Below, one piece after another: positions 1 to 64,000 of a stretch of DNA of 64,000 nucleotides. A model generated the notes under the pieces. It ran no database searches, was not told where the DNA came from, and was given only the letters and a program-made list of their open reading frames with translations. Source of the stretch: Candidatus Spongiihabitans thiooxidans. Its GTDB lineage: Bacteria > Pseudomonadota > Gammaproteobacteria > Arenicellales > Poriferihabitantaceae. The stretch is taken from positions 1 to 64,000 of the forward strand of contig LFLB01000025.1 in the NCBI GenBank assembly GCA_001543005.1, given 5' to 3'. How positions within the stretch are numbered: position 1 is the stretch's first letter; the number at the start of each line of letters is the position of its first letter. Position numbers and translations under genes: made by a program.

Positions 1-142
1 ACAACAGATTGCGGCGTAAATCCGCTTCGCAGCAATCGGGATATTTCCCCTTTCGGCTACGCCTTCAGGGGAAATCCACAACAAACAAAAGCGGACAATT
101 CACGTGTTATAAATTCGGACAGTTCTATTTACTTCTAACAGT
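1..142. other. Intergenic sequence with an inverted repeat; possible IS end
   Basis: Positions 43-51 and 67-75 form a perfect 9-bp inverted repeat (ATTTCCCCT/AGGGGAAAT). Further right, two related stretches start CGGACAATTC and CGGACAGTTC about 30 bp apart, an arrangement resembling the internal repeats at an insertion-sequence end. No convincing gene was seen. The IS idea is an inference and no transposase is in view. Confidence 0.3.
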
Positions 143-167
143 AAAAACCGTGGATTCAGAACCACGC
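143..167 (-). terminator. Rho-independent terminator of the glx/mgs operon
   Basis: On the minus strand a 5-bp stem CGTGG/CCACG with an 8-nt loop is followed by G and five T. It lies just past the stop codon of the last gene of the operon at 170, the expected place for its terminator. The stem is short, so strength is uncertain. Confidence 0.6.
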
Positions 168-169
168 GA

Positions 170-1498
170 TCAAAATTTCCCGGTGCCAGGAATCCAATCT
201 GTTCCCGCCAACGGCACCTTGGCCATCGCTGACGCTTCGATGGTCAAAGCCACCAGATCCTCTGGCTCAAGATTATGCACATCGGTCTTGCCGCATGCCC
301 TGGCCAGAGTCTGGGTTTCCAGCGTCAGGCAGCGTAAGTAATTAGCGACCCGTCGCCCGGCGATTTCGGGGTCAAGCCGAGCGCCCAGATCTGGATTCTG
401 GGTTGATATGCCTGCAGGGTCCTTACCATCCTGATAGTCGTCATAATAACCTGCGCTGGTCGCCAATTCATTATAGGCGGCTTCATGCTCAGGAGAATTA
501 TCACCCATCGCAATCAGCGCCGCCGTGCCAATGGAAACCGCATCGGCTCCGAGCGCCAAGGCTTTGGCGACATCGGCTCCAGAGCGGATGCCGCCGGAAA
601 CGATTAACTGCACCTTGCGATGCATGCCCATATCCTTTAGCGCTTCAACGGCAATTCGGGTCGCCGGCAAGGTTGGGATGCCCACATGCTCAATGAATAC
701 GTCCTGAGTCGCTGCAGTTCCGCCTTGCATACCATCAACCACCACCACATCCGCGCCCGCTTTAACCGCGAGCTGCACATCGAAAAAAGTTCGGGTCGCG
801 CCCACCTTGACATATATCGGCGCCTGCCAATCGGTCAGTTCACGCAATTCTTCGATCTTGATTTCCAAATCATCCGGGCCGGTCCAGTCGGGATGCCGAC
901 ACGCGCTACGCTGGTCAATCCCTTCGGGAAGATCACGCATAACGGCGACGCGTTTGCTGATTTTTTGTCCGAGCAACATGCCGCCGCCGCCTGGCTTTGC
1001 GCCCTGCCCGACCACGACTTCGATGGCATCGGCTTTACGCAAATCGTCAGGATTCATGCCATAACGCGAGGGCAGATACTGATACACCAAGATTCTGGAA
1101 TGACTCCGTTCCTCAGCGGTCATGCCGCCGTCACCGGTTGTGGTGCTGGTACCCACTTCGCTGGCGCCGCGCCCCAGTGCTTCCTTTGCCTGCATCGACA
1201 GCGCGCCAAAACTCATCCCGGCAATGGTAATTGGGGTCGAAATGGTAATCGGCTTTTTCGCATAGCGCGCACCCAACGTAACCGAGGTATCGCATTTCTC
1301 CCGATAGCCTTCTAACGGATAGCGCGACATGCTGGCGCCGAGAAAAAGCAAATCATCAAAAGTCGGGAGTGCACGCTTCGCGCCAAATCCCCGAATGTCG
1401 TAAATACCTTCGGTGGCGGCGCGCTGAATTTCACGGACGACCGGACGGCTAAAGGTTGCCGATTCGAGTAGCCATGACCTATCAATTTTTTCACTCAT
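170..1498 (-). CDS. Glutamate synthase-like FMN subunit (MgsC / GlxD family)
   Basis: A 442-aa stand-alone version of the FMN-binding synthase domain of glutamate synthase. Visible family features are the GQGAKPGGGG stretch (164-173), the VVVVDGMQGG beta-strand/loop (251-260), the SGGIRSG phosphate-binding loop (301-307) and GADAVSIGTAAL (317-328). In N-methylglutamate synthase (MgsABC) this subunit joins methylamine to glutamate; in the rhizobial GlxBCD set the exact reaction is less clear. It is the last gene of a three-gene minus-strand operon in the order amidotransferase, GXGXG subunit, FMN subunit, matching both named systems. The glutamine synthetase-like partner gene (gmaS or glnT) is not in the window, so MgsC and GlxD cannot be told apart here. 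Confidence 0.85.
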   Translation of the reverse strand: MSEKIDRSWLLESATFSRPVVREIQRAATEGIYDIRGFGAKRALPTFDDLLFLGASMSRYPLEGYREKCDTSVTLGARYAKKPITISTPITIAGMSFGALSMQAKEALGRGASEVGTSTTTGDGGMTAEERSHSRILVYQYLPSRYGMNPDDLRKADAIEVVVGQGAKPGGGGMLLGQKISKRVAVMRDLPEGIDQRSACRHPDWTGPDDLEIKIEELRELTDWQAPIYVKVGATRTFFDVQLAVKAGADVVVVDGMQGGTAATQDVFIEHVGIPTLPATRIAVEALKDMGMHRKVQLIVSGGIRSGADVAKALALGADAVSIGTAALIAMGDNSPEHEAAYNELATSAGYYDDYQDGKDPAGISTQNPDLGARLDPEIAGRRVANYLRCLTLETQTLARACGKTDVHNLEPEDLVALTIEASAMAKVPLAGTDWIPGTGKF

Positions 1499-1531
1499 AA
1501 TGCGCCCAAAAAAGGTAATGTCATAATGTGC

Positions 1532-2212
1532 CTAATACGCGCCAACATTGTCAATTTTAAAGTGATACAGTTCTCGGGCAGAACCATACCGCTTGAATTC
1601 ATCGACATCGACATCATCAATTGCCGCCTGTTTGAGCAGGTATGAAATCTCCTTTTTGTGTTCATCGTCCAACGGTTTTTCGATACAGTCGGTGCCGAGA
1701 CTTTTTACCGAGCCCCGTACATACAAACGCGCTTCATAAATCGAATCACCGAGCGCGTCACCGGCATCGCCGCAGACTATCAAGCATCCGGTTTGTGCCA
1801 TAAAGGCGCTCATGTGGCCGATGCTGCCTCGAACCACAATATCCACTCCTTTCATCGAAATCCCGCAGCGTGCGGCGGCATTCCCTTCCACAACCAGCAA
1901 ACCGCCGTGAGCAGTCGCGGCGCAATATTGCGAAGCATTGCCCTTGATTCGAACCTTACCAGACATCATGTTTTCCGCCAGCCCGGGGCCGGCGTTTCCG
2001 TTTACGGTGATATTGGCGTTTTTATTCATTCCCGCACAATAATAACCGACATGCCCATGTACGCTGACATCGCAGGAAAACATCGCGCCTGCAGCGACGT
2101 TATGCTTGCCGCCGGGATTGGCGACGACAAATGATTCGCCCTCGGCATCAGCCTGGTGCAAAGCAGAATTCAAATCCCGAACACCACTATCCTGCAAATC
2201 AAATTCTTGCAT
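1532..2212 (-). CDS. GXGXG-domain glutamate synthase-like subunit (MgsB / GlxC family)
   Basis: A 226-aa protein corresponding to the C-terminal right-handed beta-helix domain of glutamate synthase. Short glycine-rich turns recur about every 20 residues (NKNANITVNGNAG, GKVRIKGNAS, GGLLVVEGNAA, VDIVVRGSIG, GCLIVCGDAG, ARLYVRGSVKS), the GXGXG pattern. In the parent enzyme this domain is structural, holding the amidotransferase and FMN domains. Its last base pair coincides with the stop of the upstream amidotransferase gene, implying translational coupling, and the FMN subunit follows after 33 bp. The split three-subunit layout rather than one large GltB polypeptide supports assignment to the Mgs/Glx group. 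Confidence 0.85.
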   Translation of the reverse strand: MQEFDLQDSGVRDLNSALHQADAEGESFVVANPGGKHNVAAGAMFSCDVSVHGHVGYYCAGMNKNANITVNGNAGPGLAENMMSGKVRIKGNASQYCAATAHGGLLVVEGNAAARCGISMKGVDIVVRGSIGHMSAFMAQTGCLIVCGDAGDALGDSIYEARLYVRGSVKSLGTDCIEKPLDDEHKKEISYLLKQAAIDDVDVDEFKRYGSARELYHFKIDNVGAY

Positions 2213-3135
2213 TACGATCGCTCCCAGCTATAAATGGTAGCCGGTTCCGGCTCCCAGATGGTTGCATTTTCGCTACCGGGAAGTTGGGCGATGGCACGAT
2301 ACTCGGAAGCCATCGCCACCCAATCATCGGTTTCTGCCAGAATCGCAGGTTTGCAGGCAATCGGATCTCTTAGCACGGCAAAGCCATCTTTACTACCTAT
2401 CGCAAAGGTATAAAATCCATCCAGATCTTCCAGCGCCGCTTCCAACGCCTGGTTTAACGTTGCGCCTTGCCCTAGTCGCCAAGTCAAATATCCAGCCGCA
2501 ACCTCGCTATCGTTATCGGTGGTAAAACGTATTCCTTCGCCAATCAGCATTTCACGCAGATTATTGTGATTTGACAGGGAGCCGTTGTGCACTAAACAAA
2601 GGTCGCGCCCAGTAGAAAATGGATGGGAGTGTTCCGTTGTGACCGCACTCTCCGTCGCCATTCGGGTATGGCCGAGGGCATGAGTGCCAGCCATCAAGTT
2701 AAGACCGAATGTACGAATCACCTGATCTGGTGAACCTTTTTCTTTATAAATTTCAATTGTATATCCGATACTAGTAATCTTAATTCCAGGAATATTATTT
2801 TCAACCCAATTCAGTAGCGCCTCGGTTTCCGCCTCGTTGTCCACCTTGTTATCGAGTCGAGCAATCAAAATCCCATGATTTGCCACCGGCGAGAGCGTCG
2901 CTTTTCGGTCAATTTCGGCTTGAACACAGGTCTGTATGGCCTCCCAATCCGTATCAGGATCGCTGGATTGCAAGGTAATCTTTACTTGCCCTGGACTTAC
3001 CGGATTACGATATATAGCAAAACCGGCGCTATCCGGGCCTCTTTCGGTCATTTGCATCAACATATCAGACAACATGCCGCCTAAATTTGCCTCCAACTCA
3101 GGACGCTTGATATATAACCCAACTATTCCGCACAT
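2212..3135 (-). CDS. Class II glutamine amidotransferase subunit (MgsA / GlxB family)
   Basis: A 307-aa Ntn-type glutamine amidotransferase. After removal of Met1, Cys2 of MCGIVGLY is the catalytic nucleophile. RGPDSAGFA (about 32-40), the GHTRMATES substrate loop, HSHPF and the VHNGSLSNH motif are all visible. It would release ammonia from glutamine, or act as the amidotransferase-like half of an N-methylglutamate synthase. It is the first gene of the operon. Its start is only 4 bp from the end of an argE remnant on the same strand, so its upstream region is made from the decayed gene. No strong Shine-Dalgarno sequence is visible; GAG lies about 8 bases before the ATG. Confidence 0.87.
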   Translation of the reverse strand: MCGIVGLYIKRPELEANLGGMLSDMLMQMTERGPDSAGFAIYRNPVSPGQVKITLQSSDPDTDWEAIQTCVQAEIDRKATLSPVANHGILIARLDNKVDNEAETEALLNWVENNIPGIKITSIGYTIEIYKEKGSPDQVIRTFGLNLMAGTHALGHTRMATESAVTTEHSHPFSTGRDLCLVHNGSLSNHNNLREMLIGEGIRFTTDNDSEVAAGYLTWRLGQGATLNQALEAALEDLDGFYTFAIGSKDGFAVLRDPIACKPAILAETDDWVAMASEYRAIAQLPGSENATIWEPEPATIYSWERS

Positions 3136-3138
3136 ATT

Positions 3139-3546
3139 TCAACTCGCGGTGTAGGAGAATGCCAGATGAAACGGGTGCGCCAACTTGCACGCCAGCGCAC
3201 GCGGCACCAGCGCTAAAACCGATGCGATAAACCCCTTCATATCTGTAGCGCCGTGTCCATAAAAGCGATCGCTTTTTTCCTGCAATTCAAATGCCGCCAC
3301 CGACCAATCCTGCCCATCCACAGGCACCACGTCGGAATGCCCGGACAACACTGCCCCGCCAGCTTGGCCTGGACCAAAAACCGCATACAAGTTTGCTTTG
3401 ATTTTTCATCGTTATAGGTTAAATCTGATTTGATGCCCTATTCGCCAAGGTTAGGACTCAATGTATTGAATCATTGCTAAATTGCTATCCCGGCTGACCG
3501 TCGGATAAACAATTAATTTTTCCAGGATTTTTTCTGTTTGAGTCAC
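3139..3546 (-). pseudogene. argE: Acetylornithine deacetylase remnant (argE, N-terminal part)
   Basis: Pieces of one M20-family deacetylase appear in different frames. First comes an N-terminal piece (GTG at 3546, reading TEKILEKLIVYPTVSRDSN). Then YNDEKSK lies in a second frame, and NLYAVFGPGQ, LLSGH-type metal-site SGHSDVVPVDG, GHGATDMKGF and HLAFSY follow in a third. At least two frame changes and an in-frame stop break it. Homology ends after about one third of the usual protein, where HLAFSYTAS meets a stop 4 bp before the next gene, as expected of a deletion joint. The metal-binding His and Asp are still recognisable. Non-functional; functional arginine genes must lie elsewhere. Confidence 0.8.
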
Positions 3547-3718
3547 AACCTTGAATTTTCGAGTTAGCGCAATCAAACTAATTGTAAGGAATCCCAAGAA
3601 TTTTTGCAGTATAATGTTTATTTTGCCACGGGTAACCACGGCGTAACTAAAACGTAATTCCTCGTCCTTGAGTATCGGGATTGGTTTGGATTTCGATTCA
3701 GGGGTGGGTGGGGTTGTT

Positions 3719-3746
3719 TTTACGTAGCTAACATGTGTTTTATACT
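3719..3746 (+). promoter_or_regulatory. Predicted sigma-70-type promoter for the cas operon
   Basis: A TTTACG -35-like element and a TATACT -10-like element are separated by 16 bp, about 125 bp upstream of cas1. It is the best match I found in the 325-bp gene-free stretch 3547-3871, which otherwise holds only AT-rich sequence. GAAAAAGG just before the cas1 ATG at 3872 serves as ribosome binding site. This is a by-eye prediction. Confidence 0.35.
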
Positions 3747-3871
3747 TCTATATCTCTTCTACAACTTCACCAGATGAGCATACGAGCGCGTAAAAATCAT
3801 AAATCAGATAATTTAAAAGCTGGAAAAATCCGTAAAAAACAAGATATGCACAGCCTATTTTAGAAAAAGGT

Positions 3872-4834
3872 ATGGAACAATTAACCGACCTAAAAGCCAT
3901 CCTGCATTCCAAACGCGCCAATATCTATTACCTGGAAAAATGCCGAGTGATGCAGAAGGATGGGCGCGTGCTGTATCTCACGGAAGCCAAAAACGAAAAC
4001 CAGTATTGGAATATTCCGATAGCCAATACCACCTGCTTGCTATTGGGAACCGGCACTTCCATCACCCAGGCCGCCATGCGTATGCTGGCCCAGGCCGGCG
4101 TGTTGGTCGGCTTCTGTGGCGGCGGCGGCACACCCCTGCTCATGGCCACCGAAATCGAATGGCTGTCGCCGCAAAGCGAATATCGCCCCACCGAATATGT
4201 CCAGTGCTGGATGAACTTCTGGTTTGACGAGCAAAAACGTCTGGCGGCGGCCAGGCAATTTCAAACGGCACGTATTCAGTTTATGCAAACAGTGTGGTCA
4301 AAAGACCGTGACTTGATAGCCGCAGGTTTTAATGGTCATGATGAAGATATAGCGTCTGTACTAAACAATACCCGTGCCAAAATCGAACAGGCGCAAAAAG
4401 TCAGCAAGTTATTTCAAATTGAAGCTGACCTCACCAAACGGCTTTACAAAATAGCCGCCAGCAGAACCAAACATGGCGATTTTGTGCGTGAAAGAGAATC
4501 GGTCGATACTGCCAATGCCTTTTTGAACCACGGCAATTATCTGGCCTATGGCTTGGCCGCGACCACGCTATGGGTGTTGGGCATCCCCCACGGCTTTGCC
4601 GTCATGCACGGGAAAACCCGCCGTGGCGCACTGGTGTTCGATGTGGCAGATTTAATAAAAGACACGCTGGTACTGCCCTGGTCATTTATCTGCGCCAAGG
4701 AAGGTGCTACCGAACAGGAATTTCGCCAGCAATGCCTGCAAGCGTTTACCGATCACAAAGCACTGGATTTCATGTTTGAGCAGGTAAAAACCATAGCCTT
4801 GCAACACCACGAAAAAAAAGGTGAAGCCAGATGA
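3872..4834 (+). CDS. cas1: Cas1, type I-F CRISPR integrase
   Basis: A 320-aa type I-F Cas1, the endonuclease-integrase that inserts new spacers at the leader-repeat junction together with Cas2. By family alignment the metal ligands are probably E184 (in FQIEADLTKR), H246 (in VMHGKTRRG) and D260 (in FDVADLIKD); the family's H-x13-D spacing is kept. The N-terminal beta domain contains GTGTSITQAAMRMLAQAGV (59-77), which positions the dimer. It is the first gene of the operon and overlaps cas2-3 by 4 bp (ATGA). Base composition is G+C-richer than the effector genes that follow, especially 4030-4270. The I-F assignment is supported by the fused cas2-cas3 neighbour and the repeat sequence. Confidence 0.95.
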   Translation: MEQLTDLKAILHSKRANIYYLEKCRVMQKDGRVLYLTEAKNENQYWNIPIANTTCLLLGTGTSITQAAMRMLAQAGVLVGFCGGGGTPLLMATEIEWLSPQSEYRPTEYVQCWMNFWFDEQKRLAAARQFQTARIQFMQTVWSKDRDLIAAGFNGHDEDIASVLNNTRAKIEQAQKVSKLFQIEADLTKRLYKIAASRTKHGDFVRERESVDTANAFLNHGNYLAYGLAATTLWVLGIPHGFAVMHGKTRRGALVFDVADLIKDTLVLPWSFICAKEGATEQEFRQQCLQAFTDHKALDFMFEQVKTIALQHHEKKGEAR

Positions 4835-7719
4835 TGGTAACCTTCGTGTCACAGTGCGAGAAAAAAGCCCTTAACCGAACCCGGCGGGTACTGGACAGCT
4901 TTGCCAACCGTATCGGTGATAATACTTGGCAAACCGTGATTACCAATGAGGGGTTGGGCGCAGTAAAAAAACTGCTGAGAAAAACCGCCAGTAAAAATAC
5001 TGCCGTGAGTTGTTTTTGGATACGCAGCAGGAGTCGAAGTGAGTTAGTTTGGATTGTTGGTAAAAGAGATAAGTTTAATAGCGAAGGCGTTGTGCCTGTA
5101 AACTATACCAATCAAGATAAATTTATAGGAGAAATAACAATGGAAAAAATATATGCAAATACTAAAAAGCAACCATTAGACCAGCATTTGTTTGCTGTTG
5201 GGTTAGTATCAAAAACTTTAATGCAAAAAATAGCACCGGTTGAAAAACTGCCAAAGCAGGCTTTTATTGCTGGTTGCTGGCATGATGTTGGCAAACTAGA
5301 CCCATCTTTTCAAGACTGGTTAGATAAAGAAATCAATAAGAAAAATCCAAACTTAATCGTGCCAGAAGAAGGCGTTCACAACGACACACAATCGGGTAGA
5401 TTTTCATGGCAAAAACACCCAAGACATAATGAAGTATCCACACTTTTGCATCATCTTTTAGCAGATGTGACAAACTTTGACAACCTTGAAAAAGATATTA
5501 TAAAACATGCTATTTTTTGGCATCACGCTAAACCAATTAGAAAAGATGAATTTAAAACATTAAGCATTATTTTTGATAAATTAAAAAATAATTTAGAAAA
5601 TTATCAACTATTATTTGCGAATACTAGGGCTTTGATAAACCAAGTCAATCAACTGAATGAAAATTATTTTTCAGAAAATGCAAACCTTATTGCACTCAAA
5701 ACATTGGATATTCCAACGGGTGATTTCGAATATGATTTAGAAAATACTCCGCATCCAAAATACAAAACATATAACAGTAAAACTCAAATTACAGATTACT
5801 CTAAGCAAATAACAATCAATGCAAAAAATAATCTAATCAGAACCGCTGTGGTAACTGCTGATAGATTGGTATCTAGTTTGAATAGTGATGAATTACAAGA
5901 ACATATTAATAATCGTAGTTTAGAATCTTTGTTGGATGAAGCATTATCAAAAGATAGAAATTTAAAATCACATATTAAAACTTGCTTAGATGGCTTTGAT
6001 AAAAAATATCCAAATAGTCAACGCAATAAAGAACAAGCAGATACAGCAAAATACTTGGCAGATGAAGAAGTTAAAATTGGAGTTTTAAGAGGTCCTGCAG
6101 GATGTGGTAAAACAAAAATTGCCTTAGAGTGGGCAAATAAAACCAACGCCAAAAAGATTTTATGGATTTGTCCGAGAGTGCAGATTTGTCAAAGTTTATT
6201 CAAAGATTTAACTTCAGAGTATCTGCCCGATGCAAAAATAGAAATTTATACTGGCGAATATAAGCAAATTCATCAGAGCGGGAAAATAGCAGATAATTCA
6301 GATAACAAGCCTTTTTCAGGCGATATTGTAATAACCACCATTGATCAAATGGTTAATAGTATTACTACCCATCGCCAAATAGATATATTGGCTATTTATA
6401 TGGACTCTCACGCCGTTTTTGATGAGTTTCACGAATATGTAAATATGTCCGGTTTAAATATGCTTTTTGCTGAACTTATAAAGTGCAAACAATTACAGCA
6501 AAACAATAACAAACTACCGAATACATTACTGGTATCAGCCACGCCGCATTATTTATTTGTCCAAGATTTTTTAGGCATAGATAAAGACGATATTAAAGGC
6601 ATTGATAGTTTTAACAGCAGGCCTTATAAAATTGAGTTTGCTGATTATTGTGAAAATTTAGAGAATGAAACAAACCCGCTTTATCAAAAACAAGAAACCA
6701 ATACTTTTGTGATTAGCAATACTGCAACCACAGCACAAAAAAGTTTTATTAATAATCAAGAGAACACAATTTTAACCCACGCTAAATTTAAGACAACGGA
6801 TAAGCAACTAATTTTTGATAAAGTCATCAATACTTTTAAGCAAGACGGCAGCAAAGATAAGGTTTTGCGAGCCGGTCCAATTATTCAATCTTCTTTAAAT
6901 ATTAGCGGTAAAAAGATGATAGGTGAGATGACTTGTGCTGAGAATTTTTTACAACGAATGGGTAGGTTAAATCGTTTTGCAGAACATGACAATGCAACTT
7001 ATACCATAGCAATAACCGAAGGAGTTAAAAAAGGCAAACAAAGTGGTAATTCTGCCAAATTTCTGGGGCGTATGTACATTTTACAAAGCGCGAAAGTATG
7101 GTTTGAATTTTTAGATGATAAATTAAAGGATGATCAAACCGTAACTATTAACGAGTTATATAAATGGTATCAAGAGTTTTACGATAGCGACAATCAGTTA
7201 ATTAAACAAGATTTAGAAGTTTCGTTAAAAGAAAGCGTTAAAAATATTAACAACAATATTTACGATCCATTAGAAATACCAAAAAAACAAAATAAGGAAA
7301 ATGTTAAAATCAAAAAATATTCATTAAGGGGTAATAATCGTTTTGTGCAAATGGCGGTGTGGAATATCAGCAATGGCAAAGAAGAGTTCCCGGATGAGTA
7401 TGCCTATGAAGAAAACGATGCAAAAGATAGCCTAACCATGCCAGTAGGACCTATTTGTGGTTATGGCGATAGCAATCAAGACTTATTGGCATTCATGGCT
7501 AAAAAACATCACAACATCAAAGATGATGCTAGAAAACCTTACAATAACAACGTGCTACTTAATGCGGCAAGAACACCAGAAACTCCCATCTATTTAAGTT
7601 ACACACCTGAAGATTTAAAGAAGGTGGAAGCACAATCCCATCCTTATGCGATATATTATGCTATCGGAAAAACCCAGCCCATTGGGGCTATTTCAATCAA
7701 TAAACTCAAAGGAGAGTAA
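4831..7719 (+). CDS. cas2-3: Cas2-Cas3 fusion, HD nuclease-helicase
   Basis: A 962-aa fusion diagnostic of type I-F. Residues 1 to about 83 are a Cas2 ferredoxin-like domain ([13 protein letters not shown]...). The HD nuclease domain follows: DQH (H119), WHDVGK (H151-D152) and later His at 196-199 and 226-232. The superfamily 2 helicase has motif I GPAGCGKT (421-428), motif II DEFH (531-534), motif III SAT (569-571) and motif [10 protein letters not shown] (708-715). All key residues are present, so nicking, unwinding and degradation of target DNA should be possible. It starts inside the cas1 stop. Composition falls sharply to AT-rich at about position 5040, close to the Cas2/HD boundary. It is somewhat shorter than many I-F1 Cas2-3 proteins. 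Confidence 0.95.
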
Positions 7720-7721
7720 TT

Positions 7722-8717
7722 ATGAAAAAAGTAACAGGTATCAAAAGTGTCGATTTTAAAATCTCCGCATTAGGTCATGGTGTGGTGAATTGGAATGGCC
7801 CGACCACCCTAACAGGCGATGACGGCAAAACGGTTGATAACCATACATTGCCAAAATTGCGAGGATATACAAATTTAACGGGCAAAATAAAAGAAGAAAG
7901 CGGTTACAAATACAAAAAAGAACCTACCGATATTGATTTCAAAAAAACACCGCTTTATATCAGCCAAAACTGTATTCGCCATCATTTGTTTAGAGACCAA
8001 GCGTTTGATCTTCACTATGCCAAAGAAAGAAGTTTGCAAGGTGTTTTGGCATCAATTACGGGTTTGGTTCGCGGTTTTGTTGTTCCATCCAGCCAATGTA
8101 AACGCACCAGTCCATTGTTAATGGAAGATTTTGTTGATGAATTGGGCAATGGCAATTTTGAGCAAATGGGCAGGTCTGGAACAAAAGACGATAAAGAAGA
8201 TGCAAAAACAGTGGACGAAAAAAAAGTAAAAGCCAAAAAAAGCACTTCATTTTTCTCAAAAACAACTTTTGGCGATACCAAATACACTTCTTATGGCTCA
8301 ATCAGTATCGAGCAATTGCAGTTTATTTCACTGGACAAAAAGTTTGATCGCTGTGCAATGGTCATTACAGATGGGCAAGGTGAAAAAGTCGCGCAAACCG
8401 TACAGGATTTTATTCAAACGCTCAATCCTGACCTAAGCCCACAAGCTGTCTTTCATGCAAACTATGTTCGTGGCGGTACTATTTTTGAAGAAGGCGAAAA
8501 TGGTATTTTGCTTAATAATGATGCTGTTACCGCATTAGTAGAACATACTTTACAAATGATACGCGAGCTTTCAATTCGTCAAGCAAAATCATATATGTAT
8601 GTTGATAGCGTAGAAGTTGATTATAACGATAGTCATAAAATGATGCGGATTAAACGGGGCGAATCAACAAATCCACAGCCTGACGGTGAGTATGCCGTTT
8701 ATTTTTATGCGAAATGA
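7722..8717 (+). CDS. cas7fv: Cas7fv, backbone subunit of type I-F2 Cascade
   Basis: A 331-aa protein recognised as the Cas7 variant of the minimal I-F2 (I-Fv) effector studied in Shewanella putrefaciens. Family stretches include the start [31 protein letters not shown] (16-35), [13 protein letters not shown] (79-91), [10 protein letters not shown] (124-133), [25 protein letters not shown] and [12 protein letters not shown]. Several copies would coat the crRNA spacer. Residues 153-173 are an unusually charged, lysine-rich stretch (TKDDKEDAK...KKVKAKK) that may be a lineage-specific insertion. It starts 2 bp after the cas2-3 stop with GGAGAG just upstream. It is not related to Csy3 of I-F1 beyond the general Cas7 fold. 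Confidence 0.92.
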
Positions 8718-8726
8718 GGAGGAGTT

Positions 8727-9740
8727 ATGAGAATAGATATTTCCTATGATTCTTGTTGGCGTAATTCTTTTTTAGCAGGAAGCAATAATGAGCCATTGCC
8801 TAAAAAAGGTCGTAAATTTATTGGTTCTATGACTGAATTAAAAAAAGAAGGCAATTTTAAAACCCAAGCGATAACTAATGATACGGTTATGGGTATTTTA
8901 AATAGGCTTATTGGCGACCAACGCAAACTTTATCAGTCCAGAGGTGGAGACGATTATTATTTCAAAAAAATGGAATCTAGCATTAGATTTAAAGACAAAT
9001 GCTATGAAACCAATGAAATGACTTATCTTAGAAATATATCAGGTAGCACCGATAAAAACTCTTTTACAGGCGCAATCAAAACTAACAATGCTGTATTTAA
9101 TTCTGATTATTCTGCTGAGTTTTGGGGTATTTTGGCACTTGATTTTGATGCCTTATGTAAGTTTATTGTCTCAAATGAAAAGGTATCATCAGTCATTCAA
9201 ACTGACCCAATAGCCATTATTTCAAAACTAGAGATTTTAAACAAAGCAAAAGCGGTTTTAAATGAGGGGATGGCAAACAAGGCGGTTGAGGAATTGCAAA
9301 AATCTTTTGAGGGCATTGAATATCTTAATAAAAAAGGCGAAATTATGCCGATTAGTTTATATTGCTCATCGCTTTATCTACAATTACAAAGGCTTTCTGA
9401 GCGATTTAATATGAATTCTGCCAAAACTAAGGCAGGTGGTATTAGCGGTATTTCTAAAAGAGGCTTTACCAAAAAAGATTTTATGGCGCGTTTTACCACG
9501 GGAGAGAAAAAGAAAATATGGGGCAATCCGTATATTCGCAAACAGAGAACAAAAGGAATTGGTGAAGAGACATCGCTTATGACCAAAGCCAGTGGAACAT
9601 TAGAGATTAATCTTAATATAAGTAGAGAAAGAGCTAAGGACATCCAAATAAAAATAGAAAATGCGGGGGTATCCAGTTTTTATCTTGGTAAAAAAGGCTT
9701 GGCTTATGTCACTCATATTGACACAAGAGAGGTTGAATAA
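8727..9740 (+). CDS. cas5fv: Cas5fv, 5'-handle and PAM-binding subunit of type I-F2 Cascade
   Basis: A 337-aa protein placed between cas7fv and cas6f, where the I-F2 locus carries Cas5fv. It starts [18 protein letters not shown] and contains the basic segment [15 protein letters not shown] and a C-terminal RAMP-like strand pair ([27 protein letters not shown]). In the Shewanella complex this subunit caps the crRNA 5' end and an inserted helical domain takes over PAM reading and strand displacement from the missing Cas8f. Here the central helical part is about 150-240. A good ribosome site (AGGAGG) precedes the ATG. It ends one base into cas6f. The assignment rests on position, length and remembered family sequence, not on catalytic residues. 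Confidence 0.88.
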
Positions 9741-10294
9741 TGAACTATTACATTGATGTGAAAATTAAACCTGATGCCGAAATGCGAGAAAATGTATTGC
9801 TTAACAAGGTTTATACGAAATTGCATAAAGCATTATTTACCCTGCAAGCCACTGATGTGGGGGTAAGTTTTCCAGAATATAAAATCAAATTAGGCAAAAC
9901 AATTCGCCTGCATTCAACACAAGATAGATTAACAGTGCTGTGCGAGATGAATTTTTTAGGTGGCTTGGCGGGTTATTGCCAATTAACGGATAGTTTGAAA
10001 ATCTCTGATGATGTTATGCATAGAACTATCTCAAGAGTGCAATCGAACATGACCGAGGCAAAACTCAGGCGTTTAATTAAACGAGGGTCAATCACACCTG
10101 AGCAAGCAAAACACTATAAAGCAAAAATGTTTTCTAAAGGTATTGATAATCCTTATTTTGAGTTAGAAAGCACCTCTAATAAAAACAAACATAGACGATA
10201 CATTGCATTTGGCGATATTGTTGATACACCGACATCAGGTCTGTTTGATTTTTTTGGTTTAAGCAAACAAGCCACCGTTCCCTGGTTTGAATAA
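9740..10294 (+). CDS. cas6f: Cas6f (Csy4), crRNA-processing endonuclease
   Basis: A 184-aa Csy4-type ribonuclease that cuts each repeat at the 3' base of its hairpin and stays bound as the head of the complex. His29 (KLHKALF) occupies the same position as the catalytic His29 of the Pseudomonas aeruginosa enzyme. An arginine-rich helix (MTEAKLRRLIKRGSI, about 104-118) matches the region that enters the RNA major groove, and KNKHRRYIAFGD resembles the C-terminal RNA-contacting loop. It overlaps cas5fv by one base and is the last cas gene, with the leader starting immediately after. The matching substrate is present in the array: a repeat with a CTGCC/GGCAG stem and GCACA loop. Confidence 0.95.
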   Translation: MNYYIDVKIKPDAEMRENVLLNKVYTKLHKALFTLQATDVGVSFPEYKIKLGKTIRLHSTQDRLTVLCEMNFLGGLAGYCQLTDSLKISDDVMHRTISRVQSNMTEAKLRRLIKRGSITPEQAKHYKAKMFSKGIDNPYFELESTSNKNKHRRYIAFGDIVDTPTSGLFDFFGLSKQATVPWFE

Positions 10295-10606
10295 TAAATC
10301 TGGATAAGTTTGATTTTAAATACAAGGAGTGGTTGGAATATAGAGTAAAAGAACACAAATGCTTAAAAAGGCAGAAATGAGTTCAAGGATAAAACGGGAG
10401 GAAATGTTGTTACCAATGAGAATTACTTACCGCATCTAAAAGCACATTGCTTGATTAGGTTAAAACCTATGTTTTAACCAAAAAAAGCCGATCCTTAAAA
10501 AGATAGATATAAATCAATGAGTTAAGCAACCACCAAAAAACATTGGTAAAATTGCCAAATACTTGCTAAGTATCTGTTGTAACTTGTATTTTTACCGATC
10601 GGTGCA
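10295..10606 (+). promoter_or_regulatory. CRISPR leader
   Basis: This 312-bp AT-rich, gene-free stretch lies between the cas6f stop and the first repeat. It holds the array promoter and the signals for spacer insertion. Positions 10458-10466 and 10471-10479 form a perfect 9-bp inverted repeat (GGTTAAAAC/GTTTTAACC, 4-nt loop), and TTGG..CCAA dyad sequence lies near 10544-10560. A weak promoter-like pair, TTGCTA and TGTATT, sits just before the first repeat. An IHF site is expected for type I-F leaders but could not be fixed by eye. Leader assignment follows from array orientation and adjacency to cas6f. Confidence 0.7.
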
Positions 10607-13600
10607 GTTCACTGCCGCACAGGCAGCTTAGAAAATTTCCGCAATTCACCCAGCCTGCGATTCTCGGTTCACTGCCGCACAGGCAGCTTAGAAAAAACAG
10701 GAGGGCTGTTAAGCCAAATAGAAGGAGTTCACTGCCGCACAGGCAGCTTAGAAATCGAAAAATCTAATCCCGATCTGATCAAAGACGGTTCACTGCCGCA
10801 CAGGCAGCTTAGAAAATCGCTATCGTATGTGTCTTTTTTCATAATTTGTTCACTGCCGCACAGGCAGCTTAGAAAATGGTCCCCCAGTCGTCGGCTGCCC
10901 AGGGTGGGTTCACTGCCGCACAGGCAGCTTAGAAAGCTTCGCAAATGAGTCAGCGACACTAAATTGTGTTCACTGCCGCACAGGCAGCTTAGAAAAGGGA
11001 TTAAACGGACGCAAACATGATTGCCACGTTCACTGCCGCACAGGCAGCTTAGAAAAAAATCACCTTCTTTTTCTGCCTTGAAATTTCGTTCACTGCCGCA
11101 CAGGCAGCTTAGAAAAATTTTAACTACTGAAACAGGTAAATAAGATGGTTCACTGCCGCACAGGCAGCTTAGAAAGAATGTTTTAGAAAGCGGCGCGTCG
11201 TCTGATAGTTCACTGCCGCACAGGCAGCTTAGAAATCTGACCGATGAGGAGATACAATCATTTGTGGGTTCACTGCCGCACAGGCAGCTTAGAAATCGCC
11301 GAGCGGGAGCGTATCGGGACAGATTTTGTTCACTGCCGCACAGGCAGCTTAGAAATTGAGCGATACCGTTGGTAGCCCTCCAGCATTGTTCACTGCCGCA
11401 CAGGCAGCTTAGAAACATTGGCAAGTGATGTAGTGGCATGAATCTACGTTCACTGCCGCACAGGCAGCTTAGAAAATGTTATTTCTTTCCCAGCATATCT
11501 GCCGACTGTTCACTGCCGCACAGGCAGCTTAGAAAGAGGGAAATTGTCGGCATCTTCTTCGATTGCGGTTCACTGCCGCACAGGCAGCTTAGAAACTCGT
11601 TCCAGCTCGTCTCTATCTTGCTCGCGTGTTCACTGCCGCACAGGCAGCTTAGAAAAGGATTTTATTCATGAACATAACTTTGGATGAGTTCACTGCCGCA
11701 CAGGCAGCTTAGAAATTGCCGTTTATCTCCTTGTTCCATTGGAACAGGTTCACTGCCGCACAGGCAGCTTAGAAAAATCGAAGTGCAAACGAAACTAAAA
11801 TTATATGGTTCACTGCCGCACAGGCAGCTTAGAAAGAGGAAAAATCCAATACCCTGTAACAAGTCTCGTTCACTGCCGCACAGGCAGCTTAGAAAGACGC
11901 AGGAATCGCATTTCTAATCAATCCCATGTTCACTGCCGCACAGGCAGCTTAGAAACGGCATTTATCACGTGAGATGGTCTTGTCCCGGTTCACTGCCGCA
12001 CAGGCAGCTTAGAAATTTGGATAAAGGTGGAGAAACCAAATTCGGCAGTTCACTGCCGCACAGGCAGCTTAGAAATAATTGTCGGGAATTCCCAGCTGTA
12101 AATTCTAGTTCACTGCCGCACAGGCAGCTTAGAAATGAAGCCGTGACTGGCAGTTTGCTATCCTTGGGTTCACTGCCGCACAGGCAGCTTAGAAAAGCAT
12201 ATCTGCCGACTCCAACAAAATTAGAACGTTCACTGCCGCACAGGCAGCTTAGAAAATCGGCGGCGCGCGTCACAATCAGCTGGAAAAGTTCACTGCCGCA
12301 CAGGCAGCTTAGAAAAGCCACCCAAGCCTTCCGCCGGCACGCAATCTGTTCACTGCCGCACAGGCAGCTTAGAAATCATGAGCGAGCTGATGAGCAACGA
12401 CTTGATTGTTCACTGCCGCACAGGCAGCTTAGAAAGTTTTGATAACCGCCTTCGCCGCGCCCGCCGGGTTCACTGCCGCACAGGCAGCTTAGAAATCAAC
12501 ATCGACGTTGCCAGCAACCAGGGAAATGTTCACTGCCGCACAGGCAGCTTAGAAAGTTAATTTCGACGCGCTGGACAATATTGTGTTGTTCACTGCCGCA
12601 CAGGCAGCTTAGAAAAGTTTGAAAATTTGCATTGGCACGATTTTTTGGTTCACTGCCGCACAGGCAGCTTAGAAAGAAACGGAATGTTGTGTTTGCCATT
12701 TTTCAATCGTTCACTGCCGCACAGGCAGCTTAGAAAATGGCGAATGATATTGCCATGGCGGGATTTAAGTTCACTGCCGCACAGGCAGCTTAGAAAACAA
12801 AAATTATGTTCTGGGTTCTAATTTTGTTGTTCACTGCCGCACAGGCAGCTTAGAAAGAGAAAGAACACGGCATATGCATCAAATGGGGGTTCACTGCCGC
12901 ACAGGCAGCTTAGAAACATCGAGCAACAAATTGCTCAAAACATTTTCCTGTTCACTGCCGCACAGGCAGCTTAGAAAGAGAAAGTAAAAATTTCTGGCGC
13001 GATGGTGCGGTTCACTGCCGCACAGGCAGCTTAGAAAATCAACAAAAGCATTTTCGGTTTTCCCGGCGCGTTCACTGCCGCACAGGCAGCTTAGAAAAGC
13101 CCCCAATTTCTGATCATCATTGTTCTGCCGTTCACTGCCGCACAGGCAGCTTAGAAAAAAAGCTTTTTTCAAGGGATGCTTTTGCCAGAGTTCACTGCCG
13201 CACAGGCAGCTTAGAAACATGATCGCTGCATGCGGCACCCAGTCATCTCGTTCACTGCCGCACAGGCAGCTTAGAAAAGTCGATCGGCCGTTGCCGATGA
13301 TTTTCCGGGGTTCACTGCCGCACAGGCAGCTTAGAAAAGGAATCAAGGGCCAGGACTCAACAAATCATTGTTCACTGCCGCACAGGCAGCTTAGAAATAA
13401 TCCGATTTTGTCTTTAAAATCGACATATCGTTCACTGCCGCACAGGCAGCTTAGAAAGCAATCAAAAAGATGCTGCGCGATTTTTGCAAGTTCACTGCCG
13501 CACAGGCAGCTTAGAAAATAAGCATCATTTTGTCTGTATCTATTTCCTCGTTCACTGCCGCACAGGCAGCTTAGAAATCGCCGTTCGCGCCCGGCGCCGC

Positions 13601-15256
13601 TGGCAAATCGTTCACTGCCGCACAGGCAGCTTAGAAAAGTTTTTTCTTTTTCAATTTGCAGTGCGGCTCGTTCACTGCCGCACAGGCAGCTTAGAAAAGA
13701 TCGCGATCAGCAATTCGGGATCGGAAAAAGTTCACTGCCGCACAGGCAGCTTAGAAAAATGTCAGAGAGTCAAAAATAGCCAGACGCCGGTTCACTGCCG
13801 CACAGGCAGCTTAGAAAGACAGAATTAATTCCGACGGCTAATTTGGACCGTTCACTGCCGCACAGGCAGCTTAGAAACATATTTGAAATGCAAGCGGGTC
13901 TCTGGGTTCGTTCACTGCCGCACAGGCAGCTTAGAAATGAATCGAAATCTGAAGAAATTGTTGTTATGAGTTCACTGCCGCACAGGCAGCTTAGAAAACA
14001 ATCACAATCCCTAAATTCTCGTTTTTTCAGTTCACTGCCGCACAGGCAGCTTAGAAACAATTCCAGCCGGACCGACAGCACATTTTCAGGTTCACTGCCG
14101 CACAGGCAGCTTAGAAAGTTGATTATGGCACTGGCGCGTTAAGCGCGTCGTTCACTGCCGCACAGGCAGCTTAGAAAAAAACCGACTCAAATTCTGCATC
14201 GTCGAAGGCGTTCACTGCCGCACAGGCAGCTTAGAAATAATTCCACTCGGACCGACAGCACCTTTTCAGTTCACTGCCGCACAGGCAGCTTAGAAAGTCG
14301 AGGGTAACAGTTGTTTCCCGCTCCGGGCGTTCACTGCCGCACAGGCAGCTTAGAAACAGAATTCCGGTCGGAATCTGAGCGACGACAGGTTCACTGCCGC
14401 ACAGGCAGCTTAGAAACAGGCAATTCCGCGAGAGCGATATTATGATATGTTCACTGCCGCACAGGCAGCTTAGAAATCGATTATTGCGAATTGACCACGC
14501 ATCGATGTGTTCACTGCCGCACAGGCAGCTTAGAAAGACTCAATCAAAGTCGAGCAATCTGCACACGCGTTCACTGCCGCACAGGCAGCTTAGAAAAATC
14601 GCTGCCACATCAGTCGCGCCCGACGACGGTTCACTGCCGCACAGGCAGCTTAGAAATGACATCAAGGGCGCGATCCGCACTCTTGACGGTTCACTGCCGC
14701 ACAGGCAGCTTAGAAAATATACATAGCCAGCCCGCCTGCGCCGGTCTGGTTCACTGCCGCACAGGCAGCTTAGAAATCGCCCGCGGCGCGCAAGGTCATC
14801 TGTAATAAGTTCACTGCCGCACAGGCAGCTTAGAAAAAAAATAGAGAAAAATAAATTATGTTATTAAAGTTCACTGCCGCACAGGCAGCTTAGAAACAAG
14901 TATGCCCCAGCGCCCCAGCTTAATATTCGTTCACTGCCGCACAGGCAGCTTAGAAAGCCAGGCGCGCAAGGAATTCGGGGATTTCCGGGTTCACTGCCGC
15001 ACAGGCAGCTTAGAAATCGCCCGCGGCGCGCAAGGTCATCTGTAATAAGTTCACTGCCGCACAGGCAGCTTAGAAAAAAAATAGAGAAAAATAAATTATG
15101 TTATTAAAGTTCACTGCCGCACAGGCAGCTTAGAAACAAGTATGCCCCAGCGCCCCAGCTTAATATTCGTTCACTGCCGCACAGGCAGCTTAGAAAGCCA
15201 GGCGCGCAAGGAATTCGGGGATTTCCGGGTTCACTGCCGCACAGGCAGCTTAGAAA
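10607..15256 (+). CRISPR. Type I-F2 CRISPR array, 78 repeats and 77 spacers
   Basis: The 28-bp repeat begins GTTCACTGCC and ends CTTAGAAA; its stem is CTGCC/GGCAG around GCACA, a type I-F repeat read in the plus direction. I counted 78 repeats, 77 spacers. Spacers are 32 bp except 33 bp for spacers 3, 35 and 39 and 31 bp for spacer 61. No repeat variant was seen, including the last one. The leader is at the left, so spacer 1 (10635) is the newest. Spacers 70-73 recur exactly as 74-77, leaving 73 distinct spacers. Spacers 15 and 27 overlap by 16 nt, and 58 and 61 are near copies. Long reading frames across the array arise because the 60-bp period is divisible by three and are not genes. Confidence 0.99.
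14777..15256 (+). repeat. 240-bp exact tandem duplication at the old end of the array
   Basis: Positions 14777-15016 (four spacer-repeat units) are repeated without a visible difference at 15017-15256. The copied spacers begin TCGCCCGCGG, AAAAATAGAG, CAAGTATGCC and GCCAGGCGCG. Recombination or slippage between repeats would produce it. It lies at the leader-distal end, so it is not recent acquisition. A collapse or expansion error in assembly is the alternative. Confidence 0.95.
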
Positions 15257-15323
15257 TTCGCTTTCTTGCGCATAACTAACAACAGAGCGTTTGTGGATTC
15301 AACCTTGAAGTACAACTTCCCCG

Positions 15324-15706
<383 letters not shown>

Positions 15707-16522
15707 ATACACAGACTTATACAGCCTATTGTATTAAGGCCTTAAGGTTGATATAGTCGCGCAGTCGTTTTGGATAAAAAGCGCATCGGTAGACAATTCG
15801 TTGCCATATCGCTGAATTTGTCAGTGTAGCCGAAATGCCGAAGTCTTAGTTAATATGTGCATACTATCTTCAGGATAGTCTGTAAGATACGGCGATAGAA
15901 TCGGTTGATCCGAAAGACATTTTGAAAAATTTTAACTGCGATCAAAAAAGTGATCACAAGTTTTTGGGCGGTGGCGCCCAAGCAGACCTGAGAAGGTTGA
16001 AAAGAGGTATGTAGAATTGAACAGGTAGATAGAAAAATACCTTGGTAATGTACCCCGAGAGGTAAAACCAGAAAATTAGCTTGATGGTTTAAGCAAAATA
16101 GAATTTAGCGGTAAAGAAGTTATCAGTTTTTTAAACGATAAAATTTCGAGATTCAAGTCGTATCTTGTTTAAATATAACAAGATAATTAAAATTTGAATA
16201 TTCAAATAGTGAAATATTTGTCACCAGTACGAGTGATACAAATACATGATACTGAATTTTCATCTTCAAAAGGCAATTGAACGGACTTTAAGTTGCGAAT
16301 TGAGTCATACATAAATGCAATAATAATAATGCAATACCGTTGCTTCTTTAAGCAAACCATCTGGTTTCTACTCCTTCCTGCCCCTTCTCGTTTTTATTCT
16401 GTCAGAGCGCCCCTGGTTTAAATTTAATCTGTCCATTCAGAAGAATGGGCACTAATACTGCCGTGGTTTTTAGTGGGACTCATTATGTTTTAAGCCCACT
16501 AACCAGGCAGATGGAACAAATA
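15707..16522. other. Gene-poor region with hairpins and degenerate sequence
   Basis: No intact gene was seen. The stretch contains a perfect 7-bp hairpin TTGGGCG-GTGG-CGCCCAA at 15964-15981, a short dyad CTATC..GATAG near 15870, and AAACCA/TGGTTT at about 16354-16367. The last part must hold the rne promoter and leader, which in enterobacteria is long and autoregulatory. A degenerate coding stretch at 15993-16172 is listed separately. Confidence 0.5.
15993..16172 (+). pseudogene. Degenerate coding fragment, family not recognised
   Basis: One frame reads KVEKRYVELNR, stop, IEKYLGNVPREVKPEN, stop, LDGLSKIEFSGKEVISFLN and on to a stop at 16172. The regular protein-like composition with only two in-frame stops suggests a decayed gene end rather than random sequence. 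I do not recognise the family. It has no ribosome binding site or upstream continuation that I could follow. Confidence 0.35.
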
Positions 16523-18649
16523 ATGAAAAGAATGTTATTTAATGCAACCCATGCTGAAGAACTGAGGGTTGCAATCGTTGATGGGCAGAATCTCATCGAT
16601 CTAGATTTAGAATCAGCGATAAGAGTTGAGAAAAAAGGAAATGTTTACAAAGGTGTAGTTACGAAAGTTGAACCAAGTCTTGAAGCATGTTTTGTGGATT
16701 ACGGCTCCGAAAAACAGGGTTTCCTGCCTCTTAAGGAAATATATAGGGCCTACTTTAGGCAATATGAATCAAAGACACCCATTGCCCAGGTCAGAATTGA
16801 CTCGGTAATCAAGGAAGGTCTGGAGATGATCGTTCAGGTAGATAAAGATGAGCGTAGCACTAAAGGCGCTGCTTTGACCACTTTTGTCAGCCTTGCAGGA
16901 CGTTTCCTGGTGTTAATGCCGAATAATCCAAAAGGGGGTGGCATTTCACGGAGGGTCACAGGAGATGAACGTACTGAATTGAGAAGCATTTTATCTAATT
17001 TAAAAATTGATCCCCAACATTCGCTGATCGCACGAACGGAAGGTATCGGCCGGAATCAGAGCGAGCTTCAATGGGACCTGGATTTTCTGCTAAAGCTGTG
17101 GGAAACCATTGAACAATCTTCAACCGGACCCAAAGCACCGTTCCTGATTTATCAGGAAAGCAATCTTATCGTCCGATCGATTCGTGATCATCTTTCAGAA
17201 GATATTACTGAAATCATTGTCGACGATGAAGAAGTGTATGAACGTGCAAAGCGTTTCATCAACCAGGTTATGCCCCACAATTTATTCAAGCTAAAACTTT
17301 ATAAAGATAGCATCCCCTTATTTTCGCGTTACCAGATTGAAAGCCAGATAGAAGCGGCTTTCAACCGTGAAGTTAGTTTGCCTGCAGGCGGGTCGATTGC
17401 GATTGATCACACAGAAGCGCTGATTTCCATTGATGTTAACTCTGCCCGGTCAACAAAAGGCGGCGATATTGAAGAAACCGCCTTACAAACTAACCTGGAA
17501 GCGGTCGAGGAGATAGCGCGCCAGCTCAAGGTACGTGATATGGGCGGTTTAATCGTCATTGATTTAATCGATATGACAATTAATCGCAATCAACGAACCG
17601 TGGAAGCCAGGTTAAAACAGGCGTTGCAAACTGATCGGGCGCGCGTCCAGGTAGGTCACATATCTCGTTTTGGATTGCTGGAAATGTCTCGACAACGATT
17701 GAGGTCATCTATAAGCGAAGCCAACTACAGAACATGCCCACGTTGCGACGGGATGGGGACGATCCGTAACGTAGTGTCATCTTCATTGAATCTGTTACGA
17801 ATAATTGAAGACCAGGCCCTGAAAGAAAATACCGAAGCAATACAAGTCATTCTGCCGCTGGACATGGCCACTTATCTTTTAAATGAAAAACGATATGAAC
17901 TAAGCCAACTCGAGTCAAGATTGGTTTCCAGAATAATCATTATTCCTTCGGATGAACTGTCCAGTCCGCACTTTCAAATTAAACGGCTACGCAGTGATGA
18001 ACTTGATGAGTTGGGCGGGGTAGCCAGCTATAAACAAAAAATTGAAATTGAAAATCCTGAACCCAGTGCATTTTCAAAACCAACCACAAACAAAACCGAG
18101 CCTGCATTGGTTAAACTTGACCAGATTAGTCATCAAGCCCCCCCTACTCCCAAACCAGCGAAGAATTCAGCCATAAACGTCAAAAAATCCGGGCTTTTAC
18201 GCCGAATTGGCGAAGTGGTTTTTGGACGCAACCATTCAACCAAGGCATCGGTATCTGGAGAAATAAAAAAACCAGCCAGCCAGTCAAGGAGAAAGACAGA
18301 TAACCGGTTCAGCAATCAATCTGCCAAAGGGCGAGGCCGGGGTAGTTATCAGCAAAACAGAAACCAAAACAAGAGCCAGAAAAAAGATCAGGGCGAAAGT
18401 AGTGGCCAGAGAAATCAAAGCCGACAGCAACTAAATCCCGAGCGAGATAATAAATCTGCTGATTCTGGTCGCACTCAACAAAATAAACCAAATCAACGCA
18501 GGCACTCAACCGCACCAAACAAACCGAGGTCGCAAGGATATTCACAGGACAAGCGTAGTAATCAAAACGCGCACCCGCAGAAATCACGACTCATTCCAAC
18601 TGCACCCGATGAAAATATTCCAGACGATATTGGAAACAGAAAGTTCTAA
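16523..18649 (+). CDS. rne: Ribonuclease E/G family endonuclease (short RNase E)
   Basis: Endoribonuclease for mRNA decay and rRNA/tRNA processing. The start MKRMLFNATHAEELRVAIVD matches the universal RNase E N-terminus, so the ATG at 16523 was chosen over an upstream in-frame ATG at 16445; that gives 708 aa. The S1 domain (about 36-120, NVYKGVVTKVEPSLEACFVDYG) is followed by the RNase H-like and DNase I-like catalytic region, with IDVNSARSTKGGDIEETALQTN carrying the catalytic Asp region, and the zinc-link CPRCDGMG. The C-terminal 190 residues are low-complexity, rich in Q, N, R, K and S, the usual disordered scaffold, but much shorter than the 1061-aa Escherichia coli protein. It stands alone and ends before a bidirectional terminator. 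Confidence 0.92.
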   Translation: MKRMLFNATHAEELRVAIVDGQNLIDLDLESAIRVEKKGNVYKGVVTKVEPSLEACFVDYGSEKQGFLPLKEIYRAYFRQYESKTPIAQVRIDSVIKEGLEMIVQVDKDERSTKGAALTTFVSLAGRFLVLMPNNPKGGGISRRVTGDERTELRSILSNLKIDPQHSLIARTEGIGRNQSELQWDLDFLLKLWETIEQSSTGPKAPFLIYQESNLIVRSIRDHLSEDITEIIVDDEEVYERAKRFINQVMPHNLFKLKLYKDSIPLFSRYQIESQIEAAFNREVSLPAGGSIAIDHTEALISIDVNSARSTKGGDIEETALQTNLEAVEEIARQLKVRDMGGLIVIDLIDMTINRNQRTVEARLKQALQTDRARVQVGHISRFGLLEMSRQRLRSSISEANYRTCPRCDGMGTIRNVVSSSLNLLRIIEDQALKENTEAIQVILPLDMATYLLNEKRYELSQLESRLVSRIIIIPSDELSSPHFQIKRLRSDELDELGGVASYKQKIEIENPEPSAFSKPTTNKTEPALVKLDQISHQAPPTPKPAKNSAINVKKSGLLRRIGEVVFGRNHSTKASVSGEIKKPASQSRRKTDNRFSNQSAKGRGRGSYQQNRNQNKSQKKDQGESSGQRNQSRQQLNPERDNKSADSGRTQQNKPNQRRHSTAPNKPRSQGYSQDKRSNQNAHPQKSRLIPTAPDENIPDDIGNRKF

Positions 18650-18679
18650 TCCTGACCGAGGTTTGCCGCTGATTTTAGC

Positions 18680-18733
18680 AACGGGTTGATCGACAACTTC
18701 AAATGCGCCTGATTGAGGTCGATCAAGCCCGTT
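18680..18733. terminator. Bidirectional terminator between rne and the exonuclease gene
   Basis: A long nearly perfect stem pairs AACGGGTTGATCGAC (18680-18694) with GTCGATCAAGCCCGTT (18718-18733), one base bulged, with a 23-nt loop and TTTTA after it. It sits between two convergent genes and could end transcription from both sides. Confidence 0.6.
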
Positions 18734-18759
18734 TTATTGCGTCTCTGGTTATTAAAACT

Positions 18760-19575
18760 CTAGCGTTTAGATTGAGTCGAGGATAATGCAGAAGAGGCAT
18801 CGTTCCAGGCAGTAAGAAATTCATCGAAATGAGGTTGATCCGATGATTTCAAGAGCGCACGTACTTTTTCACATTCATGGGCATACAACGCCTCGGTAAA
18901 CCTTCCTCGAATCAGCTCCCATTTTAAATAAATCAGATAGGTGTTTAACGCATCGGTTTCGCAATATTGTCGAATCGCTTCAATACCTCCTGCCTGGTAA
19001 GTCTGCCAAACTGTTGCCCCGCTCATGCCCAGCTTGCCCGGAAATCCGAGCATAACGGCAATTTGATTTAATGGCGCTGCGGCGCGCAAATTGAACCCAG
19101 CCAAAATGTCCATTAAATCTACGTGGCGCCAGTGGAATCGGTTTAAATAATTGTTAAATTTAAACTCCCGATCATCATCGCCATTGTCCCAATAACGTTT
19201 TGCCACAACATTATTGAGCAATGACCGATAGTGCAGCACCGGCAAGTCAAACCCGCCGCCATTCCAACTCACCAAGGTTGGGGAATATCGATCGATGCCA
19301 TCATAAAACCGTGCAATCAGATCGCTCTCCGGCGAGTCTGCTGTTCCCAACGACCAAACTTTAAGGACATCGCCGGTTCGAAGCACGGCGGAAATTGCGA
19401 CAATTTTGTGCAGGTGCAGCGGAAGAAAATCAGAGCCTCCGGTTTTTTGTACCTGTTTTGCAAACATTGCTTTGGCAATGTCATCATCGGATAGCTCTGT
19501 TAACTCATACAAGCGGCCGCCGGACCGGGTATCAGGAATTGTCTCAATGTCGAATACGAGTATGTTCATTTGCAT
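18760..19575 (-). CDS. Predicted 3'-5' exonuclease, PolB-like exonuclease 2 family
   Basis: A 271-aa DEDD-type exonuclease-domain protein. The N-terminal NILVFDIETIPD carries the DxE metal ligands (motif I), LVSWNGGGFDLPVL is the NxxxFD motif II, and YCETDALNTYLIYLKW is motif III. These match the family of stand-alone domains related to the proofreading domain of DNA polymerase B (PF10108). Substrate and role are not established for the family. Two start codons compete: MQMNILV (19575) and MNILV (19569). It is convergent with rne and lies on the same strand as the small membrane protein upstream. Confidence 0.82.
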   Translation of the reverse strand: MQMNILVFDIETIPDTRSGGRLYELTELSDDDIAKAMFAKQVQKTGGSDFLPLHLHKIVAISAVLRTGDVLKVWSLGTADSPESDLIARFYDGIDRYSPTLVSWNGGGFDLPVLHYRSLLNNVVAKRYWDNGDDDREFKFNNYLNRFHWRHVDLMDILAGFNLRAAAPLNQIAVMLGFPGKLGMSGATVWQTYQAGGIEAIRQYCETDALNTYLIYLKWELIRGRFTEALYAHECEKVRALLKSSDQPHFDEFLTAWNDASSALSSTQSKR

Positions 19576-19643
19576 AACAGCATACTATTTTATCAAGTAA
19601 ATATCGGAAGTTCCCGCCTATATTCAACCCATTCAACTTAAAT

Positions 19644-20123
19644 TCAGCGTCTTGACTTTTTACTTTTACGGTTAAATATTTCGTTATGAGCGGGTGGCGG
19701 AGGCGGGGTAAGATAAAATATAGCCATTGGTATAATCAAATAAGCAAGCGGAATCATTTGCCGCGTCTCTGCAATGATTCCGGTCAGCAGGTGAATTTCG
19801 ATAAAGATGGGAATCATCAATGCTGCGCGACGCAGAAACAGCGGCTTTGCGCTGAAATTCAAGAAGGCATAAATCCATAGCGCGCCAAAAATAAAAAAGA
19901 TGAAAAGGTATGGTCTATTCCAATAATCCAGCAAAGGATGCGACAGCGATATCGCTATGTTGGTGAGGTTGTCCAACAGATGCCATGCCCCGCTCAGATG
20001 TTCGTTGTGGCGCATGATGTATCGGATGATTGCGGTAACCGCAAAAGCGGGAAGAGACAAACCGATACTTTGTAGCAGTGGTTTCCAACATTCCTTCATA
20101 AGTGCTGAATTTATAGAACACAT
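19644..20123 (-). CDS. Small multi-pass membrane protein, function unknown
   Basis: A 159-aa protein with about four hydrophobic segments (LLQSIGLSLPAFAVTAIIRYI, a central FIFFIFGALWIYAFL, ALMIPIFIEIHLLTGII, and LAYLIIPMAIFYL) and a strongly basic tail (RKSKKSRR), suggesting an inner-membrane protein with a cytoplasmic C-terminus. I do not recognise the family. The start at 20123 has no clear ribosome site; Met9 (20099) is an alternative. It is divergent from the glutamate dehydrogenase gene. Confidence 0.6.
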   Translation of the reverse strand: MCSINSALMKECWKPLLQSIGLSLPAFAVTAIIRYIMRHNEHLSGAWHLLDNLTNIAISLSHPLLDYWNRPYLFIFFIFGALWIYAFLNFSAKPLFLRRAALMIPIFIEIHLLTGIIAETRQMIPLAYLIIPMAIFYLTPPPPPAHNEIFNRKSKKSRR

Positions 20124-20249
20124 TCAATAAATTCGGGTAGTCTTAGGAGCTAAGTTGTATTATTGGCACCCGTTGCATATACGTATTACAATCACTGAAG
20201 GTGCTTTCACATTACTGACATTGAACCAATGCCAACCCATTTTTGAAAA

Positions 20250-23200
20250 ATGAAAAATACGGTCACTGAATTACTTATTTCCAATCTTAAACGAAAGGGG
20301 TCCCCTAAACAATCGGCCGCAGAAATCGCTTTTATTCGGACCTATTATCATCGACTGTCGGGACAGGATTTCGAAGTTCACCGGTCTGTGGAATTCAGAA
20401 ACGCCGCGTTAAAACATCGCCAGCTGGGCATCAGGAGAAAACCCGGAGAAACCATAGTCGCATTATATAATCTTTTTCCATCTGGACAGTCGCGCGACAC
20501 TCAAGAAAAAACAATCATTAACATAATTTTAGATGACCTGCCGTTCGTCATAAATTCATTGTTAATGAAATTAAACGGGTTACGAAAAACGCCCCTGCAA
20601 ACACTGCACCCGTTGTTTAAGGTAACCCGAGACAAAAATCACAAATCCATCGCTTACCAAAAATTTCATCCAACCAGTCAACCATTGAATGAAAATACTT
20701 TTATTGAATCGTACATTCAATTTGTAATCGACTACACCTCTGAAAAAGAACACCAGGCAATCGCAACCGCGCTCAAAAATGTGATTGCTGAAATCAATGG
20801 TGTTGTGACCGACTGGAAACCCATGAGCCAGCAGGTCTTGAATCATGCTGAAATCGTCGATTCGATGAGAAAAAAACCCGCGTTTTCTGAATATGGTGAA
20901 TTATTCAGATGGATGACCCAGGATCATTTCGCCTTCCTGGGGTACTGCGAACTTGAAGTATCAGGTTTGGCGGCCAATCCATCGGTCAGGCTCAACAAAT
21001 CGTCGTTGCTGGGGACCTTAAAAACAGCTCACGCAAACGACTCTAAATCCGTTATGGCTATCCTGCCAAACATTGTATTTACGAAAACATCACCCATCGT
21101 TTTCACCAAGACACGTCAACGGGCTAACATCCATCGACCCAATTATATGGATTGCATTTTATTTGATCATGAATTTGAACAGGGCCCGAAGAATAACTTG
21201 GAAAACAACTTGAAAAATAAAGGCTCAAAAAAGAAAGTGAGTTGTTTCCTCGGATTTCTGGCCGGATCAACCGCCGCGTTACCGACCTCAGACATTCCCC
21301 ATTTGCGTAATAAAACGGCTCACGTCCTGGAATCAAGCACGCTACGCAAAGGCGGTTATGCCTATAAAGAATTAAGAACAATACTGGAAACATTGCCTAG
21401 GGAAAAAATATTCCAAATGGATATAAAAAGTTTGTATTCATTGTGTATGACACTATTAAATCAGGAAAGGCGTAAAACTCGCTTGCACCTGCATAGAAAT
21501 ATATGCGGGCACTACTATTCTTGTCTGGTTTATGTGCCAAAGGATCTATTTAACAGTCAGTTACGAACCAGAATCCAGAATTTCCTGGGAAAACAACTCA
21601 AGGCGGAGGAAATTGAATTCGACGTTTATTTCTCCTCTTCCGTCTTGACCAGAATTCATTACACCATTCACACAAACCCCGAGTCAGCAATTTCGGTTGA
21701 TCCAATCGCGCTTGAAATTTCAGTGCAGGAAATAGCTCGGGATTGGAATGACAACCTTTATGAAAAACTGAAATTGCAATTTGGACGAGAGAGCGCAAGT
21801 GAAATCCTGGAAAATTTTCGTGATGGCTTTCCGGCCAGATATCAACAAGATTTCACGATCGACAATGCGGTATCAGACCTTCAAGTTTTTCAGAATTTGG
21901 ATGAAGGTAATATCCACGCATCTTTAAAACTCTCAAAAAGACCTGGCGTTGATCAGGGCGCATACGCCAGTTTTAAGCTGTATTGCGCCGATAAAATTGC
22001 GTTATCCGATGTGTTCCCGATCCTTGAGAATATGGGTGTCCGTATCCTCGGCGAACGGCCTTATAAAATAAAAACCACAAAAGGTAACTTGTATCGCATA
22101 TTGGAATTCGAAATTGTTCGTCAGAATCGCAAAAAATTTGACTTTGAAATTAGCACACAAAATTTTGAGGTTACGTTCATTCAATGCTGGAATGGCGCAA
22201 TTGAAAATGATGGTTTTAATGAACTAACCCTGCTTACCGGCATTAGCTGGCGGCGCATCAATCTTTTTCGAGCCTACTTCCGTTACCTGAAGCAAATCCG
22301 ACTACGCTACAGCGAAAATTACATCATCGAGGCGATAACAAAGAATCCTGAATTGGTTGTCGCCATATCCAATCTATTTACAGCCCGATTTGATCCGCGC
22401 AAAAAAAACACCGGCGTTCGGAAAAATAATCTGAAGATAAAGCGACTGCTCAACGAAGTCGGCACCCTGGATGAAGAGCGCATAATACGCGCCCTTCTTG
22501 ATGTCATGGCGGCAACACTAAGAACTAATTATTTTCAACCCAAGCAAGACAACTCACCCAAATCATACATTTCCTTTAAGCTGGATTCACGCGCAATACC
22601 CAGAATACCGGAACCCATCCCCCGATTTGAAATATTCGTGTATTCACCGCGCATTGAAGGCGTTCACCTCAGAGGCGGGCTGGTCGCACGAGGCGGATTG
22701 CGTTGGTCGGAACGGCCCGAAGATTTTCGCACCGAAGTTCTGGGATTAGTCAAGGCGCAACGGGTAAAAAACGCCGTGATTGTGCCAGTCGGTTCAAAAG
22801 GCGGTTTTGTAGCCAAACAACTGCCGGTTAGCGGGACGGATGAAATACTCAAGGAAGTCATCGCCTGTTACAGAGTATTTATTAGCGGTCTCCTGGATGT
22901 TACAGATAATTTATCAGGCCGCAAGGTTATTCCTCCACAAAATGTTGTCAGGATGGATGAGGATGATCCTTACCTTGTGGTTGCCGCTGACAAAGGCACC
23001 GCAACATTTTCAGACATTGCAAATGAAATTTCAGGAAATTATGGGTTTTGGCTAGGCGATGCGTTTGCTTCTGGCGGCTCTGCGGGTTATGACCACAAGA
23101 AAATGGGGATTACTGCCCGCGGGGCATGGGAATCAGTAAAGCGCCACTTCAGGGAACTCGGCAAAGACATTCAATCTGAACCGTTTACGGTTGCAGGTAT

Positions 23201-25085
23201 CGGCGACATGGCAGGCGACGTATTTGGCAATGGGATGCTGCTTTCTAATCAAATCCAGCTTGTCGCAGCATTCAATCACAAGCACATATTCCTCGACCCC
23301 GATCCAGATGTCGCGATTAGCTATAAAGAACGAAAACGAATATTCGACCGGCCCCGATCTTCATGGACTGACTACAACCCGGAACTGATTTCCAGAGGTG
23401 GCGGAATTTATTCTCGAGACGCGAAGTCAATCACACTATCGCCGCAGATTAAAAAAGTCCTTGGCGCAAAGCGGAGTAGCTATGCGCCAAATGATTTGAT
23501 TAATGTAATATTGAAATCTGAAGTCGAATTACTTTGGAATGGCGGTATCGGCACTTATGTTAAATCATCGTCCGAGTCCCATCAAGATGCGCAGGATCGG
23601 AATAATGATAGTCTGCGAGTGAGCGCTTCTGAATTAAGATGCAAGGTTATTGGCGAAGGTGGAAATCTGGGCATGACCCAAATGTCTCGAATTGAATTTT
23701 CCCAAAAAGGTGGATTATGTTATACCGATGCTATCGATAATTCAGCAGGCGTGGACACCTCTGATCATGAAGTTAATATAAAGATTCTCCTCAATGCTGA
23801 AATGCAAGCAGGACGTCTCTCACTGAATAACCGAAATGCCGTGCTGGCAAAGATGGAACAGGAAATAGGGCATCTGGTTCTTGCCAACAATTATCTGCAA
23901 ACTCAGATACTGAGCATTGAAACAGCATATAGCTCCGAGTTAATGCCGCAACAATCCCGTGCAATTTCACAACTGGAAGAAAAGGGATTACTGAACCGGG
24001 AGCTGGAATACCTTCCAGATCATGCCGCGCTTGGCGATCGGTTTGAAACCGGGAAATATTTGACGCGACCAGAATTAGCCGTGCTTCTTTCCTACAGCAA
24101 GATGGACCTTTATCAGCAATTACTCGACTCCGGGCTGCCCGACAACAACTATCTTAAGGGAGAAATAGAAAATTATTTTCCTGGCCTGATGACCAGAAAG
24201 TACCTGAAGCAAATTCATAAACACCAATTAAAAAGAGAAATCATATCAACCCAGATTACCAATAATCTTGTCGGCACCATGGGCCCAACTTTCCATCTAC
24301 GCCTAGCGGAACTAACTGGCAATTCGGTAGAAACCATTACCGCTGCATACATTGCGGCCAGGGATATTCTGCAAAGCAATGCCGTAATTAAAAAAATTCA
24401 GTTGCAGGACAACCAGGTAGATGCCTGTTTACAGATGCGCTGTCTGACCGATATAACCAAAACTTTGGAATCTGCGATCCTGTGGCTGATAAGACATTCC
24501 AGTCAACCTATTGACATCCGCGCCACAGTAAAACGGTTTTCCAAAGGCTTCCAGCAGTTGCTCATAAACTTTGAGCGAGATTTTGAGAAAACATCCAATC
24601 TCGCCCTGAACAACCAGAGCCAGCAATATTTCAACAGCCTCAAACAAAGCGGACTGCCTGAATCCCTGGCTCGGAACCTTAGCGCGAGAATAGCGATTGT
24701 GAATGCGCTGGATATTATAAATATCACCCTGAAGTCCAAACAATCGGTAGCTCTGGTTGCCAAAGTATATTTTGGTATCGAACACTTGCTTGGACTCGAA
24801 TGGTTGCAGCATCAAATATCCAACCTGCAAGTAAAGAATAATTGGCATGAAAGATCAAAGTTTAGTCTGGCCAACGATTTGAGGAGCCATCAAACCGCTA
24901 TTACTACCAATATCATTTTTTCAAAAGCTAAAGCCTCTGCCAGCAATAGATTGGGTGCCTGGACACATAATAATAGCCAATTAATTGGCAATCTGGAGCA
25001 AATGACAACCCGCCTCAAAGAAGAATCTAGTCCCGATTTTGCTATGTTATCGGTATTGGTAAGTGAGTTAAGTCGTTTGAAATAA
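20250..25085 (+). CDS. gdhB: NAD-specific glutamate dehydrogenase, large GDH-180 type
   Basis: A 1611-aa protein of the very large NAD-dependent glutamate dehydrogenase family, which oxidises glutamate to 2-oxoglutarate and ammonia in catabolism. The long N-terminal regulatory half (with ACT-like modules) is followed by the catalytic core: GLVARGGLRWSERPEDFRTE, VLGLVKAQRVKNAVIVPVGS and KGGFVAKQLP (residues about 806-860, with the substrate-binding lysines), then the NAD domain with WNGGIGTYVK, VIGEGGNLGMTQ and DNSAGVDTSDHEVNIKILLN. Length is as expected for the family. The gene stands alone, upstream of a HugZ-like gene. With the glutamate synthase-like operon in this window it points to active glutamate traffic, but a direct link is only inference. 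Confidence 0.95.
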   Translation: MKNTVTELLISNLKRKGSPKQSAAEIAFIRTYYHRLSGQDFEVHRSVEFRNAALKHRQLGIRRKPGETIVALYNLFPSGQSRDTQEKTIINIILDDLPFVINSLLMKLNGLRKTPLQTLHPLFKVTRDKNHKSIAYQKFHPTSQPLNENTFIESYIQFVIDYTSEKEHQAIATALKNVIAEINGVVTDWKPMSQQVLNHAEIVDSMRKKPAFSEYGELFRWMTQDHFAFLGYCELEVSGLAANPSVRLNKSSLLGTLKTAHANDSKSVMAILPNIVFTKTSPIVFTKTRQRANIHRPNYMDCILFDHEFEQGPKNNLENNLKNKGSKKKVSCFLGFLAGSTAALPTSDIPHLRNKTAHVLESSTLRKGGYAYKELRTILETLPREKIFQMDIKSLYSLCMTLLNQERRKTRLHLHRNICGHYYSCLVYVPKDLFNSQLRTRIQNFLGKQLKAEEIEFDVYFSSSVLTRIHYTIHTNPESAISVDPIALEISVQEIARDWNDNLYEKLKLQFGRESASEILENFRDGFPARYQQDFTIDNAVSDLQVFQNLDEGNIHASLKLSKRPGVDQGAYASFKLYCADKIALSDVFPILENMGVRILGERPYKIKTTKGNLYRILEFEIVRQNRKKFDFEISTQNFEVTFIQCWNGAIENDGFNELTLLTGISWRRINLFRAYFRYLKQIRLRYSENYIIEAITKNPELVVAISNLFTARFDPRKKNTGVRKNNLKIKRLLNEVGTLDEERIIRALLDVMAATLRTNYFQPKQDNSPKSYISFKLDSRAIPRIPEPIPRFEIFVYSPRIEGVHLRGGLVARGGLRWSERPEDFRTEVLGLVKAQRVKNAVIVPVGSKGGFVAKQLPVSGTDEILKEVIACYRVFISGLLDVTDNLSGRKVIPPQNVVRMDEDDPYLVVAADKGTATFSDIANEISGNYGFWLGDAFASGGSAGYDHKKMGITARGAWESVKRHFRELGKDIQSEPFTVAGIGDMAGDVFGNGMLLSNQIQLVAAFNHKHIFLDPDPDVAISYKERKRIFDRPRSSWTDYNPELISRGGGIYSRDAKSITLSPQIKKVLGAKRSSYAPNDLINVILKSEVELLWNGGIGTYVKSSSESHQDAQDRNNDSLRVSASELRCKVIGEGGNLGMTQMSRIEFSQKGGLCYTDAIDNSAGVDTSDHEVNIKILLNAEMQAGRLSLNNRNAVLAKMEQEIGHLVLANNYLQTQILSIETAYSSELMPQQSRAISQLEEKGLLNRELEYLPDHAALGDRFETGKYLTRPELAVLLSYSKMDLYQQLLDSGLPDNNYLKGEIENYFPGLMTRKYLKQIHKHQLKREIISTQITNNLVGTMGPTFHLRLAELTGNSVETITAAYIAARDILQSNAVIKKIQLQDNQVDACLQMRCLTDITKTLESAILWLIRHSSQPIDIRATVKRFSKGFQQLLINFERDFEKTSNLALNNQSQQYFNSLKQSGLPESLARNLSARIAIVNALDIINITLKSKQSVALVAKVYFGIEHLLGLEWLQHQISNLQVKNNWHERSKFSLANDLRSHQTAITTNIIFSKAKASASNRLGAWTHNNSQLIGNLEQMTTRLKEESSPDFAMLSVLVSELSRLK

Positions 25086-25202
25086 AGTCATTATTGCACT
25101 GCCGACAAAATCAAACGGCTTGTAAACATTGTCGAAGAGGCCTTATATTTATCCATGAATGAATGTATTGGATTCTGGTGCACAACGCTATAAATTCCAG
25201 GA

Positions 25203-25706
25203 ATGACCAAACAACTGCTTTTAGAAATTGCCGATGAAGCCCGGAAATTTATTGGCAGTAAACGATCCCTTGAGTTAGCAACGGTAACTCAAGACGGCCA
25301 GCCTCTGGCTAGCTACGCACCGTTTTATCGTAGTGATTCCGGTATTTTTTATATCTTTGTCAGCACCCTGGCCGCACATACATCCAACCTGGATAACGCT
25401 AACTTCGATAACCGTATTGCAAGCATCCTTATTATTGAGGACGAAAAAAATACACCCCAAATATACGCACGTGCTCGCCTGAGTTTTCAATGTATTACCG
25501 ATGAAGTTCCACCAGGGGTTAGCGAGTTTGATGAAGCACTCGGGAAATTAAAGGAAATACACGGAGCAGTCATCACCACTCTTTCCAGCCTTGCCGATTT
25601 TAGATTATTTAAACTAACGCCTCAGTCGGGGCGTTACATTAAGGGGTTTGGTCAGGCCTATGAGATTGATTCCCTGCTCACACAAGTAAAACCAGTAGCC
25701 CGATAA
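25203..25706 (+). CDS. HugZ-like heme-utilisation / PNPOx-fold protein
   Basis: A 167-aa split-barrel flavin-fold protein. The N-terminal part (SLELATVTQDGQPLASYAPF) is typical of pyridoxamine 5'-phosphate oxidase-like domains and the end DFRLFKLTPQSGRYIKGFGQ closely matches the heme oxygenase HugZ of Helicobacter and Campylobacter relatives. It may therefore bind or degrade heme, but the C-terminal heme-ligand tail of HugZ is not obvious here. CCAGGA lies just before the ATG as ribosome site. The preceding 117 bp are gene-free. Confidence 0.75.
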   Translation: MTKQLLLEIADEARKFIGSKRSLELATVTQDGQPLASYAPFYRSDSGIFYIFVSTLAAHTSNLDNANFDNRIASILIIEDEKNTPQIYARARLSFQCITDEVPPGVSEFDEALGKLKEIHGAVITTLSSLADFRLFKLTPQSGRYIKGFGQAYEIDSLLTQVKPVAR

Positions 25707-25810
25707 TCTACTGAATATCGATTCCCGTCTTGATACCAGCTTGTGTTCATTCGGGGTCATCCAGTCGTATCGGCCTATCAATTTTTAGTGCCAATTTTTA
25801 GTTCAACATC

Positions 25811-26389
25811 GTGAAGAAAATAGATTTTACACTAGGATTACATCACCAAGTCACTAATCCAAAGTTTTCAATTCCAAAAACAAATCTATGGGTTTTTGGA
25901 TATGGCTCGTTAATGTGGAATCCAGGTTTTTCACATGCCGACTCACAACCTGCACGGATTTATGGTTTTCACCGCCGCTTATGTCTTTGGTCCACACAAT
26001 ATCGCGGTACCGTCGCGCGACCGGGGTTGATATTAGGGCTGGATCGAGGAGGGTCATGCCGGGGCATGGCATTTAGAGCTCATAATCACAACATCGAACA
26101 CACGGTGAGCTATCTTTTTGAACGTGAAATGATAACCGAAGCCTACAATCCGACAATCATATCCATTCATTTACAATGTGGAGAGGCGGTTAACGCGCTG
26201 ACTTTTGTTTCAAAAACAGGACATCCTCAATATGCTCAAAGAATGGATATCAAAGATGCCATATCAGTCATTCGCAACGCCAAGGGACCGAGGGGCACAA
26301 ATGTCGAGTATATTTTAAATACCGTCGAGCATCTCAATGCACTGGGCATTCGCAATACCGAATTGCATCGTATCGCCGCCGCGCTTTAG
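25811..26389 (+). CDS. chaC: ChaC-like glutathione-specific gamma-glutamylcyclotransferase
   Basis: A 192-aa protein of the gamma-glutamylcyclotransferase fold. The hallmark [12 protein letters not shown], residues 29-40, forms the substrate loop; [19 protein letters not shown] and SCRGMAFRA are typical of ChaC, and the glutamate in YLFEREM is the probable catalytic acid-base. The family splits glutathione into 5-oxoproline and cysteinylglycine in the cytosol. It lies 105 bp after the HugZ-like gene on the same strand and is followed by the HIT gene after 41 bp. Residues before about 26 are variable, so the exact start is not certain. Confidence 0.85.
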
Positions 26390-26430
26390 CATTCAGATGT
26401 AAAATTACAAAACTTAATATTATTTATCTC

Positions 26431-26784
26431 ATGACTGAAGAAACACTTTTTACCAAAATCATAAACAGAGAAATTCCTGCGGATATTTTATTTCAGGACG
26501 ATCGAGTCACCGCGTTCAGAGACCTTTATCCCCAGGCCCCGACCCATTTATTAATCGTCCCGAATAAACCAATTCCGACCGTCAACGAGGTGACCGAACA
26601 GGACCAGGCAGTACTGGGCTACCTGTTTATTGTTGCCAGAAAACTGGCCGAACAAGAAGGCCTGGCAGAAAACGGTTATCGCTTGATTATCAACTGTGGA
26701 AACCACGGCGGGCAGGAGGTTTACCACCTGCATATGCATTTAATGGGCGGCAGACGACTAGGGCGAATGGTTGCGGCAGATTAA
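26431..26784 (+). CDS. hinT: HIT-family nucleotide hydrolase (HinT-like)
   Basis: A 117-aa histidine-triad protein. The C-terminal [14 protein letters not shown] has the His-x-His-x-His pattern, and [20 protein letters not shown] with [17 protein letters not shown] is the usual HinT N-terminal half. HinT enzymes hydrolyse purine nucleoside phosphoramidates and aminoacyl-adenylates. The stop codon overlaps the convergent ispF stop by 4 bp. Length is typical. Confidence 0.9.
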
Positions 26785-27269
26785 CACACAGGGTTATCGG
26801 TAGTTTCCAGCAATACCATAGCCTGAGCTGCAATGCCCTGCTGTTGGCCAATAAATCCCAAGCCTTCGGTGGTGGTTGCTTTGATGTTGATCTGACTCAG
26901 GGTGATAGACAAATCTGACGAAATATTCTCCCGCATTGCTGAAATATAAGGAGACAGACGCGGCTTTTCCGCAATGATGGTGCAATCCAGATTACCGATT
27001 TTCCATTGCATCTGCTTCAACATTGTAGCAACCTTTCTTAACAGTATTCGACTGTCAATATCTTTATATTGGTCATCGTCGGGTGGAAAATGTTGGCCGA
27101 TATCACCCATAGCCGCTGCACCAAGACAGGCATCGCATATCGCGTGTAATAATACATCCGCATCGGAATGGCCCGCCAAGCCCAGGTGCCAGTCTATTTC
27201 AACACCACCCAAAATTAATTGTCGGCCTTCGACCAGTGCGTGGATATCGTAACCGTTGCCGATTCTCAT
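26781..27269 (-). CDS. ispF: 2-C-methyl-D-erythritol 2,4-cyclodiphosphate synthase
   Basis: A 162-aa enzyme of the MEP isoprenoid pathway; it cyclises CDP-methylerythritol 2-phosphate and releases [14 protein letters not shown] supplies the first metal ligands (Asp8 and His10 pattern), [19 protein letters not shown] the conserved active-site helix, and the end [19 protein letters not shown] the nucleotide-binding loop. Its start overlaps the ispD stop by one base, the classic ispDF pair in which ispD acts two steps earlier. Confidence 0.95.
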
Positions 27270-27976
27270 TATTGAAATTCCGCCAGAAATAAATCCGCCA
27301 AATCAAGATCATCGATTGTGGTTATTTTGTTATTACTCGAATGACCTTCGACCATAGCAGGACCGAGACCTAATCGCTCCATTGCCATGGATTCATCGGT
27401 AATCTGGACTCCGTCCGCAACTGCAGCTTCAATTGCCCGTAATAAATCACCAAGGCGAAACACTTGGGGAGTGAATGCTCGCCAAAACTTTTTCCGAGCA
27501 ACCGTCTGTTGAATCACTTGCTCCTCATCTGTAATTTTCAAAGTGTCCACCAGTCTTTTACCCAGTACCGCGCCAATTTGATTGTCATTGGCCAGGGTCA
27601 GTAAATTCTGAATGTCTTGTTGCATTATACCGGGGCGAACCGCATCGTGAACCAGCGCCCAATCCGATTGCGCCACCTGATCCAGGCGCTCCAGAAACTT
27701 TAACCCATTAAGAACCGTATCCGCGCGCTCCCTGCCACCGTCGCAGACGCCCAATATCTTTGGGTGGGTAAACGGGTCTTTCGACCACCTACTATCTTGC
27801 GGGTTGATACCGATTACCACGCCATCAATCACCGGGCTGGCACAAATGCGAGACAGGGTATGGTGTAGCATCGGAGTACCATGAATTTTAAGGTACTGTT
27901 TCGGTATCTCGGCCAACATCCTGCTCCCAATACCCGCAGCCGGGATTATTGCCCAGACCTTAGGCTGTTCAGTCAT
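27269..27976 (-). CDS. ispD: 2-C-methyl-D-erythritol 4-phosphate cytidylyltransferase
   Basis: A 235-aa cytidylyltransferase that joins CTP and methylerythritol phosphate in the MEP pathway. The nucleotide-binding start IIPAAGIGSRMLAEIPKQYL keeps the Arg and Lys that stabilise the transition state. DWALVHDAVRPGI and QVFRLGDLL are also family motifs. ispD and ispF are directly coupled. The ftsB gene, often upstream in gammaproteobacteria, is not here; mfd is divergent instead, with a 189-bp shared promoter region. Confidence 0.95.
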   Translation of the reverse strand: MTEQPKVWAIIPAAGIGSRMLAEIPKQYLKIHGTPMLHHTLSRICASPVIDGVVIGINPQDSRWSKDPFTHPKILGVCDGGRERADTVLNGLKFLERLDQVAQSDWALVHDAVRPGIMQQDIQNLLTLANDNQIGAVLGKRLVDTLKITDEEQVIQQTVARKKFWRAFTPQVFRLGDLLRAIEAAVADGVQITDESMAMERLGLGPAMVEGHSSNNKITTIDDLDLADLFLAEFQ

Positions 27977-28165
27977 GAAATTTTTACCACTTAATGTTTA
28001 TCTCAAAGGTCGATTATGTCAAAGACTGATTATTTTCCATAGAGGCATTAAAATTGAAAATCGCAAAATTATCACCATTGTTGTGAAATGTTGTAGCCAT
28101 GAAGGTTAAAATCCGAGCCCTTCATAATTGGCCAGGTAAAAGTCTGTGCGGTACCCAAATCTGAC

Positions 28166-31100
28166 ATGCATTCGCTACTAAATCCAATTCTGCCCGACCA
28201 CGGGCAACGTATCTCCTGGTCGAATCTTCACGGTGCCGCCACGGGAATGGCTATCACTGAAGCGGCCCGACGATACAACGGAGTATTGGTAATTGTACTT
28301 GAAGATCAACGCCAACTTCAGATTTTGGAAACCGAGATTCGATATTTTCTACACCAGGCGGACAATATTCCGGTATTAAATTTCCCAAGCTGGGAAAGCC
28401 TGCCCTACGACATATTCTCCCCCCATCAGGACATCATCTCGGATCGACTCCGGATTTTAGGGAAACTGCCGACCCTGCGCCGCGGTATTGTATTGATTCA
28501 AACTACAAATTTAATGCAGCGACTTCCACCCGTGGATTACGTGCTGGGTCATACGTTTTCATTGAAAAAATCTCAACACATCAACCTTGACACCTTAAAA
28601 CATCAACTGATTGACTCAAACTATGTTGCGGTTAATCAGGTTATGTCACCCGGTGAGTTTGCCGTGCGTGGCGGGCTGGTAGATGTATTCCCGATGGGTG
28701 CTCACGCACCATTTCGGTTGGATTTGTTTGACGATGAACTGGAGACTATTCGTATTTTCGATCCAGACACCCAAAGATCAAAACAACAGGTGGAGAAAAT
28801 TGAACTGCTGCCGGCACGTGAATTTCCAATGACTGAGTCCGGAATCAAACATTTTCGCTCATCGTTTCGTCGCTATTTCGAAGGCGATCCCATGAAACAA
28901 ACAATCTACAACCAGGTTTCCATGGGCAATACGCCTGCGGGCACTGAATTTTTTTTCCCATTGTTTTTTGACCAGACTGCAACCTTGTTTGATTATCTCC
29001 AGGAAAATTCGATTTTCGTAAAAACCCAGGATTTCAAACAGTCCATTTCGACCTATTGGGCAGAAATTAATGATCGATACATCAATGCGAATTACGATCC
29101 AGCCCGCAAAGTCATACCGCCAAATCAACTCTATATGGACGCAAGTGAAGTTGAAGCAAAGAGTAGCAAATATTCAAGAATAGATATTATTCGCGGGCAT
29201 GACCGGAAAACATCCTGGGCGGCTGAGGCTAATCCTAATAAACAGTTTCCAGTCGACTCCAGAAAGGAAACGCCTTATCAGGAATTGCTGGCGCATTTAC
29301 GCACCAGTGATAACAAAATTTTAATTGTCACAGAAACCCCCGGGCGCAAAGAGGCGTTAGAGGGTGTGCTTTTAAACAACATGCTGCGACCGACCTCATT
29401 TCAGGGATTGCATGATTTCATCGCCGATGAACAAGCCATTCTGGGTCTGGCAATTGCCCCCCTCGAACGGGGGTTTACCTCAAATACGAATGGCATTGAA
29501 ATTATATGCGAAAGCCAGTTATATGGTGAAAAGGTTTACCAACGCAGACGCCGAAACCGGGCGTCCCAGTCCCCGGAAGCAATCATAAAATCTCTGACAG
29601 AGCTCAACATTGGTGATCCGGTGGTCCACATTGAACATGGCGTGGGTCGATATCAAGGGTTGCATGTACTGGTTATCGGTGGCGATTCAGGTGAATTTTT
29701 GTCCCTTGAATATCAAAACGGTGACCGACTTTATATCCCGGTTTTATCGTTAAATCTAATCAGCCGTTTTGTCGGTGGCTCTCCCGATCTGGCGCCATTA
29801 CATCGACTCGGCGGTGAGCAATGGGAAAAATCAAAAAAACGCGCCCGGGGAAAAGCCTACGATGTCGCCACAGAGTTACTGGAAATGGAAGCATTCAGAA
29901 ATGCGCGCAAAGGCCACTCTTTTGAAATTAATACGCTGGAAAGCGAGCGCTTTAACAGTCAATTTCCATTCGAGGAGACCCTGGATCAACAACAAGCAAT
30001 CAGCGAAGTCATCTCCGATCTCGGCTCTCCCGATCCCATGGATAGATTGGTATGCGGTGATGTGGGATTCGGAAAAACCGAGGTTGCATTAAGAGCCGCG
30101 TTCATCGTCTCAAGCAATGCAAAGCAAGTTGCAATCCTGGTGCCGACTACGCTTTTGGCTGATCAGCATTATCAAACTTTTGTGGAGCGATTTTCAGACT
30201 GGCCGATCAATGTTGCGGTTCTGTCACGATTTAATACCCGCAAACAATCTGCGGAACTGATTAAGCGTGTTGCCAGCGGACATATTGATATTGTCATTGG
30301 CACTCACAGACTGTTGCAGGACGACATTCGTTTTAATGATCTGGGATTATTGATTATCGACGAAGAGCATCGATTCGGGGTCAGACAAAAGGAGCGGCTC
30401 AAACGAATCCGCAGCCAGGTTGATATTTTGGCGTTGACGGCGACTCCCATCCCACGCACGTTGAACATAACCATGGCCGGGCTAAGGTCGATTTCGATTA
30501 TCGCAACACCTCCGGTCAACCGCTTGTCGATAAAGACTTTTGTTCGTCAATGGAACCGAGGATTGATCAGGGAAGCCTGTTTGCGGGAGATAAGGCGAGG
30601 CGGGCAAGTTTTTTTTCTACACAACGAGGTTAAGTCAATCGAACGCATGGCCGTCGATATCGCCGAGTTGGTCACTGAAGGGGAAGTGAATATTTGCCAC
30701 GGACAAATGCGTGAATCGCAGCTTGAGCGGGTGATGCAGGATTTTTACCACCAACGTTTTAATATTTTGGTTTGCTCTACCATTATTGAAAGCGGCATCG
30801 ACATCCCGACTGCCAATACCATAATCATCAATCGGGCAGATCGTTTTGGCCTGGCGCAATTGCATCAACTCAGAGGCCGAGTCGGTCGGTCGCATCATCA
30901 GGCATTTGCATATTTACTGATACCGGACAAAGAATATATTACCAATGCCGCCAGAAAACGACTCGATGCGATCGATTCGATGGAGGATTTAGGCGCGGGA
31001 TTTGCGCTGGCATCCCACGATTTGGAAATTCGGGGTGCCGGAGAATTGCTCGGAGAAACTCAGAGCGGATCAATCGATGAGGTCGGTTTTTCATTGTATA

Positions 31101-31624
31101 GCGAATATCTAAGCCTTGCTGTAAACGCAATCAAGGAAGGCAAACTGCCCGAACCGGATAGCGCTTTGGAACTTGAAAAAGCATCGATTATTGACTTACA
31201 CGTTACCGCATTATTTCCACAGGATTACCTGGCCAATGCCCATACACGATTGATTTTATATAAACGAATATCCAATGCGACCGACCTGGCGCAACTGGAA
31301 GAGTTACAAATAGAAACCATTGATCGGTTTGGTCTGCTACCCGAGCAGGGGAAAAACCTGTTTCGATTAACCGCATTGCGTTTACAAGCCGAACGATTAA
31401 ATATACGAAAAGCAGATATTGGCGATAATGGGGGTGTCATCGAGCTGCATGACAATCCGGTGATTGACCCTGGCGTAATATTTTCCTTAATTCAAGACAA
31501 TCCTCATCTTTACCAGCTATCCGGCCCAAATGCGTTTAAAATTACCGATGATTTGGCGGACCCTTTTACGAGAATGAACAAGATTGAAACTCTCTTTGAT
31601 ACGTTGTACGAAACCCTGCATTAA
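28166..31624 (+). CDS. mfd: Transcription-repair coupling factor Mfd
   Basis: A 1152-aa ATP-dependent translocase that removes stalled RNA polymerase and recruits UvrA. The N-terminal UvrB-homology region (about 1-340) is followed by the polymerase-interacting domain (NIGDPVVHIEHGVGRYQGL, about 490) and the RecG-like motor: Walker A GDVGFGKTE (about 630), motif II DEEH (about 731), LALTATPIPRT, and motif VI QLRGRVGRS. The C-terminal autoinhibitory domain is complete. Length matches the E. coli protein. csiV follows after 63 bp, a pairing common in gammaproteobacteria. Confidence 0.97.
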   Translation: MHSLLNPILPDHGQRISWSNLHGAATGMAITEAARRYNGVLVIVLEDQRQLQILETEIRYFLHQADNIPVLNFPSWESLPYDIFSPHQDIISDRLRILGKLPTLRRGIVLIQTTNLMQRLPPVDYVLGHTFSLKKSQHINLDTLKHQLIDSNYVAVNQVMSPGEFAVRGGLVDVFPMGAHAPFRLDLFDDELETIRIFDPDTQRSKQQVEKIELLPAREFPMTESGIKHFRSSFRRYFEGDPMKQTIYNQVSMGNTPAGTEFFFPLFFDQTATLFDYLQENSIFVKTQDFKQSISTYWAEINDRYINANYDPARKVIPPNQLYMDASEVEAKSSKYSRIDIIRGHDRKTSWAAEANPNKQFPVDSRKETPYQELLAHLRTSDNKILIVTETPGRKEALEGVLLNNMLRPTSFQGLHDFIADEQAILGLAIAPLERGFTSNTNGIEIICESQLYGEKVYQRRRRNRASQSPEAIIKSLTELNIGDPVVHIEHGVGRYQGLHVLVIGGDSGEFLSLEYQNGDRLYIPVLSLNLISRFVGGSPDLAPLHRLGGEQWEKSKKRARGKAYDVATELLEMEAFRNARKGHSFEINTLESERFNSQFPFEETLDQQQAISEVISDLGSPDPMDRLVCGDVGFGKTEVALRAAFIVSSNAKQVAILVPTTLLADQHYQTFVERFSDWPINVAVLSRFNTRKQSAELIKRVASGHIDIVIGTHRLLQDDIRFNDLGLLIIDEEHRFGVRQKERLKRIRSQVDILALTATPIPRTLNITMAGLRSISIIATPPVNRLSIKTFVRQWNRGLIREACLREIRRGGQVFFLHNEVKSIERMAVDIAELVTEGEVNICHGQMRESQLERVMQDFYHQRFNILVCSTIIESGIDIPTANTIIINRADRFGLAQLHQLRGRVGRSHHQAFAYLLIPDKEYITNAARKRLDAIDSMEDLGAGFALASHDLEIRGAGELLGETQSGSIDEVGFSLYSEYLSLAVNAIKEGKLPEPDSALELEKASIIDLHVTALFPQDYLANAHTRLILYKRISNATDLAQLEELQIETIDRFGLLPEQGKNLFRLTALRLQAERLNIRKADIGDNGGVIELHDNPVIDPGVIFSLIQDNPHLYQLSGPNAFKITDDLADPFTRMNKIETLFDTLYETLH

Positions 31625-31687
31625 CCGCATCGGTGGTAGCACAATTAGCGCCGGTTAAGTATGCTACGCTAGAATTCTTTATGGGTT

Positions 31688-32335
31688 ATGCGAAATAAAT
31701 CACTTATTGTTGTTTTTGAGGTCGTTCTGGGCATACTGCTGCTTGGTCTCGGCCATGTCGTTTACGCCAGAGACTACACCGTCGAATTGATCGTTTTTGA
31801 GCGTCTCGATACTGCCAACGATGCTGATGAAATATGGGATTTTTCGAGTGATCGTATCGCTGGCAAGTTACAGAAAATACAATCCCTGACCTCCAAAGCA
31901 ATCGACTATAAAACCAGCTCTACTTTAATCCGTCTTGCTACCATAAGAAATAATTTGGTGGCCGCAGGATATGGAATTTTACACTCAGCGAGATGGATTC
32001 AACCTGCCAAGGTATATCAGCAGGCGTCTTTAATATCTTTCGGCACAGCAGACTCCTCATTGCCTTATGGCTTTATTAGAGTTTACAAAACATCGCTGAT
32101 TTTTGCGGATATCGATATACAATATTCGCCAACCAGGCCAGAAGTATTTGTTAATGACCATACTGTCATCGATGCCGATGCCGACTCAAATGAGTATTTG
32201 ATTTCTCCAGACACAAACCTTGAATTTCAACAACCGCATTTTTTCATATCCGAAAAACGACGGCTAAAATTTAAAGAAATTCATTACTTCGACCATCCCT
32301 CGTTTGGGGTGATCCTGAGCGTATGGCCATCATAA
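31688..32335 (+). CDS. csiV: CsiV-like envelope protein
   Basis: A 215-aa secreted or periplasmic protein. Residues 1-28 are a signal peptide with a long hydrophobic core (VVFEVVLGILLLGLGHVVYA then RDY). The mature start YTVELIVFERLD is the hallmark of the CsiV family (PF10972), and the end LKFKEIHYFDHPSFGVILSVWP matches its conserved C-terminus. In Vibrio CsiV acts with the penicillin-binding protein 1A partner LpoA in cell-wall growth. Location directly behind mfd supports the assignment. It converges with the phosphorylase gene and overlaps its end by 6 bp. Confidence 0.75.
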   Translation: MRNKSLIVVFEVVLGILLLGLGHVVYARDYTVELIVFERLDTANDADEIWDFSSDRIAGKLQKIQSLTSKAIDYKTSSTLIRLATIRNNLVAAGYGILHSARWIQPAKVYQQASLISFGTADSSLPYGFIRVYKTSLIFADIDIQYSPTRPEVFVNDHTVIDADADSNEYLISPDTNLEFQQPHFFISEKRRLKFKEIHYFDHPSFGVILSVWPS

Positions 32336-33100
32336 TCGGGATATGAACTGCTCCAAAATTGTCACAGCATCATCGGTTGTTGCCGCCAAATTTGCGTAGA
32401 TTGTCTCCATTGTCAGTTCCTGGTCCCCCCGCCCTGCTGCTACATTGGCCACCAGAGCAATACCGGCATAGCGCATATTCAATTCTCTGGCCAGTGCGGC
32501 TTCGGGCATTGCGGTCATGCCGACAATTTCCGCGCCATCTCTTTCCAGGCGATCAATTTCTGCAGCGGTTTCAAGTCTGGGTCCCTGGGTAACGGCGTAG
32601 ACCCCGCTGTTATTAACTTCGATTGTCGTATGCCGGGCCGCATGTTGAGCCGCCTGTATTAGTCGCAATCTGAGTGGTTGGTCATAAGGCTCAGTAAAAT
32701 CAATGTGATTCACCTTGTCATCTACATGGCTGTTTGAATAAAGCTTGCCGTCATAAAATGTATGCTCCCGAGCCGAGGTATAGTCGATAATTTGATGGGG
32801 AATAGCGATTGAGCGTGCGGGGAAATCGGGGTTAATTCCGCCTACCGCCGCCAATGCAATGACCTCAGTGACACCGGCATCTTTCAGTGCATACATATTG
32901 GCGCGGTAGTTGATTCTATGCGGCGCGATGGAATGATCGTCACCATGCCTGGGCAAGAATACTAATTTTGAACCACAATACTTTCCGAACGATAGCGGCG
33001 CCGATGGTGGCCCGTAGGGTGTTGACACTTTCCTTTGCTCGACAACAGCGAAATTCGGGAGTTGATCAAATCCGCTACCTCCAATTATCGCCAGCGTCAT
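32330..33100 (-). CDS. S-methyl-5'-thioinosine / methylthioadenosine phosphorylase
   Basis: A 256-aa purine nucleoside phosphorylase of the methylthioadenosine family. LAIIGGSGF is the phosphate-binding start, FLPRHGDDHSIAPHRINYRAN the second phosphate loop, TQGPRLETAAEI the sugar-binding motif, and GMTAMPEAALARE the base and methylthio site. The GMT-x-MPEA form resembles the Pseudomonas methylthioinosine-specific enzyme rather than plain MTA phosphorylase. The ATG at 33100 was chosen because GAGGAACAGAGG precedes it; a GTG- or ATG-like start at 33148 would overlap rfbA. Role: salvage of methylthio-nucleosides from polyamine and quorum-signal synthesis. Confidence 0.85.
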   Translation of the reverse strand: MTLAIIGGSGFDQLPNFAVVEQRKVSTPYGPPSAPLSFGKYCGSKLVFLPRHGDDHSIAPHRINYRANMYALKDAGVTEVIALAAVGGINPDFPARSIAIPHQIIDYTSAREHTFYDGKLYSNSHVDDKVNHIDFTEPYDQPLRLRLIQAAQHAARHTTIEVNNSGVYAVTQGPRLETAAEIDRLERDGAEIVGMTAMPEAALARELNMRYAGIALVANVAAGRGDQELTMETIYANLAATTDDAVTILEQFISRL

Positions 33101-33128
33101 CCTCTGTTCCTCAATTGATGTATGTCTT

Positions 33129-34019
33129 TCAATTTGCCCTTCGTTCAATGATCAATTTTTTCAGGTATTTACCGTAATCATTCATTTTTAATTGCTCGGC
33201 CAGACTCTCCAATTGGCCATCATCAATATGCCCCATGCGCCAACAAATTTCTTCCGGGCAACATACTTTCATACCCTGACGCTTTTCAATAGTTTGGATA
33301 AACATTGTGGCGTCAAGCAAAGCGGCAGATGTTCCGGTATCGAGCCAAGTCATTCCGCGGGACATCCCACCAGTCAACACTTCCACACTCAACATTCCGT
33401 CATCCAGATAGGTTTTATTCAGATTAGTAATTTCCAACTCTCCGCGCGCAGAAGGTTTGAGCGAGCGCACCCGTTGCGCCACTGTGGAGTCGTAAAAATA
33501 TAGTCCGGTCACCGCGTATTGTGACTTTGGCGCTTTCGGCTTTTCTTCCAAATCGTAAACTTGCCCGCTTTCGTCGAACGCTACCACGTCATACCTTTCA
33601 GGGTTGCTTACCTGGTATGCGAAAATTTGGGCGCCTTTTTTTAATGCTGCCGCTTTTTGTAAACTATCGGTTAAGTGATGGCCATAAAAAATATTATCGC
33701 CCAGCACCAAGGCACTGTTCTGATTACCGATGAATTCCGAACCGATTATAAACGCCTGAGCCAACCCTTCTGGTGCTGCTTGTACCGCATAGGAAAAATT
33801 TACCCCCCATTTGCCGCCATCGCCGAGTAATTGCTGAAATCGAGGCGTATTCTGAGGCGTGGAAATGATCAAAATATCTTTAATTCCAGCTAACAACAAT
33901 ACCGACAAAGGATAGTAAATCATTGGTTTATCGTACACCGGGATAAGTTGGCTGGACACGGCAAGCGTTGCCGGCCACAAACGCGAACCCGACCCTTCAG
34001 CCAGTATTAATCCCCTCAC
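33129..34019 (-). CDS. rfbA: Glucose-1-phosphate thymidylyltransferase-like protein, altered motif
   Basis: A 296-aa RmlA-family nucleotidyltransferase, the first step of dTDP-rhamnose synthesis. Most of the family pattern is present: VYDKPMIYYPLSVLLLAGI, STPQNTPRFQQLLGDG, APEGLAQAFIIG, LGDNIFYG with a metal-binding Asp, DLEEKP, and WLDTGT with the second metal Asp. The start motif is odd: GGSGTRL is AEGSGSRL and the lysine of SKQLLP is Ser (SSQLIP), although GG and this lysine contact nucleotide and phosphate in known enzymes. Activity is therefore uncertain. GTG start. rmlBCD are not next to it; it follows hldD by 48 bp. Confidence 0.83.
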   Translation of the reverse strand: MRGLILAEGSGSRLWPATLAVSSQLIPVYDKPMIYYPLSVLLLAGIKDILIISTPQNTPRFQQLLGDGGKWGVNFSYAVQAAPEGLAQAFIIGSEFIGNQNSALVLGDNIFYGHHLTDSLQKAAALKKGAQIFAYQVSNPERYDVVAFDESGQVYDLEEKPKAPKSQYAVTGLYFYDSTVAQRVRSLKPSARGELEITNLNKTYLDDGMLSVEVLTGGMSRGMTWLDTGTSAALLDATMFIQTIEKRQGMKVCCPEEICWRMGHIDDGQLESLAEQLKMNDYGKYLKKLIIERRAN

Positions 34020-34067
34020 CCTATTGCTCCAACACGCCCCAATGATCGCAACCGTTGACCATCAGGA

Positions 34068-35066
34068 TTATGCGGTGGACAAACAAGCAATATATTTTGT
34101 TATACCCTGATTGACATTATCGAATGACCCGTTAAATCCGGTTGATTTTAATTTACTCAAATCAGCCTGAGTATAACTTTGGTACTTGCCAATCAGCGCG
34201 TCCGGCATGGCAATGTAAGTTATTTCTTTTTTTGCAACTGCTTCGGCGAGGGTCAGCATTTCTTTGTCAAGGTTTTGGCGACAAGCATTTACCACCGCCA
34301 GGGCGACATCGTTAAAGCTTTGGCATCGACCAGTACCGACGTTGAACAGGCCGCTAACTCCAGGGTTTTTCAACAAGAATAAATTGATGCCAACGACATC
34401 ATCGACATAAACAAAATCACGAACCTGCTGGCCGTCGTTGTAGCCGTCCGAACCGGAAAATAATCTGACATTCTGGTCGTCTTGATACTGGTTATAACAA
34501 TGCCATGCGACCGATGCCATGCGGCCCTTGTGAAATTCTCGTGGACCATAAACATTAAAATACCTCAGTCCTACACATTGAATGCCGATGGGGATATCGA
34601 GGGAATGTTGCTTTCGAATATAGTTGTCGAATAATAATTTCGACCAGGCATAGGCGTTTAATGCGGATTCATTTTCCGGCTGTTCCACAAATACTGAACT
34701 CCGGCCATAAACCGATGCCGATGACGCATAAATGAATTGTGCCTGGTGTCGTTTGCTAAATTGAAATAATTCCTTGGAATACGTGAAGTTGTTGTGAAGG
34801 ATATATTCTCCATCCGTGGCCATAGTATCCGAGCACGCACCTTGGTGGAATACGGCCGACACAGCATCAAATTTCCTGCCCTCCGTCATAAAATCGTAAA
34901 ACTCATGTTTATCCATATAGTCAACGATTTTAAGGTCGGATAGATTTTTTATTTTTTCGGCATTGGTCAAATTGTCAACCACCATGATATTTTCTATCCC
35001 TTCTTGATTGAGCGCCTTGACAAGATTAGACCCTATAAAGCCGGCGCCTCCGGTAACAATAATCAT
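34068..35066 (-). CDS. hldD: ADP-glyceromanno-heptose 6-epimerase
   Basis: A 332-aa short-chain dehydrogenase/reductase. [18 protein letters not shown] is the NADP-binding Rossmann start, FYDFMTEGRKFDAVFHQGACSDT-type residues follow, and the catalytic YAWSK (Tyr-x3-Lys) lies at about 138-142. Together with YFNVYGPREFHKGRMASVA these are hallmarks of HldD (RfaD), which converts ADP-D-glycero- to ADP-L-glycero-D-manno-heptose for the lipopolysaccharide inner core. Its start overlaps the hldA stop by 4 bp, so kinase and epimerase are coupled. Confidence 0.95.
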   Translation of the reverse strand: MIIVTGGAGFIGSNLVKALNQEGIENIMVVDNLTNAEKIKNLSDLKIVDYMDKHEFYDFMTEGRKFDAVSAVFHQGACSDTMATDGEYILHNNFTYSKELFQFSKRHQAQFIYASSASVYGRSSVFVEQPENESALNAYAWSKLLFDNYIRKQHSLDIPIGIQCVGLRYFNVYGPREFHKGRMASVAWHCYNQYQDDQNVRLFSGSDGYNDGQQVRDFVYVDDVVGINLFLLKNPGVSGLFNVGTGRCQSFNDVALAVVNACRQNLDKEMLTLAEAVAKKEITYIAMPDALIGKYQSYTQADLSKLKSTGFNGSFDNVNQGITKYIACLSTA

Positions 35067-36067
35067 GACTGGTAATCTTTCTTGAATGCCGCGCTTAGTT
35101 CATATCGGTCCACGGTCGCCGTTCCCAATTTCGATATCACCACACCAGCCGCACTATTTGCCAGTTCCATCCCAATAGAATGGGGTAACCCGGCCGACAA
35201 CGCCATCGCCATCACTGCAATTACCGTATCCCCTGCCCCGCTAACATCATAGACTTCACGGCTTCTGGCAGGGATATGGATAGACTCAGTTTTGGAATCG
35301 AATAACTTCATGCCTTGATCGCTTAAGGTAACCAATAATTGATTGAGTTCATATTGATTGATCAGAGAATTTGCTTTGCTCTGTAAATCCTGCTCTCCCT
35401 GAACGACCCCGGCAACGGATTCGAATTCGACCAGATTCGGGGTGATCATAGTCGCCCCGCGGTACGCTGAATAATTGCTACCTTTAGGGTCAATTAACAC
35501 TGGTTTGCCATTTTCTTTGGCAACCGCTATCAATGCTTCAACCTGTGCCAAACTGCCCTTGCCATAATCTGAAAGTATCACCGTGTCATGGCTTTGGATC
35601 AAATTACGATATTGATCCAGAATGACCGCTACTACTTTGGCGTTAGGTGAATTTTCAAAATCTAATCGCAGCAACTGCTGATTTTTCGATATTACTCTGA
35701 GTTTTATGGTGGTCTTAATCGTGCTGTCGTATTCGAGTACAGTATTGATTTTTGAATCGTTGGCGATTTTCTCGCAGTTGCGCCCGGCTTGGTCTTGACC
35801 GACAATACCTAACAGCGTACATACGCCATCCAATGCCGTTATATTTCTTGCTACGTTTCCAGCACCGCCAATTTTCTCAGTCATTTCCTGCACGACAATA
35901 ACGGGCACCGGTGCTTCGGGAGAAATGCGTTTGACATCGCCTATCCAATACTGGTCAAGCATAACATCGCCAACCACCAATATTCGGGTATTGGCCAGCT
36001 TTTCGATCAGGTCTTCGGCCCGGCTTTCGACCTGGTTATCGATATGATTACGGTCGACCGATTCCAT
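35063..36067 (-). CDS. hldA: Heptose 7-phosphate kinase (HldE N-terminal domain, stand-alone)
   Basis: A 334-aa PfkB-family kinase that phosphorylates heptose 7-phosphate at O-1. Visible are [26 protein letters not shown], the glycine loop [33 protein letters not shown], and the ATP/anion-hole signature [14 protein letters not shown]. Only the kinase part is present; the cytidylyltransferase-like half of bifunctional HldE (RfaE2) is absent, so a separate hldC-type gene is needed elsewhere. It overlaps ugd by 20 bp and hldD by 4 bp. Confidence 0.92.
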
Positions 36068-37373
36068 AATAACTTAACCCTGCTTCGGTCACCCTCTCGG
36101 GAGAAAAAATATTGCGACCGTCGACGATCACATTTCCCCGCATTTTTGACTTGATTTGATCGATATCAGAGCCCCGAAAAACCGACCATTCGGTGACGAC
36201 TATCAGGCAATCTACATCGGTCAAGGCATCGTAGGGCGTATCACTAAATAATGTCAAGTCGGCACGTTCACCGTATATTCTAAGCGCCTCATCGGTTGCC
36301 ACAGGATCAAAAGCCTGAACGGTTGCGCCCATATCCCATAATGCCTCCATAACCACTCTGCTCGGGGCGCCACGCATGTCATCCGTGTCTGGTTTAAACG
36401 ACAATCCCCAAAGCGCAAACTTTTTACCTTTAAGATCTGTTCCAAAGTGATCGACTACCTTGTTAATCGGCACCCGTTTTTGATCGTTGTTAACCGCTTC
36501 AACGGCGCTCAATATTCTTGCATCGTAGTCGGCCGCTTTTGCCGTTCTATACAACGCTTGAACATCCTTGGAAAAACAAGAACCACCATAACCACAACCG
36601 GGATAGATAAACGAATAGCCGATTCTTGGGTCGGCCCCGATACCAATTCGCACCGACTCAATATCTGCACCAAAACAATCTGCCAGATTAGACATTTCAT
36701 TCATGAATGAAATTTTTGTCGCCAGCATCGCGTTGGCAGCGTATTTTGTTAATTCCGCAGAGGACACATCCATAACAATGAGTCTTTCATGGTTGCGATT
36801 AAACGGTGCATACAGGTTTCGTAATATATCCAGTGCCCGATCATCCTCAACACCGACAATAATACGATCCGGTTTCATAAAACCCTCAATCGCCCCACCT
36901 ACTTTCAAAAACTCTGGATTCGATACCACGCTAAACGGAATGTTGAGAGCTCTCTTCTCAAGTGCTTGCTTGATCGTGACTTTTACAATTTCGGCTGTAC
37001 CAACCGGCACTGTGGACTTGGTAGCGACAACACGATAGTCATTGATTTGTTCGCCAATAGATTGCGCGACCCGCTTCACGTATTGCAAATCCGCAGACCC
37101 ATCTTCATCAGGGGGCGTGCCCACAGCAATAAAAATTACTTCGCCATGATTGACCCCTTTTTCAATGGAGGTAGTGAAACTCAGGCGATCTGACGCCATG
37201 TTTTTGTGCACCAGCGTTTCCAGATCGGGTTCGTATATCGGCATGATGCCTTTTCTCAGTCCATCGATCTTCCCTTGATCAGTGTCTATGCAAACAACAT
37301 TGTTGCCCATTTCGGAGAAACAAGCACCGGAAACCAGGCCAACATATCCGCTACCGACAACAGTAATATTCAT
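36048..37373 (-). CDS. ugd: UDP-glucose 6-dehydrogenase
   Basis: A 441-aa NAD-dependent dehydrogenase that oxidises UDP-glucose twice to UDP-glucuronate for envelope polysaccharide or lipid A decoration. [21 protein letters not shown] is the NAD-binding start, [13 protein letters not shown] a substrate loop, and [14 protein letters not shown] holds the catalytic Cys (about 262). [22 protein letters not shown] marks the C-terminal UDP-binding domain. Full length. It is the upstream member of ugd-hldA-hldD-rfbA. Confidence 0.95.
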
Positions 37374-37443
37374 AGTTGGCCTTGGTGGTTAGAATCTATG
37401 CGGTTGTTGGAATCAAGCGTTGGGATTTTAGTCGCTGGCAGGG

Positions 37444-38643
37444 CTAACCCACCGACAGCGGCTGCGGGGGCGGGGGCAGGGTCAATTTATTGCCACTTTG
37501 CCGTTGAACAGTTCCCCAGCCTTTGCAGCCTGGGCATTGCCAATGCAATGAGTTACTTTGAAATCCACACTGCCGACAGTGATAATTGCGCCCCGTTTCC
37601 ACCACCTCCGTCAATAAATCCGCCAACAATGAGAAATCCTTGTCCCGCCTGCTCGGCGTAACATCTTGTTCATGATTATTCATAAGTTGATACATGCTTT
37701 CCAGACTGGGATGTTTTCGCACCAGATTCAACATTAAAGCTTGCCCTGCTTCTTTGCCGTTGTTCTTACGGGTTAGTTCCACTAGCATGGCAATAATTCT
37801 TGGATCTGCGTTTTTTTCCAGCGCGGATTCCAGAAACTTTTTGAATGAAGATTCATCGTTAAGCACCGCATAACTGCTGGACACATGGCCAACCACCTCA
37901 CCCATCGCTTGTGGCGCCCAATACGCCAAGCCGCGCCAGATAGCAATGGCATTGGTATGATTGCCGTGCATAGCCGCAAGCCGTCCAGATTGAATTACCG
38001 CCCGGATACAACGAGCATCATGGTGGAATGCTGACTTGAGGTGTTTTTCCGCGTCTTGAATATTGCCTTCAGTAATCGCTTTTTCGGCAAGCTCGCAATA
38101 ATAATGTGCAATGGTCTGAGCAAAATTCTGTTCCACGAACCGATCCAGTTGTTTCGCAACATAGATCGCTTTCTGCCACTCTTTTTCTTGATCGTAAATT
38201 TGCAATAAAAATCGACCAGCTTGCCCTTTGTATTCTAAAACCTGCTGTAATTCCTGGAACAGGTTTTCCGCACGATCGAACAATCCTGCTTTAAAGTAAT
38301 CCTGGGCCAGTTCAAATAATGCTAATTCTCGCAGGCTATCATCAATATCTGAGCGTGCAACCAGATTTTGATGAATTCGAGTTGCGCGCTCAACTTCTCC
38401 GCGACGCCTGAATAGATTGCCCAGAGCCATGTGCATTTCCACGGTTTCCTTGTCGACTTCAACGACTTCCAAAAACACTTGCAGCGCCTTGTCGGGCTGC
38501 TCATTCAATAAAAAACTGAGCCCCTTGAAATAAGCTTCAGGCAGACCGCCGGACTTGGAAACCGCAGACTTGTCGTGAGCAGACATCAACCAACCACCTG
38601 CGGCGGCTAAAGGCAGTAGAAGTAATAACCAGATTGGATCCAT
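37444..38643 (-). CDS. lapB: LapB (YciM), lipopolysaccharide assembly protein
   Basis: A 399-aa membrane-anchored TPR protein. One N-terminal transmembrane helix (PIWLLLLLPLAAAGGWLMS) is followed by repeated TPR pairs (for example AYFKGLSFLLNEQPDKALQVF, EMHMALGNLFRRRGEVERA). The C-terminal rubredoxin-type metal site has CRQCG and CPGCKGWG (about 358-382). In E. coli LapB works with FtsH to set LpxC stability and with LPS export proteins. Placement after lapA, and next to hldAD and ugd, groups LPS control and synthesis genes. The proline-rich tail LPPPPQP is unremarkable. Confidence 0.95.
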   Translation of the reverse strand: MDPIWLLLLLPLAAAGGWLMSAHDKSAVSKSGGLPEAYFKGLSFLLNEQPDKALQVFLEVVEVDKETVEMHMALGNLFRRRGEVERATRIHQNLVARSDIDDSLRELALFELAQDYFKAGLFDRAENLFQELQQVLEYKGQAGRFLLQIYDQEKEWQKAIYVAKQLDRFVEQNFAQTIAHYYCELAEKAITEGNIQDAEKHLKSAFHHDARCIRAVIQSGRLAAMHGNHTNAIAIWRGLAYWAPQAMGEVVGHVSSSYAVLNDESSFKKFLESALEKNADPRIIAMLVELTRKNNGKEAGQALMLNLVRKHPSLESMYQLMNNHEQDVTPSRRDKDFSLLADLLTEVVETGRNYHCRQCGFQSNSLHWQCPGCKGWGTVQRQSGNKLTLPPPPQPLSVG

Positions 38644-38731
38644 GATTAATGTGACAGAATTCTATATCAGGGTTAGTCATTCTATTACTCGGCGTCATTA
38701 TAAACGCGAGTTATAGACCTCAGGATTAGAC

Positions 38732-38998
38732 CTAAATTACAGATCTTGAAGATTCCAGGTTTTCAAGCTCTTTTTTAACCTTTGATAAGTTGCGTCGTAC
38801 TTTCAGGGATGACAGCAAGCTGGCAAAAAAACCAGCAAAAACACCTAATGTTAGTGTGCAAATCAACAGCAGAGCCAAATTGATTTCTTTGCGAAAAGAT
38901 AAATACTTGAGCTCCACCATTTGACTATTCATATAGGTAAAGGTCAAACCAATAAAAACTATGATAATAATAACAATAACATACAATAGCTTTGTCAT
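38732..38998 (-). CDS. lapA: LapA domain protein (DUF1049)
   Basis: An 88-aa inner-membrane protein with two transmembrane helices (LLYVIVIIIIVFIGLTFTYMN and LALLLICTLTLGVFAGFFAS) followed by a charged coiled-coil tail (KVRRNLSKVKKELENLES). This is the typical LapA layout. It lies 5 bp after ihfB and 88 bp before lapB, the standard rpsA-ihfB-lapA-lapB order. Confidence 0.92.
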   Translation of the reverse strand: MTKLLYVIVIIIIVFIGLTFTYMNSQMVELKYLSFRKEINLALLLICTLTLGVFAGFFASLLSSLKVRRNLSKVKKELENLESSRSVI

Positions 38999-39003
38999 GT
39001 TAA

Positions 39004-39333
39004 TTATGCAGGGTTTACACTATTTACCCGTTTTCGTAAGTTTGCACCGGGGTTAAAGTGTGGTACGTATTTTTCAGGCACATCCACCTTTTCATCGGTT
39101 TTAGGATTGCGCCCGACCCGTGGCGGCCGATAATGCAACGTCATGCTACCAAATCCCCGAATTTCAATCCGCTCACCATTAGCTAAGGCAGTGGCCATGT
39201 GCTCCAATATGCTATTGACCGCCAACTCGACATCGGTTTCAGAAAGTTGTGGTTGTTCAGAAGTAAGATATACAACCAACTCAGATTTAGTCAGCGTTGG
39301 TTGTTTTAACTGATTTTCGTGACTATCAGACAT
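39004..39333 (-). CDS. ihfB: Integration host factor beta subunit
   Basis: A 109-aa DNA-bending protein. [28 protein letters not shown] is the dimerisation part and [24 protein letters not shown] includes the DNA-intercalating arm with its proline and the GRNP signature. It begins one base after the rpsA stop. IHF also bends leaders during spacer insertion in type I CRISPR systems, so it may serve the array in this window; that link is inference. Confidence 0.96.
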
Positions 39334-39334
39334 G

Positions 39335-41011
39335 TCAATCAGACTGTTTATCTAATTGTTCTTTCAGTTTATCACCTAATGTAGCGCCACTGATATTCGA
39401 TTCGCGAGAATATTCCTGAGTCGCTTCATCTTCGATTTCCAGGTCACACACTTTGATAGACAAGGATATCTTGCGATCTTTACGCTCAATACTGGTAATT
39501 TTGGCTTCAATTTTGTCGCCTTCTTTAAGCACGGTGCGCGCATCATCCACCTGCTCCCGGGAAATTTCCGAAGCCCGGAGGTAGCCCTCAACATCAGAAG
39601 TAAGCTCAACGACCGCGCCCTTAGCGGTGACCTCTTTAATCACACCTTTTACCGTGCTGCCTTTACTATTTTCCGTGACATAACCCGAAAAAGGATCCTC
39701 GGTTACTTGTTTAAGACCGAGAGAAATTCTTTCCCTTTCAGCATCAACAGCAAGTACCACAACGGTTAGTTCGTCCCCTTTCTTATAATCGGTAACGGCT
39801 TCTTCACCGGTCTTTCCCCAAGCCAGGTCAGAAAGGTGGACCAAACCATCAATACCGCCTTGTACGCCAATAAATATACCGAAATCTGTTTTTGAGCGGA
39901 TATTTCCAGTAATTATGTCGCCTTTTTTGTGGGCCAATGCAAACTCTTCCCACGGGTTAAGGCTACACTGTTTCATTCCCAGAGAAATTCGACGTCTTTC
40001 CGGATCAATATCAAGAATCATCACTTCTACTTCATCGCCAACGTGACAAATTTTACCAGGATGGATATTTTTGTTGGCCCAATCCATTTCGGAAAGATGC
40101 ACCAGACCTTCAACACCTTCTTCCAACTCGACAAATGCGCCGTAGTCAGTAAGATTAGTCACCTTGCCAAATAGTCGGGTGTTGACCGGGTAGCGACGGA
40201 CTAAATCCATCCAGGGGTCGTCGCCCATCTGTTTCAATCCAAGCGATACCCGACATTGTGCCTTGTCAAATTTAAGCACTTGAGTTTCGATTTCATCGCC
40301 AACGGTTAATACTTCCGATGGATGTTTAACCCGTTTCCAGGCCAGGTCAGTTATATGTAGCAGTCCATCCAAACCACCTAAATTCACGAACGCGCCATAG
40401 CCGGTCAAATTTTTAACCACGCCTTTGACTATTTGCCCTTCTTCAAGGGTATCGAGCAGTTTTTCGCGTTCTTCGTTGAGTTCATTTTCAACAATAGCAC
40501 GTCTTGAAACGACGATATTATTGCGTGCTTGATCGAGGCTAATAACCTTAAAGTCGAGCTCCCGACCTTCGATACAAGTAGAATCTTTAACCGGGCGCAC
40601 ATCTACCAAGGAGCCGGGTAAAAATGCACGTAATCCACTCACATCAACAGTAAATCCACCTTTAACCTTGCCGGTAATAATACCGCTGATTATTTCGCCC
40701 TCTTCCTGTGCACTGGCAAGTTCAATCCAGGCCCTGGCAGACATCGCGCGTTCCCGTGACATTGTGGTACAGCCAGTGCCATCTTCCACTGCTTCCAGGG
40801 CAACTTCAACTTGATCACCCACTTTAACAGTGAGTTCTCCTGCGGCATTTTTGAATTCATCCGCGGGAATTTCCGCATCTGATTTTAACCCCGCACTAAC
40901 GATAACATAGTCATCATTCGCCTCCACTACATCCCCGAGAATCACCTCACCGGGTCGCATGACGACATTCGCCAGACTTTCTTCTAATAACGTCGCAAAA
41001 TTTTCAGTCAT
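39335..41011 (-). CDS. rpsA: Ribosomal protein S1
   Basis: A 558-aa protein with six S1 RNA-binding repeats (for example [91 protein letters not shown]). It brings mRNA to the 30S subunit. Length is typical. No clear Shine-Dalgarno sequence precedes the ATG at 41011 (GGTGTAATTATTTAATT), as for the E. coli gene, where S1 represses its own message through a structured leader. The 301-bp region upstream may hold such a leader. Confidence 0.97.
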
Positions 41012-41312
41012 AATTAAATAATTACACCTATTCTCATATTACCCATTCAAACTCATCATTTAAAAATTATTATTTTTTAATATCAAATAGTTAGAGGGAT
41101 TATCTCGAGATAATCATAAGCATTCGTTTGTCATAACGAACGTTATTTAATGAGCGGTAATAACGATAGGAGTCGTAGTAAAAAATAGTTAATGGTTAAA
41201 TAAAAAATAATCCCAAAATCCTTACGGAAAAAGTATTATCAGGGCTTATTCGCCTTTGCTTTTCGACTGACTTTAATTAAATTTGACATGTTTTCAGTCA
41301 ATTTATAGCTAT
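41012..41312. promoter_or_regulatory. rpsA upstream region with a perfect 18-bp palindrome
   Basis: This 301-bp AT-rich stretch between cmk and rpsA holds no gene. GATTATCTC/GAGATAATC at 41098-41115 is a perfect palindrome of 9-bp arms without a loop, and shorter dyads (AACG..CGTT) lie near 41130-41155. Reading on the minus strand they would fall in the rpsA 5' leader, where autoregulatory hairpins are known in E. coli. Whether these are RNA hairpins or a protein site is not decided by the sequence. Confidence 0.45.
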
Positions 41313-42020
41313 TTATGTCATTGATTTAACCGTGCTGCGTACCAGTGTCATTACTTCTGAGACAACAACTTCAATATTTAAATTTGTTGTATCCAACACA
41401 ATCGCATCTTCGGCAGGTTTTAACGGAGAGACTGCCCGATTCGCATCACGCGCATCGCGTTCAGATATCTCCTTAAAAAGCTGTGGGATATTAACATCAA
41501 AACCTTTGTCTCTCAACTGTCTAAAACGCCTTTGTGTACGCGCCTCGGCACTGGCGGTCAGAAATATTTTACAGATTGCATTGGGAAATACCACACTTCC
41601 CATATCCCTGCCATCGGCCACTAAACCGGGAGGCCGTGCCCTGCTTCTTTGCCAGACCAGCAGTTTTTCCCGAACACTGCGAATCGGTGCCACCATTGAC
41701 GCTCGCTTCCCCGCTTCTTCAGTGCGAATTTCATCCCCTATTTCTTCACCATCTAACCAAACAGAACCATTCCTGAATTCAATGTCCAGGTTATCCGCCA
41801 GCCCAATTAATCCTGTTTCATCTTCGAGATCAATACCGTTCTTTACAGCAACATAGCCGATCACCCGGTAGAGGGCGCCGCTATCAAGATAATGCCAACC
41901 CAGTTGTCGTGCCACCGCCAATGCTATCGTGCCTTTGCCCGAACCACTTGGCCCATCAATGGCAACCACAGGCGCATACTTGGTTTTTGCTGCTAATAAG
42001 TTTGTTTCAGTGGGCAACAA
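41313..42020 (-). CDS. cmk: Cytidylate kinase
   Basis: A 235-aa nucleoside monophosphate kinase phosphorylating CMP and dCMP. VVAIDGPSGSGKGTIALAVA is the P-loop, HYLDSGALYRVIGY and VADGRDMGSVVFPNA are the CMP-binding motifs, and FRQLRDKGFDVNI with RDARDANRAVSPLKPA forms the lid region. It overlaps the end of aroA by 14 bp, so both are likely translated from one message. Confidence 0.96.
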   Translation of the reverse strand: MLPTETNLLAAKTKYAPVVAIDGPSGSGKGTIALAVARQLGWHYLDSGALYRVIGYVAVKNGIDLEDETGLIGLADNLDIEFRNGSVWLDGEEIGDEIRTEEAGKRASMVAPIRSVREKLLVWQRSRARPPGLVADGRDMGSVVFPNAICKIFLTASAEARTQRRFRQLRDKGFDVNIPQLFKEISERDARDANRAVSPLKPAEDAIVLDTTNLNIEVVVSEVMTLVRSTVKSMT

Positions 42021-43362
42021 TGTTCACTCCAGCTTGATTCGCCAATGGGTAAAAATTTGGAAAAGATGTTGCCACATTGTTACAGTCTAAAACTTCAACC
42101 TGGTCCAGCGCCGCCGCACCTGCTATCGAAAAAGCCATGGCTATGCGGTGATCGCCACAACTTTGCACCTGCCCGCCGGTTAGTTTCCCTCCCTCGATAA
42201 CCATGCCGTCAGAATTCTCTTTGGCGTTTATGCCCAGCGCTTTAAGACCAGTTACCAGGCAATGAATACGGTCGCTTTCTTTAACCCGCAATTCCGCAGC
42301 ATCAGAAATTCGAGTGACACCCACGGCACAAGCGGCCGCCACTGCAATCACCGGAATTTCATCGATAGCCAACGCAATATCATTTCCGCGGACATCGCAG
42401 CCTTGTAATTTGGAACTCCGGACCACGATGTCAGCGACCGGCTCACCCCCAACATCAGATTGATTTTGCAGTTCAATCTGGCCACCCATACGTTGTAAAA
42501 CGTCCAAAACACCTGCACGACTGGGATTCACCCCTACCCGTTGCAAAACCAACTTGCTTTTTGGTGTTATCAATGCCGCCAGGATGAAAAATGCTGCCGA
42601 AGATAAATCTGCGGGAACTTCTATTTCCCGGGCAAACAATTCTCCTCCGCTTTGAATCGTTACCACATGCTCGATTTTTTGACCGATTTTTCGGCTGGTT
42701 TTTTGACCGATCTTTAGCACTGAGTAGCCAAACCCTTCCAGCATGCGCTCGGTATGATCCCGAGTGGTTGCCGTTTCGATAACCGAAGTGCGACCCTTGG
42801 CGTATAATCCGGCCAGCAAGATGGCGGATTTCACCTGGGCCGAAGCCATTGGCGTGGCGTATTCAATGCCGCGAAGCGGATTAGTGCGCGGCTCAACCGC
42901 AGTAATGTTCAACGGCGGTTTGCCATCTGCGGATTCAATATGCGCTCCCATGCGCATAAGCGGGTCGATTATTCTTCCCATGGGTCGTTGGTTCAGTGAG
43001 TCATCACCCATCAGCGTAGTTGGCCAGGGCTGTGCGCAAAGCAATCCCGTTAATAACCGCAATGCGGTGCCGGAATTGCCCAGATCAAGACTGCTGGCGG
43101 GTTGTGAAAGACCGTGCAAACCATTGCCCTGAATTTCGTAATTGTTGTCATCAGGTTGGTTGCTTGCTCGGGTAATGTTAATCCCCATTGCGCGAAATGC
43201 TTGAATGGTCGCCAGCACATCGTCACCTTCCAATATCCCTGAGACCCGGGTTACGCCATTGGCAATGGCACCGAAAATTACCGCACGATGTGAAATTGAT
43301 TTATCCCCGGCAACTTTAATTCGGCCTTGTATGCCAGAACAGGGGCTGACCAAAAATTTCAT
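42007..43362 (-). CDS. aroA: 3-phosphoshikimate 1-carboxyvinyltransferase (EPSP synthase)
   Basis: About 451 aa; sixth step of the shikimate pathway. VAGDKSISHRAVIFGAIA is the PEP/shikimate-binding start, LDLGNSGTALRLLTGLL (NSGT motif) follows, then MGDDSLNQRPMGRI, and RVKESDRI and GDHRIAMAF near the C-terminus. The ATG at 43362 was chosen because MKFLVSPCSGIQGRIKV aligns with usual AroA starts; an upstream GTG at 43419 would add 19 atypical residues. In the ancestral cluster tyrA lies immediately upstream, but here an insertion zone of about 1.3 kb separates them. Confidence 0.95.
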   Translation of the reverse strand: MKFLVSPCSGIQGRIKVAGDKSISHRAVIFGAIANGVTRVSGILEGDDVLATIQAFRAMGINITRASNQPDDNNYEIQGNGLHGLSQPASSLDLGNSGTALRLLTGLLCAQPWPTTLMGDDSLNQRPMGRIIDPLMRMGAHIESADGKPPLNITAVEPRTNPLRGIEYATPMASAQVKSAILLAGLYAKGRTSVIETATTRDHTERMLEGFGYSVLKIGQKTSRKIGQKIEHVVTIQSGGELFAREIEVPADLSSAAFFILAALITPKSKLVLQRVGVNPSRAGVLDVLQRMGGQIELQNQSDVGGEPVADIVVRSSKLQGCDVRGNDIALAIDEIPVIAVAAACAVGVTRISDAAELRVKESDRIHCLVTGLKALGINAKENSDGMVIEGGKLTGGQVQSCGDHRIAMAFSIAGAAALDQVEVLDCNNVATSFPNFYPLANQAGVNIVAH

Positions 43363-43523
43363 GGTGCAAATTTCATAAGCAGCAACGTTATCAGAGGCGG
43401 GCCGAAAACCTTTTAACACAGGTTAGTCGTGTGATGTAACTTATCGATACCATTCGTTCAATAATATAGTGATCGTCGGCAAGTCAGCACACGATGTCCG
43501 GGTTCACCACATATAAGACAAAA

Positions 43524-43608
43524 TCAGGTCGCCCTGACCACTCTGGAGTGGTCAGGCTGATAATACGCCATCGGCGTCATTAAATCCAAACTATCGTGTG
43601 CTCGGTAA
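43524..43608 (-). pseudogene. IS3/IS481-type transposase C-terminal remnant
   Basis: A minus-strand frame reads YRAHDSLDLMTPMAYYQ and on to a stop at 43524. This resembles the last residues of DDE transposases of the IS3/IS481 group (pattern RPHDSLGxxTPAEY). Upstream homology stops where the palindromic repeats begin near 43611. Only about 28 codons are left. The imperfectly unique match makes the family call moderate. Confidence 0.5.
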
Positions 43609-43610
43609 TG

Positions 43611-43697
43611 GCGGGACTAAAGTCCCACGTCCGACCGGAAGTGAGGCTTTAGCCTCGCCATGCCACTGAGATGGCGGGACTGAAGTCCCACTTCCGG
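43611..43697. repeat. REP-like nested palindromic repeats
   Basis: Three short hairpins stand in a row: GGGACT-AA-AGTCCC (43613-43626), GAGGCT-TT-AGCCTC (43643-43656) and GGGACT-GA-AGTCCC (43676-43689). A further inverted pair, CCGGAAGTG (43635-43643) and CACTTCCGG (43689-43697), encloses the inner part. The first and third hairpins are near copies, each preceded by ATGGC or AATGGC. This is the layout of repetitive extragenic palindromes; other copies should exist in the genome. Confidence 0.65.
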
Positions 43698-43735
43698 AGA
43701 CCACCCGATTTTTTATCCTCGGCGGTCTCTAGTTT

Positions 43736-43823
43736 CTATTGCAACAATTCATTAAAAGCCTCAAAAGGCGTTTTCCAGTTTAACACGTTACGCGGTCGTC
43801 CATTTAATCGGTCTTGAGCCTTG
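43736..43823 (-). pseudogene. IS30-family transposase C-terminal remnant
   Basis: A minus-strand frame reads AQDRLNGRPRNVLNWKTPFE followed by AFNELLQ and a stop. This is the characteristic IS30 transposase end (LNxRPRxxLxxKTPxE). Only about 29 codons remain and the rest of the element is absent. It is a different copy from the remnant after the CRISPR array; the two ends are not identical. Confidence 0.75.
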
Positions 43824-43962
43824 CGCACTATCCACCACGCCGAAGACAAACGCGGCATGACATGCTGGCTGAGCACCGCCTACGCCAACCGCTGGGCGAG
43901 AGGGGGCCGGAGAGTGAGGTGGTTTGGTTTGCGGTGATGTAGGAGGGCGTGTTATATTTCGT
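43824..43962. other. Short unidentified stretch between IS30 remnant and terminator
   Basis: High-G+C sequence ending in a plus-strand frame RHDMLAEHRLRQPLGERG-x-ESEVVWFAVM and stop near 43940. It reads like the C-terminal end of a gene that has lost its beginning at the IS30 remnant, and is followed by a terminator. I do not recognise the family. Confidence 0.3.
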
Positions 43963-43987
43963 TTGCCCGTCAAAGAGCGGGGGGGTT
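43963..43987 (+). terminator. Terminator-like hairpin before the GIY-YIG gene
   Basis: GCCCG and CGGGGGG enclose an 8-nt loop and are followed by TTTTT. It would end plus-strand transcription from the truncated reading frame to its left and isolate the GIY-YIG gene at 44019. Confidence 0.5.
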
Positions 43988-44018
43988 TTTATTATCCTTT
44001 AACCCGAGGTAACAAACC

Positions 44019-44600
44019 ATGAACACAACGCGAAACTTCAAAATCGGTCTCGAATCACTGCTCGACCTACCGTTGGATAAAGTGAAAGAGAACATAATCA
44101 AAAACGAAAAATGCCTGTTGAAAGACCTTAAGTTTTTAGACTTGCTGACCATCGATGAAACCAAAAGCAAAGATAAAGCCTTGCGGCAAGGGGTTTATCT
44201 GTTTTTCGACTCGGAGGGGAAGTGCTTGTATGTCGGCAAAAGTCAATCTTTCGCCCAACGCATCGGAGAGCATTTTGGTATGTCGCCGAAGAACAGTAGG
44301 AACAAATTTTTGAAGGCAGTAGTGAAGAAATTGCGGACGCCAGAAGAATGCGATGCTGAACGTTATCAAGTCTATGTGAAAACGGTAAAGGAGGAAATAG
44401 GCGATTACGGTTTGCTGATAATTGCCGTTAATCGTGTGCTGGATGACGATTGCCTCAAAAGGAAAAATACGGGAAAAATAAAACTCGTCAAGAAATTGGA
44501 AAAAACCCTCATCGGCTTACTCCAACCTTGTTTGAACAAGCGGAATAAGAAATACAAACCGCCCAAGCCGGATGGCACGCTTCGGGATAACCTCCCATAA
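44019..44600 (+). CDS. GIY-YIG domain protein
   Basis: A 193-aa protein with a GIY-YIG nuclease fold in the middle: GVYLFF (58-63) and LYVGKS (70-75) form the paired motif, R81 in AQRIGEHF is the conserved arginine, and E161 in KLEKTLIGLLQPCLNKR (Glu plus P-x2-N) fits the metal ligand. The catalytic set looks complete, so DNA cleavage is plausible. The N-terminal 50 residues (lysine-rich) and C-terminal basic tail are not recognised. GAGGT precedes the ATG. It is on the opposite strand to the aroA/tyrA cluster it interrupts, beside transposase remnants, so it is likely acquired. It could be a homing-type, restriction or repair nuclease; the sequence does not decide. Confidence 0.7.
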   Translation: MNTTRNFKIGLESLLDLPLDKVKENIIKNEKCLLKDLKFLDLLTIDETKSKDKALRQGVYLFFDSEGKCLYVGKSQSFAQRIGEHFGMSPKNSRNKFLKAVVKKLRTPEECDAERYQVYVKTVKEEIGDYGLLIIAVNRVLDDDCLKRKNTGKIKLVKKLEKTLIGLLQPCLNKRNKKYKPPKPDGTLRDNLP

Positions 44601-44752
44601 ATTAAGCCGCCCCCGGAAAACGACTTGGCGTCCCTTGCTGTTCAATAACGCGCATCGACCAGCATTATCCAGGATCACTATTAAATCCCGATAGACCTAC
44701 TACCCCATTTCATCGGGGGGCTCATCTTGTTTGAGTATCCGCGATTCAAACT

Positions 44753-45646
44753 TTATTTAAACTTTCGTTTTTCCGTAACCAGAGCGCGTGCGTGTTTCGC
44801 TGAAGCATACAAATCTTCGATTGCCTTTTCTTCACCCGCATCAATCATTGTGGCGACGTTATCCAGTTGCTTTTTAAACTTCTCAATGTGTTCGAGTAGA
44901 TGGTGCTTATTCATCATCGAAATGTCCCTCCACATTTCAGGGTCGCTAGATGCAGTGCGGGTAAAATCATAAAAACCGCCGGCTGCCATCTCGTAACAGC
45001 GTTCCGATTCTGGAGAAGTGGACAGAAAATCCATCATCACATAAGCTAATACATGCGGCAGGTGACTGGTGATCGACAATATTCGATCGTGCTCCGATAC
45101 AGTCATCGATTTCACTTCGGCACCGGTGATCTGCCACATTTTCTTAATGGTCAGACACGCTTCAGCATCAGTTTCTTCAGTTGGAGTCAGAATAACTTTA
45201 TGATTTTCGAATAAATCACCGGTTGCAGCCGCGATACCCGATTTTTCCTTGCCAGCGACAGGGTGGCCCGCTACAAAGCGGTTAAATCGGTTTCCCAATG
45301 CGCGTTTAGCCTGCTCAACGATCCCGCGCTTAACACTGCCCACATCAGTAACAATTTTGTTGTCATTCATGGCTGGCGCAATGGTTGCGAAAAGTTCGGC
45401 AATCGTATTGACCGGCGTTGCCAGCACAATAACATCAGCGTGGCCAACTGCCCGTTGCAGATCGGACTGGATTTCGTCGATCGCCCCGAGCGACAGTGCC
45501 GTGTCCAAATTCACCCGTGATCGTCCTACGCCGATGACCCGACCGACTGCACCAGCCTGCTTCAATGCCATGGCCAGGGAGCCGCCAATCAATCCTACGC
45601 CAACAATGGCGAGAGTCTGAATATGATTCAACGATTGTCCGTTCAA
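44753..45646 (-). CDS. tyrA: Prephenate dehydrogenase
   Basis: A 297-aa NAD(P)-dependent enzyme of tyrosine synthesis. LAIVGVGLIGGSLAMAL is the nucleotide-binding start, VILATPVN-type strand (DVIVLATPVNTI), TDVGSVKRGIV, FVAGHPVAGKEKSGI with the catalytic His, and DRILSITSHLPHVLAYV with the second conserved His region are all present. No chorismate mutase domain is fused. pheA lies 47 bp upstream, but hisC, often between them, is missing here. Confidence 0.94.
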   Translation of the reverse strand: MNGQSLNHIQTLAIVGVGLIGGSLAMALKQAGAVGRVIGVGRSRVNLDTALSLGAIDEIQSDLQRAVGHADVIVLATPVNTIAELFATIAPAMNDNKIVTDVGSVKRGIVEQAKRALGNRFNRFVAGHPVAGKEKSGIAAATGDLFENHKVILTPTEETDAEACLTIKKMWQITGAEVKSMTVSEHDRILSITSHLPHVLAYVMMDFLSTSPESERCYEMAAGGFYDFTRTASSDPEMWRDISMMNKHHLLEHIEKFKKQLDNVATMIDAGEEKAIEDLYASAKHARALVTEKRKFK

Positions 45647-45693
45647 AAGTTCAGTCCAGGTTATTGGCCGGAATATTGGTCAGGATATTGAAA

Positions 45694-46779
45694 TTAAATA
45701 AACGCAGGATAAGAACCGAGATTCTTAAACAAGCCGGCCTCGACTTTTAGTTCGGCCAACGCCTTTGCCACATGTTTTTCTTCTTGATGTCCCAAAATGT
45801 CAATAAAAAAGACGTAGTCCCAGAGTCCGATTTTGGATGGCCTGGATTCAATTTTGGTCATATCAATCTGCCCATCCAGCAAAGGTTGCAATAAATGCAG
45901 CAATGCCCCGGGACGACTTCGGCAGGATAACAACAAACTGGTTTTATCATTACCGCTCGGTGGTGTGGCGCGGTTGGACAAGACTAAAAACCGGGTGGTG
46001 TTACCGGATTCATCCTCAATGTTTGCTGCTACAATTTTTAGCTTGTACCGTTCCGCAGCGACAGTGCCGGCAATAGCGGCGGCTGATTTTTCCGTAGTCA
46101 CTTTTTTAGCCGCATCTGCATTACTGCTGGCCGGGATTAATTCCGCTTGAGAACAATTTTTATCTATCCAACGTTTGCATTGTCCCAACGACTGGGTATG
46201 TGCATATATTTTTTTTACCCGACTGAGGTCATCCTCACTACTCAACAAATTATGATGAATCTGTAAATTAATTTCACCGCAGATGGTGAGCGATGTGTTC
46301 ACCAAGCGGTCCAGCGTCCCGGTCACTCCGCCTTCGGTCGAATTTTCAACCGGCACCACAGAAAAATTGCTGTGTCCGGTTTCAGTCGCCCTAAAAATCT
46401 CATCAATGGTAGGGAAATCGACAATGGTAATGGTGCTGCCGAAATGGTGGCGAGCGGCGGCTTCGGTATAAGTGCCGACCGGACCCAGCACCGAAACCGA
46501 TAACCCGGCCTCGATACCCCTGGTAATGGACATAATTTCCCTGAACAATGATTCCAGAGCACTATCCTGCAACAATCCGTCATTCAAATTTTGTAATCGA
46601 CTCATAACCTGTGCCTCCCGCTCCGGCCGGTAAAATGCCGGCTGCGCCAATGTGGCTTTGATTTGGGCAATCGATTGCGCGGCGCTTAACCGCTGATTCA
46701 TTAATCGCAGGATGTCCACATCGATCTTGTCGATATTGTCCCGAAAAGTTTTAAGTTTCTTATCGGTTTCTTTTGTCAA
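45694..46779 (-). CDS. pheA: Bifunctional chorismate mutase / prephenate dehydratase
   Basis: A 361-aa enzyme making phenylpyruvate. Residues 1-95 are the AroQ chorismate mutase helices (IDKIDVDILRLMNQRLSAAQ). The dehydratase domain spans about 96-280 (VSVLGPVGTYTEAAARHHFG, VVPVENSTEGGVTGTLDRL) and NTTRFLVLSNR marks its end. The C-terminal ACT domain (LLLSCRSRPGALLHLLQPL, IESRPSK) binds phenylalanine for feedback. gyrA lies 26 bp upstream; serC, usual in this cluster, is absent. Confidence 0.95.
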   Translation of the reverse strand: MTKETDKKLKTFRDNIDKIDVDILRLMNQRLSAAQSIAQIKATLAQPAFYRPEREAQVMSRLQNLNDGLLQDSALESLFREIMSITRGIEAGLSVSVLGPVGTYTEAAARHHFGSTITIVDFPTIDEIFRATETGHSNFSVVPVENSTEGGVTGTLDRLVNTSLTICGEINLQIHHNLLSSEDDLSRVKKIYAHTQSLGQCKRWIDKNCSQAELIPASSNADAAKKVTTEKSAAAIAGTVAAERYKLKIVAANIEDESGNTTRFLVLSNRATPPSGNDKTSLLLSCRSRPGALLHLLQPLLDGQIDMTKIESRPSKIGLWDYVFFIDILGHQEEKHVAKALAELKVEAGLFKNLGSYPAFI

Positions 46780-46805
46780 GGTTTAGCCTGCTATTGGTTG
46801 AAACC

Positions 46806-49403
46806 TCAATGAATGGGCGTCTCTTGATGTGGTTCTTCTTCATCGGCATCCTCAACTTTACTTACGCTGACTAATCTTTCGTCATTTTTCAGTGAAATCA
46901 ATCTTACCCCTTGGGTATTTCTACCCTGGGTCGAAATTTCTGCGATCTCGGTACGAATCAAAATACCACCATCGGTGATCAACATAACTTCATCGGATTC
47001 ATTAACGATGTGTGCGCTTACAACTATGCCATTTCGACTCGACGTTTTTATGGCGATAACGCCCTTACCGCCCCGTTTTCTACGAGGAAAACCTGAAATC
47101 AAGGTACGCTTTCCGTAGCCATGTATTGTACAGGTCAGAATTGCCGACTCCGATACAGATTGTTCACCGTTGCCATTTGCCGCGGGCAACACCATCAGTG
47201 AAATGACATTTTGGCCTTTATCCAAACGCATCCCCCTTACCCCTTTTGCCGTACGCCCTACCCTTCGGATATCATTTTCCGAAAACCGTGACGCTTTTCC
47301 GGCATCACTAATTAACAGAAGGTCTTCAACGCCAGTGGTTAAGGCAACGCCTATCAGATGATCATCCTGCTGTAGATTTACCGCAATGATTCCATTGCTT
47401 CGGGGCCGAGAAAAATCATTTAAGCGGCATTTTTTAATAATGCCCATGGCGGTCGCCATAAGGATATTTACACCCTCCTCATAACCCTTAATCGGCAGTA
47501 TTGCGGTTACTTGTTCGTCTGCATCCAAAGGCAATAGATTGACTAATGGCTTGCCACGGGCCTGACGCCCGGCTTGAGGAAGTTGGAACACCCTCAGCCA
47601 ATAGACCTTGCCCATGTTGGAAAAACATAATATAGTGTCATGGGAATTCGCCACAAACATTCGACTCACAAAATCTTCTTCTTTGGTTCGGGTGGCAATC
47701 CTGCCTTTGCCGCCTCGTTTTTGTGTACTGTAATCCGAGATTGGCTGCGACTTCACATAACCTTCGTGGGAGATGGTGACCACTACTTCTGCTTCGGGAA
47801 TTAAATCTTCCATGGATAAATCGAACTCGCCCTCAATAATTTCCGTGCGCCGTTCATCATTATAGCGATCGCGAATATCCTGCAATTCTTCCCGAATCAC
47901 TTCCACCAATCGATCCGGGTTAGTTAAAATTTCCAGCAATGCCAAAATTTCATTGATGATTTCAGCATATTCCTTATGAATTTTTTCCTGTTCGAGACCG
48001 GTGAGTCGATGCAGCCGCATCTCCAGGATTGCCTGAGCCTGTTGCGGCGACATTTGATAGCCGGTTTCTGTCATCCCATACTTTTTATCCAGGTCGTCTG
48101 GACGAGATAAATTTACCTCGCTACCCGACAGCATTTCAGCCACCGCACCCGGTTGCCAGGTTTTGCTCAGTAGATTTTCCTTTGCCTGGGCCGGGGTTTG
48201 GGCGGCTTTAATCATCGCAATAACAGCATCTATATTGGTTAGCGCGACCGCAAGACCTTCGAGAAGATGTGCGCGGCTACGCGCTTTTCTGAGTTCAAAT
48301 ACCGTTCTGCGGGTAACGACTTCTCTACGGTGCTTGGTGAATTCAGTGAGTATTTCTTTAAGGTTAAACACATTCGGTTGATTTCTACTCAACGCCACCA
48401 TGTTGATGCCAAATACGGTCTGCAACTGGGTTTGCTTGTACAAATTATTCAAAACCACTTCCGACTGCTCGCCTCTTTTTATTTCAACCACCATACGCAT
48501 ACCCGATTTATCGGATTCATCGCGTATGGCGGAAATACCTTCAATCTTTTTATTCTTGACCAATTCCGCAATTTTTTCCATCAATCTGGCCTTGTTCACC
48601 TGGTAGGGCAACTCATGGACAATAATTGCCTCACGACCACTGCTACTGGTTTCGATTTCGGTGCGCGCACGCACATAAATTCGGCCCCGCCCGGTTTCAT
48701 AGGCTTGCCTGATTCCGCCATGGCCATTGATGATTCCGGCGGTCGGGAAATCCGGGCCCGGCAGGTGCTCCATTAATTCCGCAATGCTGATGTCGCTGTT
48801 ATCCATCAGCGCAAAACAGGCATCAATGGTCTCGCCAAGATTATGCGGCGGAATGTTTGTTGCCATTCCCACCGCAATACCGGTAGAGCCATTGACCAAC
48901 AAATTTGGCACCCGGGTAGGCAAAACCAGAGGCTGAGTTTCCGTCTCATCGTAGTTCGGGCCAAAATCCACGGTCTGTTTATCAAGATCAGCGAGTAATT
49001 CGTGTGCAATACGTGCCAATCGAATTTCAGTGTAGCGCATTGCCGCCGGCGAATCGCCGTCCACCGAGCCAAAGTTACCCTGACCATCGATCAGCATATA
49101 GCGCATGGAAAAATTTTGGGCCATGCGAACAATGGTGTCATAAACCGCAGTATCGCCGTGAGGATGATACTTACCGATGACATCCCCGACCACCCGAGCA
49201 GACTTTTTATAAGCCTTATTCCAGTCATTTCCAAGCACCGTCATGGCGTACAACACCCGGCGATGAACCGGTTTCAGTCCGTCACGAATATCGGGTAAGG
49301 CACGCCCAACGATGACGCTCATGGCGTAGTCGAGGTAGGATTGCCGCATCTCTTTTTCCAGATTGGCTGGAAGCATTTCTTTTGCGAATGGTGTTTCTGT
49401 CAT
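46806..49403 (-). CDS. gyrA: DNA gyrase subunit A
   Basis: An 865-aa type II topoisomerase subunit. The catalytic tyrosine is Y124 in [10 protein letters not shown]. In the quinolone-resistance region [13 protein letters not shown] the residue equal to E. coli Ser83 is Thr85 and that equal to Asp87 is Asp89; threonine there is the natural residue in some species. The GyrA box QKRGGKG (about 560) and six beta-pinwheel repeats follow, and the tail ends acidic ([10 protein letters not shown]), typical of gamma GyrA. First gene of gyrA-pheA-tyrA. Confidence 0.97.
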
Positions 49404-49623
49404 AGCGATGAAATTGTGTCTCCATCCGATCTCAGGATGGCAACTAAAAATAGGTACAAGTTATTGATTTTATTAAATAAATTCAAAGTTTAATCGAGCG
49501 CAAATAAGGTCAAGGGAAAGCTAAAATTTAAAGGCGAAATTTATCACATACGGTGCGTGAAACACACTCAAACAAGCGAATAATCAGGACAAAATAGAGG
49601 TATGCGTCACATGGCAGCGAACG

Positions 49624-51036
49624 CTACTTTATAGTCATACCATCCGTCATGCCCTCAATTATTCCATCAATCTCTACATCAGTCGCTGCATCCGCAATCT
49701 CATCCCACAATCCATCGTATTGCTGTTGGGATTCCAGCCACCCGCGCACGGCCGGTTGCATTTTTACTTTCATAGTGATTGCACCACTTTCATCCACTTC
49801 CTCGTTAATGACTTCACAGCGTTGAAACAACTTGGAACGCAGCGCGCCGGCCTGGGGTTTTAAGTTAAATAAATAATATCGATGTCCCTGGCTTAAAAGC
49901 GCCGCCAAAGCCTGTTGCACTAACTCGACTCCAGCACCCGTTTCAGCGGACAACCATATCTTGTCAACCCGTTGTTGGCCGTTAGCCTGTTGACCGCTAT
50001 ATTGAATTGTTTTCACCGCGTCTCCGGTTAAATCTATTTTGTTATAAACATGAATAATCGGGATATCTTTGGCGCCAATTTCATCCAGCACCTGTTGGAC
50101 GTGGTAGCCAAGCTCCAGATGGTCTGGATCAGACACATCGCTGACCAGAAGCAAACAAGTCGCACTTGTAACTTCCTCCAAAGTGGAATGGAAGGCGGCC
50201 ACCAACGTATGGGGTAATTGGCGCACGAAACCAACGGTGTCCGAAAGGACTATTGGTCCGAAACCGGGTAATTCCACACGCCGCATGGTGGCATCCAACG
50301 TGGTAAACAAATTGTCCTCAACCAGTACATCGGACCCGGTTATGGCATTGAATAACGAGGATTTTCCCGCATTGGTATAACCGACCAGGGAAACTGTCGG
50401 AATGGGGGTACGATGACGCGCCCGTCGACGTAATGAACGTTGGGCTTCTACTTTGTCAAGGCGACCGGTTAATGTCTTTATTCGCGTGCCTATTAGACGC
50501 CGATCGGTCTCCAATTGGGATTCACCCGGGCCACGCAGACCAATACCGCCTTTTTGCCGTTCCAGATGGGTCCAGCCTCGAACCAAACGGGTGGACAGAT
50601 GTTTCAGTTGAGCCAGTTCCACTTGAAGTTTGCCTTCGCTTGAGGTGGCTCTTTGCGCGAAAATATCCAGAATAAGACCAGAACGATCAAGCACCCTGCA
50701 CTGGACAATACGTTCAATATTTCTTTCCTGGACTGGACTGATTGCATGGTCAAAAATCACAACGGTGGCATGATAATTTTCCACCATTTCACTCAATTCT
50801 TCAGCTTTTCCCTTGCCTATAAAGGTAGCGGCAACAGGCTTGAAACGCACCGCAATAAATTCCCCGCAAACCTCCGCGCCCGCAGAGATTGCCAGCTCGC
50901 TGAGCTCCCTCAGCGGCCCAGGGTCATGAAAGCTATCGTGCGGTGCCGCAATATACGGTCGCTGGACCTGGCGAACCAGAATCGCCCGCTCTACCTGATC
51001 GAAGTTACTACGGTGGCGGTCTATATACCTAAACAG
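49624..51036 (-). CDS. hflX: Ribosome-rescue GTPase HflX, probable CTG start
   Basis: A GTPase that splits stalled or heat-damaged ribosomes. The HflX domain (FIGKGKAEEL, VQERNIERIV), GGIGLRGPGESQLETDRR and the G domain with GYTNAGKSSLFNA, DTVGFVRQLP and NKIDL are intact. The first ATG, GTG or TTG in frame is only at 50850, inside conserved sequence. The frame continues upstream with HflX-like residues (FDQVERAILVRQVQ, LRELSELAISAGAEVCGE) to a stop just before CTG at 51036, preceded by GGAG ten bases away. With CTG the protein is 470 aa. Alternatives are a start at another near-cognate codon or a one-base sequencing error linking to the ATG 16 bases further up. hfq lies 114 bp upstream. Confidence 0.85.
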   Translation of the reverse strand: MFRYIDRHRSNFDQVERAILVRQVQRPYIAAPHDSFHDPGPLRELSELAISAGAEVCGEFIAVRFKPVAATFIGKGKAEELSEMVENYHATVVIFDHAISPVQERNIERIVQCRVLDRSGLILDIFAQRATSSEGKLQVELAQLKHLSTRLVRGWTHLERQKGGIGLRGPGESQLETDRRLIGTRIKTLTGRLDKVEAQRSLRRRARHRTPIPTVSLVGYTNAGKSSLFNAITGSDVLVEDNLFTTLDATMRRVELPGFGPIVLSDTVGFVRQLPHTLVAAFHSTLEEVTSATCLLLVSDVSDPDHLELGYHVQQVLDEIGAKDIPIIHVYNKIDLTGDAVKTIQYSGQQANGQQRVDKIWLSAETGAGVELVQQALAALLSQGHRYYLFNLKPQAGALRSKLFQRCEVINEEVDESGAITMKVKMQPAVRGWLESQQQYDGLWDEIADAATDVEIDGIIEGMTDGMTIK

Positions 51037-51150
51037 GGCGCGCTATCTCCATTAAATTTTTCGCGTAAATTTTTCCGGATCACACAAATCCTGGCCTGTA
51101 CCCCTTAAATTACCATCAAGCATTATGCGCGGCAATTTAATCTTTTCCGG

Positions 51151-51429
51151 CTAATCGTTTCCAGGATTTTCTTCAAATTCAGGATTGTGGTCATCTTGTT
51201 CGTTTTCATGGGCGATGCGCACGGATCGGGCTGGAACAATAGTTGAAATTGCGTGCTTATAAATCATTTGATTGACAGTATTACGCAATACAATCACAAA
51301 CTGATCAAATGAATCGATTTGCCCTTGAAGTTTTATACCGTTTACTAAAAATATAGATACCGGGATTCGCTCTTTTCTTAAAACATTCAAAAATGGATCC
51401 TGTAAAGCCGTTCCTCTTAGTTGTGCCAT
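51151..51429 (-). CDS. hfq: RNA chaperone Hfq
   Basis: A 92-aa Sm-like hexamer protein pairing small RNAs with messages. The start [20 protein letters not shown] was chosen at 51429 (an upstream in-frame start at 51453 adds eight atypical residues). Sm1 is [20 protein letters not shown] and Sm2 ends [10 protein letters not shown], with the RNA-binding YKHA. The acidic tail [19 protein letters not shown] is unusually negative but short. In most gammaproteobacteria miaA lies directly upstream; here about 9 kb of other DNA lies between. Confidence 0.96.
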
Positions 51430-51639
51430 TATAATTACCTTTATTATTGTCAATCGTATTAATTTTAAGGTTGCAACATCTGCAAATACGGTTCTGCCGT
51501 AACAAGGCTATCGTAACAGGACTTGCGTAGCCAGTCCTCATTATTATAGGAACCTCTGATTTAAGGCTACGCATTCAAATTGTCGATTTTATTCTCAAGC
51601 ATTTATTATCTGATTTGAAAATCGGGATTTCTTAACGGT
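51430..51639. other. hfq upstream region with inverted repeats
   Basis: The stretch holds AGGACT/AGTCCT and, overlapping it, GCGTAGCC paired with GGCTACGC about 35 bp away. They would form a hairpin between hfq and the gltA remnant. The hfq promoter must lie in this stretch or further upstream; no clear -35/-10 pair was singled out. Confidence 0.35.
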
Positions 51640-52027
51640 ATTTGACTTGTAAACGATCTTCAAAGCTATTTTCTCAAGTTCCATGGCCAACTCAAATTGT
51701 GGATTATTAGCGCCTAAAATTTTTAGTACTTCATGACTCCTCTCCCATGACGGTTGCCCGTGGGTCATAAATTCTTATAAACGCGGTGACCAAAACCCAT
51801 AAATCGAATTTTGTCGTTTTATCCTGGGCTTTTTTAATGGATCAATCGATTTGATCCATAGAGCCAATTTCATCCAGCATTTTTAATACCGCTTCGTTTG
51901 CACCACCATGATCCAGACCCCATAACGAAGCGATACCCGATGCCGTGCATGCGTGAAGGTTTGAGTCCGTTCTTGAGCTATCCGCAATAGCGACCATCAT
52001 CAAGAACGGTCTAGCGTATTCGATCAC
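51640..52027 (-). pseudogene. gltA: Citrate synthase remnant (gltA, central-C-terminal part)
   Basis: One frame gives [20 protein letters not shown] then KMLDEIG, the citrate-binding helix region with its active-site His. After a stop, another frame reads FMGFGHRVYKN, the second active-site His motif, then a further frame change gives YDPRATVMGE, and later NPQFELAMELEKIAL. These are ordered pieces of one citrate synthase with at least two frame changes and stops. The N-terminal two thirds and the end are absent. A working gltA is expected elsewhere in the genome; this is probably a decayed second copy or a transferred piece. Confidence 0.75.
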
Positions 52028-52336
52028 TCATTGAGGCGGCGAGACCATAAGGCAAAGGCTGGAGCAACCTGCGTCAATTTTGGTGCCAACAAGTTGATCG
52101 AGTCCAAAACAAATCACGAAAACCAATACAGATTTTTTTAATGAAAGTCAACGATGATGCATTATTACAGCATTTATCATATTTTTTCATTGTTTTATGC
52201 GGATAATTTTCGAATAAATTTATTATTGCATCACTGTGATGCAATATGATACATTAGCGAAATGTGAAACCTATCCAAGCCAAAGTCGACCCAAAGTTCA
52301 AACTTTTCCGCAAAGGAAAGCGATGTCGAAGTCGAT
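52028..52336. promoter_or_regulatory. Promoter region of the amine-uptake island, with a 21-bp palindrome
   Basis: A gene-free 309-bp stretch. ATTGCATCAC-T-GTGATGCAAT at 52225-52245 is a perfect 10-bp dyad about 90 bp before the first island gene. Its TGCA-N9-TGCA spacing equals that of NtrC-type sites, though the inner bases differ. It is a natural candidate for the operator of the AAA+ regulator encoded two genes on. The left half is AT-rich and resembles host sequence. Confidence 0.55.
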
Positions 52337-53112
52337 GTGCTTAAAGGGATGCTTGCCGCCTCAAACGATGCTTGCTGGTGCATGGAGTTTCGCGAGCCTG
52401 TTGACCTTACGGCACCGGATGCGGAGGTTGTTCGGCAGGTTTTTGAAAACGATCCGGTCTGGCGTCATTGTAACCAAGCGATGGCACGGCTGTATCACTT
52501 GCCTGCTGGCGAAGATTTTAACACCCGCCCTGTGGGCGATATTTTTCCGCGCAATCGCCAGAACGAGGAGTTTGTTCACAAGCTGATCGCCAACGGCTTT
52601 GAAGTGGACGCCGCACCTGCTCTCGACAAACGCTACGACGACGTGAAAATCCATGTCGAGAACGACGTGCGCGCCCACATCGTTGATGGCTTTCTCGTTC
52701 GAATGTTTGGTGTCGTGCGCGACATCGGCAAGCATAAGCAGCGGGAACGGGTGTTGAAGGACAGGTTGGAGGCCATTGATGGAATTCTCTCTGCCATTCC
52801 TGATCCATTGATTGCCGTGGATACCGGCGGTCTGATTGAGGCGATCAATCCTGCGGAGCCACCTGGCTTGGCCAACCTGCAGAAACGGTGCTCGGTCAGA
52901 CACTCAAAGCTGTGCTGGCGGGCTCTCAGCACAGCGTGTTGCCACCAGAGCTTACACAAATAATGACGCGAGTTAAAACACTCGGAACTGCTGTCGCGCT
53001 TCGTTTGTCTGGCCAAGAGCCAACCGCACGCTGGTATGTTGGGCCTCGGGAGACCAGTTCCGGGACCGCATTTGTGATTCAGATCACGCCCGACGTTGGG
53101 GTTGGAGGTTAA
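52337..53112 (+). pseudogene. PAS-domain sensor protein, frameshifted
   Basis: The first frame (GTG at 52337) codes MLKGMLAASNDACWCMEF then two PAS-like parts: one around FENDPVWRHCNQAMARLYHL and one starting LKDRLEAIDGILSAIPDPLI. Near 52857 the PAS sequence GLIEAINPA leaves this frame and continues in another as ATWLGQPAETVLGQTLKAVL to a stop at 53110-53112. One inserted or lost base explains it, so it may be a recent mutation or an error. Restored length is about 258 aa. No kinase or output domain follows, so it probably passes its signal to the downstream regulator, which starts after the stop. Ligand unknown. Confidence 0.65.
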
Positions 53113-53113
53113 G

Positions 53114-54550
53114 ATGCAAAAGGGACTCTGGCCAGAGCATCCGCTTTTTTCGGCGACGAGTCTCGGCGAGGCTGAAAGACGGTTAGAATCGTTTGATGAT
53201 GGTCTGATTTTTCTCTCTCCCAGCGGGCAAATCGTTCATCTCAATAACGAGGCTACGCGGCAAATCGGGATCGACGCCGCAACCGCGATCGGCAACACGC
53301 CAGCGGAAGTTACAACAGCTTGCTCAGGCTGGCATGACCTCGTTGCAAGCCTTGCCGCAGATCGGACTGCGGACGTCTTGTTGCACCGCAGTGACGGTCG
53401 CGCGATCCTTGCTGTGCCACGACGGATGCCAACGCAATCAGCGCGAGATCCAATTACGATGATCTTGCTACGCGATCTGAGTGGGCTAGACTATCGGCGC
53501 AGCCGGGCAAGTGGACGAAACAGTGGCTCCCGTATCCAGTTTCTGGCTGAAAATCGGACACGCCCTGATTTTGCCACTCAGCGTCAGCTAAACCCCGAAT
53601 TACATAGAATCCTATCGCGTGGTGAAAGAGCGATGGTTCAGGGCGCACGCATCCTGATTACCGGCGAGTCCGGTGTCGGCAAGACCGAGATTGCAAAATT
53701 TCTGCACAGCACCGTGGCCAATGCCAATGATCCCTTTGTCGTTGTTAACTGCGCCTCATCTTGCAATGCACTGTTCGGAATCGATGAAGATGCGAGCGCA
53801 ACACGACGCCCGAGTATGATTGAGCAGGCCGAGGGCGGCACACTTTTTCTTGACGAAGTTGGTGAAATTCCACGCAGCGAGCAGGCGAGTTTATTGGGTT
53901 TTCTGGAATATGGTCTTGTCACCAGCGAAGCAGGCAGGCAGTACCGGGTTGCCAATGTCCGGGTGATTGCCACCACCAACCGTGATTTGCGACAATTGGT
54001 GACCGACGGAAAATTTCGCGCCGATCTTTACTACCGCTTGGCCGTGGTGCCGATACGGGTTCCGGCGCTACGCGAGATTTCAGCCCTCATTGCTCATCTA
54101 ATCAATCGGTTTTTACAGACCATCAATCAGCGCCGCCAGACGCCGATCATGATGCCGCAGCGCCTGAGAGAACGGCTTTTGGATTACAGCTTTCCGGGCA
54201 ATATTCGCGAGCTTTTGAACATCGTCCAAAAACTCGTGATCTTTATGGAAGACTCATGCGACCTGGAAGAAGTAATCGAAGATATCCTGTCCCCTATTGA
54301 CATCCCCGGCCTTGACGGTGCGCTTGCGCCATGCTTTCCAGGGGCCAGCACATTTAACCTGAAGTGTGAGGTCAGACGCTATGAGCGCGGTCTCATCGAC
54401 AAGGCGATAAGAGTTCACGGCAGCAAGAGAAAGGCTGCCAGCGCCCTGGGCGTAGATATTGGTACGATTGTTCGCAAGACGACAGGTCGGTACGAACCCG
54501 TATCGGTTAACGACGAGAAACTCAACAAAACTGGAGGAAATAAACTATGA
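53114..54550 (+). CDS. TyrR-like PAS-AAA+ transcriptional regulator lacking GAFTGA
   Basis: A 478-aa activator-like protein. A PAS domain (about 20-125, FDDGLIFLSPSGQIVHLNNEA) is followed by an AAA+ domain with Walker A GESGVGKT (184-191), Walker B LFLDE (244-248) and sensor regions VIATTNRDLR and FPGNIRELL. Where sigma-54 activators have GAFTGA this protein has DEDASATRRPS (225-233 region), so contact with sigma-54 is unlikely, as in TyrR. The C-terminal helix-turn-helix (432-460, HGSKRKAASALGVDIGTIVRK) also resembles TyrR. The ATG at 53114 with GGAGG upstream was preferred to a TTG at 53096. It overlaps the binding-protein gene by 4 bp, so it probably controls the transport operon. Confidence 0.82.
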   Translation: MQKGLWPEHPLFSATSLGEAERRLESFDDGLIFLSPSGQIVHLNNEATRQIGIDAATAIGNTPAEVTTACSGWHDLVASLAADRTADVLLHRSDGRAILAVPRRMPTQSARDPITMILLRDLSGLDYRRSRASGRNSGSRIQFLAENRTRPDFATQRQLNPELHRILSRGERAMVQGARILITGESGVGKTEIAKFLHSTVANANDPFVVVNCASSCNALFGIDEDASATRRPSMIEQAEGGTLFLDEVGEIPRSEQASLLGFLEYGLVTSEAGRQYRVANVRVIATTNRDLRQLVTDGKFRADLYYRLAVVPIRVPALREISALIAHLINRFLQTINQRRQTPIMMPQRLRERLLDYSFPGNIRELLNIVQKLVIFMEDSCDLEEVIEDILSPIDIPGLDGALAPCFPGASTFNLKCEVRRYERGLIDKAIRVHGSKRKAASALGVDIGTIVRKTTGRYEPVSVNDEKLNKTGGNKL

Positions 54551-55602
54551 CAATCACTCGACAACTCATCGCGGGGGCAAGTGCTGCCGCCATTTTCGTT
54601 GCTCCGCTTAGCCCAGCTATGGCAGGCGGCGAAATCAATATTCTGACATGGGAAGGCTACGCCGACCCCAGCGTTATCGGTCCCTTTGAGGAAGCAACAG
54701 GCTGCAAGGTTTCGGCCACTTATGTCGGATCAAACGACGATTTTGCGCCAAAACTTGCCGCAGGCGGCGGTGTCTTTGATCTCGTTTCGCCATCAATTGA
54801 CACGACCGCCCCGTTGATACAGGCTGGATTTATCGATCCCGTCGACCCCTCACGTTTAACCGCCTGGAACGACCTTTACGAGAAATTTCGTAGCTCCCCC
54901 GGCATTCGTGCCAACGGTAAAGTCTACGGTGTTCCCTTTGCCTGGGGCGCTATTTCTTTCATGTATCGCCCCGACAAATTTGCAACGCCGCCAACCTCAA
55001 TTGCGGCACTCTGGTACCCGGCCTTGAAGGGCAAAGTATCCCTTTGGGACGACAAGAGCGCGATTTTTGTCGCCGCCCGGCTGAACGGTGACAACGATAT
55101 CTACCACCTGACCGACGACCAGATCGCAGCGGCGCAGAAAAAGCTGATCGAACAGCGACCTCTTATTCGTAAATACTGGTCGACAGCAGGTGAGTTGGTT
55201 GATCTCTTCAAATCGGACGAAGTTTGGATTTCGAATACCTGGGCCGGTTATCAATCGTCCTTGCTCGCCGCTGAGGGCATCGAAGTGGTGGAGTTTATCC
55301 CCGAAGAAAACGCCGAAGGCTGGATGGATAGCTTCATGATTGTCAAAGGCACACCCAACGAGGAATGTGTTTACGAATTTCTCAACATGGCGATCAGCAC
55401 GCTTGGGCAATGTGGTGTCGCCAATGTCAATGGCTATTCGACCGCTAATCCAGTTGCCGCGCGCGAGTGCATGACGCCGGAGCAATTCGACATCCTTCAC
55501 CAGGGCGACCCGGATTATCTCGACAGCCTGCTTTTGTGGGAAAACCTTGAAGATCGACTAAGCACTTATACCAACGCATGGAACGCCGTGAAAGCTCAGT
55601 AG
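54547..55602 (+). CDS. Periplasmic binding protein of a polyamine-type ABC importer
   Basis: A 351-aa solute-binding protein of the PotD/PotF group. Residues 1-26 are a signal peptide ending PAMA, followed by GGEINILTWEGYADPSVIGP, which closely follows the family start (LNVYNWxxYI). GVPFAWGAISFMYRPD, KGKVSLWDD and WISNTWAGYQ are typical ligand-cleft segments. Family members bind spermidine, putrescine or related cationic compounds; the substrate here cannot be told. Its start lies inside the regulator stop, and 306 bp separate it from the ATPase gene. Confidence 0.87.
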   Translation: MTITRQLIAGASAAAIFVAPLSPAMAGGEINILTWEGYADPSVIGPFEEATGCKVSATYVGSNDDFAPKLAAGGGVFDLVSPSIDTTAPLIQAGFIDPVDPSRLTAWNDLYEKFRSSPGIRANGKVYGVPFAWGAISFMYRPDKFATPPTSIAALWYPALKGKVSLWDDKSAIFVAARLNGDNDIYHLTDDQIAAAQKKLIEQRPLIRKYWSTAGELVDLFKSDEVWISNTWAGYQSSLLAAEGIEVVEFIPEENAEGWMDSFMIVKGTPNEECVYEFLNMAISTLGQCGVANVNGYSTANPVAARECMTPEQFDILHQGDPDYLDSLLLWENLEDRLSTYTNAWNAVKAQ

Positions 55603-55908
55603 TCAAATAACGTCAACTCGGGATAACGGGTATTGTGATTGCACGAGTCCATTCTTCACGTCATGGCGGGGAACGAGGTGGCGTAAACAATCTCATGACC
55701 GGGGTTGCTCGGGTCTCGCTTGTTTCAACCTTGCAGAGATTGCTTAAACCCGGCTTCCGACTTCCTTGCGATGATCTGTGAAATATATAATTTCAATGGG
55801 TTATCGGTTTTTTCTCGAATTAACATTAAATTGTATGATGAGGGTGCGACAGGCGACGCACCATCGCACCTTTCCTGATCTGTGCGAAGCCCTGGTTCAA
55901 CCTGAAGC
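55603..55908. promoter_or_regulatory. Intergenic region with inverted repeat before the ABC ATPase
   Basis: No gene seen. GGTGCG and CGCACC at 55843-55848 and 55857-55862 form a perfect 6-bp dyad, followed by another GCACC, about 50 bp before the ATPase start. A second promoter or regulator site for the ATPase-permease-dehydrogenase genes is likely here. No sigma-54 -24/-12 pattern (GG-N10-GC) was convincing, consistent with the regulator lacking GAFTGA. Confidence 0.4.
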
Positions 55909-57016
55909 GTGGGAGTGACGTCTTTGGCGAACATCATCAGTGTTAAAAACTTAAGCAAAAGCTTTGGGCAAATCATCGGGGTCAATGACGTTTCCCTAAG
56001 CGTCGAAGAAGGTGAATTTATCACCCTGCTTGGCCCCTCTGGGTGCGGAAAATCGACACTGCTGCGGATGATGGGTGGTTTTGAAACGCCCACGCACGGT
56101 CGGATTTTTTTAGCAGGGCAAGACGTCACCGACCTACCGCCGAACCGCCGAACCATTAATATGGTGTTTCAGGACTATGCGTTATTTCCCCACATCAGCG
56201 TCGGCAAGAATGTCGGTTACGGCCTTCGGGTTGCTGGTATGAGCAAGCGCGAGGTCGCCAAAAAAGCGCACCATGCACTGACTCTTGTTAGCCTTGAGGA
56301 CCGCTTCGACGATTCTCCACAAGTATTGTCTGGTGGTCAGCGTCAACGGGTTGCCTTGGCACGGGCAATCGTGCGCCGCCCCAAGGTGCTGTTGCTTGAT
56401 GAACCGCTTTCTGCCCTTGATGCCAATTTGCGCGAGCAGATGCAAGTCGAGCTTAAAGCCCTACACACCAAAGTCGGGTTGACCTTCATTCTTGTGACCC
56501 ATGACCAAACCGAAGCCCTGACCATGTCGGACCGGGTCGTGGTGATGCGGAGCGGCAAAATCGTGCAGATAGGCACGCCACAGTCGCTTTATGAACACCC
56601 TGATACCGATTATGTCGCGAGCTTCGTTGGCAGCACAAATTTGTTCCGATCACGGGTCGAGACGAGCCCGGATGGCCCTACAATCGCCTGTTACGGCCAA
56701 CCCTTGCGCACCCCGTCGGCGGCCAGCGTCCCCTTGGGGAGCGAAGCACTTTTCGGTTTTCGCCCGGAAAAGGCGGAACTCATACGCGGTGACTCGGCGG
56801 CCCGGCCAAACACCCTTGCGCGGCAAGGTGACCAATGTGCTCTACTACGGTCAAAGCGCGCGCGTGGTGGTCGATCTGGGCGGCGGACACATCCTGGTTG
56901 ATTTGTCGATATCCGATGTCGTCGGACTGTCGGGCCTGCCACAAGATGGCGAGGCGGTCAGCATCATCATCGCACCCCACAAGATCATGATCCTTGTCGA
57001 CGAAATGGTCGCATGA
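55909..57016 (+). pseudogene. ABC transporter ATPase of the polyamine-type importer, frameshifted in the TOBE domain
   Basis: The nucleotide-binding domain is complete: Walker A GPSGCGKST, Q-loop VFQDYALF, signature LSGGQRQRVALARA, Walker B VLLLDEP and the switch His in LVTHDQTEA. Past FRPEKAELIRGDSAARPN, near 56800-56815, the C-terminal TOBE domain continues in another frame as TPLRGKVTNVLYYGQSARVV to a stop at 57016 that overlaps the permease start by 4 bp. One base gained or lost explains it. The first frame ends at 56901. The ATPase core could survive as a shortened protein, so partial function or a sequencing error are both possible. GTG 55909 or TTG 55924 may start it. Confidence 0.8.
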
Positions 57017-57882
57017 GTGCTTTCCTTTCCTTGCGCTTGAAACGGGCCGCCGTGCTGTCACCGCCGCTTTTGTGGACGATATTGTTCATGTTCGTCCCTT
57101 ACACGATCCTGTTTGTCTATAGTTTTTGGCTCAAAAAATACCCGACTTTTGAGCCCGCTTTTCAATTTGGCAATTATCTCGAAATCGCCAGCGATCCGCA
57201 ATATTTTCGTGTGCTTTTACGCACCATCAAAATCGCGCTTCTGGTCTCGCTCGGGTCGTTCTTTCTCGCCTACCCTTATGCTTATTTTCTTGCATTCAAA
57301 GTGAAGCGTCCGGGAGTTCGGATCGCACTTTATATGGCCATCGTCGCGCCCTTGTGGGTGTCCTATCTCCTTCGTGCTTATATGTGGAAAACGATTTTGG
57401 GTACCATCGGCGTTCTTAATTCTTTCCTGATGTCGGTCGGAATTCTGACCGAGCCATCCTCGATTTTTCTCTATAACCAGACCGCGATGGTCGTGACGTT
57501 GACCTATATATTTATCCCGTTTATGGTGATGCCGATTTACGCGGTGCTGGAAAAAATTCCGCACAACCTTATAGAAGTTTCAAGTGATCTCGGCGTCGGC
57601 CGGGTGTGCACTTTTTTAAAAGTGACCTTGCCGCTGTCGATCCCCGGTATTGTTGCCGGGTTCCCCATGACCTTCTGTCTATCCTTTGGTGATTTTATTA
57701 CGTCCTTCCTTGTGGGTGGGCCGGACGGGCTGATGATCGCGAATGTGATTGCCACCCAGTTTGGGGCTTCGCTGAACTGGCCGCTCGGCTCAGCTTTGGC
57801 CTTGATCATGCTGGTGATCGTGCTCAGCATTGTCACTGCATCGGATCGGTTTGAACGCTTTAGTGAAGGGAAGTTCGCATGA
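57013..57882 (+). CDS. ABC importer permease, PotB-like
   Basis: A 289-aa inner-membrane permease with six predicted helices (first LLWTILFMFVPYTILFVYSFWL). The EAA-type coupling loop is ISSDLGVGR-like: EVSSDLGVGRVCTFLKVTLPLSIPG, about residues 188-212, which docks to the ATPase. It is the PotB/PotH type. It starts at the ATPase stop and overlaps the second permease by 4 bp, so both membrane subunits are coupled. Confidence 0.88.
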   Translation: MSAFLSLRLKRAAVLSPPLLWTILFMFVPYTILFVYSFWLKKYPTFEPAFQFGNYLEIASDPQYFRVLLRTIKIALLVSLGSFFLAYPYAYFLAFKVKRPGVRIALYMAIVAPLWVSYLLRAYMWKTILGTIGVLNSFLMSVGILTEPSSIFLYNQTAMVVTLTYIFIPFMVMPIYAVLEKIPHNLIEVSSDLGVGRVCTFLKVTLPLSIPGIVAGFPMTFCLSFGDFITSFLVGGPDGLMIANVIATQFGASLNWPLGSALALIMLVIVLSIVTASDRFERFSEGKFA

Positions 57883-58745
57883 CCGCGACCTTAAACCCGT
57901 CCGCGCTGAATCCCTTGGCCGAGCGGCCCAGAGCCAAGCCGCTCAGCACCCGCATCAAGACGATCGCCGAGCGTATGTCCTGGCAGATCGGAATCGGGGT
58001 TATCCTTGGCTTTCTTTACCTGCCGATTGCCTTGCTTATTGTTTTTAGCTTTAACACCTCGCGTTCGCTATCATGGCCGATGTCCGGGTTGACGCTCGAT
58101 TGGTATCGCAAGCTCGCCGAGAACACTCAGTTGATCGACGCCTTCGGCAATAGCGTTTATGTCGCGATTTCGGCCACTTTGCTAACCCTGATCATTGGCG
58201 TACCGGCGGCGCTGGCTTTGGACCGGATTGAGTTTCCGGGCAAGGGTCTCTTTCGTAAACTTATGCTTCTACCCATCGCTTTGCCCGGTATCATCACCGG
58301 CATTTCGATGCTCAGCTTGTTTCGGATCTTGGGGCTTAACCTAAGCCTTGAAACCGTCATTATCGGCCATGCTACTGCCCTTTTGGCCGTCGTCGTGACC
58401 CAGGTTTATGCCCGCCTGCAACGCCTGCCAGCCAGCTTGCAGGAAGCTTCGTCTGACTTGGGCGCGTCAGAGCTTCAAACCTTTTTTCTGGTGACTTTGC
58501 CGAACATTCGCACGACCGTGATCGGCGCGGGCATGCTGGCCTTCACGCTCTCATTCGACGAAATCCCGGTCACCTTCTTTCTGACCGGACGCGACAACAC
58601 TTTGCCGATGTACATTTGGTCAACCCTGCGGCGCGGCCTAACCCCCGAAATCAACGCCATCGGCTCGCTGATCGTGGCGATCTCGGTCGTTCTCATTTTC
58701 ATTTCCGTCCTGCTACTCAAGGACAAAAAAAATTCCGTTCGTTAA
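57879..58745 (+). CDS. ABC importer permease, PotC-like
   Basis: A 288-aa second membrane subunit, PotC/PotI type, with a longer polar N-terminus and about six helices (IGVILGFLYLPIALLIVFSF first). Its coupling loop is LQEASSDLGASELQTFFLVT (about 187-206), followed by LPNIRTTVIGAGMLAFTLSFDEIPVTFFLTG, a very conserved PotC stretch. The aldehyde dehydrogenase follows after 22 bp, suggesting that the imported compound is oxidised in the same pathway. Confidence 0.88.
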   Translation: MTATLNPSALNPLAERPRAKPLSTRIKTIAERMSWQIGIGVILGFLYLPIALLIVFSFNTSRSLSWPMSGLTLDWYRKLAENTQLIDAFGNSVYVAISATLLTLIIGVPAALALDRIEFPGKGLFRKLMLLPIALPGIITGISMLSLFRILGLNLSLETVIIGHATALLAVVVTQVYARLQRLPASLQEASSDLGASELQTFFLVTLPNIRTTVIGAGMLAFTLSFDEIPVTFFLTGRDNTLPMYIWSTLRRGLTPEINAIGSLIVAISVVLIFISVLLLKDKKNSVR

Positions 58746-58767
58746 CCAACACCACTGGGAGAGACCA

Positions 58768-60255
58768 ATGAACATTCAGTCCGAAGTCAAGTCAGATATA
58801 AAAAAAGGTGCCCTTATTGGCGGGAAATGGGTCAAGGGGTCAGCGGGGCAGTTCGAGGTTCGAACACCCCACACCGGCGAAGTCTTGCACATGGTCGGAC
58901 GTTGCGACGCCCGTGACGTCAACGCCGCCGTTGCTAATGCACGAAGTGCTCAGCCAGATTGGGCGGCCCTTTCGGTAATCGAGCGTGCGCAGGTCATGCG
59001 CAATATCCACAGGCTGTTTTTGGAACGTGCCGAGCCGATAGCTCAGATGATTACCGCCGAGATCGGCAAAACCATCACCGACGCCCGCGAGGAGGTGTTT
59101 GAGTATTCAGCACCGTCTTGGACCAAATCGGCCGAGGAAATTCTTCGTCACCGCGGCTTGTCCTTTCCCTCAACCCAGGAAAGGACGACCAACAAACGCC
59201 TGGTGATGAACCACCGCCCACTTGGCGTTGTCGCAGCAATCACGCCTTATAATTTCCCCACTGATATCTCCTCGATAGCGCTTGCGCATATCGTGGCGGC
59301 GGGGAATACGGTAATCTGGAAACCCTCCGAGTACGCCGCCGTCGCTTGCGCGATGCTGTCTGATATATTCAAGGAAGCTGGACTGCCCGACGGGGTCATC
59401 AACGTGGTTCAGGGAAAAGGAGACGTCGGTGCTGCCTTGGTCGACCACAAGGATGTCGATGGCATTTTCTTCACCGGGTCAACCAAAACAGGACGTAGCA
59501 TCGCTGATAAATGCGCGCTTCGCCCTCATCTTTTGGAACTTGGCGGCGACGGGCCTTTCATTATCCTCAATGATGCCGATATTGACGCCGCCGTCGACGG
59601 CGCGATGAACGGCTGCTTTTACTATACGGGGCAAGTCTGCACGTCGGCGGAGCGGCTTTTGGTTCACGAGGACATCTATGACGAGTTTCTGGAAAAATTC
59701 AGCGCCAAAGCCCGGAACTTAAAGATTGGTAACCCGGCCGAAGAAACCACCGAAATGGGGCCGCTGTGCAATTCAGCAACTTTGAACCGTGTTCGCGCCC
59801 ATGTTAACGATGCACTGGCCAAGGGCGCTCACATTGAGCAGATTGGCCCCGAGGAAGGGCTTTACTACCCGGCGACGATTCTAACCGGAGTGACCACCGA
59901 TATGTTGATTGCACAAGAAGAGACCTTTGGTCCGGTCGCACCGATCATCAAGATTCGTTCAGCCGAAGAGGCGATTGAAATTGCGCATCAGTCGGGTCTT
60001 GGCCTCATCGCCTCACTCTGGACGCGAGATCTTGCCACCGCTTGGCGGATTGGCGAGGCGCTGCCGCATGGTACGGTCAACGTCAACGAGACACCAAATT
60101 ATTGGGATCAGCTTGCCCCTTTTGGTGGCACCGGCTCATCTGGCGTTGGTCGCGAGTTGTCGCAATGGTTTCTTGAAACCTTCACCGAGAAAAAACTGCT
60201 GGTGTTCAACCTAGGTGGTAAGCGTTATGATCGCAGGGCCGAGGGCGGCTGGTAA
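58768..60255 (+). CDS. NAD(P)-dependent aldehyde dehydrogenase
   Basis: A 495-aa ALDH-superfamily enzyme. The oxyanion Asn is in ITPYNFP (about 160), the cofactor loop is FTGSTKTGRSIA, the general base Glu is in LLELGGDGPFII (about 257), the nucleophile is the Cys of YYTGQVCTSAERLLV (about 291), and EETFGPVAPI is the C-terminal cofactor motif. It is intact. GGGAGAG lies before the ATG. Being last in the importer cluster, it probably oxidises an aldehyde formed from the transported amine, but no amine oxidase or transaminase lies beside it to make that aldehyde. Exact substrate not identifiable; vanillin/benzaldehyde-type or semialdehyde dehydrogenases share these motifs. Confidence 0.9.
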   Translation: MNIQSEVKSDIKKGALIGGKWVKGSAGQFEVRTPHTGEVLHMVGRCDARDVNAAVANARSAQPDWAALSVIERAQVMRNIHRLFLERAEPIAQMITAEIGKTITDAREEVFEYSAPSWTKSAEEILRHRGLSFPSTQERTTNKRLVMNHRPLGVVAAITPYNFPTDISSIALAHIVAAGNTVIWKPSEYAAVACAMLSDIFKEAGLPDGVINVVQGKGDVGAALVDHKDVDGIFFTGSTKTGRSIADKCALRPHLLELGGDGPFIILNDADIDAAVDGAMNGCFYYTGQVCTSAERLLVHEDIYDEFLEKFSAKARNLKIGNPAEETTEMGPLCNSATLNRVRAHVNDALAKGAHIEQIGPEEGLYYPATILTGVTTDMLIAQEETFGPVAPIIKIRSAEEAIEIAHQSGLGLIASLWTRDLATAWRIGEALPHGTVNVNETPNYWDQLAPFGGTGSSGVGRELSQWFLETFTEKKLLVFNLGGKRYDRRAEGGW

Positions 60256-60301
60256 TACCAGAGGCAATCATGGTTGACTCGATAGCCTCCGGCAAGACCG
60301 A

Positions 60302-60321
60302 CCGCCGCGCTTAAGCGGCGG
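60302..60321. terminator. G+C-rich hairpin at the end of the island operon
   Basis: CCGCCGC and GCGGCGG pair around GCTTAA. It lies 47 bp after the aldehyde dehydrogenase stop and between convergent genes. No T-run follows directly, so termination efficiency is uncertain. Confidence 0.5.
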
Positions 60322-60451
60322 GGAGAGCCTTAATGGCGAGTGAACTCAAAAGTCATCTAGTCCATTACCAAACCAATAACTGTAACACTATGCCCAGTCG
60401 GGCTAAACATTCAATAGCGGATACGCTATCAGATAATTTTTCCCTAATACA

Positions 60452-61420
60452 CTATTCAAATATTCTATCCAAATAGACCATCATCGCGTCAACGGTTTTG
60501 GGATGACAAATATCAAACCACACCAGGTTCGACTGATTACGCAACCAGGTTAATTGGCGCTTTGCCAATTGCCGGGTTGCGACAATTCCATTATCCACCA
60601 TTTCTTGATGACTCACCTTGTCAAACAGGTAATCCAACACCTGGCGGTAGCCCACCGTGCGCATAGCGGTCAGGCTTGCCGGATCTTCCAAATCATGGGT
60701 TAGCGCTTTTACTTCATCGATCAGTCCTTGCTCCAGCATGTGCAAATATCGTTGTTCGATTTTGCGGTGCAAAAATTTCCGGTCTGCGGTGAACAACGTC
60801 ATTTTAACAATCGGATTCTCAAGCCTGCCGAGGTGCGCCGAACGCTTGGAGTGCGTTGTCAATTCGGACGGTGGAACATTGGTCAATCGATATAACTCAA
60901 TGGCACGTTGTATCCGCTGCGAATCAGATGGAGAAATGCGCCTGGCCGAAGCCGGGTCTATGGTCGCCAGCTGCTGATGTAGTGCCGAGAGTCCTTTTTC
61001 GCGAATTTCATTTTCAATCAATATTCTGGTATCCGAATCCGCAGAAGGAAGGTTCGATAACCCGTTTTCAAGAGCGGAAAAATAAAACATGGTGCCGCCG
61101 ACCAGGATCGGCGTGTTGCCTCGTTGGTGGATGTCATTTATCAAAACGCCTGCATCCTTGCAAAACTCGGCGGCTGAATAACGCTCATCAATGTTGCGCA
61201 CATCGATGAGATGGTGGGGGTAGGCATCGAGAAAGTCTTTATCGGGTTTTGCGGTGCCGATGTTCATGCCCCGATACACCTGAGCGGCATCAACGCTAAT
61301 CAGTTCACATTTAAATCGATCAAAAATTCTCGCCGCTGTGTCTGTTTTTCCCGATGCGGTCGCACCCATCAAGAAAATTACAACAGGCAGATCAGCGTCC
61401 ACGCATGAACCACTTATCAA
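60452..61420 (-). CDS. miaA: tRNA dimethylallyltransferase
   Basis: A 322-aa enzyme adding dimethylallyl to A37 of tRNAs that read UNN codons. The P-loop FLMGATASGKTDTAARI is at 16-32, ISVDAAQVYRGMNIGTAKP carries the conserved Asp-x-x-Gln-x-Tyr site, and GGTMFYFSAL and RRISPSDSQRIQRALE-type (SDSQRIQRAIELY) motifs follow. It overlaps the end of mutL by 29 bp. hfq, its usual downstream partner, is about 9 kb away at 51.4 kb, past the inserted segment. Confidence 0.95.
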   Translation of the reverse strand: MISGSCVDADLPVVIFLMGATASGKTDTAARIFDRFKCELISVDAAQVYRGMNIGTAKPDKDFLDAYPHHLIDVRNIDERYSAAEFCKDAGVLINDIHQRGNTPILVGGTMFYFSALENGLSNLPSADSDTRILIENEIREKGLSALHQQLATIDPASARRISPSDSQRIQRAIELYRLTNVPPSELTTHSKRSAHLGRLENPIVKMTLFTADRKFLHRKIEQRYLHMLEQGLIDEVKALTHDLEDPASLTAMRTVGYRQVLDYLFDKVSHQEMVDNGIVATRQLAKRQLTWLRNQSNLVWFDICHPKTVDAMMVYLDRIFE

Positions 61421-63278
61421 TTTCGCTCAATGAAACGCTCATCCAGGTCGGGCGTCCGTGGTTGCATTGCCCCGAGCGTTCCACCGTTTCCATTTGCCTA
61501 AGTAGTGCGTTCATTTCTTCGATTTCGAGTTTCCGATTGGCACGAATGGAACCATGGCAAGCCACGCTGGATAAAATTTCGAGTTGGGCGTCGGTAATTC
61601 GATCGCTGCTGCCATGCTCGATCAAATCCGAAAGCACATCTCTAATCAACCGATCGATGTCGGCTCTGATTAATAACTCTGGTACCGAGCGAACCACTAT
61701 CTTCTCTTCTCCGATCCTATCAATTTCGAATCCAACATCTTTAAATTGTGAAGAAAATGACTCCGCAGCATCCGCTTCGATGTTGCTGACATTGATCTGC
61801 AAGGGCACCAACAATGGCTGGCTGTTTATCTGGTTCTCATCCATTTGCTGTTTCAGCATTTCATAAGTAATCCTTTCATGGGCAGCATGCATATCGACCA
61901 TAATCAATCCTTCCTGGTTTTCGGCGAGAATATATACCCCTTTCAATTGTGCCACGGCATAGCCAAGAGGCGGACCAGGGGGAGGAATGTCCTGATCATT
62001 TTGCGTATCGGACAGTTCCGTTGACCGGGACTTGAGTGGTGTCTTTTGGTTGATGTCGCCGGCATCAAAATGGTTCTGAACTCGTTGCTCGTGGGGCTTG
62101 TGGGTCGCATGCGTCATGGTTTGGTAGGCCCGCAACTGCTCTCGAATCATCATTTTTATATTCTGCTGTGCCGCACCTGAACCATATCCGCCCTTTTGGC
62201 TCGACCCCATTGGAATATTTTGGGGGGTTGGCAAGTGAACTTCACTGGATTCCGGCGTTAGCTGTGCAATTGTCCGATGCAATGTACGATAAATATAGTC
62301 ATGCACCGATCGACTTTCCCTAAACCGAACCTCGCTTTTAGCTGGATGAACGTTAACATCCACAAGGCTTGGGTCTATTGTAAAAAATAATACGAACGCC
62401 GGGTGGCGACCGTGGTATAGCACGTCGCTGTAGGCACGACGCACTGCATGTGCAACCAGATTATCGCTAACCGGACGACCGTTTACGAAAAAATATTGTA
62501 GATCGCGTTGGCTCCTTGAAAATACCGGCAGCCCCATCCAACCATCCAATGACATAACCTCAACATCATCTTCAAAATAGATGCATTGACTGGCAAATGG
62601 TTTCCCGCAAATGCTGGCAATTCTTTTTTCTCTTTGAATTTCGTTGACCGCCGGCAGGACATGAAAAGACTGCTTGCCATCGTGAGTGAAACTAATCTCC
62701 ACATCAAAGTGGCTGAGCGCAATTTTGCGAATGACGCTGTCGCAATGATTCAATTCAGTTTTTTCAGTACGCAAAAATTTTCTGCGGGCCGGCGTGTTAT
62801 AAAACAAATCCTCCACTTCGACTGTGGTTCCTTGCTGATGGGGCACCGGTTTTGGCGACGATGCGGGCTTGCCGCCATGTATGGATATTTCATAGCCGCT
62901 TTCCTGTTCAGCCACTTTCGACTGCAATACCAATCTGGAAACCGCCGCAATACTGGGTAACGCTTCACCGCGAAATCCCAACGTGCTGACGTTAAACAGA
63001 TCTTCGATTGCTGTTAGCTTACTGGTTGCATGTCTTGACAGTGCTAAAGCGAGCTGCTCTTTGGGTATTCCAAAACCATTATCCTTAACCAAAATTCGTT
63101 TCAGTCCGCCGCGTTCTACCTGAATTTCAATTTCGGTAGAACCGCCGTCGATACTATTTTCAAGTAGTTCCTTTAATAGTGATGCCGGCCGTTCAATCAC
63201 CTCACCGGCGGCAATTTGATTTATTAATTTGTCGTCAAGCTGGCAAATTTCTCGACGTTGAGTTTGGGTATGCTTCAT
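61392..63278 (-). CDS. mutL: DNA mismatch repair protein MutL
   Basis: A 628-aa protein. The GHKL ATPase has LDDKLINQIAAGEVIERPAS, LLENSIDGGST (metal-binding), DNGFGI and STLGFRGEALPSI motifs. The C-terminal domain holds DMHAAHERITYE (Asp near residue 461), which fits the endonuclease motif DQHA-x2-E-x4-E with Met for Gln, and ACHGSIRANRKL near the end. This differs from E. coli MutL, which lacks the nuclease motif and relies on MutH, so this species may use MutL to nick. The middle linker is long and glutamine-rich. Confidence 0.95.
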   Translation of the reverse strand: MKHTQTQRREICQLDDKLINQIAAGEVIERPASLLKELLENSIDGGSTEIEIQVERGGLKRILVKDNGFGIPKEQLALALSRHATSKLTAIEDLFNVSTLGFRGEALPSIAAVSRLVLQSKVAEQESGYEISIHGGKPASSPKPVPHQQGTTVEVEDLFYNTPARRKFLRTEKTELNHCDSVIRKIALSHFDVEISFTHDGKQSFHVLPAVNEIQREKRIASICGKPFASQCIYFEDDVEVMSLDGWMGLPVFSRSQRDLQYFFVNGRPVSDNLVAHAVRRAYSDVLYHGRHPAFVLFFTIDPSLVDVNVHPAKSEVRFRESRSVHDYIYRTLHRTIAQLTPESSEVHLPTPQNIPMGSSQKGGYGSGAAQQNIKMMIREQLRAYQTMTHATHKPHEQRVQNHFDAGDINQKTPLKSRSTELSDTQNDQDIPPPGPPLGYAVAQLKGVYILAENQEGLIMVDMHAAHERITYEMLKQQMDENQINSQPLLVPLQINVSNIEADAAESFSSQFKDVGFEIDRIGEEKIVVRSVPELLIRADIDRLIRDVLSDLIEHGSSDRITDAQLEILSSVACHGSIRANRKLEIEEMNALLRQMETVERSGQCNHGRPTWMSVSLSEIDKWFMRGR

Positions 63279-63314
63279 AAAATAGTTAAACTATAAAATA
63301 ATGACGTTGCAAAA

Positions 63315-64000
63315 TCAGTTAAAGAAATTTTCATTTTTGATCAGGTAGCGTTTTATTCCCGATACCACAGCATTGACTATTCGATACTGGTGTTTCGAAT
63401 TTTGCAACAATTTTTCTTCCGTGGGGTTGGTGATGTAAGCGGTCTCTATCAAAATCGAAGGAATATCCGGAGATTTTAATACTACAAAGCCGGCTTGCTC
63501 AACGCGCCTGCTATGGACCCGACCAACATTTTTCAACTCACTCAAAACCTCCTGACCAAAACTGATGCTTTCATTCACTGTTTTGGTCATCGAAAGATCT
63601 ACCAACGTCTCTGCCACCTGATCGTCCTTGTCCGCCAAACTCACGCCTCCGGCTAAATCAGACGAATTCTCCTTGTTCGCCAACCATCTTGCTGTTTCGC
63701 TGGATGCGCCACGCCGGGACAAAGCATATACGGAAGAACCTCTTACATTTTTATTTTTAAAGGCGTCAGCGTGAATGGAAATAAAAAAATCGGCTTCAAG
63801 GTCTCGAGCAATTCGAGTGCGTTTCCGTAATCCAACGTAATAATCTCCTTTTCGAGTGAGTTCGGCTCTTAGTGCTGGTTGTTTGTCAATTTGTGCTTTC
63901 AGTTTTTTGGAAATTTCCAGCACTATATTTTTTTCTTTGGCTTTTCGTCCACGGGCACCGATATCTTCACCGCCATGACCCGGATCGATTAAAACCAGCA
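63315..64000 (-). CDS. N-acetylmuramoyl-L-alanine amidase, 5' end outside the window
   Basis: An Amidase_3 (AmiB/AmiC) domain, cut by the right edge. The edge sequence reads LVLIDPGHGGEDIGARGRK with the first zinc-ligand His, then RARIARDLEADFFISIHADA (as RTRIARDLEADFFISIHADA) with another His, and the end SILIETAYITNPTEE contains the catalytic Glu. This enzyme cleaves peptide cross-link stems from glycan during cell separation. The downstream neighbour mutL, 36 bp away, matches amiB-mutL of other gammaproteobacteria. The N-terminal AMIN domain, if any, is not visible. Confidence 0.9.
   Translation of the reverse strand, partial: LVLIDPGHGGEDIGARGRKAKEKNIVLEISKKLKAQIDKQPALRAELTRKGDYYVGLRKRTRIARDLEADFFISIHADAFKNKNVRGSSVYALSRRGASSETARWLANKENSSDLAGGVSLADKDDQVAETLVDLSMTKTVNESISFGQEVLSELKNVGRVHSRRVEQAGFVVLKSPDIPSILIETAYITNPTEEKLLQNSKHQYRIVNAVVSGIKRYLIKNENFFN

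What the first reader, a model, noticed from the sequence alone, without database searches (positions are those of the whole stretch)
11475..12226. Spacers 15 and 27 overlap by 16 nt and reveal a CC PAM
Seen: the last 16 bases of spacer 15 (11475-11506), AGCATATCTGCCGACT, equal the first 16 of spacer 27 (12195-12226), so both come from one strand of one target, 16 nt apart. In spacer 15 the two bases directly before this overlap are CC. Known: type I-F protospacers are preceded by CC on the spacer-matching strand. The array thus gives its own PAM evidence and a 48-bp piece of the invader. Repeated sampling of one target is consistent with primed acquisition.
Basis: partly seen in the sequence, partly recalled or inferred. 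Interest (0 to 1): 0.65.

Follow-up and report, generated by a model that had tools for sequence, protein, structure and literature searches.

The report
Overlapping CRISPR spacers, one invader site
A bacterium's compact type I-F2 CRISPR memory has filed three overlapping snippets of the same short stretch of an unknown invader, and the bases exposed by the overlap fit the CC tag already known for this kind of system, so it is a tidy but ordinary record of repeated sampling.

Summary
The last 16 nt of spacer 15 equal the first 16 of spacer 27, and CC (within TTTCCC) directly precedes spacer 27. Spacer 37 (12797-12828) overlaps the other end of spacer 27 by 14 nt on the opposite strand, giving a 66-bp piece of one target. 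Shuffled arrays gave no such suffix-prefix matches. The cas genes are type I-F2 (I-Fv), for which this PAM (CC on the spacer-matching strand, GG on the target strand) is already shown experimentally in Shewanella putrefaciens. A second flank supports CC: a type II-B spacer in the same genome overlaps spacer 73 and shows CC just before it, though on a diverged homologue. Two CC flanks by chance: about 0.3-0.5%. The invader was not found in phages, plasmids, viral contigs or about 470 related genomes, so the PAMs of spacers 15 and 37 remain unknown. Primed acquisition is possible but not shown: the three spacers lie 9-11 spacers apart, and sampling one phage-sized invader gives some overlaps anyway. 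The same genome carries I-C, II-B and II-C systems, and some of their spacers overlap too. Ordinary; interest low.

The parts
3872..4834 (+). cas1 (Cas1fv)
   Evidence: PADLOC Cas1fv E 4.6e-182
4831..7719 (+). cas2-3 fusion (Cas3fv; Cas2 domain at N-terminus)
   Evidence: PADLOC Cas3fv E 0; Pfam Cas3_I-F_Cas2
7722..8717 (+). cas7fv backbone subunit
   Evidence: PADLOC Cas7fv E 1.1e-178
8727..9740 (+). cas5fv with helical domain (takes the place of Cas8f)
   Evidence: Pfam Cas5fv_helical E 7.8e-67; solved S. putrefaciens Cas5fv 5o6u E 9e-136
9740..10294 (+). cas6f
   Evidence: Pfam Cas_Csy4 E 5.1e-53
10295..10606 (+). presumed AT-rich leader (68% AT), promoter end of the array
   Evidence: position between cas6f and first repeat, composition; no sigma-70-like site found; inferred
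10607..15256 (+). CRISPR array, 78 perfect 28-nt repeats, 77 spacers (73 distinct)
11476..11507 (+). spacer 15 = bases 1-32 of the 66-bp target contig
12196..12227 (+). spacer 27 = bases 17-48 of the contig; preceded in the target by CC
14957..14988 (+). spacer 73 (repeated as spacer 77 at 15197-15228); a type II-B spacer of the same genome holds a diverged homologue preceded by CC
12076..12107 (+). spacer 25; 21 nt shared with a type I-C spacer of the same genome
14058..14089 (+). spacer 58; 27 of 31 identical to spacer 61 (14238-14268): the same site taken from two diverged targets

Best explanation
This is an ordinary, probably functional type I-F2 (I-Fv) CRISPR array that took at least three spacers, on separate occasions, from one 66-bp stretch of one invader. 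Spacer 37 entered first, then 27, then 15, because new spacers enter at the leader end next to cas6f (inferred). Cas1:Cas2-3 picked prespacers next to CC on the spacer-matching strand (GG on the target strand), the known PAM of I-F and I-Fv. The overlap exposes the flank of spacer 27 and shows CC there. Spacer 37 most likely comes from the opposite strand with its own PAM outside the contig. What caused the repeat sampling (priming or interference-driven acquisition, an acquisition hot spot, or repeated infection) is not settled. Shown: the overlaps, the CC, the cas genes. Inferred: order of entry, PAM use, one invader genotype.
For: Exact 16-nt and 14-nt suffix-prefix overlaps, absent from shuffles. 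CC directly before spacer 27, and the CC of a CCC run nearest the spacer is the one used, which fits the preference reported for I-F by Staals et al. (PMC5059440). CC directly before the spacer-73 homologue in a II-B spacer of the same genome; both by chance 0.3-0.5%. Cas proteins match I-Fv models end to end. The GG target-strand PAM was shown by conjugation assays in S. putrefaciens CN-32 (PMC4605320) and from 351 new spacers in P. atrosepticum I-F (PMC4117759). 30 of 73 spacers begin with A, as reported for I-F (PMC5059440).
Against: The target itself was not found, so the flanks of spacers 15 and 37 are unseen. Only two 5' flanks support CC, and one is from a diverged homologue (24 of 29 identical). 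No transcription, interference or acquisition data exist for this organism.
Confidence: 0.88

Rival explanations
1. Primed or interference-driven acquisition: an older spacer (37, then 27) guided the effector to the invader and Cas1:Cas2-3 took the next spacers close by.
For: Priming in I-F clusters new spacers near the primed site on both strands (PMC4117759; PMC5059440). Three tiles in 66 bp on both strands fit clustering.
Against: The tiles are 11 and 9 spacers apart in the array, not a burst. If spacer 37 is in the normal orientation, spacer 27 lies on its PAM-distal side, not in the favoured 5' non-primed-strand quadrant. One 40-kb invader sampled uniformly by all 73 spacers gives 2.7 overlaps on average and a chain of three in 8% of runs.
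Confidence: 0.4
2. Plain repeated sampling: the same invader, or a hot spot in it, was met on several occasions and the overlap is a by-product of many spacers from few invaders.
For: Simulation; wide separation of the tiles in the array; other systems of the same genome also hold spacers overlapping one another and these, which fits a small set of common invaders.
Against: A chain of three is uncommon under uniform sampling if the invader supplied only half of the spacers (1% for 40 kb).
Confidence: 0.5
3. Spacer 37 is a flipped spacer: it was cut next to the CC at contig bases 33-34 on the same strand as spacers 15 and 27 but inserted backwards, so all three share one strand with CC.
For: CC stands directly before the reverse complement of spacer 37; flipped I-F spacers with exactly this signature are reported (PMC5059440).
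Against: Flips are under 0.5% of I-F acquisitions, while CC falls at a given place in the contig 9% of the time; posterior 5-8% with that prior. Base preferences at the spacer ends do not separate the two orientations (composition, judged by hand).
Confidence: 0.08
4. The shared 16-mer is a conserved motif in unrelated targets, or chance.
For: Other pairs (58/61, 73 with a II-B spacer) are diverged homologues, so sampling of relatives does happen here.
Against: No mismatch in 16 plus 14 overlapping bases, strict suffix-prefix geometry, never seen in shuffles.
Confidence: 0.03

Closest known systems
Type I-Fv (I-F2) CRISPR-Cas of Shewanella putrefaciens CN-32 (PMC4605320)
   Same: Same five genes (cas1, cas2-3, cas7fv, cas5fv, cas6f), I-F-type repeats, one large array (81 spacers there, 77 here), GG target-strand PAM equal to CC on the spacer strand.
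   Different: Different organism; here the PAM is inferred from overlapping spacers only, and three further CRISPR systems share the genome.
Type I-F acquisition in Pectobacterium atrosepticum (PMC4117759, PMC5059440)
   Same: GG (CC) PAM, 32-nt spacers with some of 33, A/T at the first base, clustered acquisition from both strands.
   Different: Those are measured acquisitions with a Cas8f-containing system; here only a natural array is read.

Membership tests
Type I-F2 (I-Fv) CRISPR-Cas | Cas1 and a Cas2-Cas3 fusion of I-F type | tested here: met
   Cas1fv 4.6e-182, Cas3fv E 0, N-terminal Cas2 domain
Type I-F2 (I-Fv) CRISPR-Cas | Cas5fv with helical domain and Cas7fv; no Cas8f large subunit in the operon | tested here: met
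   the five abutting ORFs from 3872 to 10294 leave no room for another gene
Type I-F2 (I-Fv) CRISPR-Cas | Cas6f and 28-nt hairpin repeats ending in an AGAAA handle | tested here: met
   Csy4 E 5.1e-53; repeat
Type I-F2 (I-Fv) CRISPR-Cas | CC 5' of the protospacer on the spacer strand (GG on the target strand) | tested here: inconclusive
   CC at both 5' flanks that can be read (spacer 27; spacer 73 via a homologue); the target itself was not found
Type I-F2 (I-Fv) CRISPR-Cas | Active interference and spacer uptake | not testable with these tools
   Needs experiment
Primed acquisition of these spacers | New spacers gathered close to, and with strand bias around, an older protospacer | tested here: inconclusive
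   Clustered, but not adjacent in the array, and not above what heavy sampling of one invader can give

The most novel reading that the evidence does not exclude
Four CRISPR systems in one genome (I-F2, I-C, II-B, II-C) share an invader record because one system's DNA breakdown products feed spacer uptake by another. Spacers of the I-F2, I-C and II-B arrays then overlap more than independent sampling would give.
Probability: 0.06. Interest if true: 0.6.

Novelty: new member of a known kind. Interest (0 to 1): 0.2.

Why it matters
It shows that overlapping spacers within and between arrays of one genome can give PAM flanks and short pieces of an invader that no database searched here holds. The PAM it gives is already known, so it confirms rather than adds.

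Tried and rejected
Target search, all negative. The 66-bp contig by blastn in phages gave only 18-23-nt chance hits at E 6. The 21-aa reverse-strand reading KNYVLGSNFVGVGRYAGKEIT by tblastn in phages and plasmids gave nothing, and none of three readings of 20-21 aa matched PHROGs or Pfam. Eight exact or degenerate scans of IMG/VR (two of them for other spacers) and two of GTDB contigs gave nothing or chance matches only. Relatives, order and class genomes gave no target; one 24-nt hit, 96% identical, in G181 lies in a 512-aa ORF that looks Fic-like by eye and is 38 of 66 identical overall, judged chance. The whole array against phages and plasmids hit other I-F arrays through the repeats plus weak matches, with no protospacer identified. 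Merged I-C/II-B and spacer-25/I-C pieces gave no convincing phage. The I-F-like array of relative G020 shares no 13-mer with these spacers. A literature search for overlapping spacers gave no direct precedent in the one paper opened for it.

Full report
Observation. The window holds one CRISPR array of 78 perfect 28-nt repeats (10607-15256, + strand) with 77 spacers, 73 of them distinct; the own genome has no other copy of this repeat at up to 3 mismatches. The last 16 nt of spacer 15 (11476-11507) are the first 16 nt of spacer 27 (12196-12227), and CC precedes them in spacer 15.

Third tile. A full all-against-all comparison shows a second exact overlap: the last 14 nt of spacer 27 are the reverse complement of the last 14 nt of spacer 37 (12797-12828). 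The three spacers tile 66 bp: ATGTTATTTCTTTCCCAGCATATCTGCCGACTCCAACAAAATTAGAACCCAGAACATAATTTTTGT, with spacer 15 at 1-32, spacer 27 at 17-48 and spacer 37 reversed at 35-66. In 500 Markov shuffles of the 73 spacers the longest shared word was 15; exact suffix-prefix overlaps of 13 or more occurred in none of 200 shuffled sets, against two observed. This is not chance.

System. The operon 3872-10294 encodes Cas1fv, Cas2-3 (Cas3fv), Cas7fv, Cas5fv and Cas6f. Cas5fv aligns along its length with the solved S. putrefaciens Cas5fv (5o6u, E 9e-136). There is no Cas8f. This is type I-F2 (I-Fv), for which a GG PAM on the target strand, CC on the spacer strand, is experimentally required for interference (PMC4605320); I-F acquisition uses the same motif (PMC4117759).

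PAM evidence here. CC is 5.2% of dinucleotides in these spacers and 6 of 65 in the contig, so the single CC before spacer 27 is weak by itself. The genome carries three more CRISPR systems: C2 (array with I-C-like repeats beside a Cas1), C3 (Cas9b, Cas1, Cas4: II-B) and C34 (Cas9 and Cas1: type II, probably II-C). One II-B spacer (L086:14653-14686) overlaps a diverged homologue of spacer 73 (24 of 29 identical) and shows GCGCC directly before its start. So both readable 5' flanks are CC; chance 0.3-0.5%. In the CCC run before spacer 27 the CC next to the spacer was used, as Staals et al. report (PMC5059440). Spacers start with A in 30 of 73 cases, the reported I-F preference.

Orientation of spacer 37. 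CC also stands directly before the reverse complement of spacer 37, the signature of a flipped spacer (PMC5059440). With their flip rate under 0.5% the posterior is only 5-8%; the likelier reading is a normal opposite-strand spacer with its PAM just outside the contig.

Priming. Clustering fits priming, but so does plain resampling. The tiles are separated by 11 and 9 other spacers, so they were not taken in one burst. Simulated uniform sampling of a single 40-kb invader by 73 spacers gives 2.7 overlaps on average and a chain of three in 8% of runs; if the invader supplied only half the spacers, 0.7 and 1%. The simulation uses uniform positions and ignores PAM placement. Priming is neither shown nor excluded.

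Shared memory. Spacer 25 shares 21 nt with an I-C spacer. I-C and II-B spacers overlap each other (24 nt exact for I-C 45 and II-B 18; diverged for I-C 39 and II-B 13; 13 nt for I-C 31 and II-B 25, borderline by itself), and spacers 58 and 61 are diverged versions of one site. For spacers 58/61 and 73 the differences fit coding sequence when read by eye (inferred). The simplest reading is that a few related invaders are common in this host's surroundings.

Target. Not found in any collection searched (details under tried and rejected). The reverse-strand frame KNYVLGSNFVGVGRYAGKEIT is open throughout and is a plausible protein, but matches nothing.

Verdict. Ordinary.

Noticed in passing
14749-14988 and 14989-15228: Spacers 70-73 with their repeats are duplicated exactly as spacers 74-77: a 240-bp tandem duplication at the leader-distal end.
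   Followed up: partly
14058-14089 and 14238-14268: Spacers 58 and 61 are the same site from two diverged targets (27 of 31 identical), with differences that fit a coding frame.
   Followed up: partly
L085:4917-8576, L086:6409-16550, L087:5942-11860: The same genome has three more CRISPR systems, I-C (judged from its repeats), II-B (Cas9b with Cas4) and another type II, and spacers of the I-C and II-B arrays overlap each other and the I-F2 spacers.
   Followed up: partly
L085:4951-5051: The first two spacers of the I-C array, in locus orientation, are identical.
   Followed up: no
15257-15560: Just past the last repeat the sequence looks by eye like part of an IS30-like transposase gene, so a mobile element may border the array.
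   Followed up: no
170-3135: Three minus-strand ORFs look by eye like separate glutamate-synthase-like parts (FMN-binding, GXGXG, amidotransferase), as in N-methylglutamate synthase; not tested.
   Followed up: no
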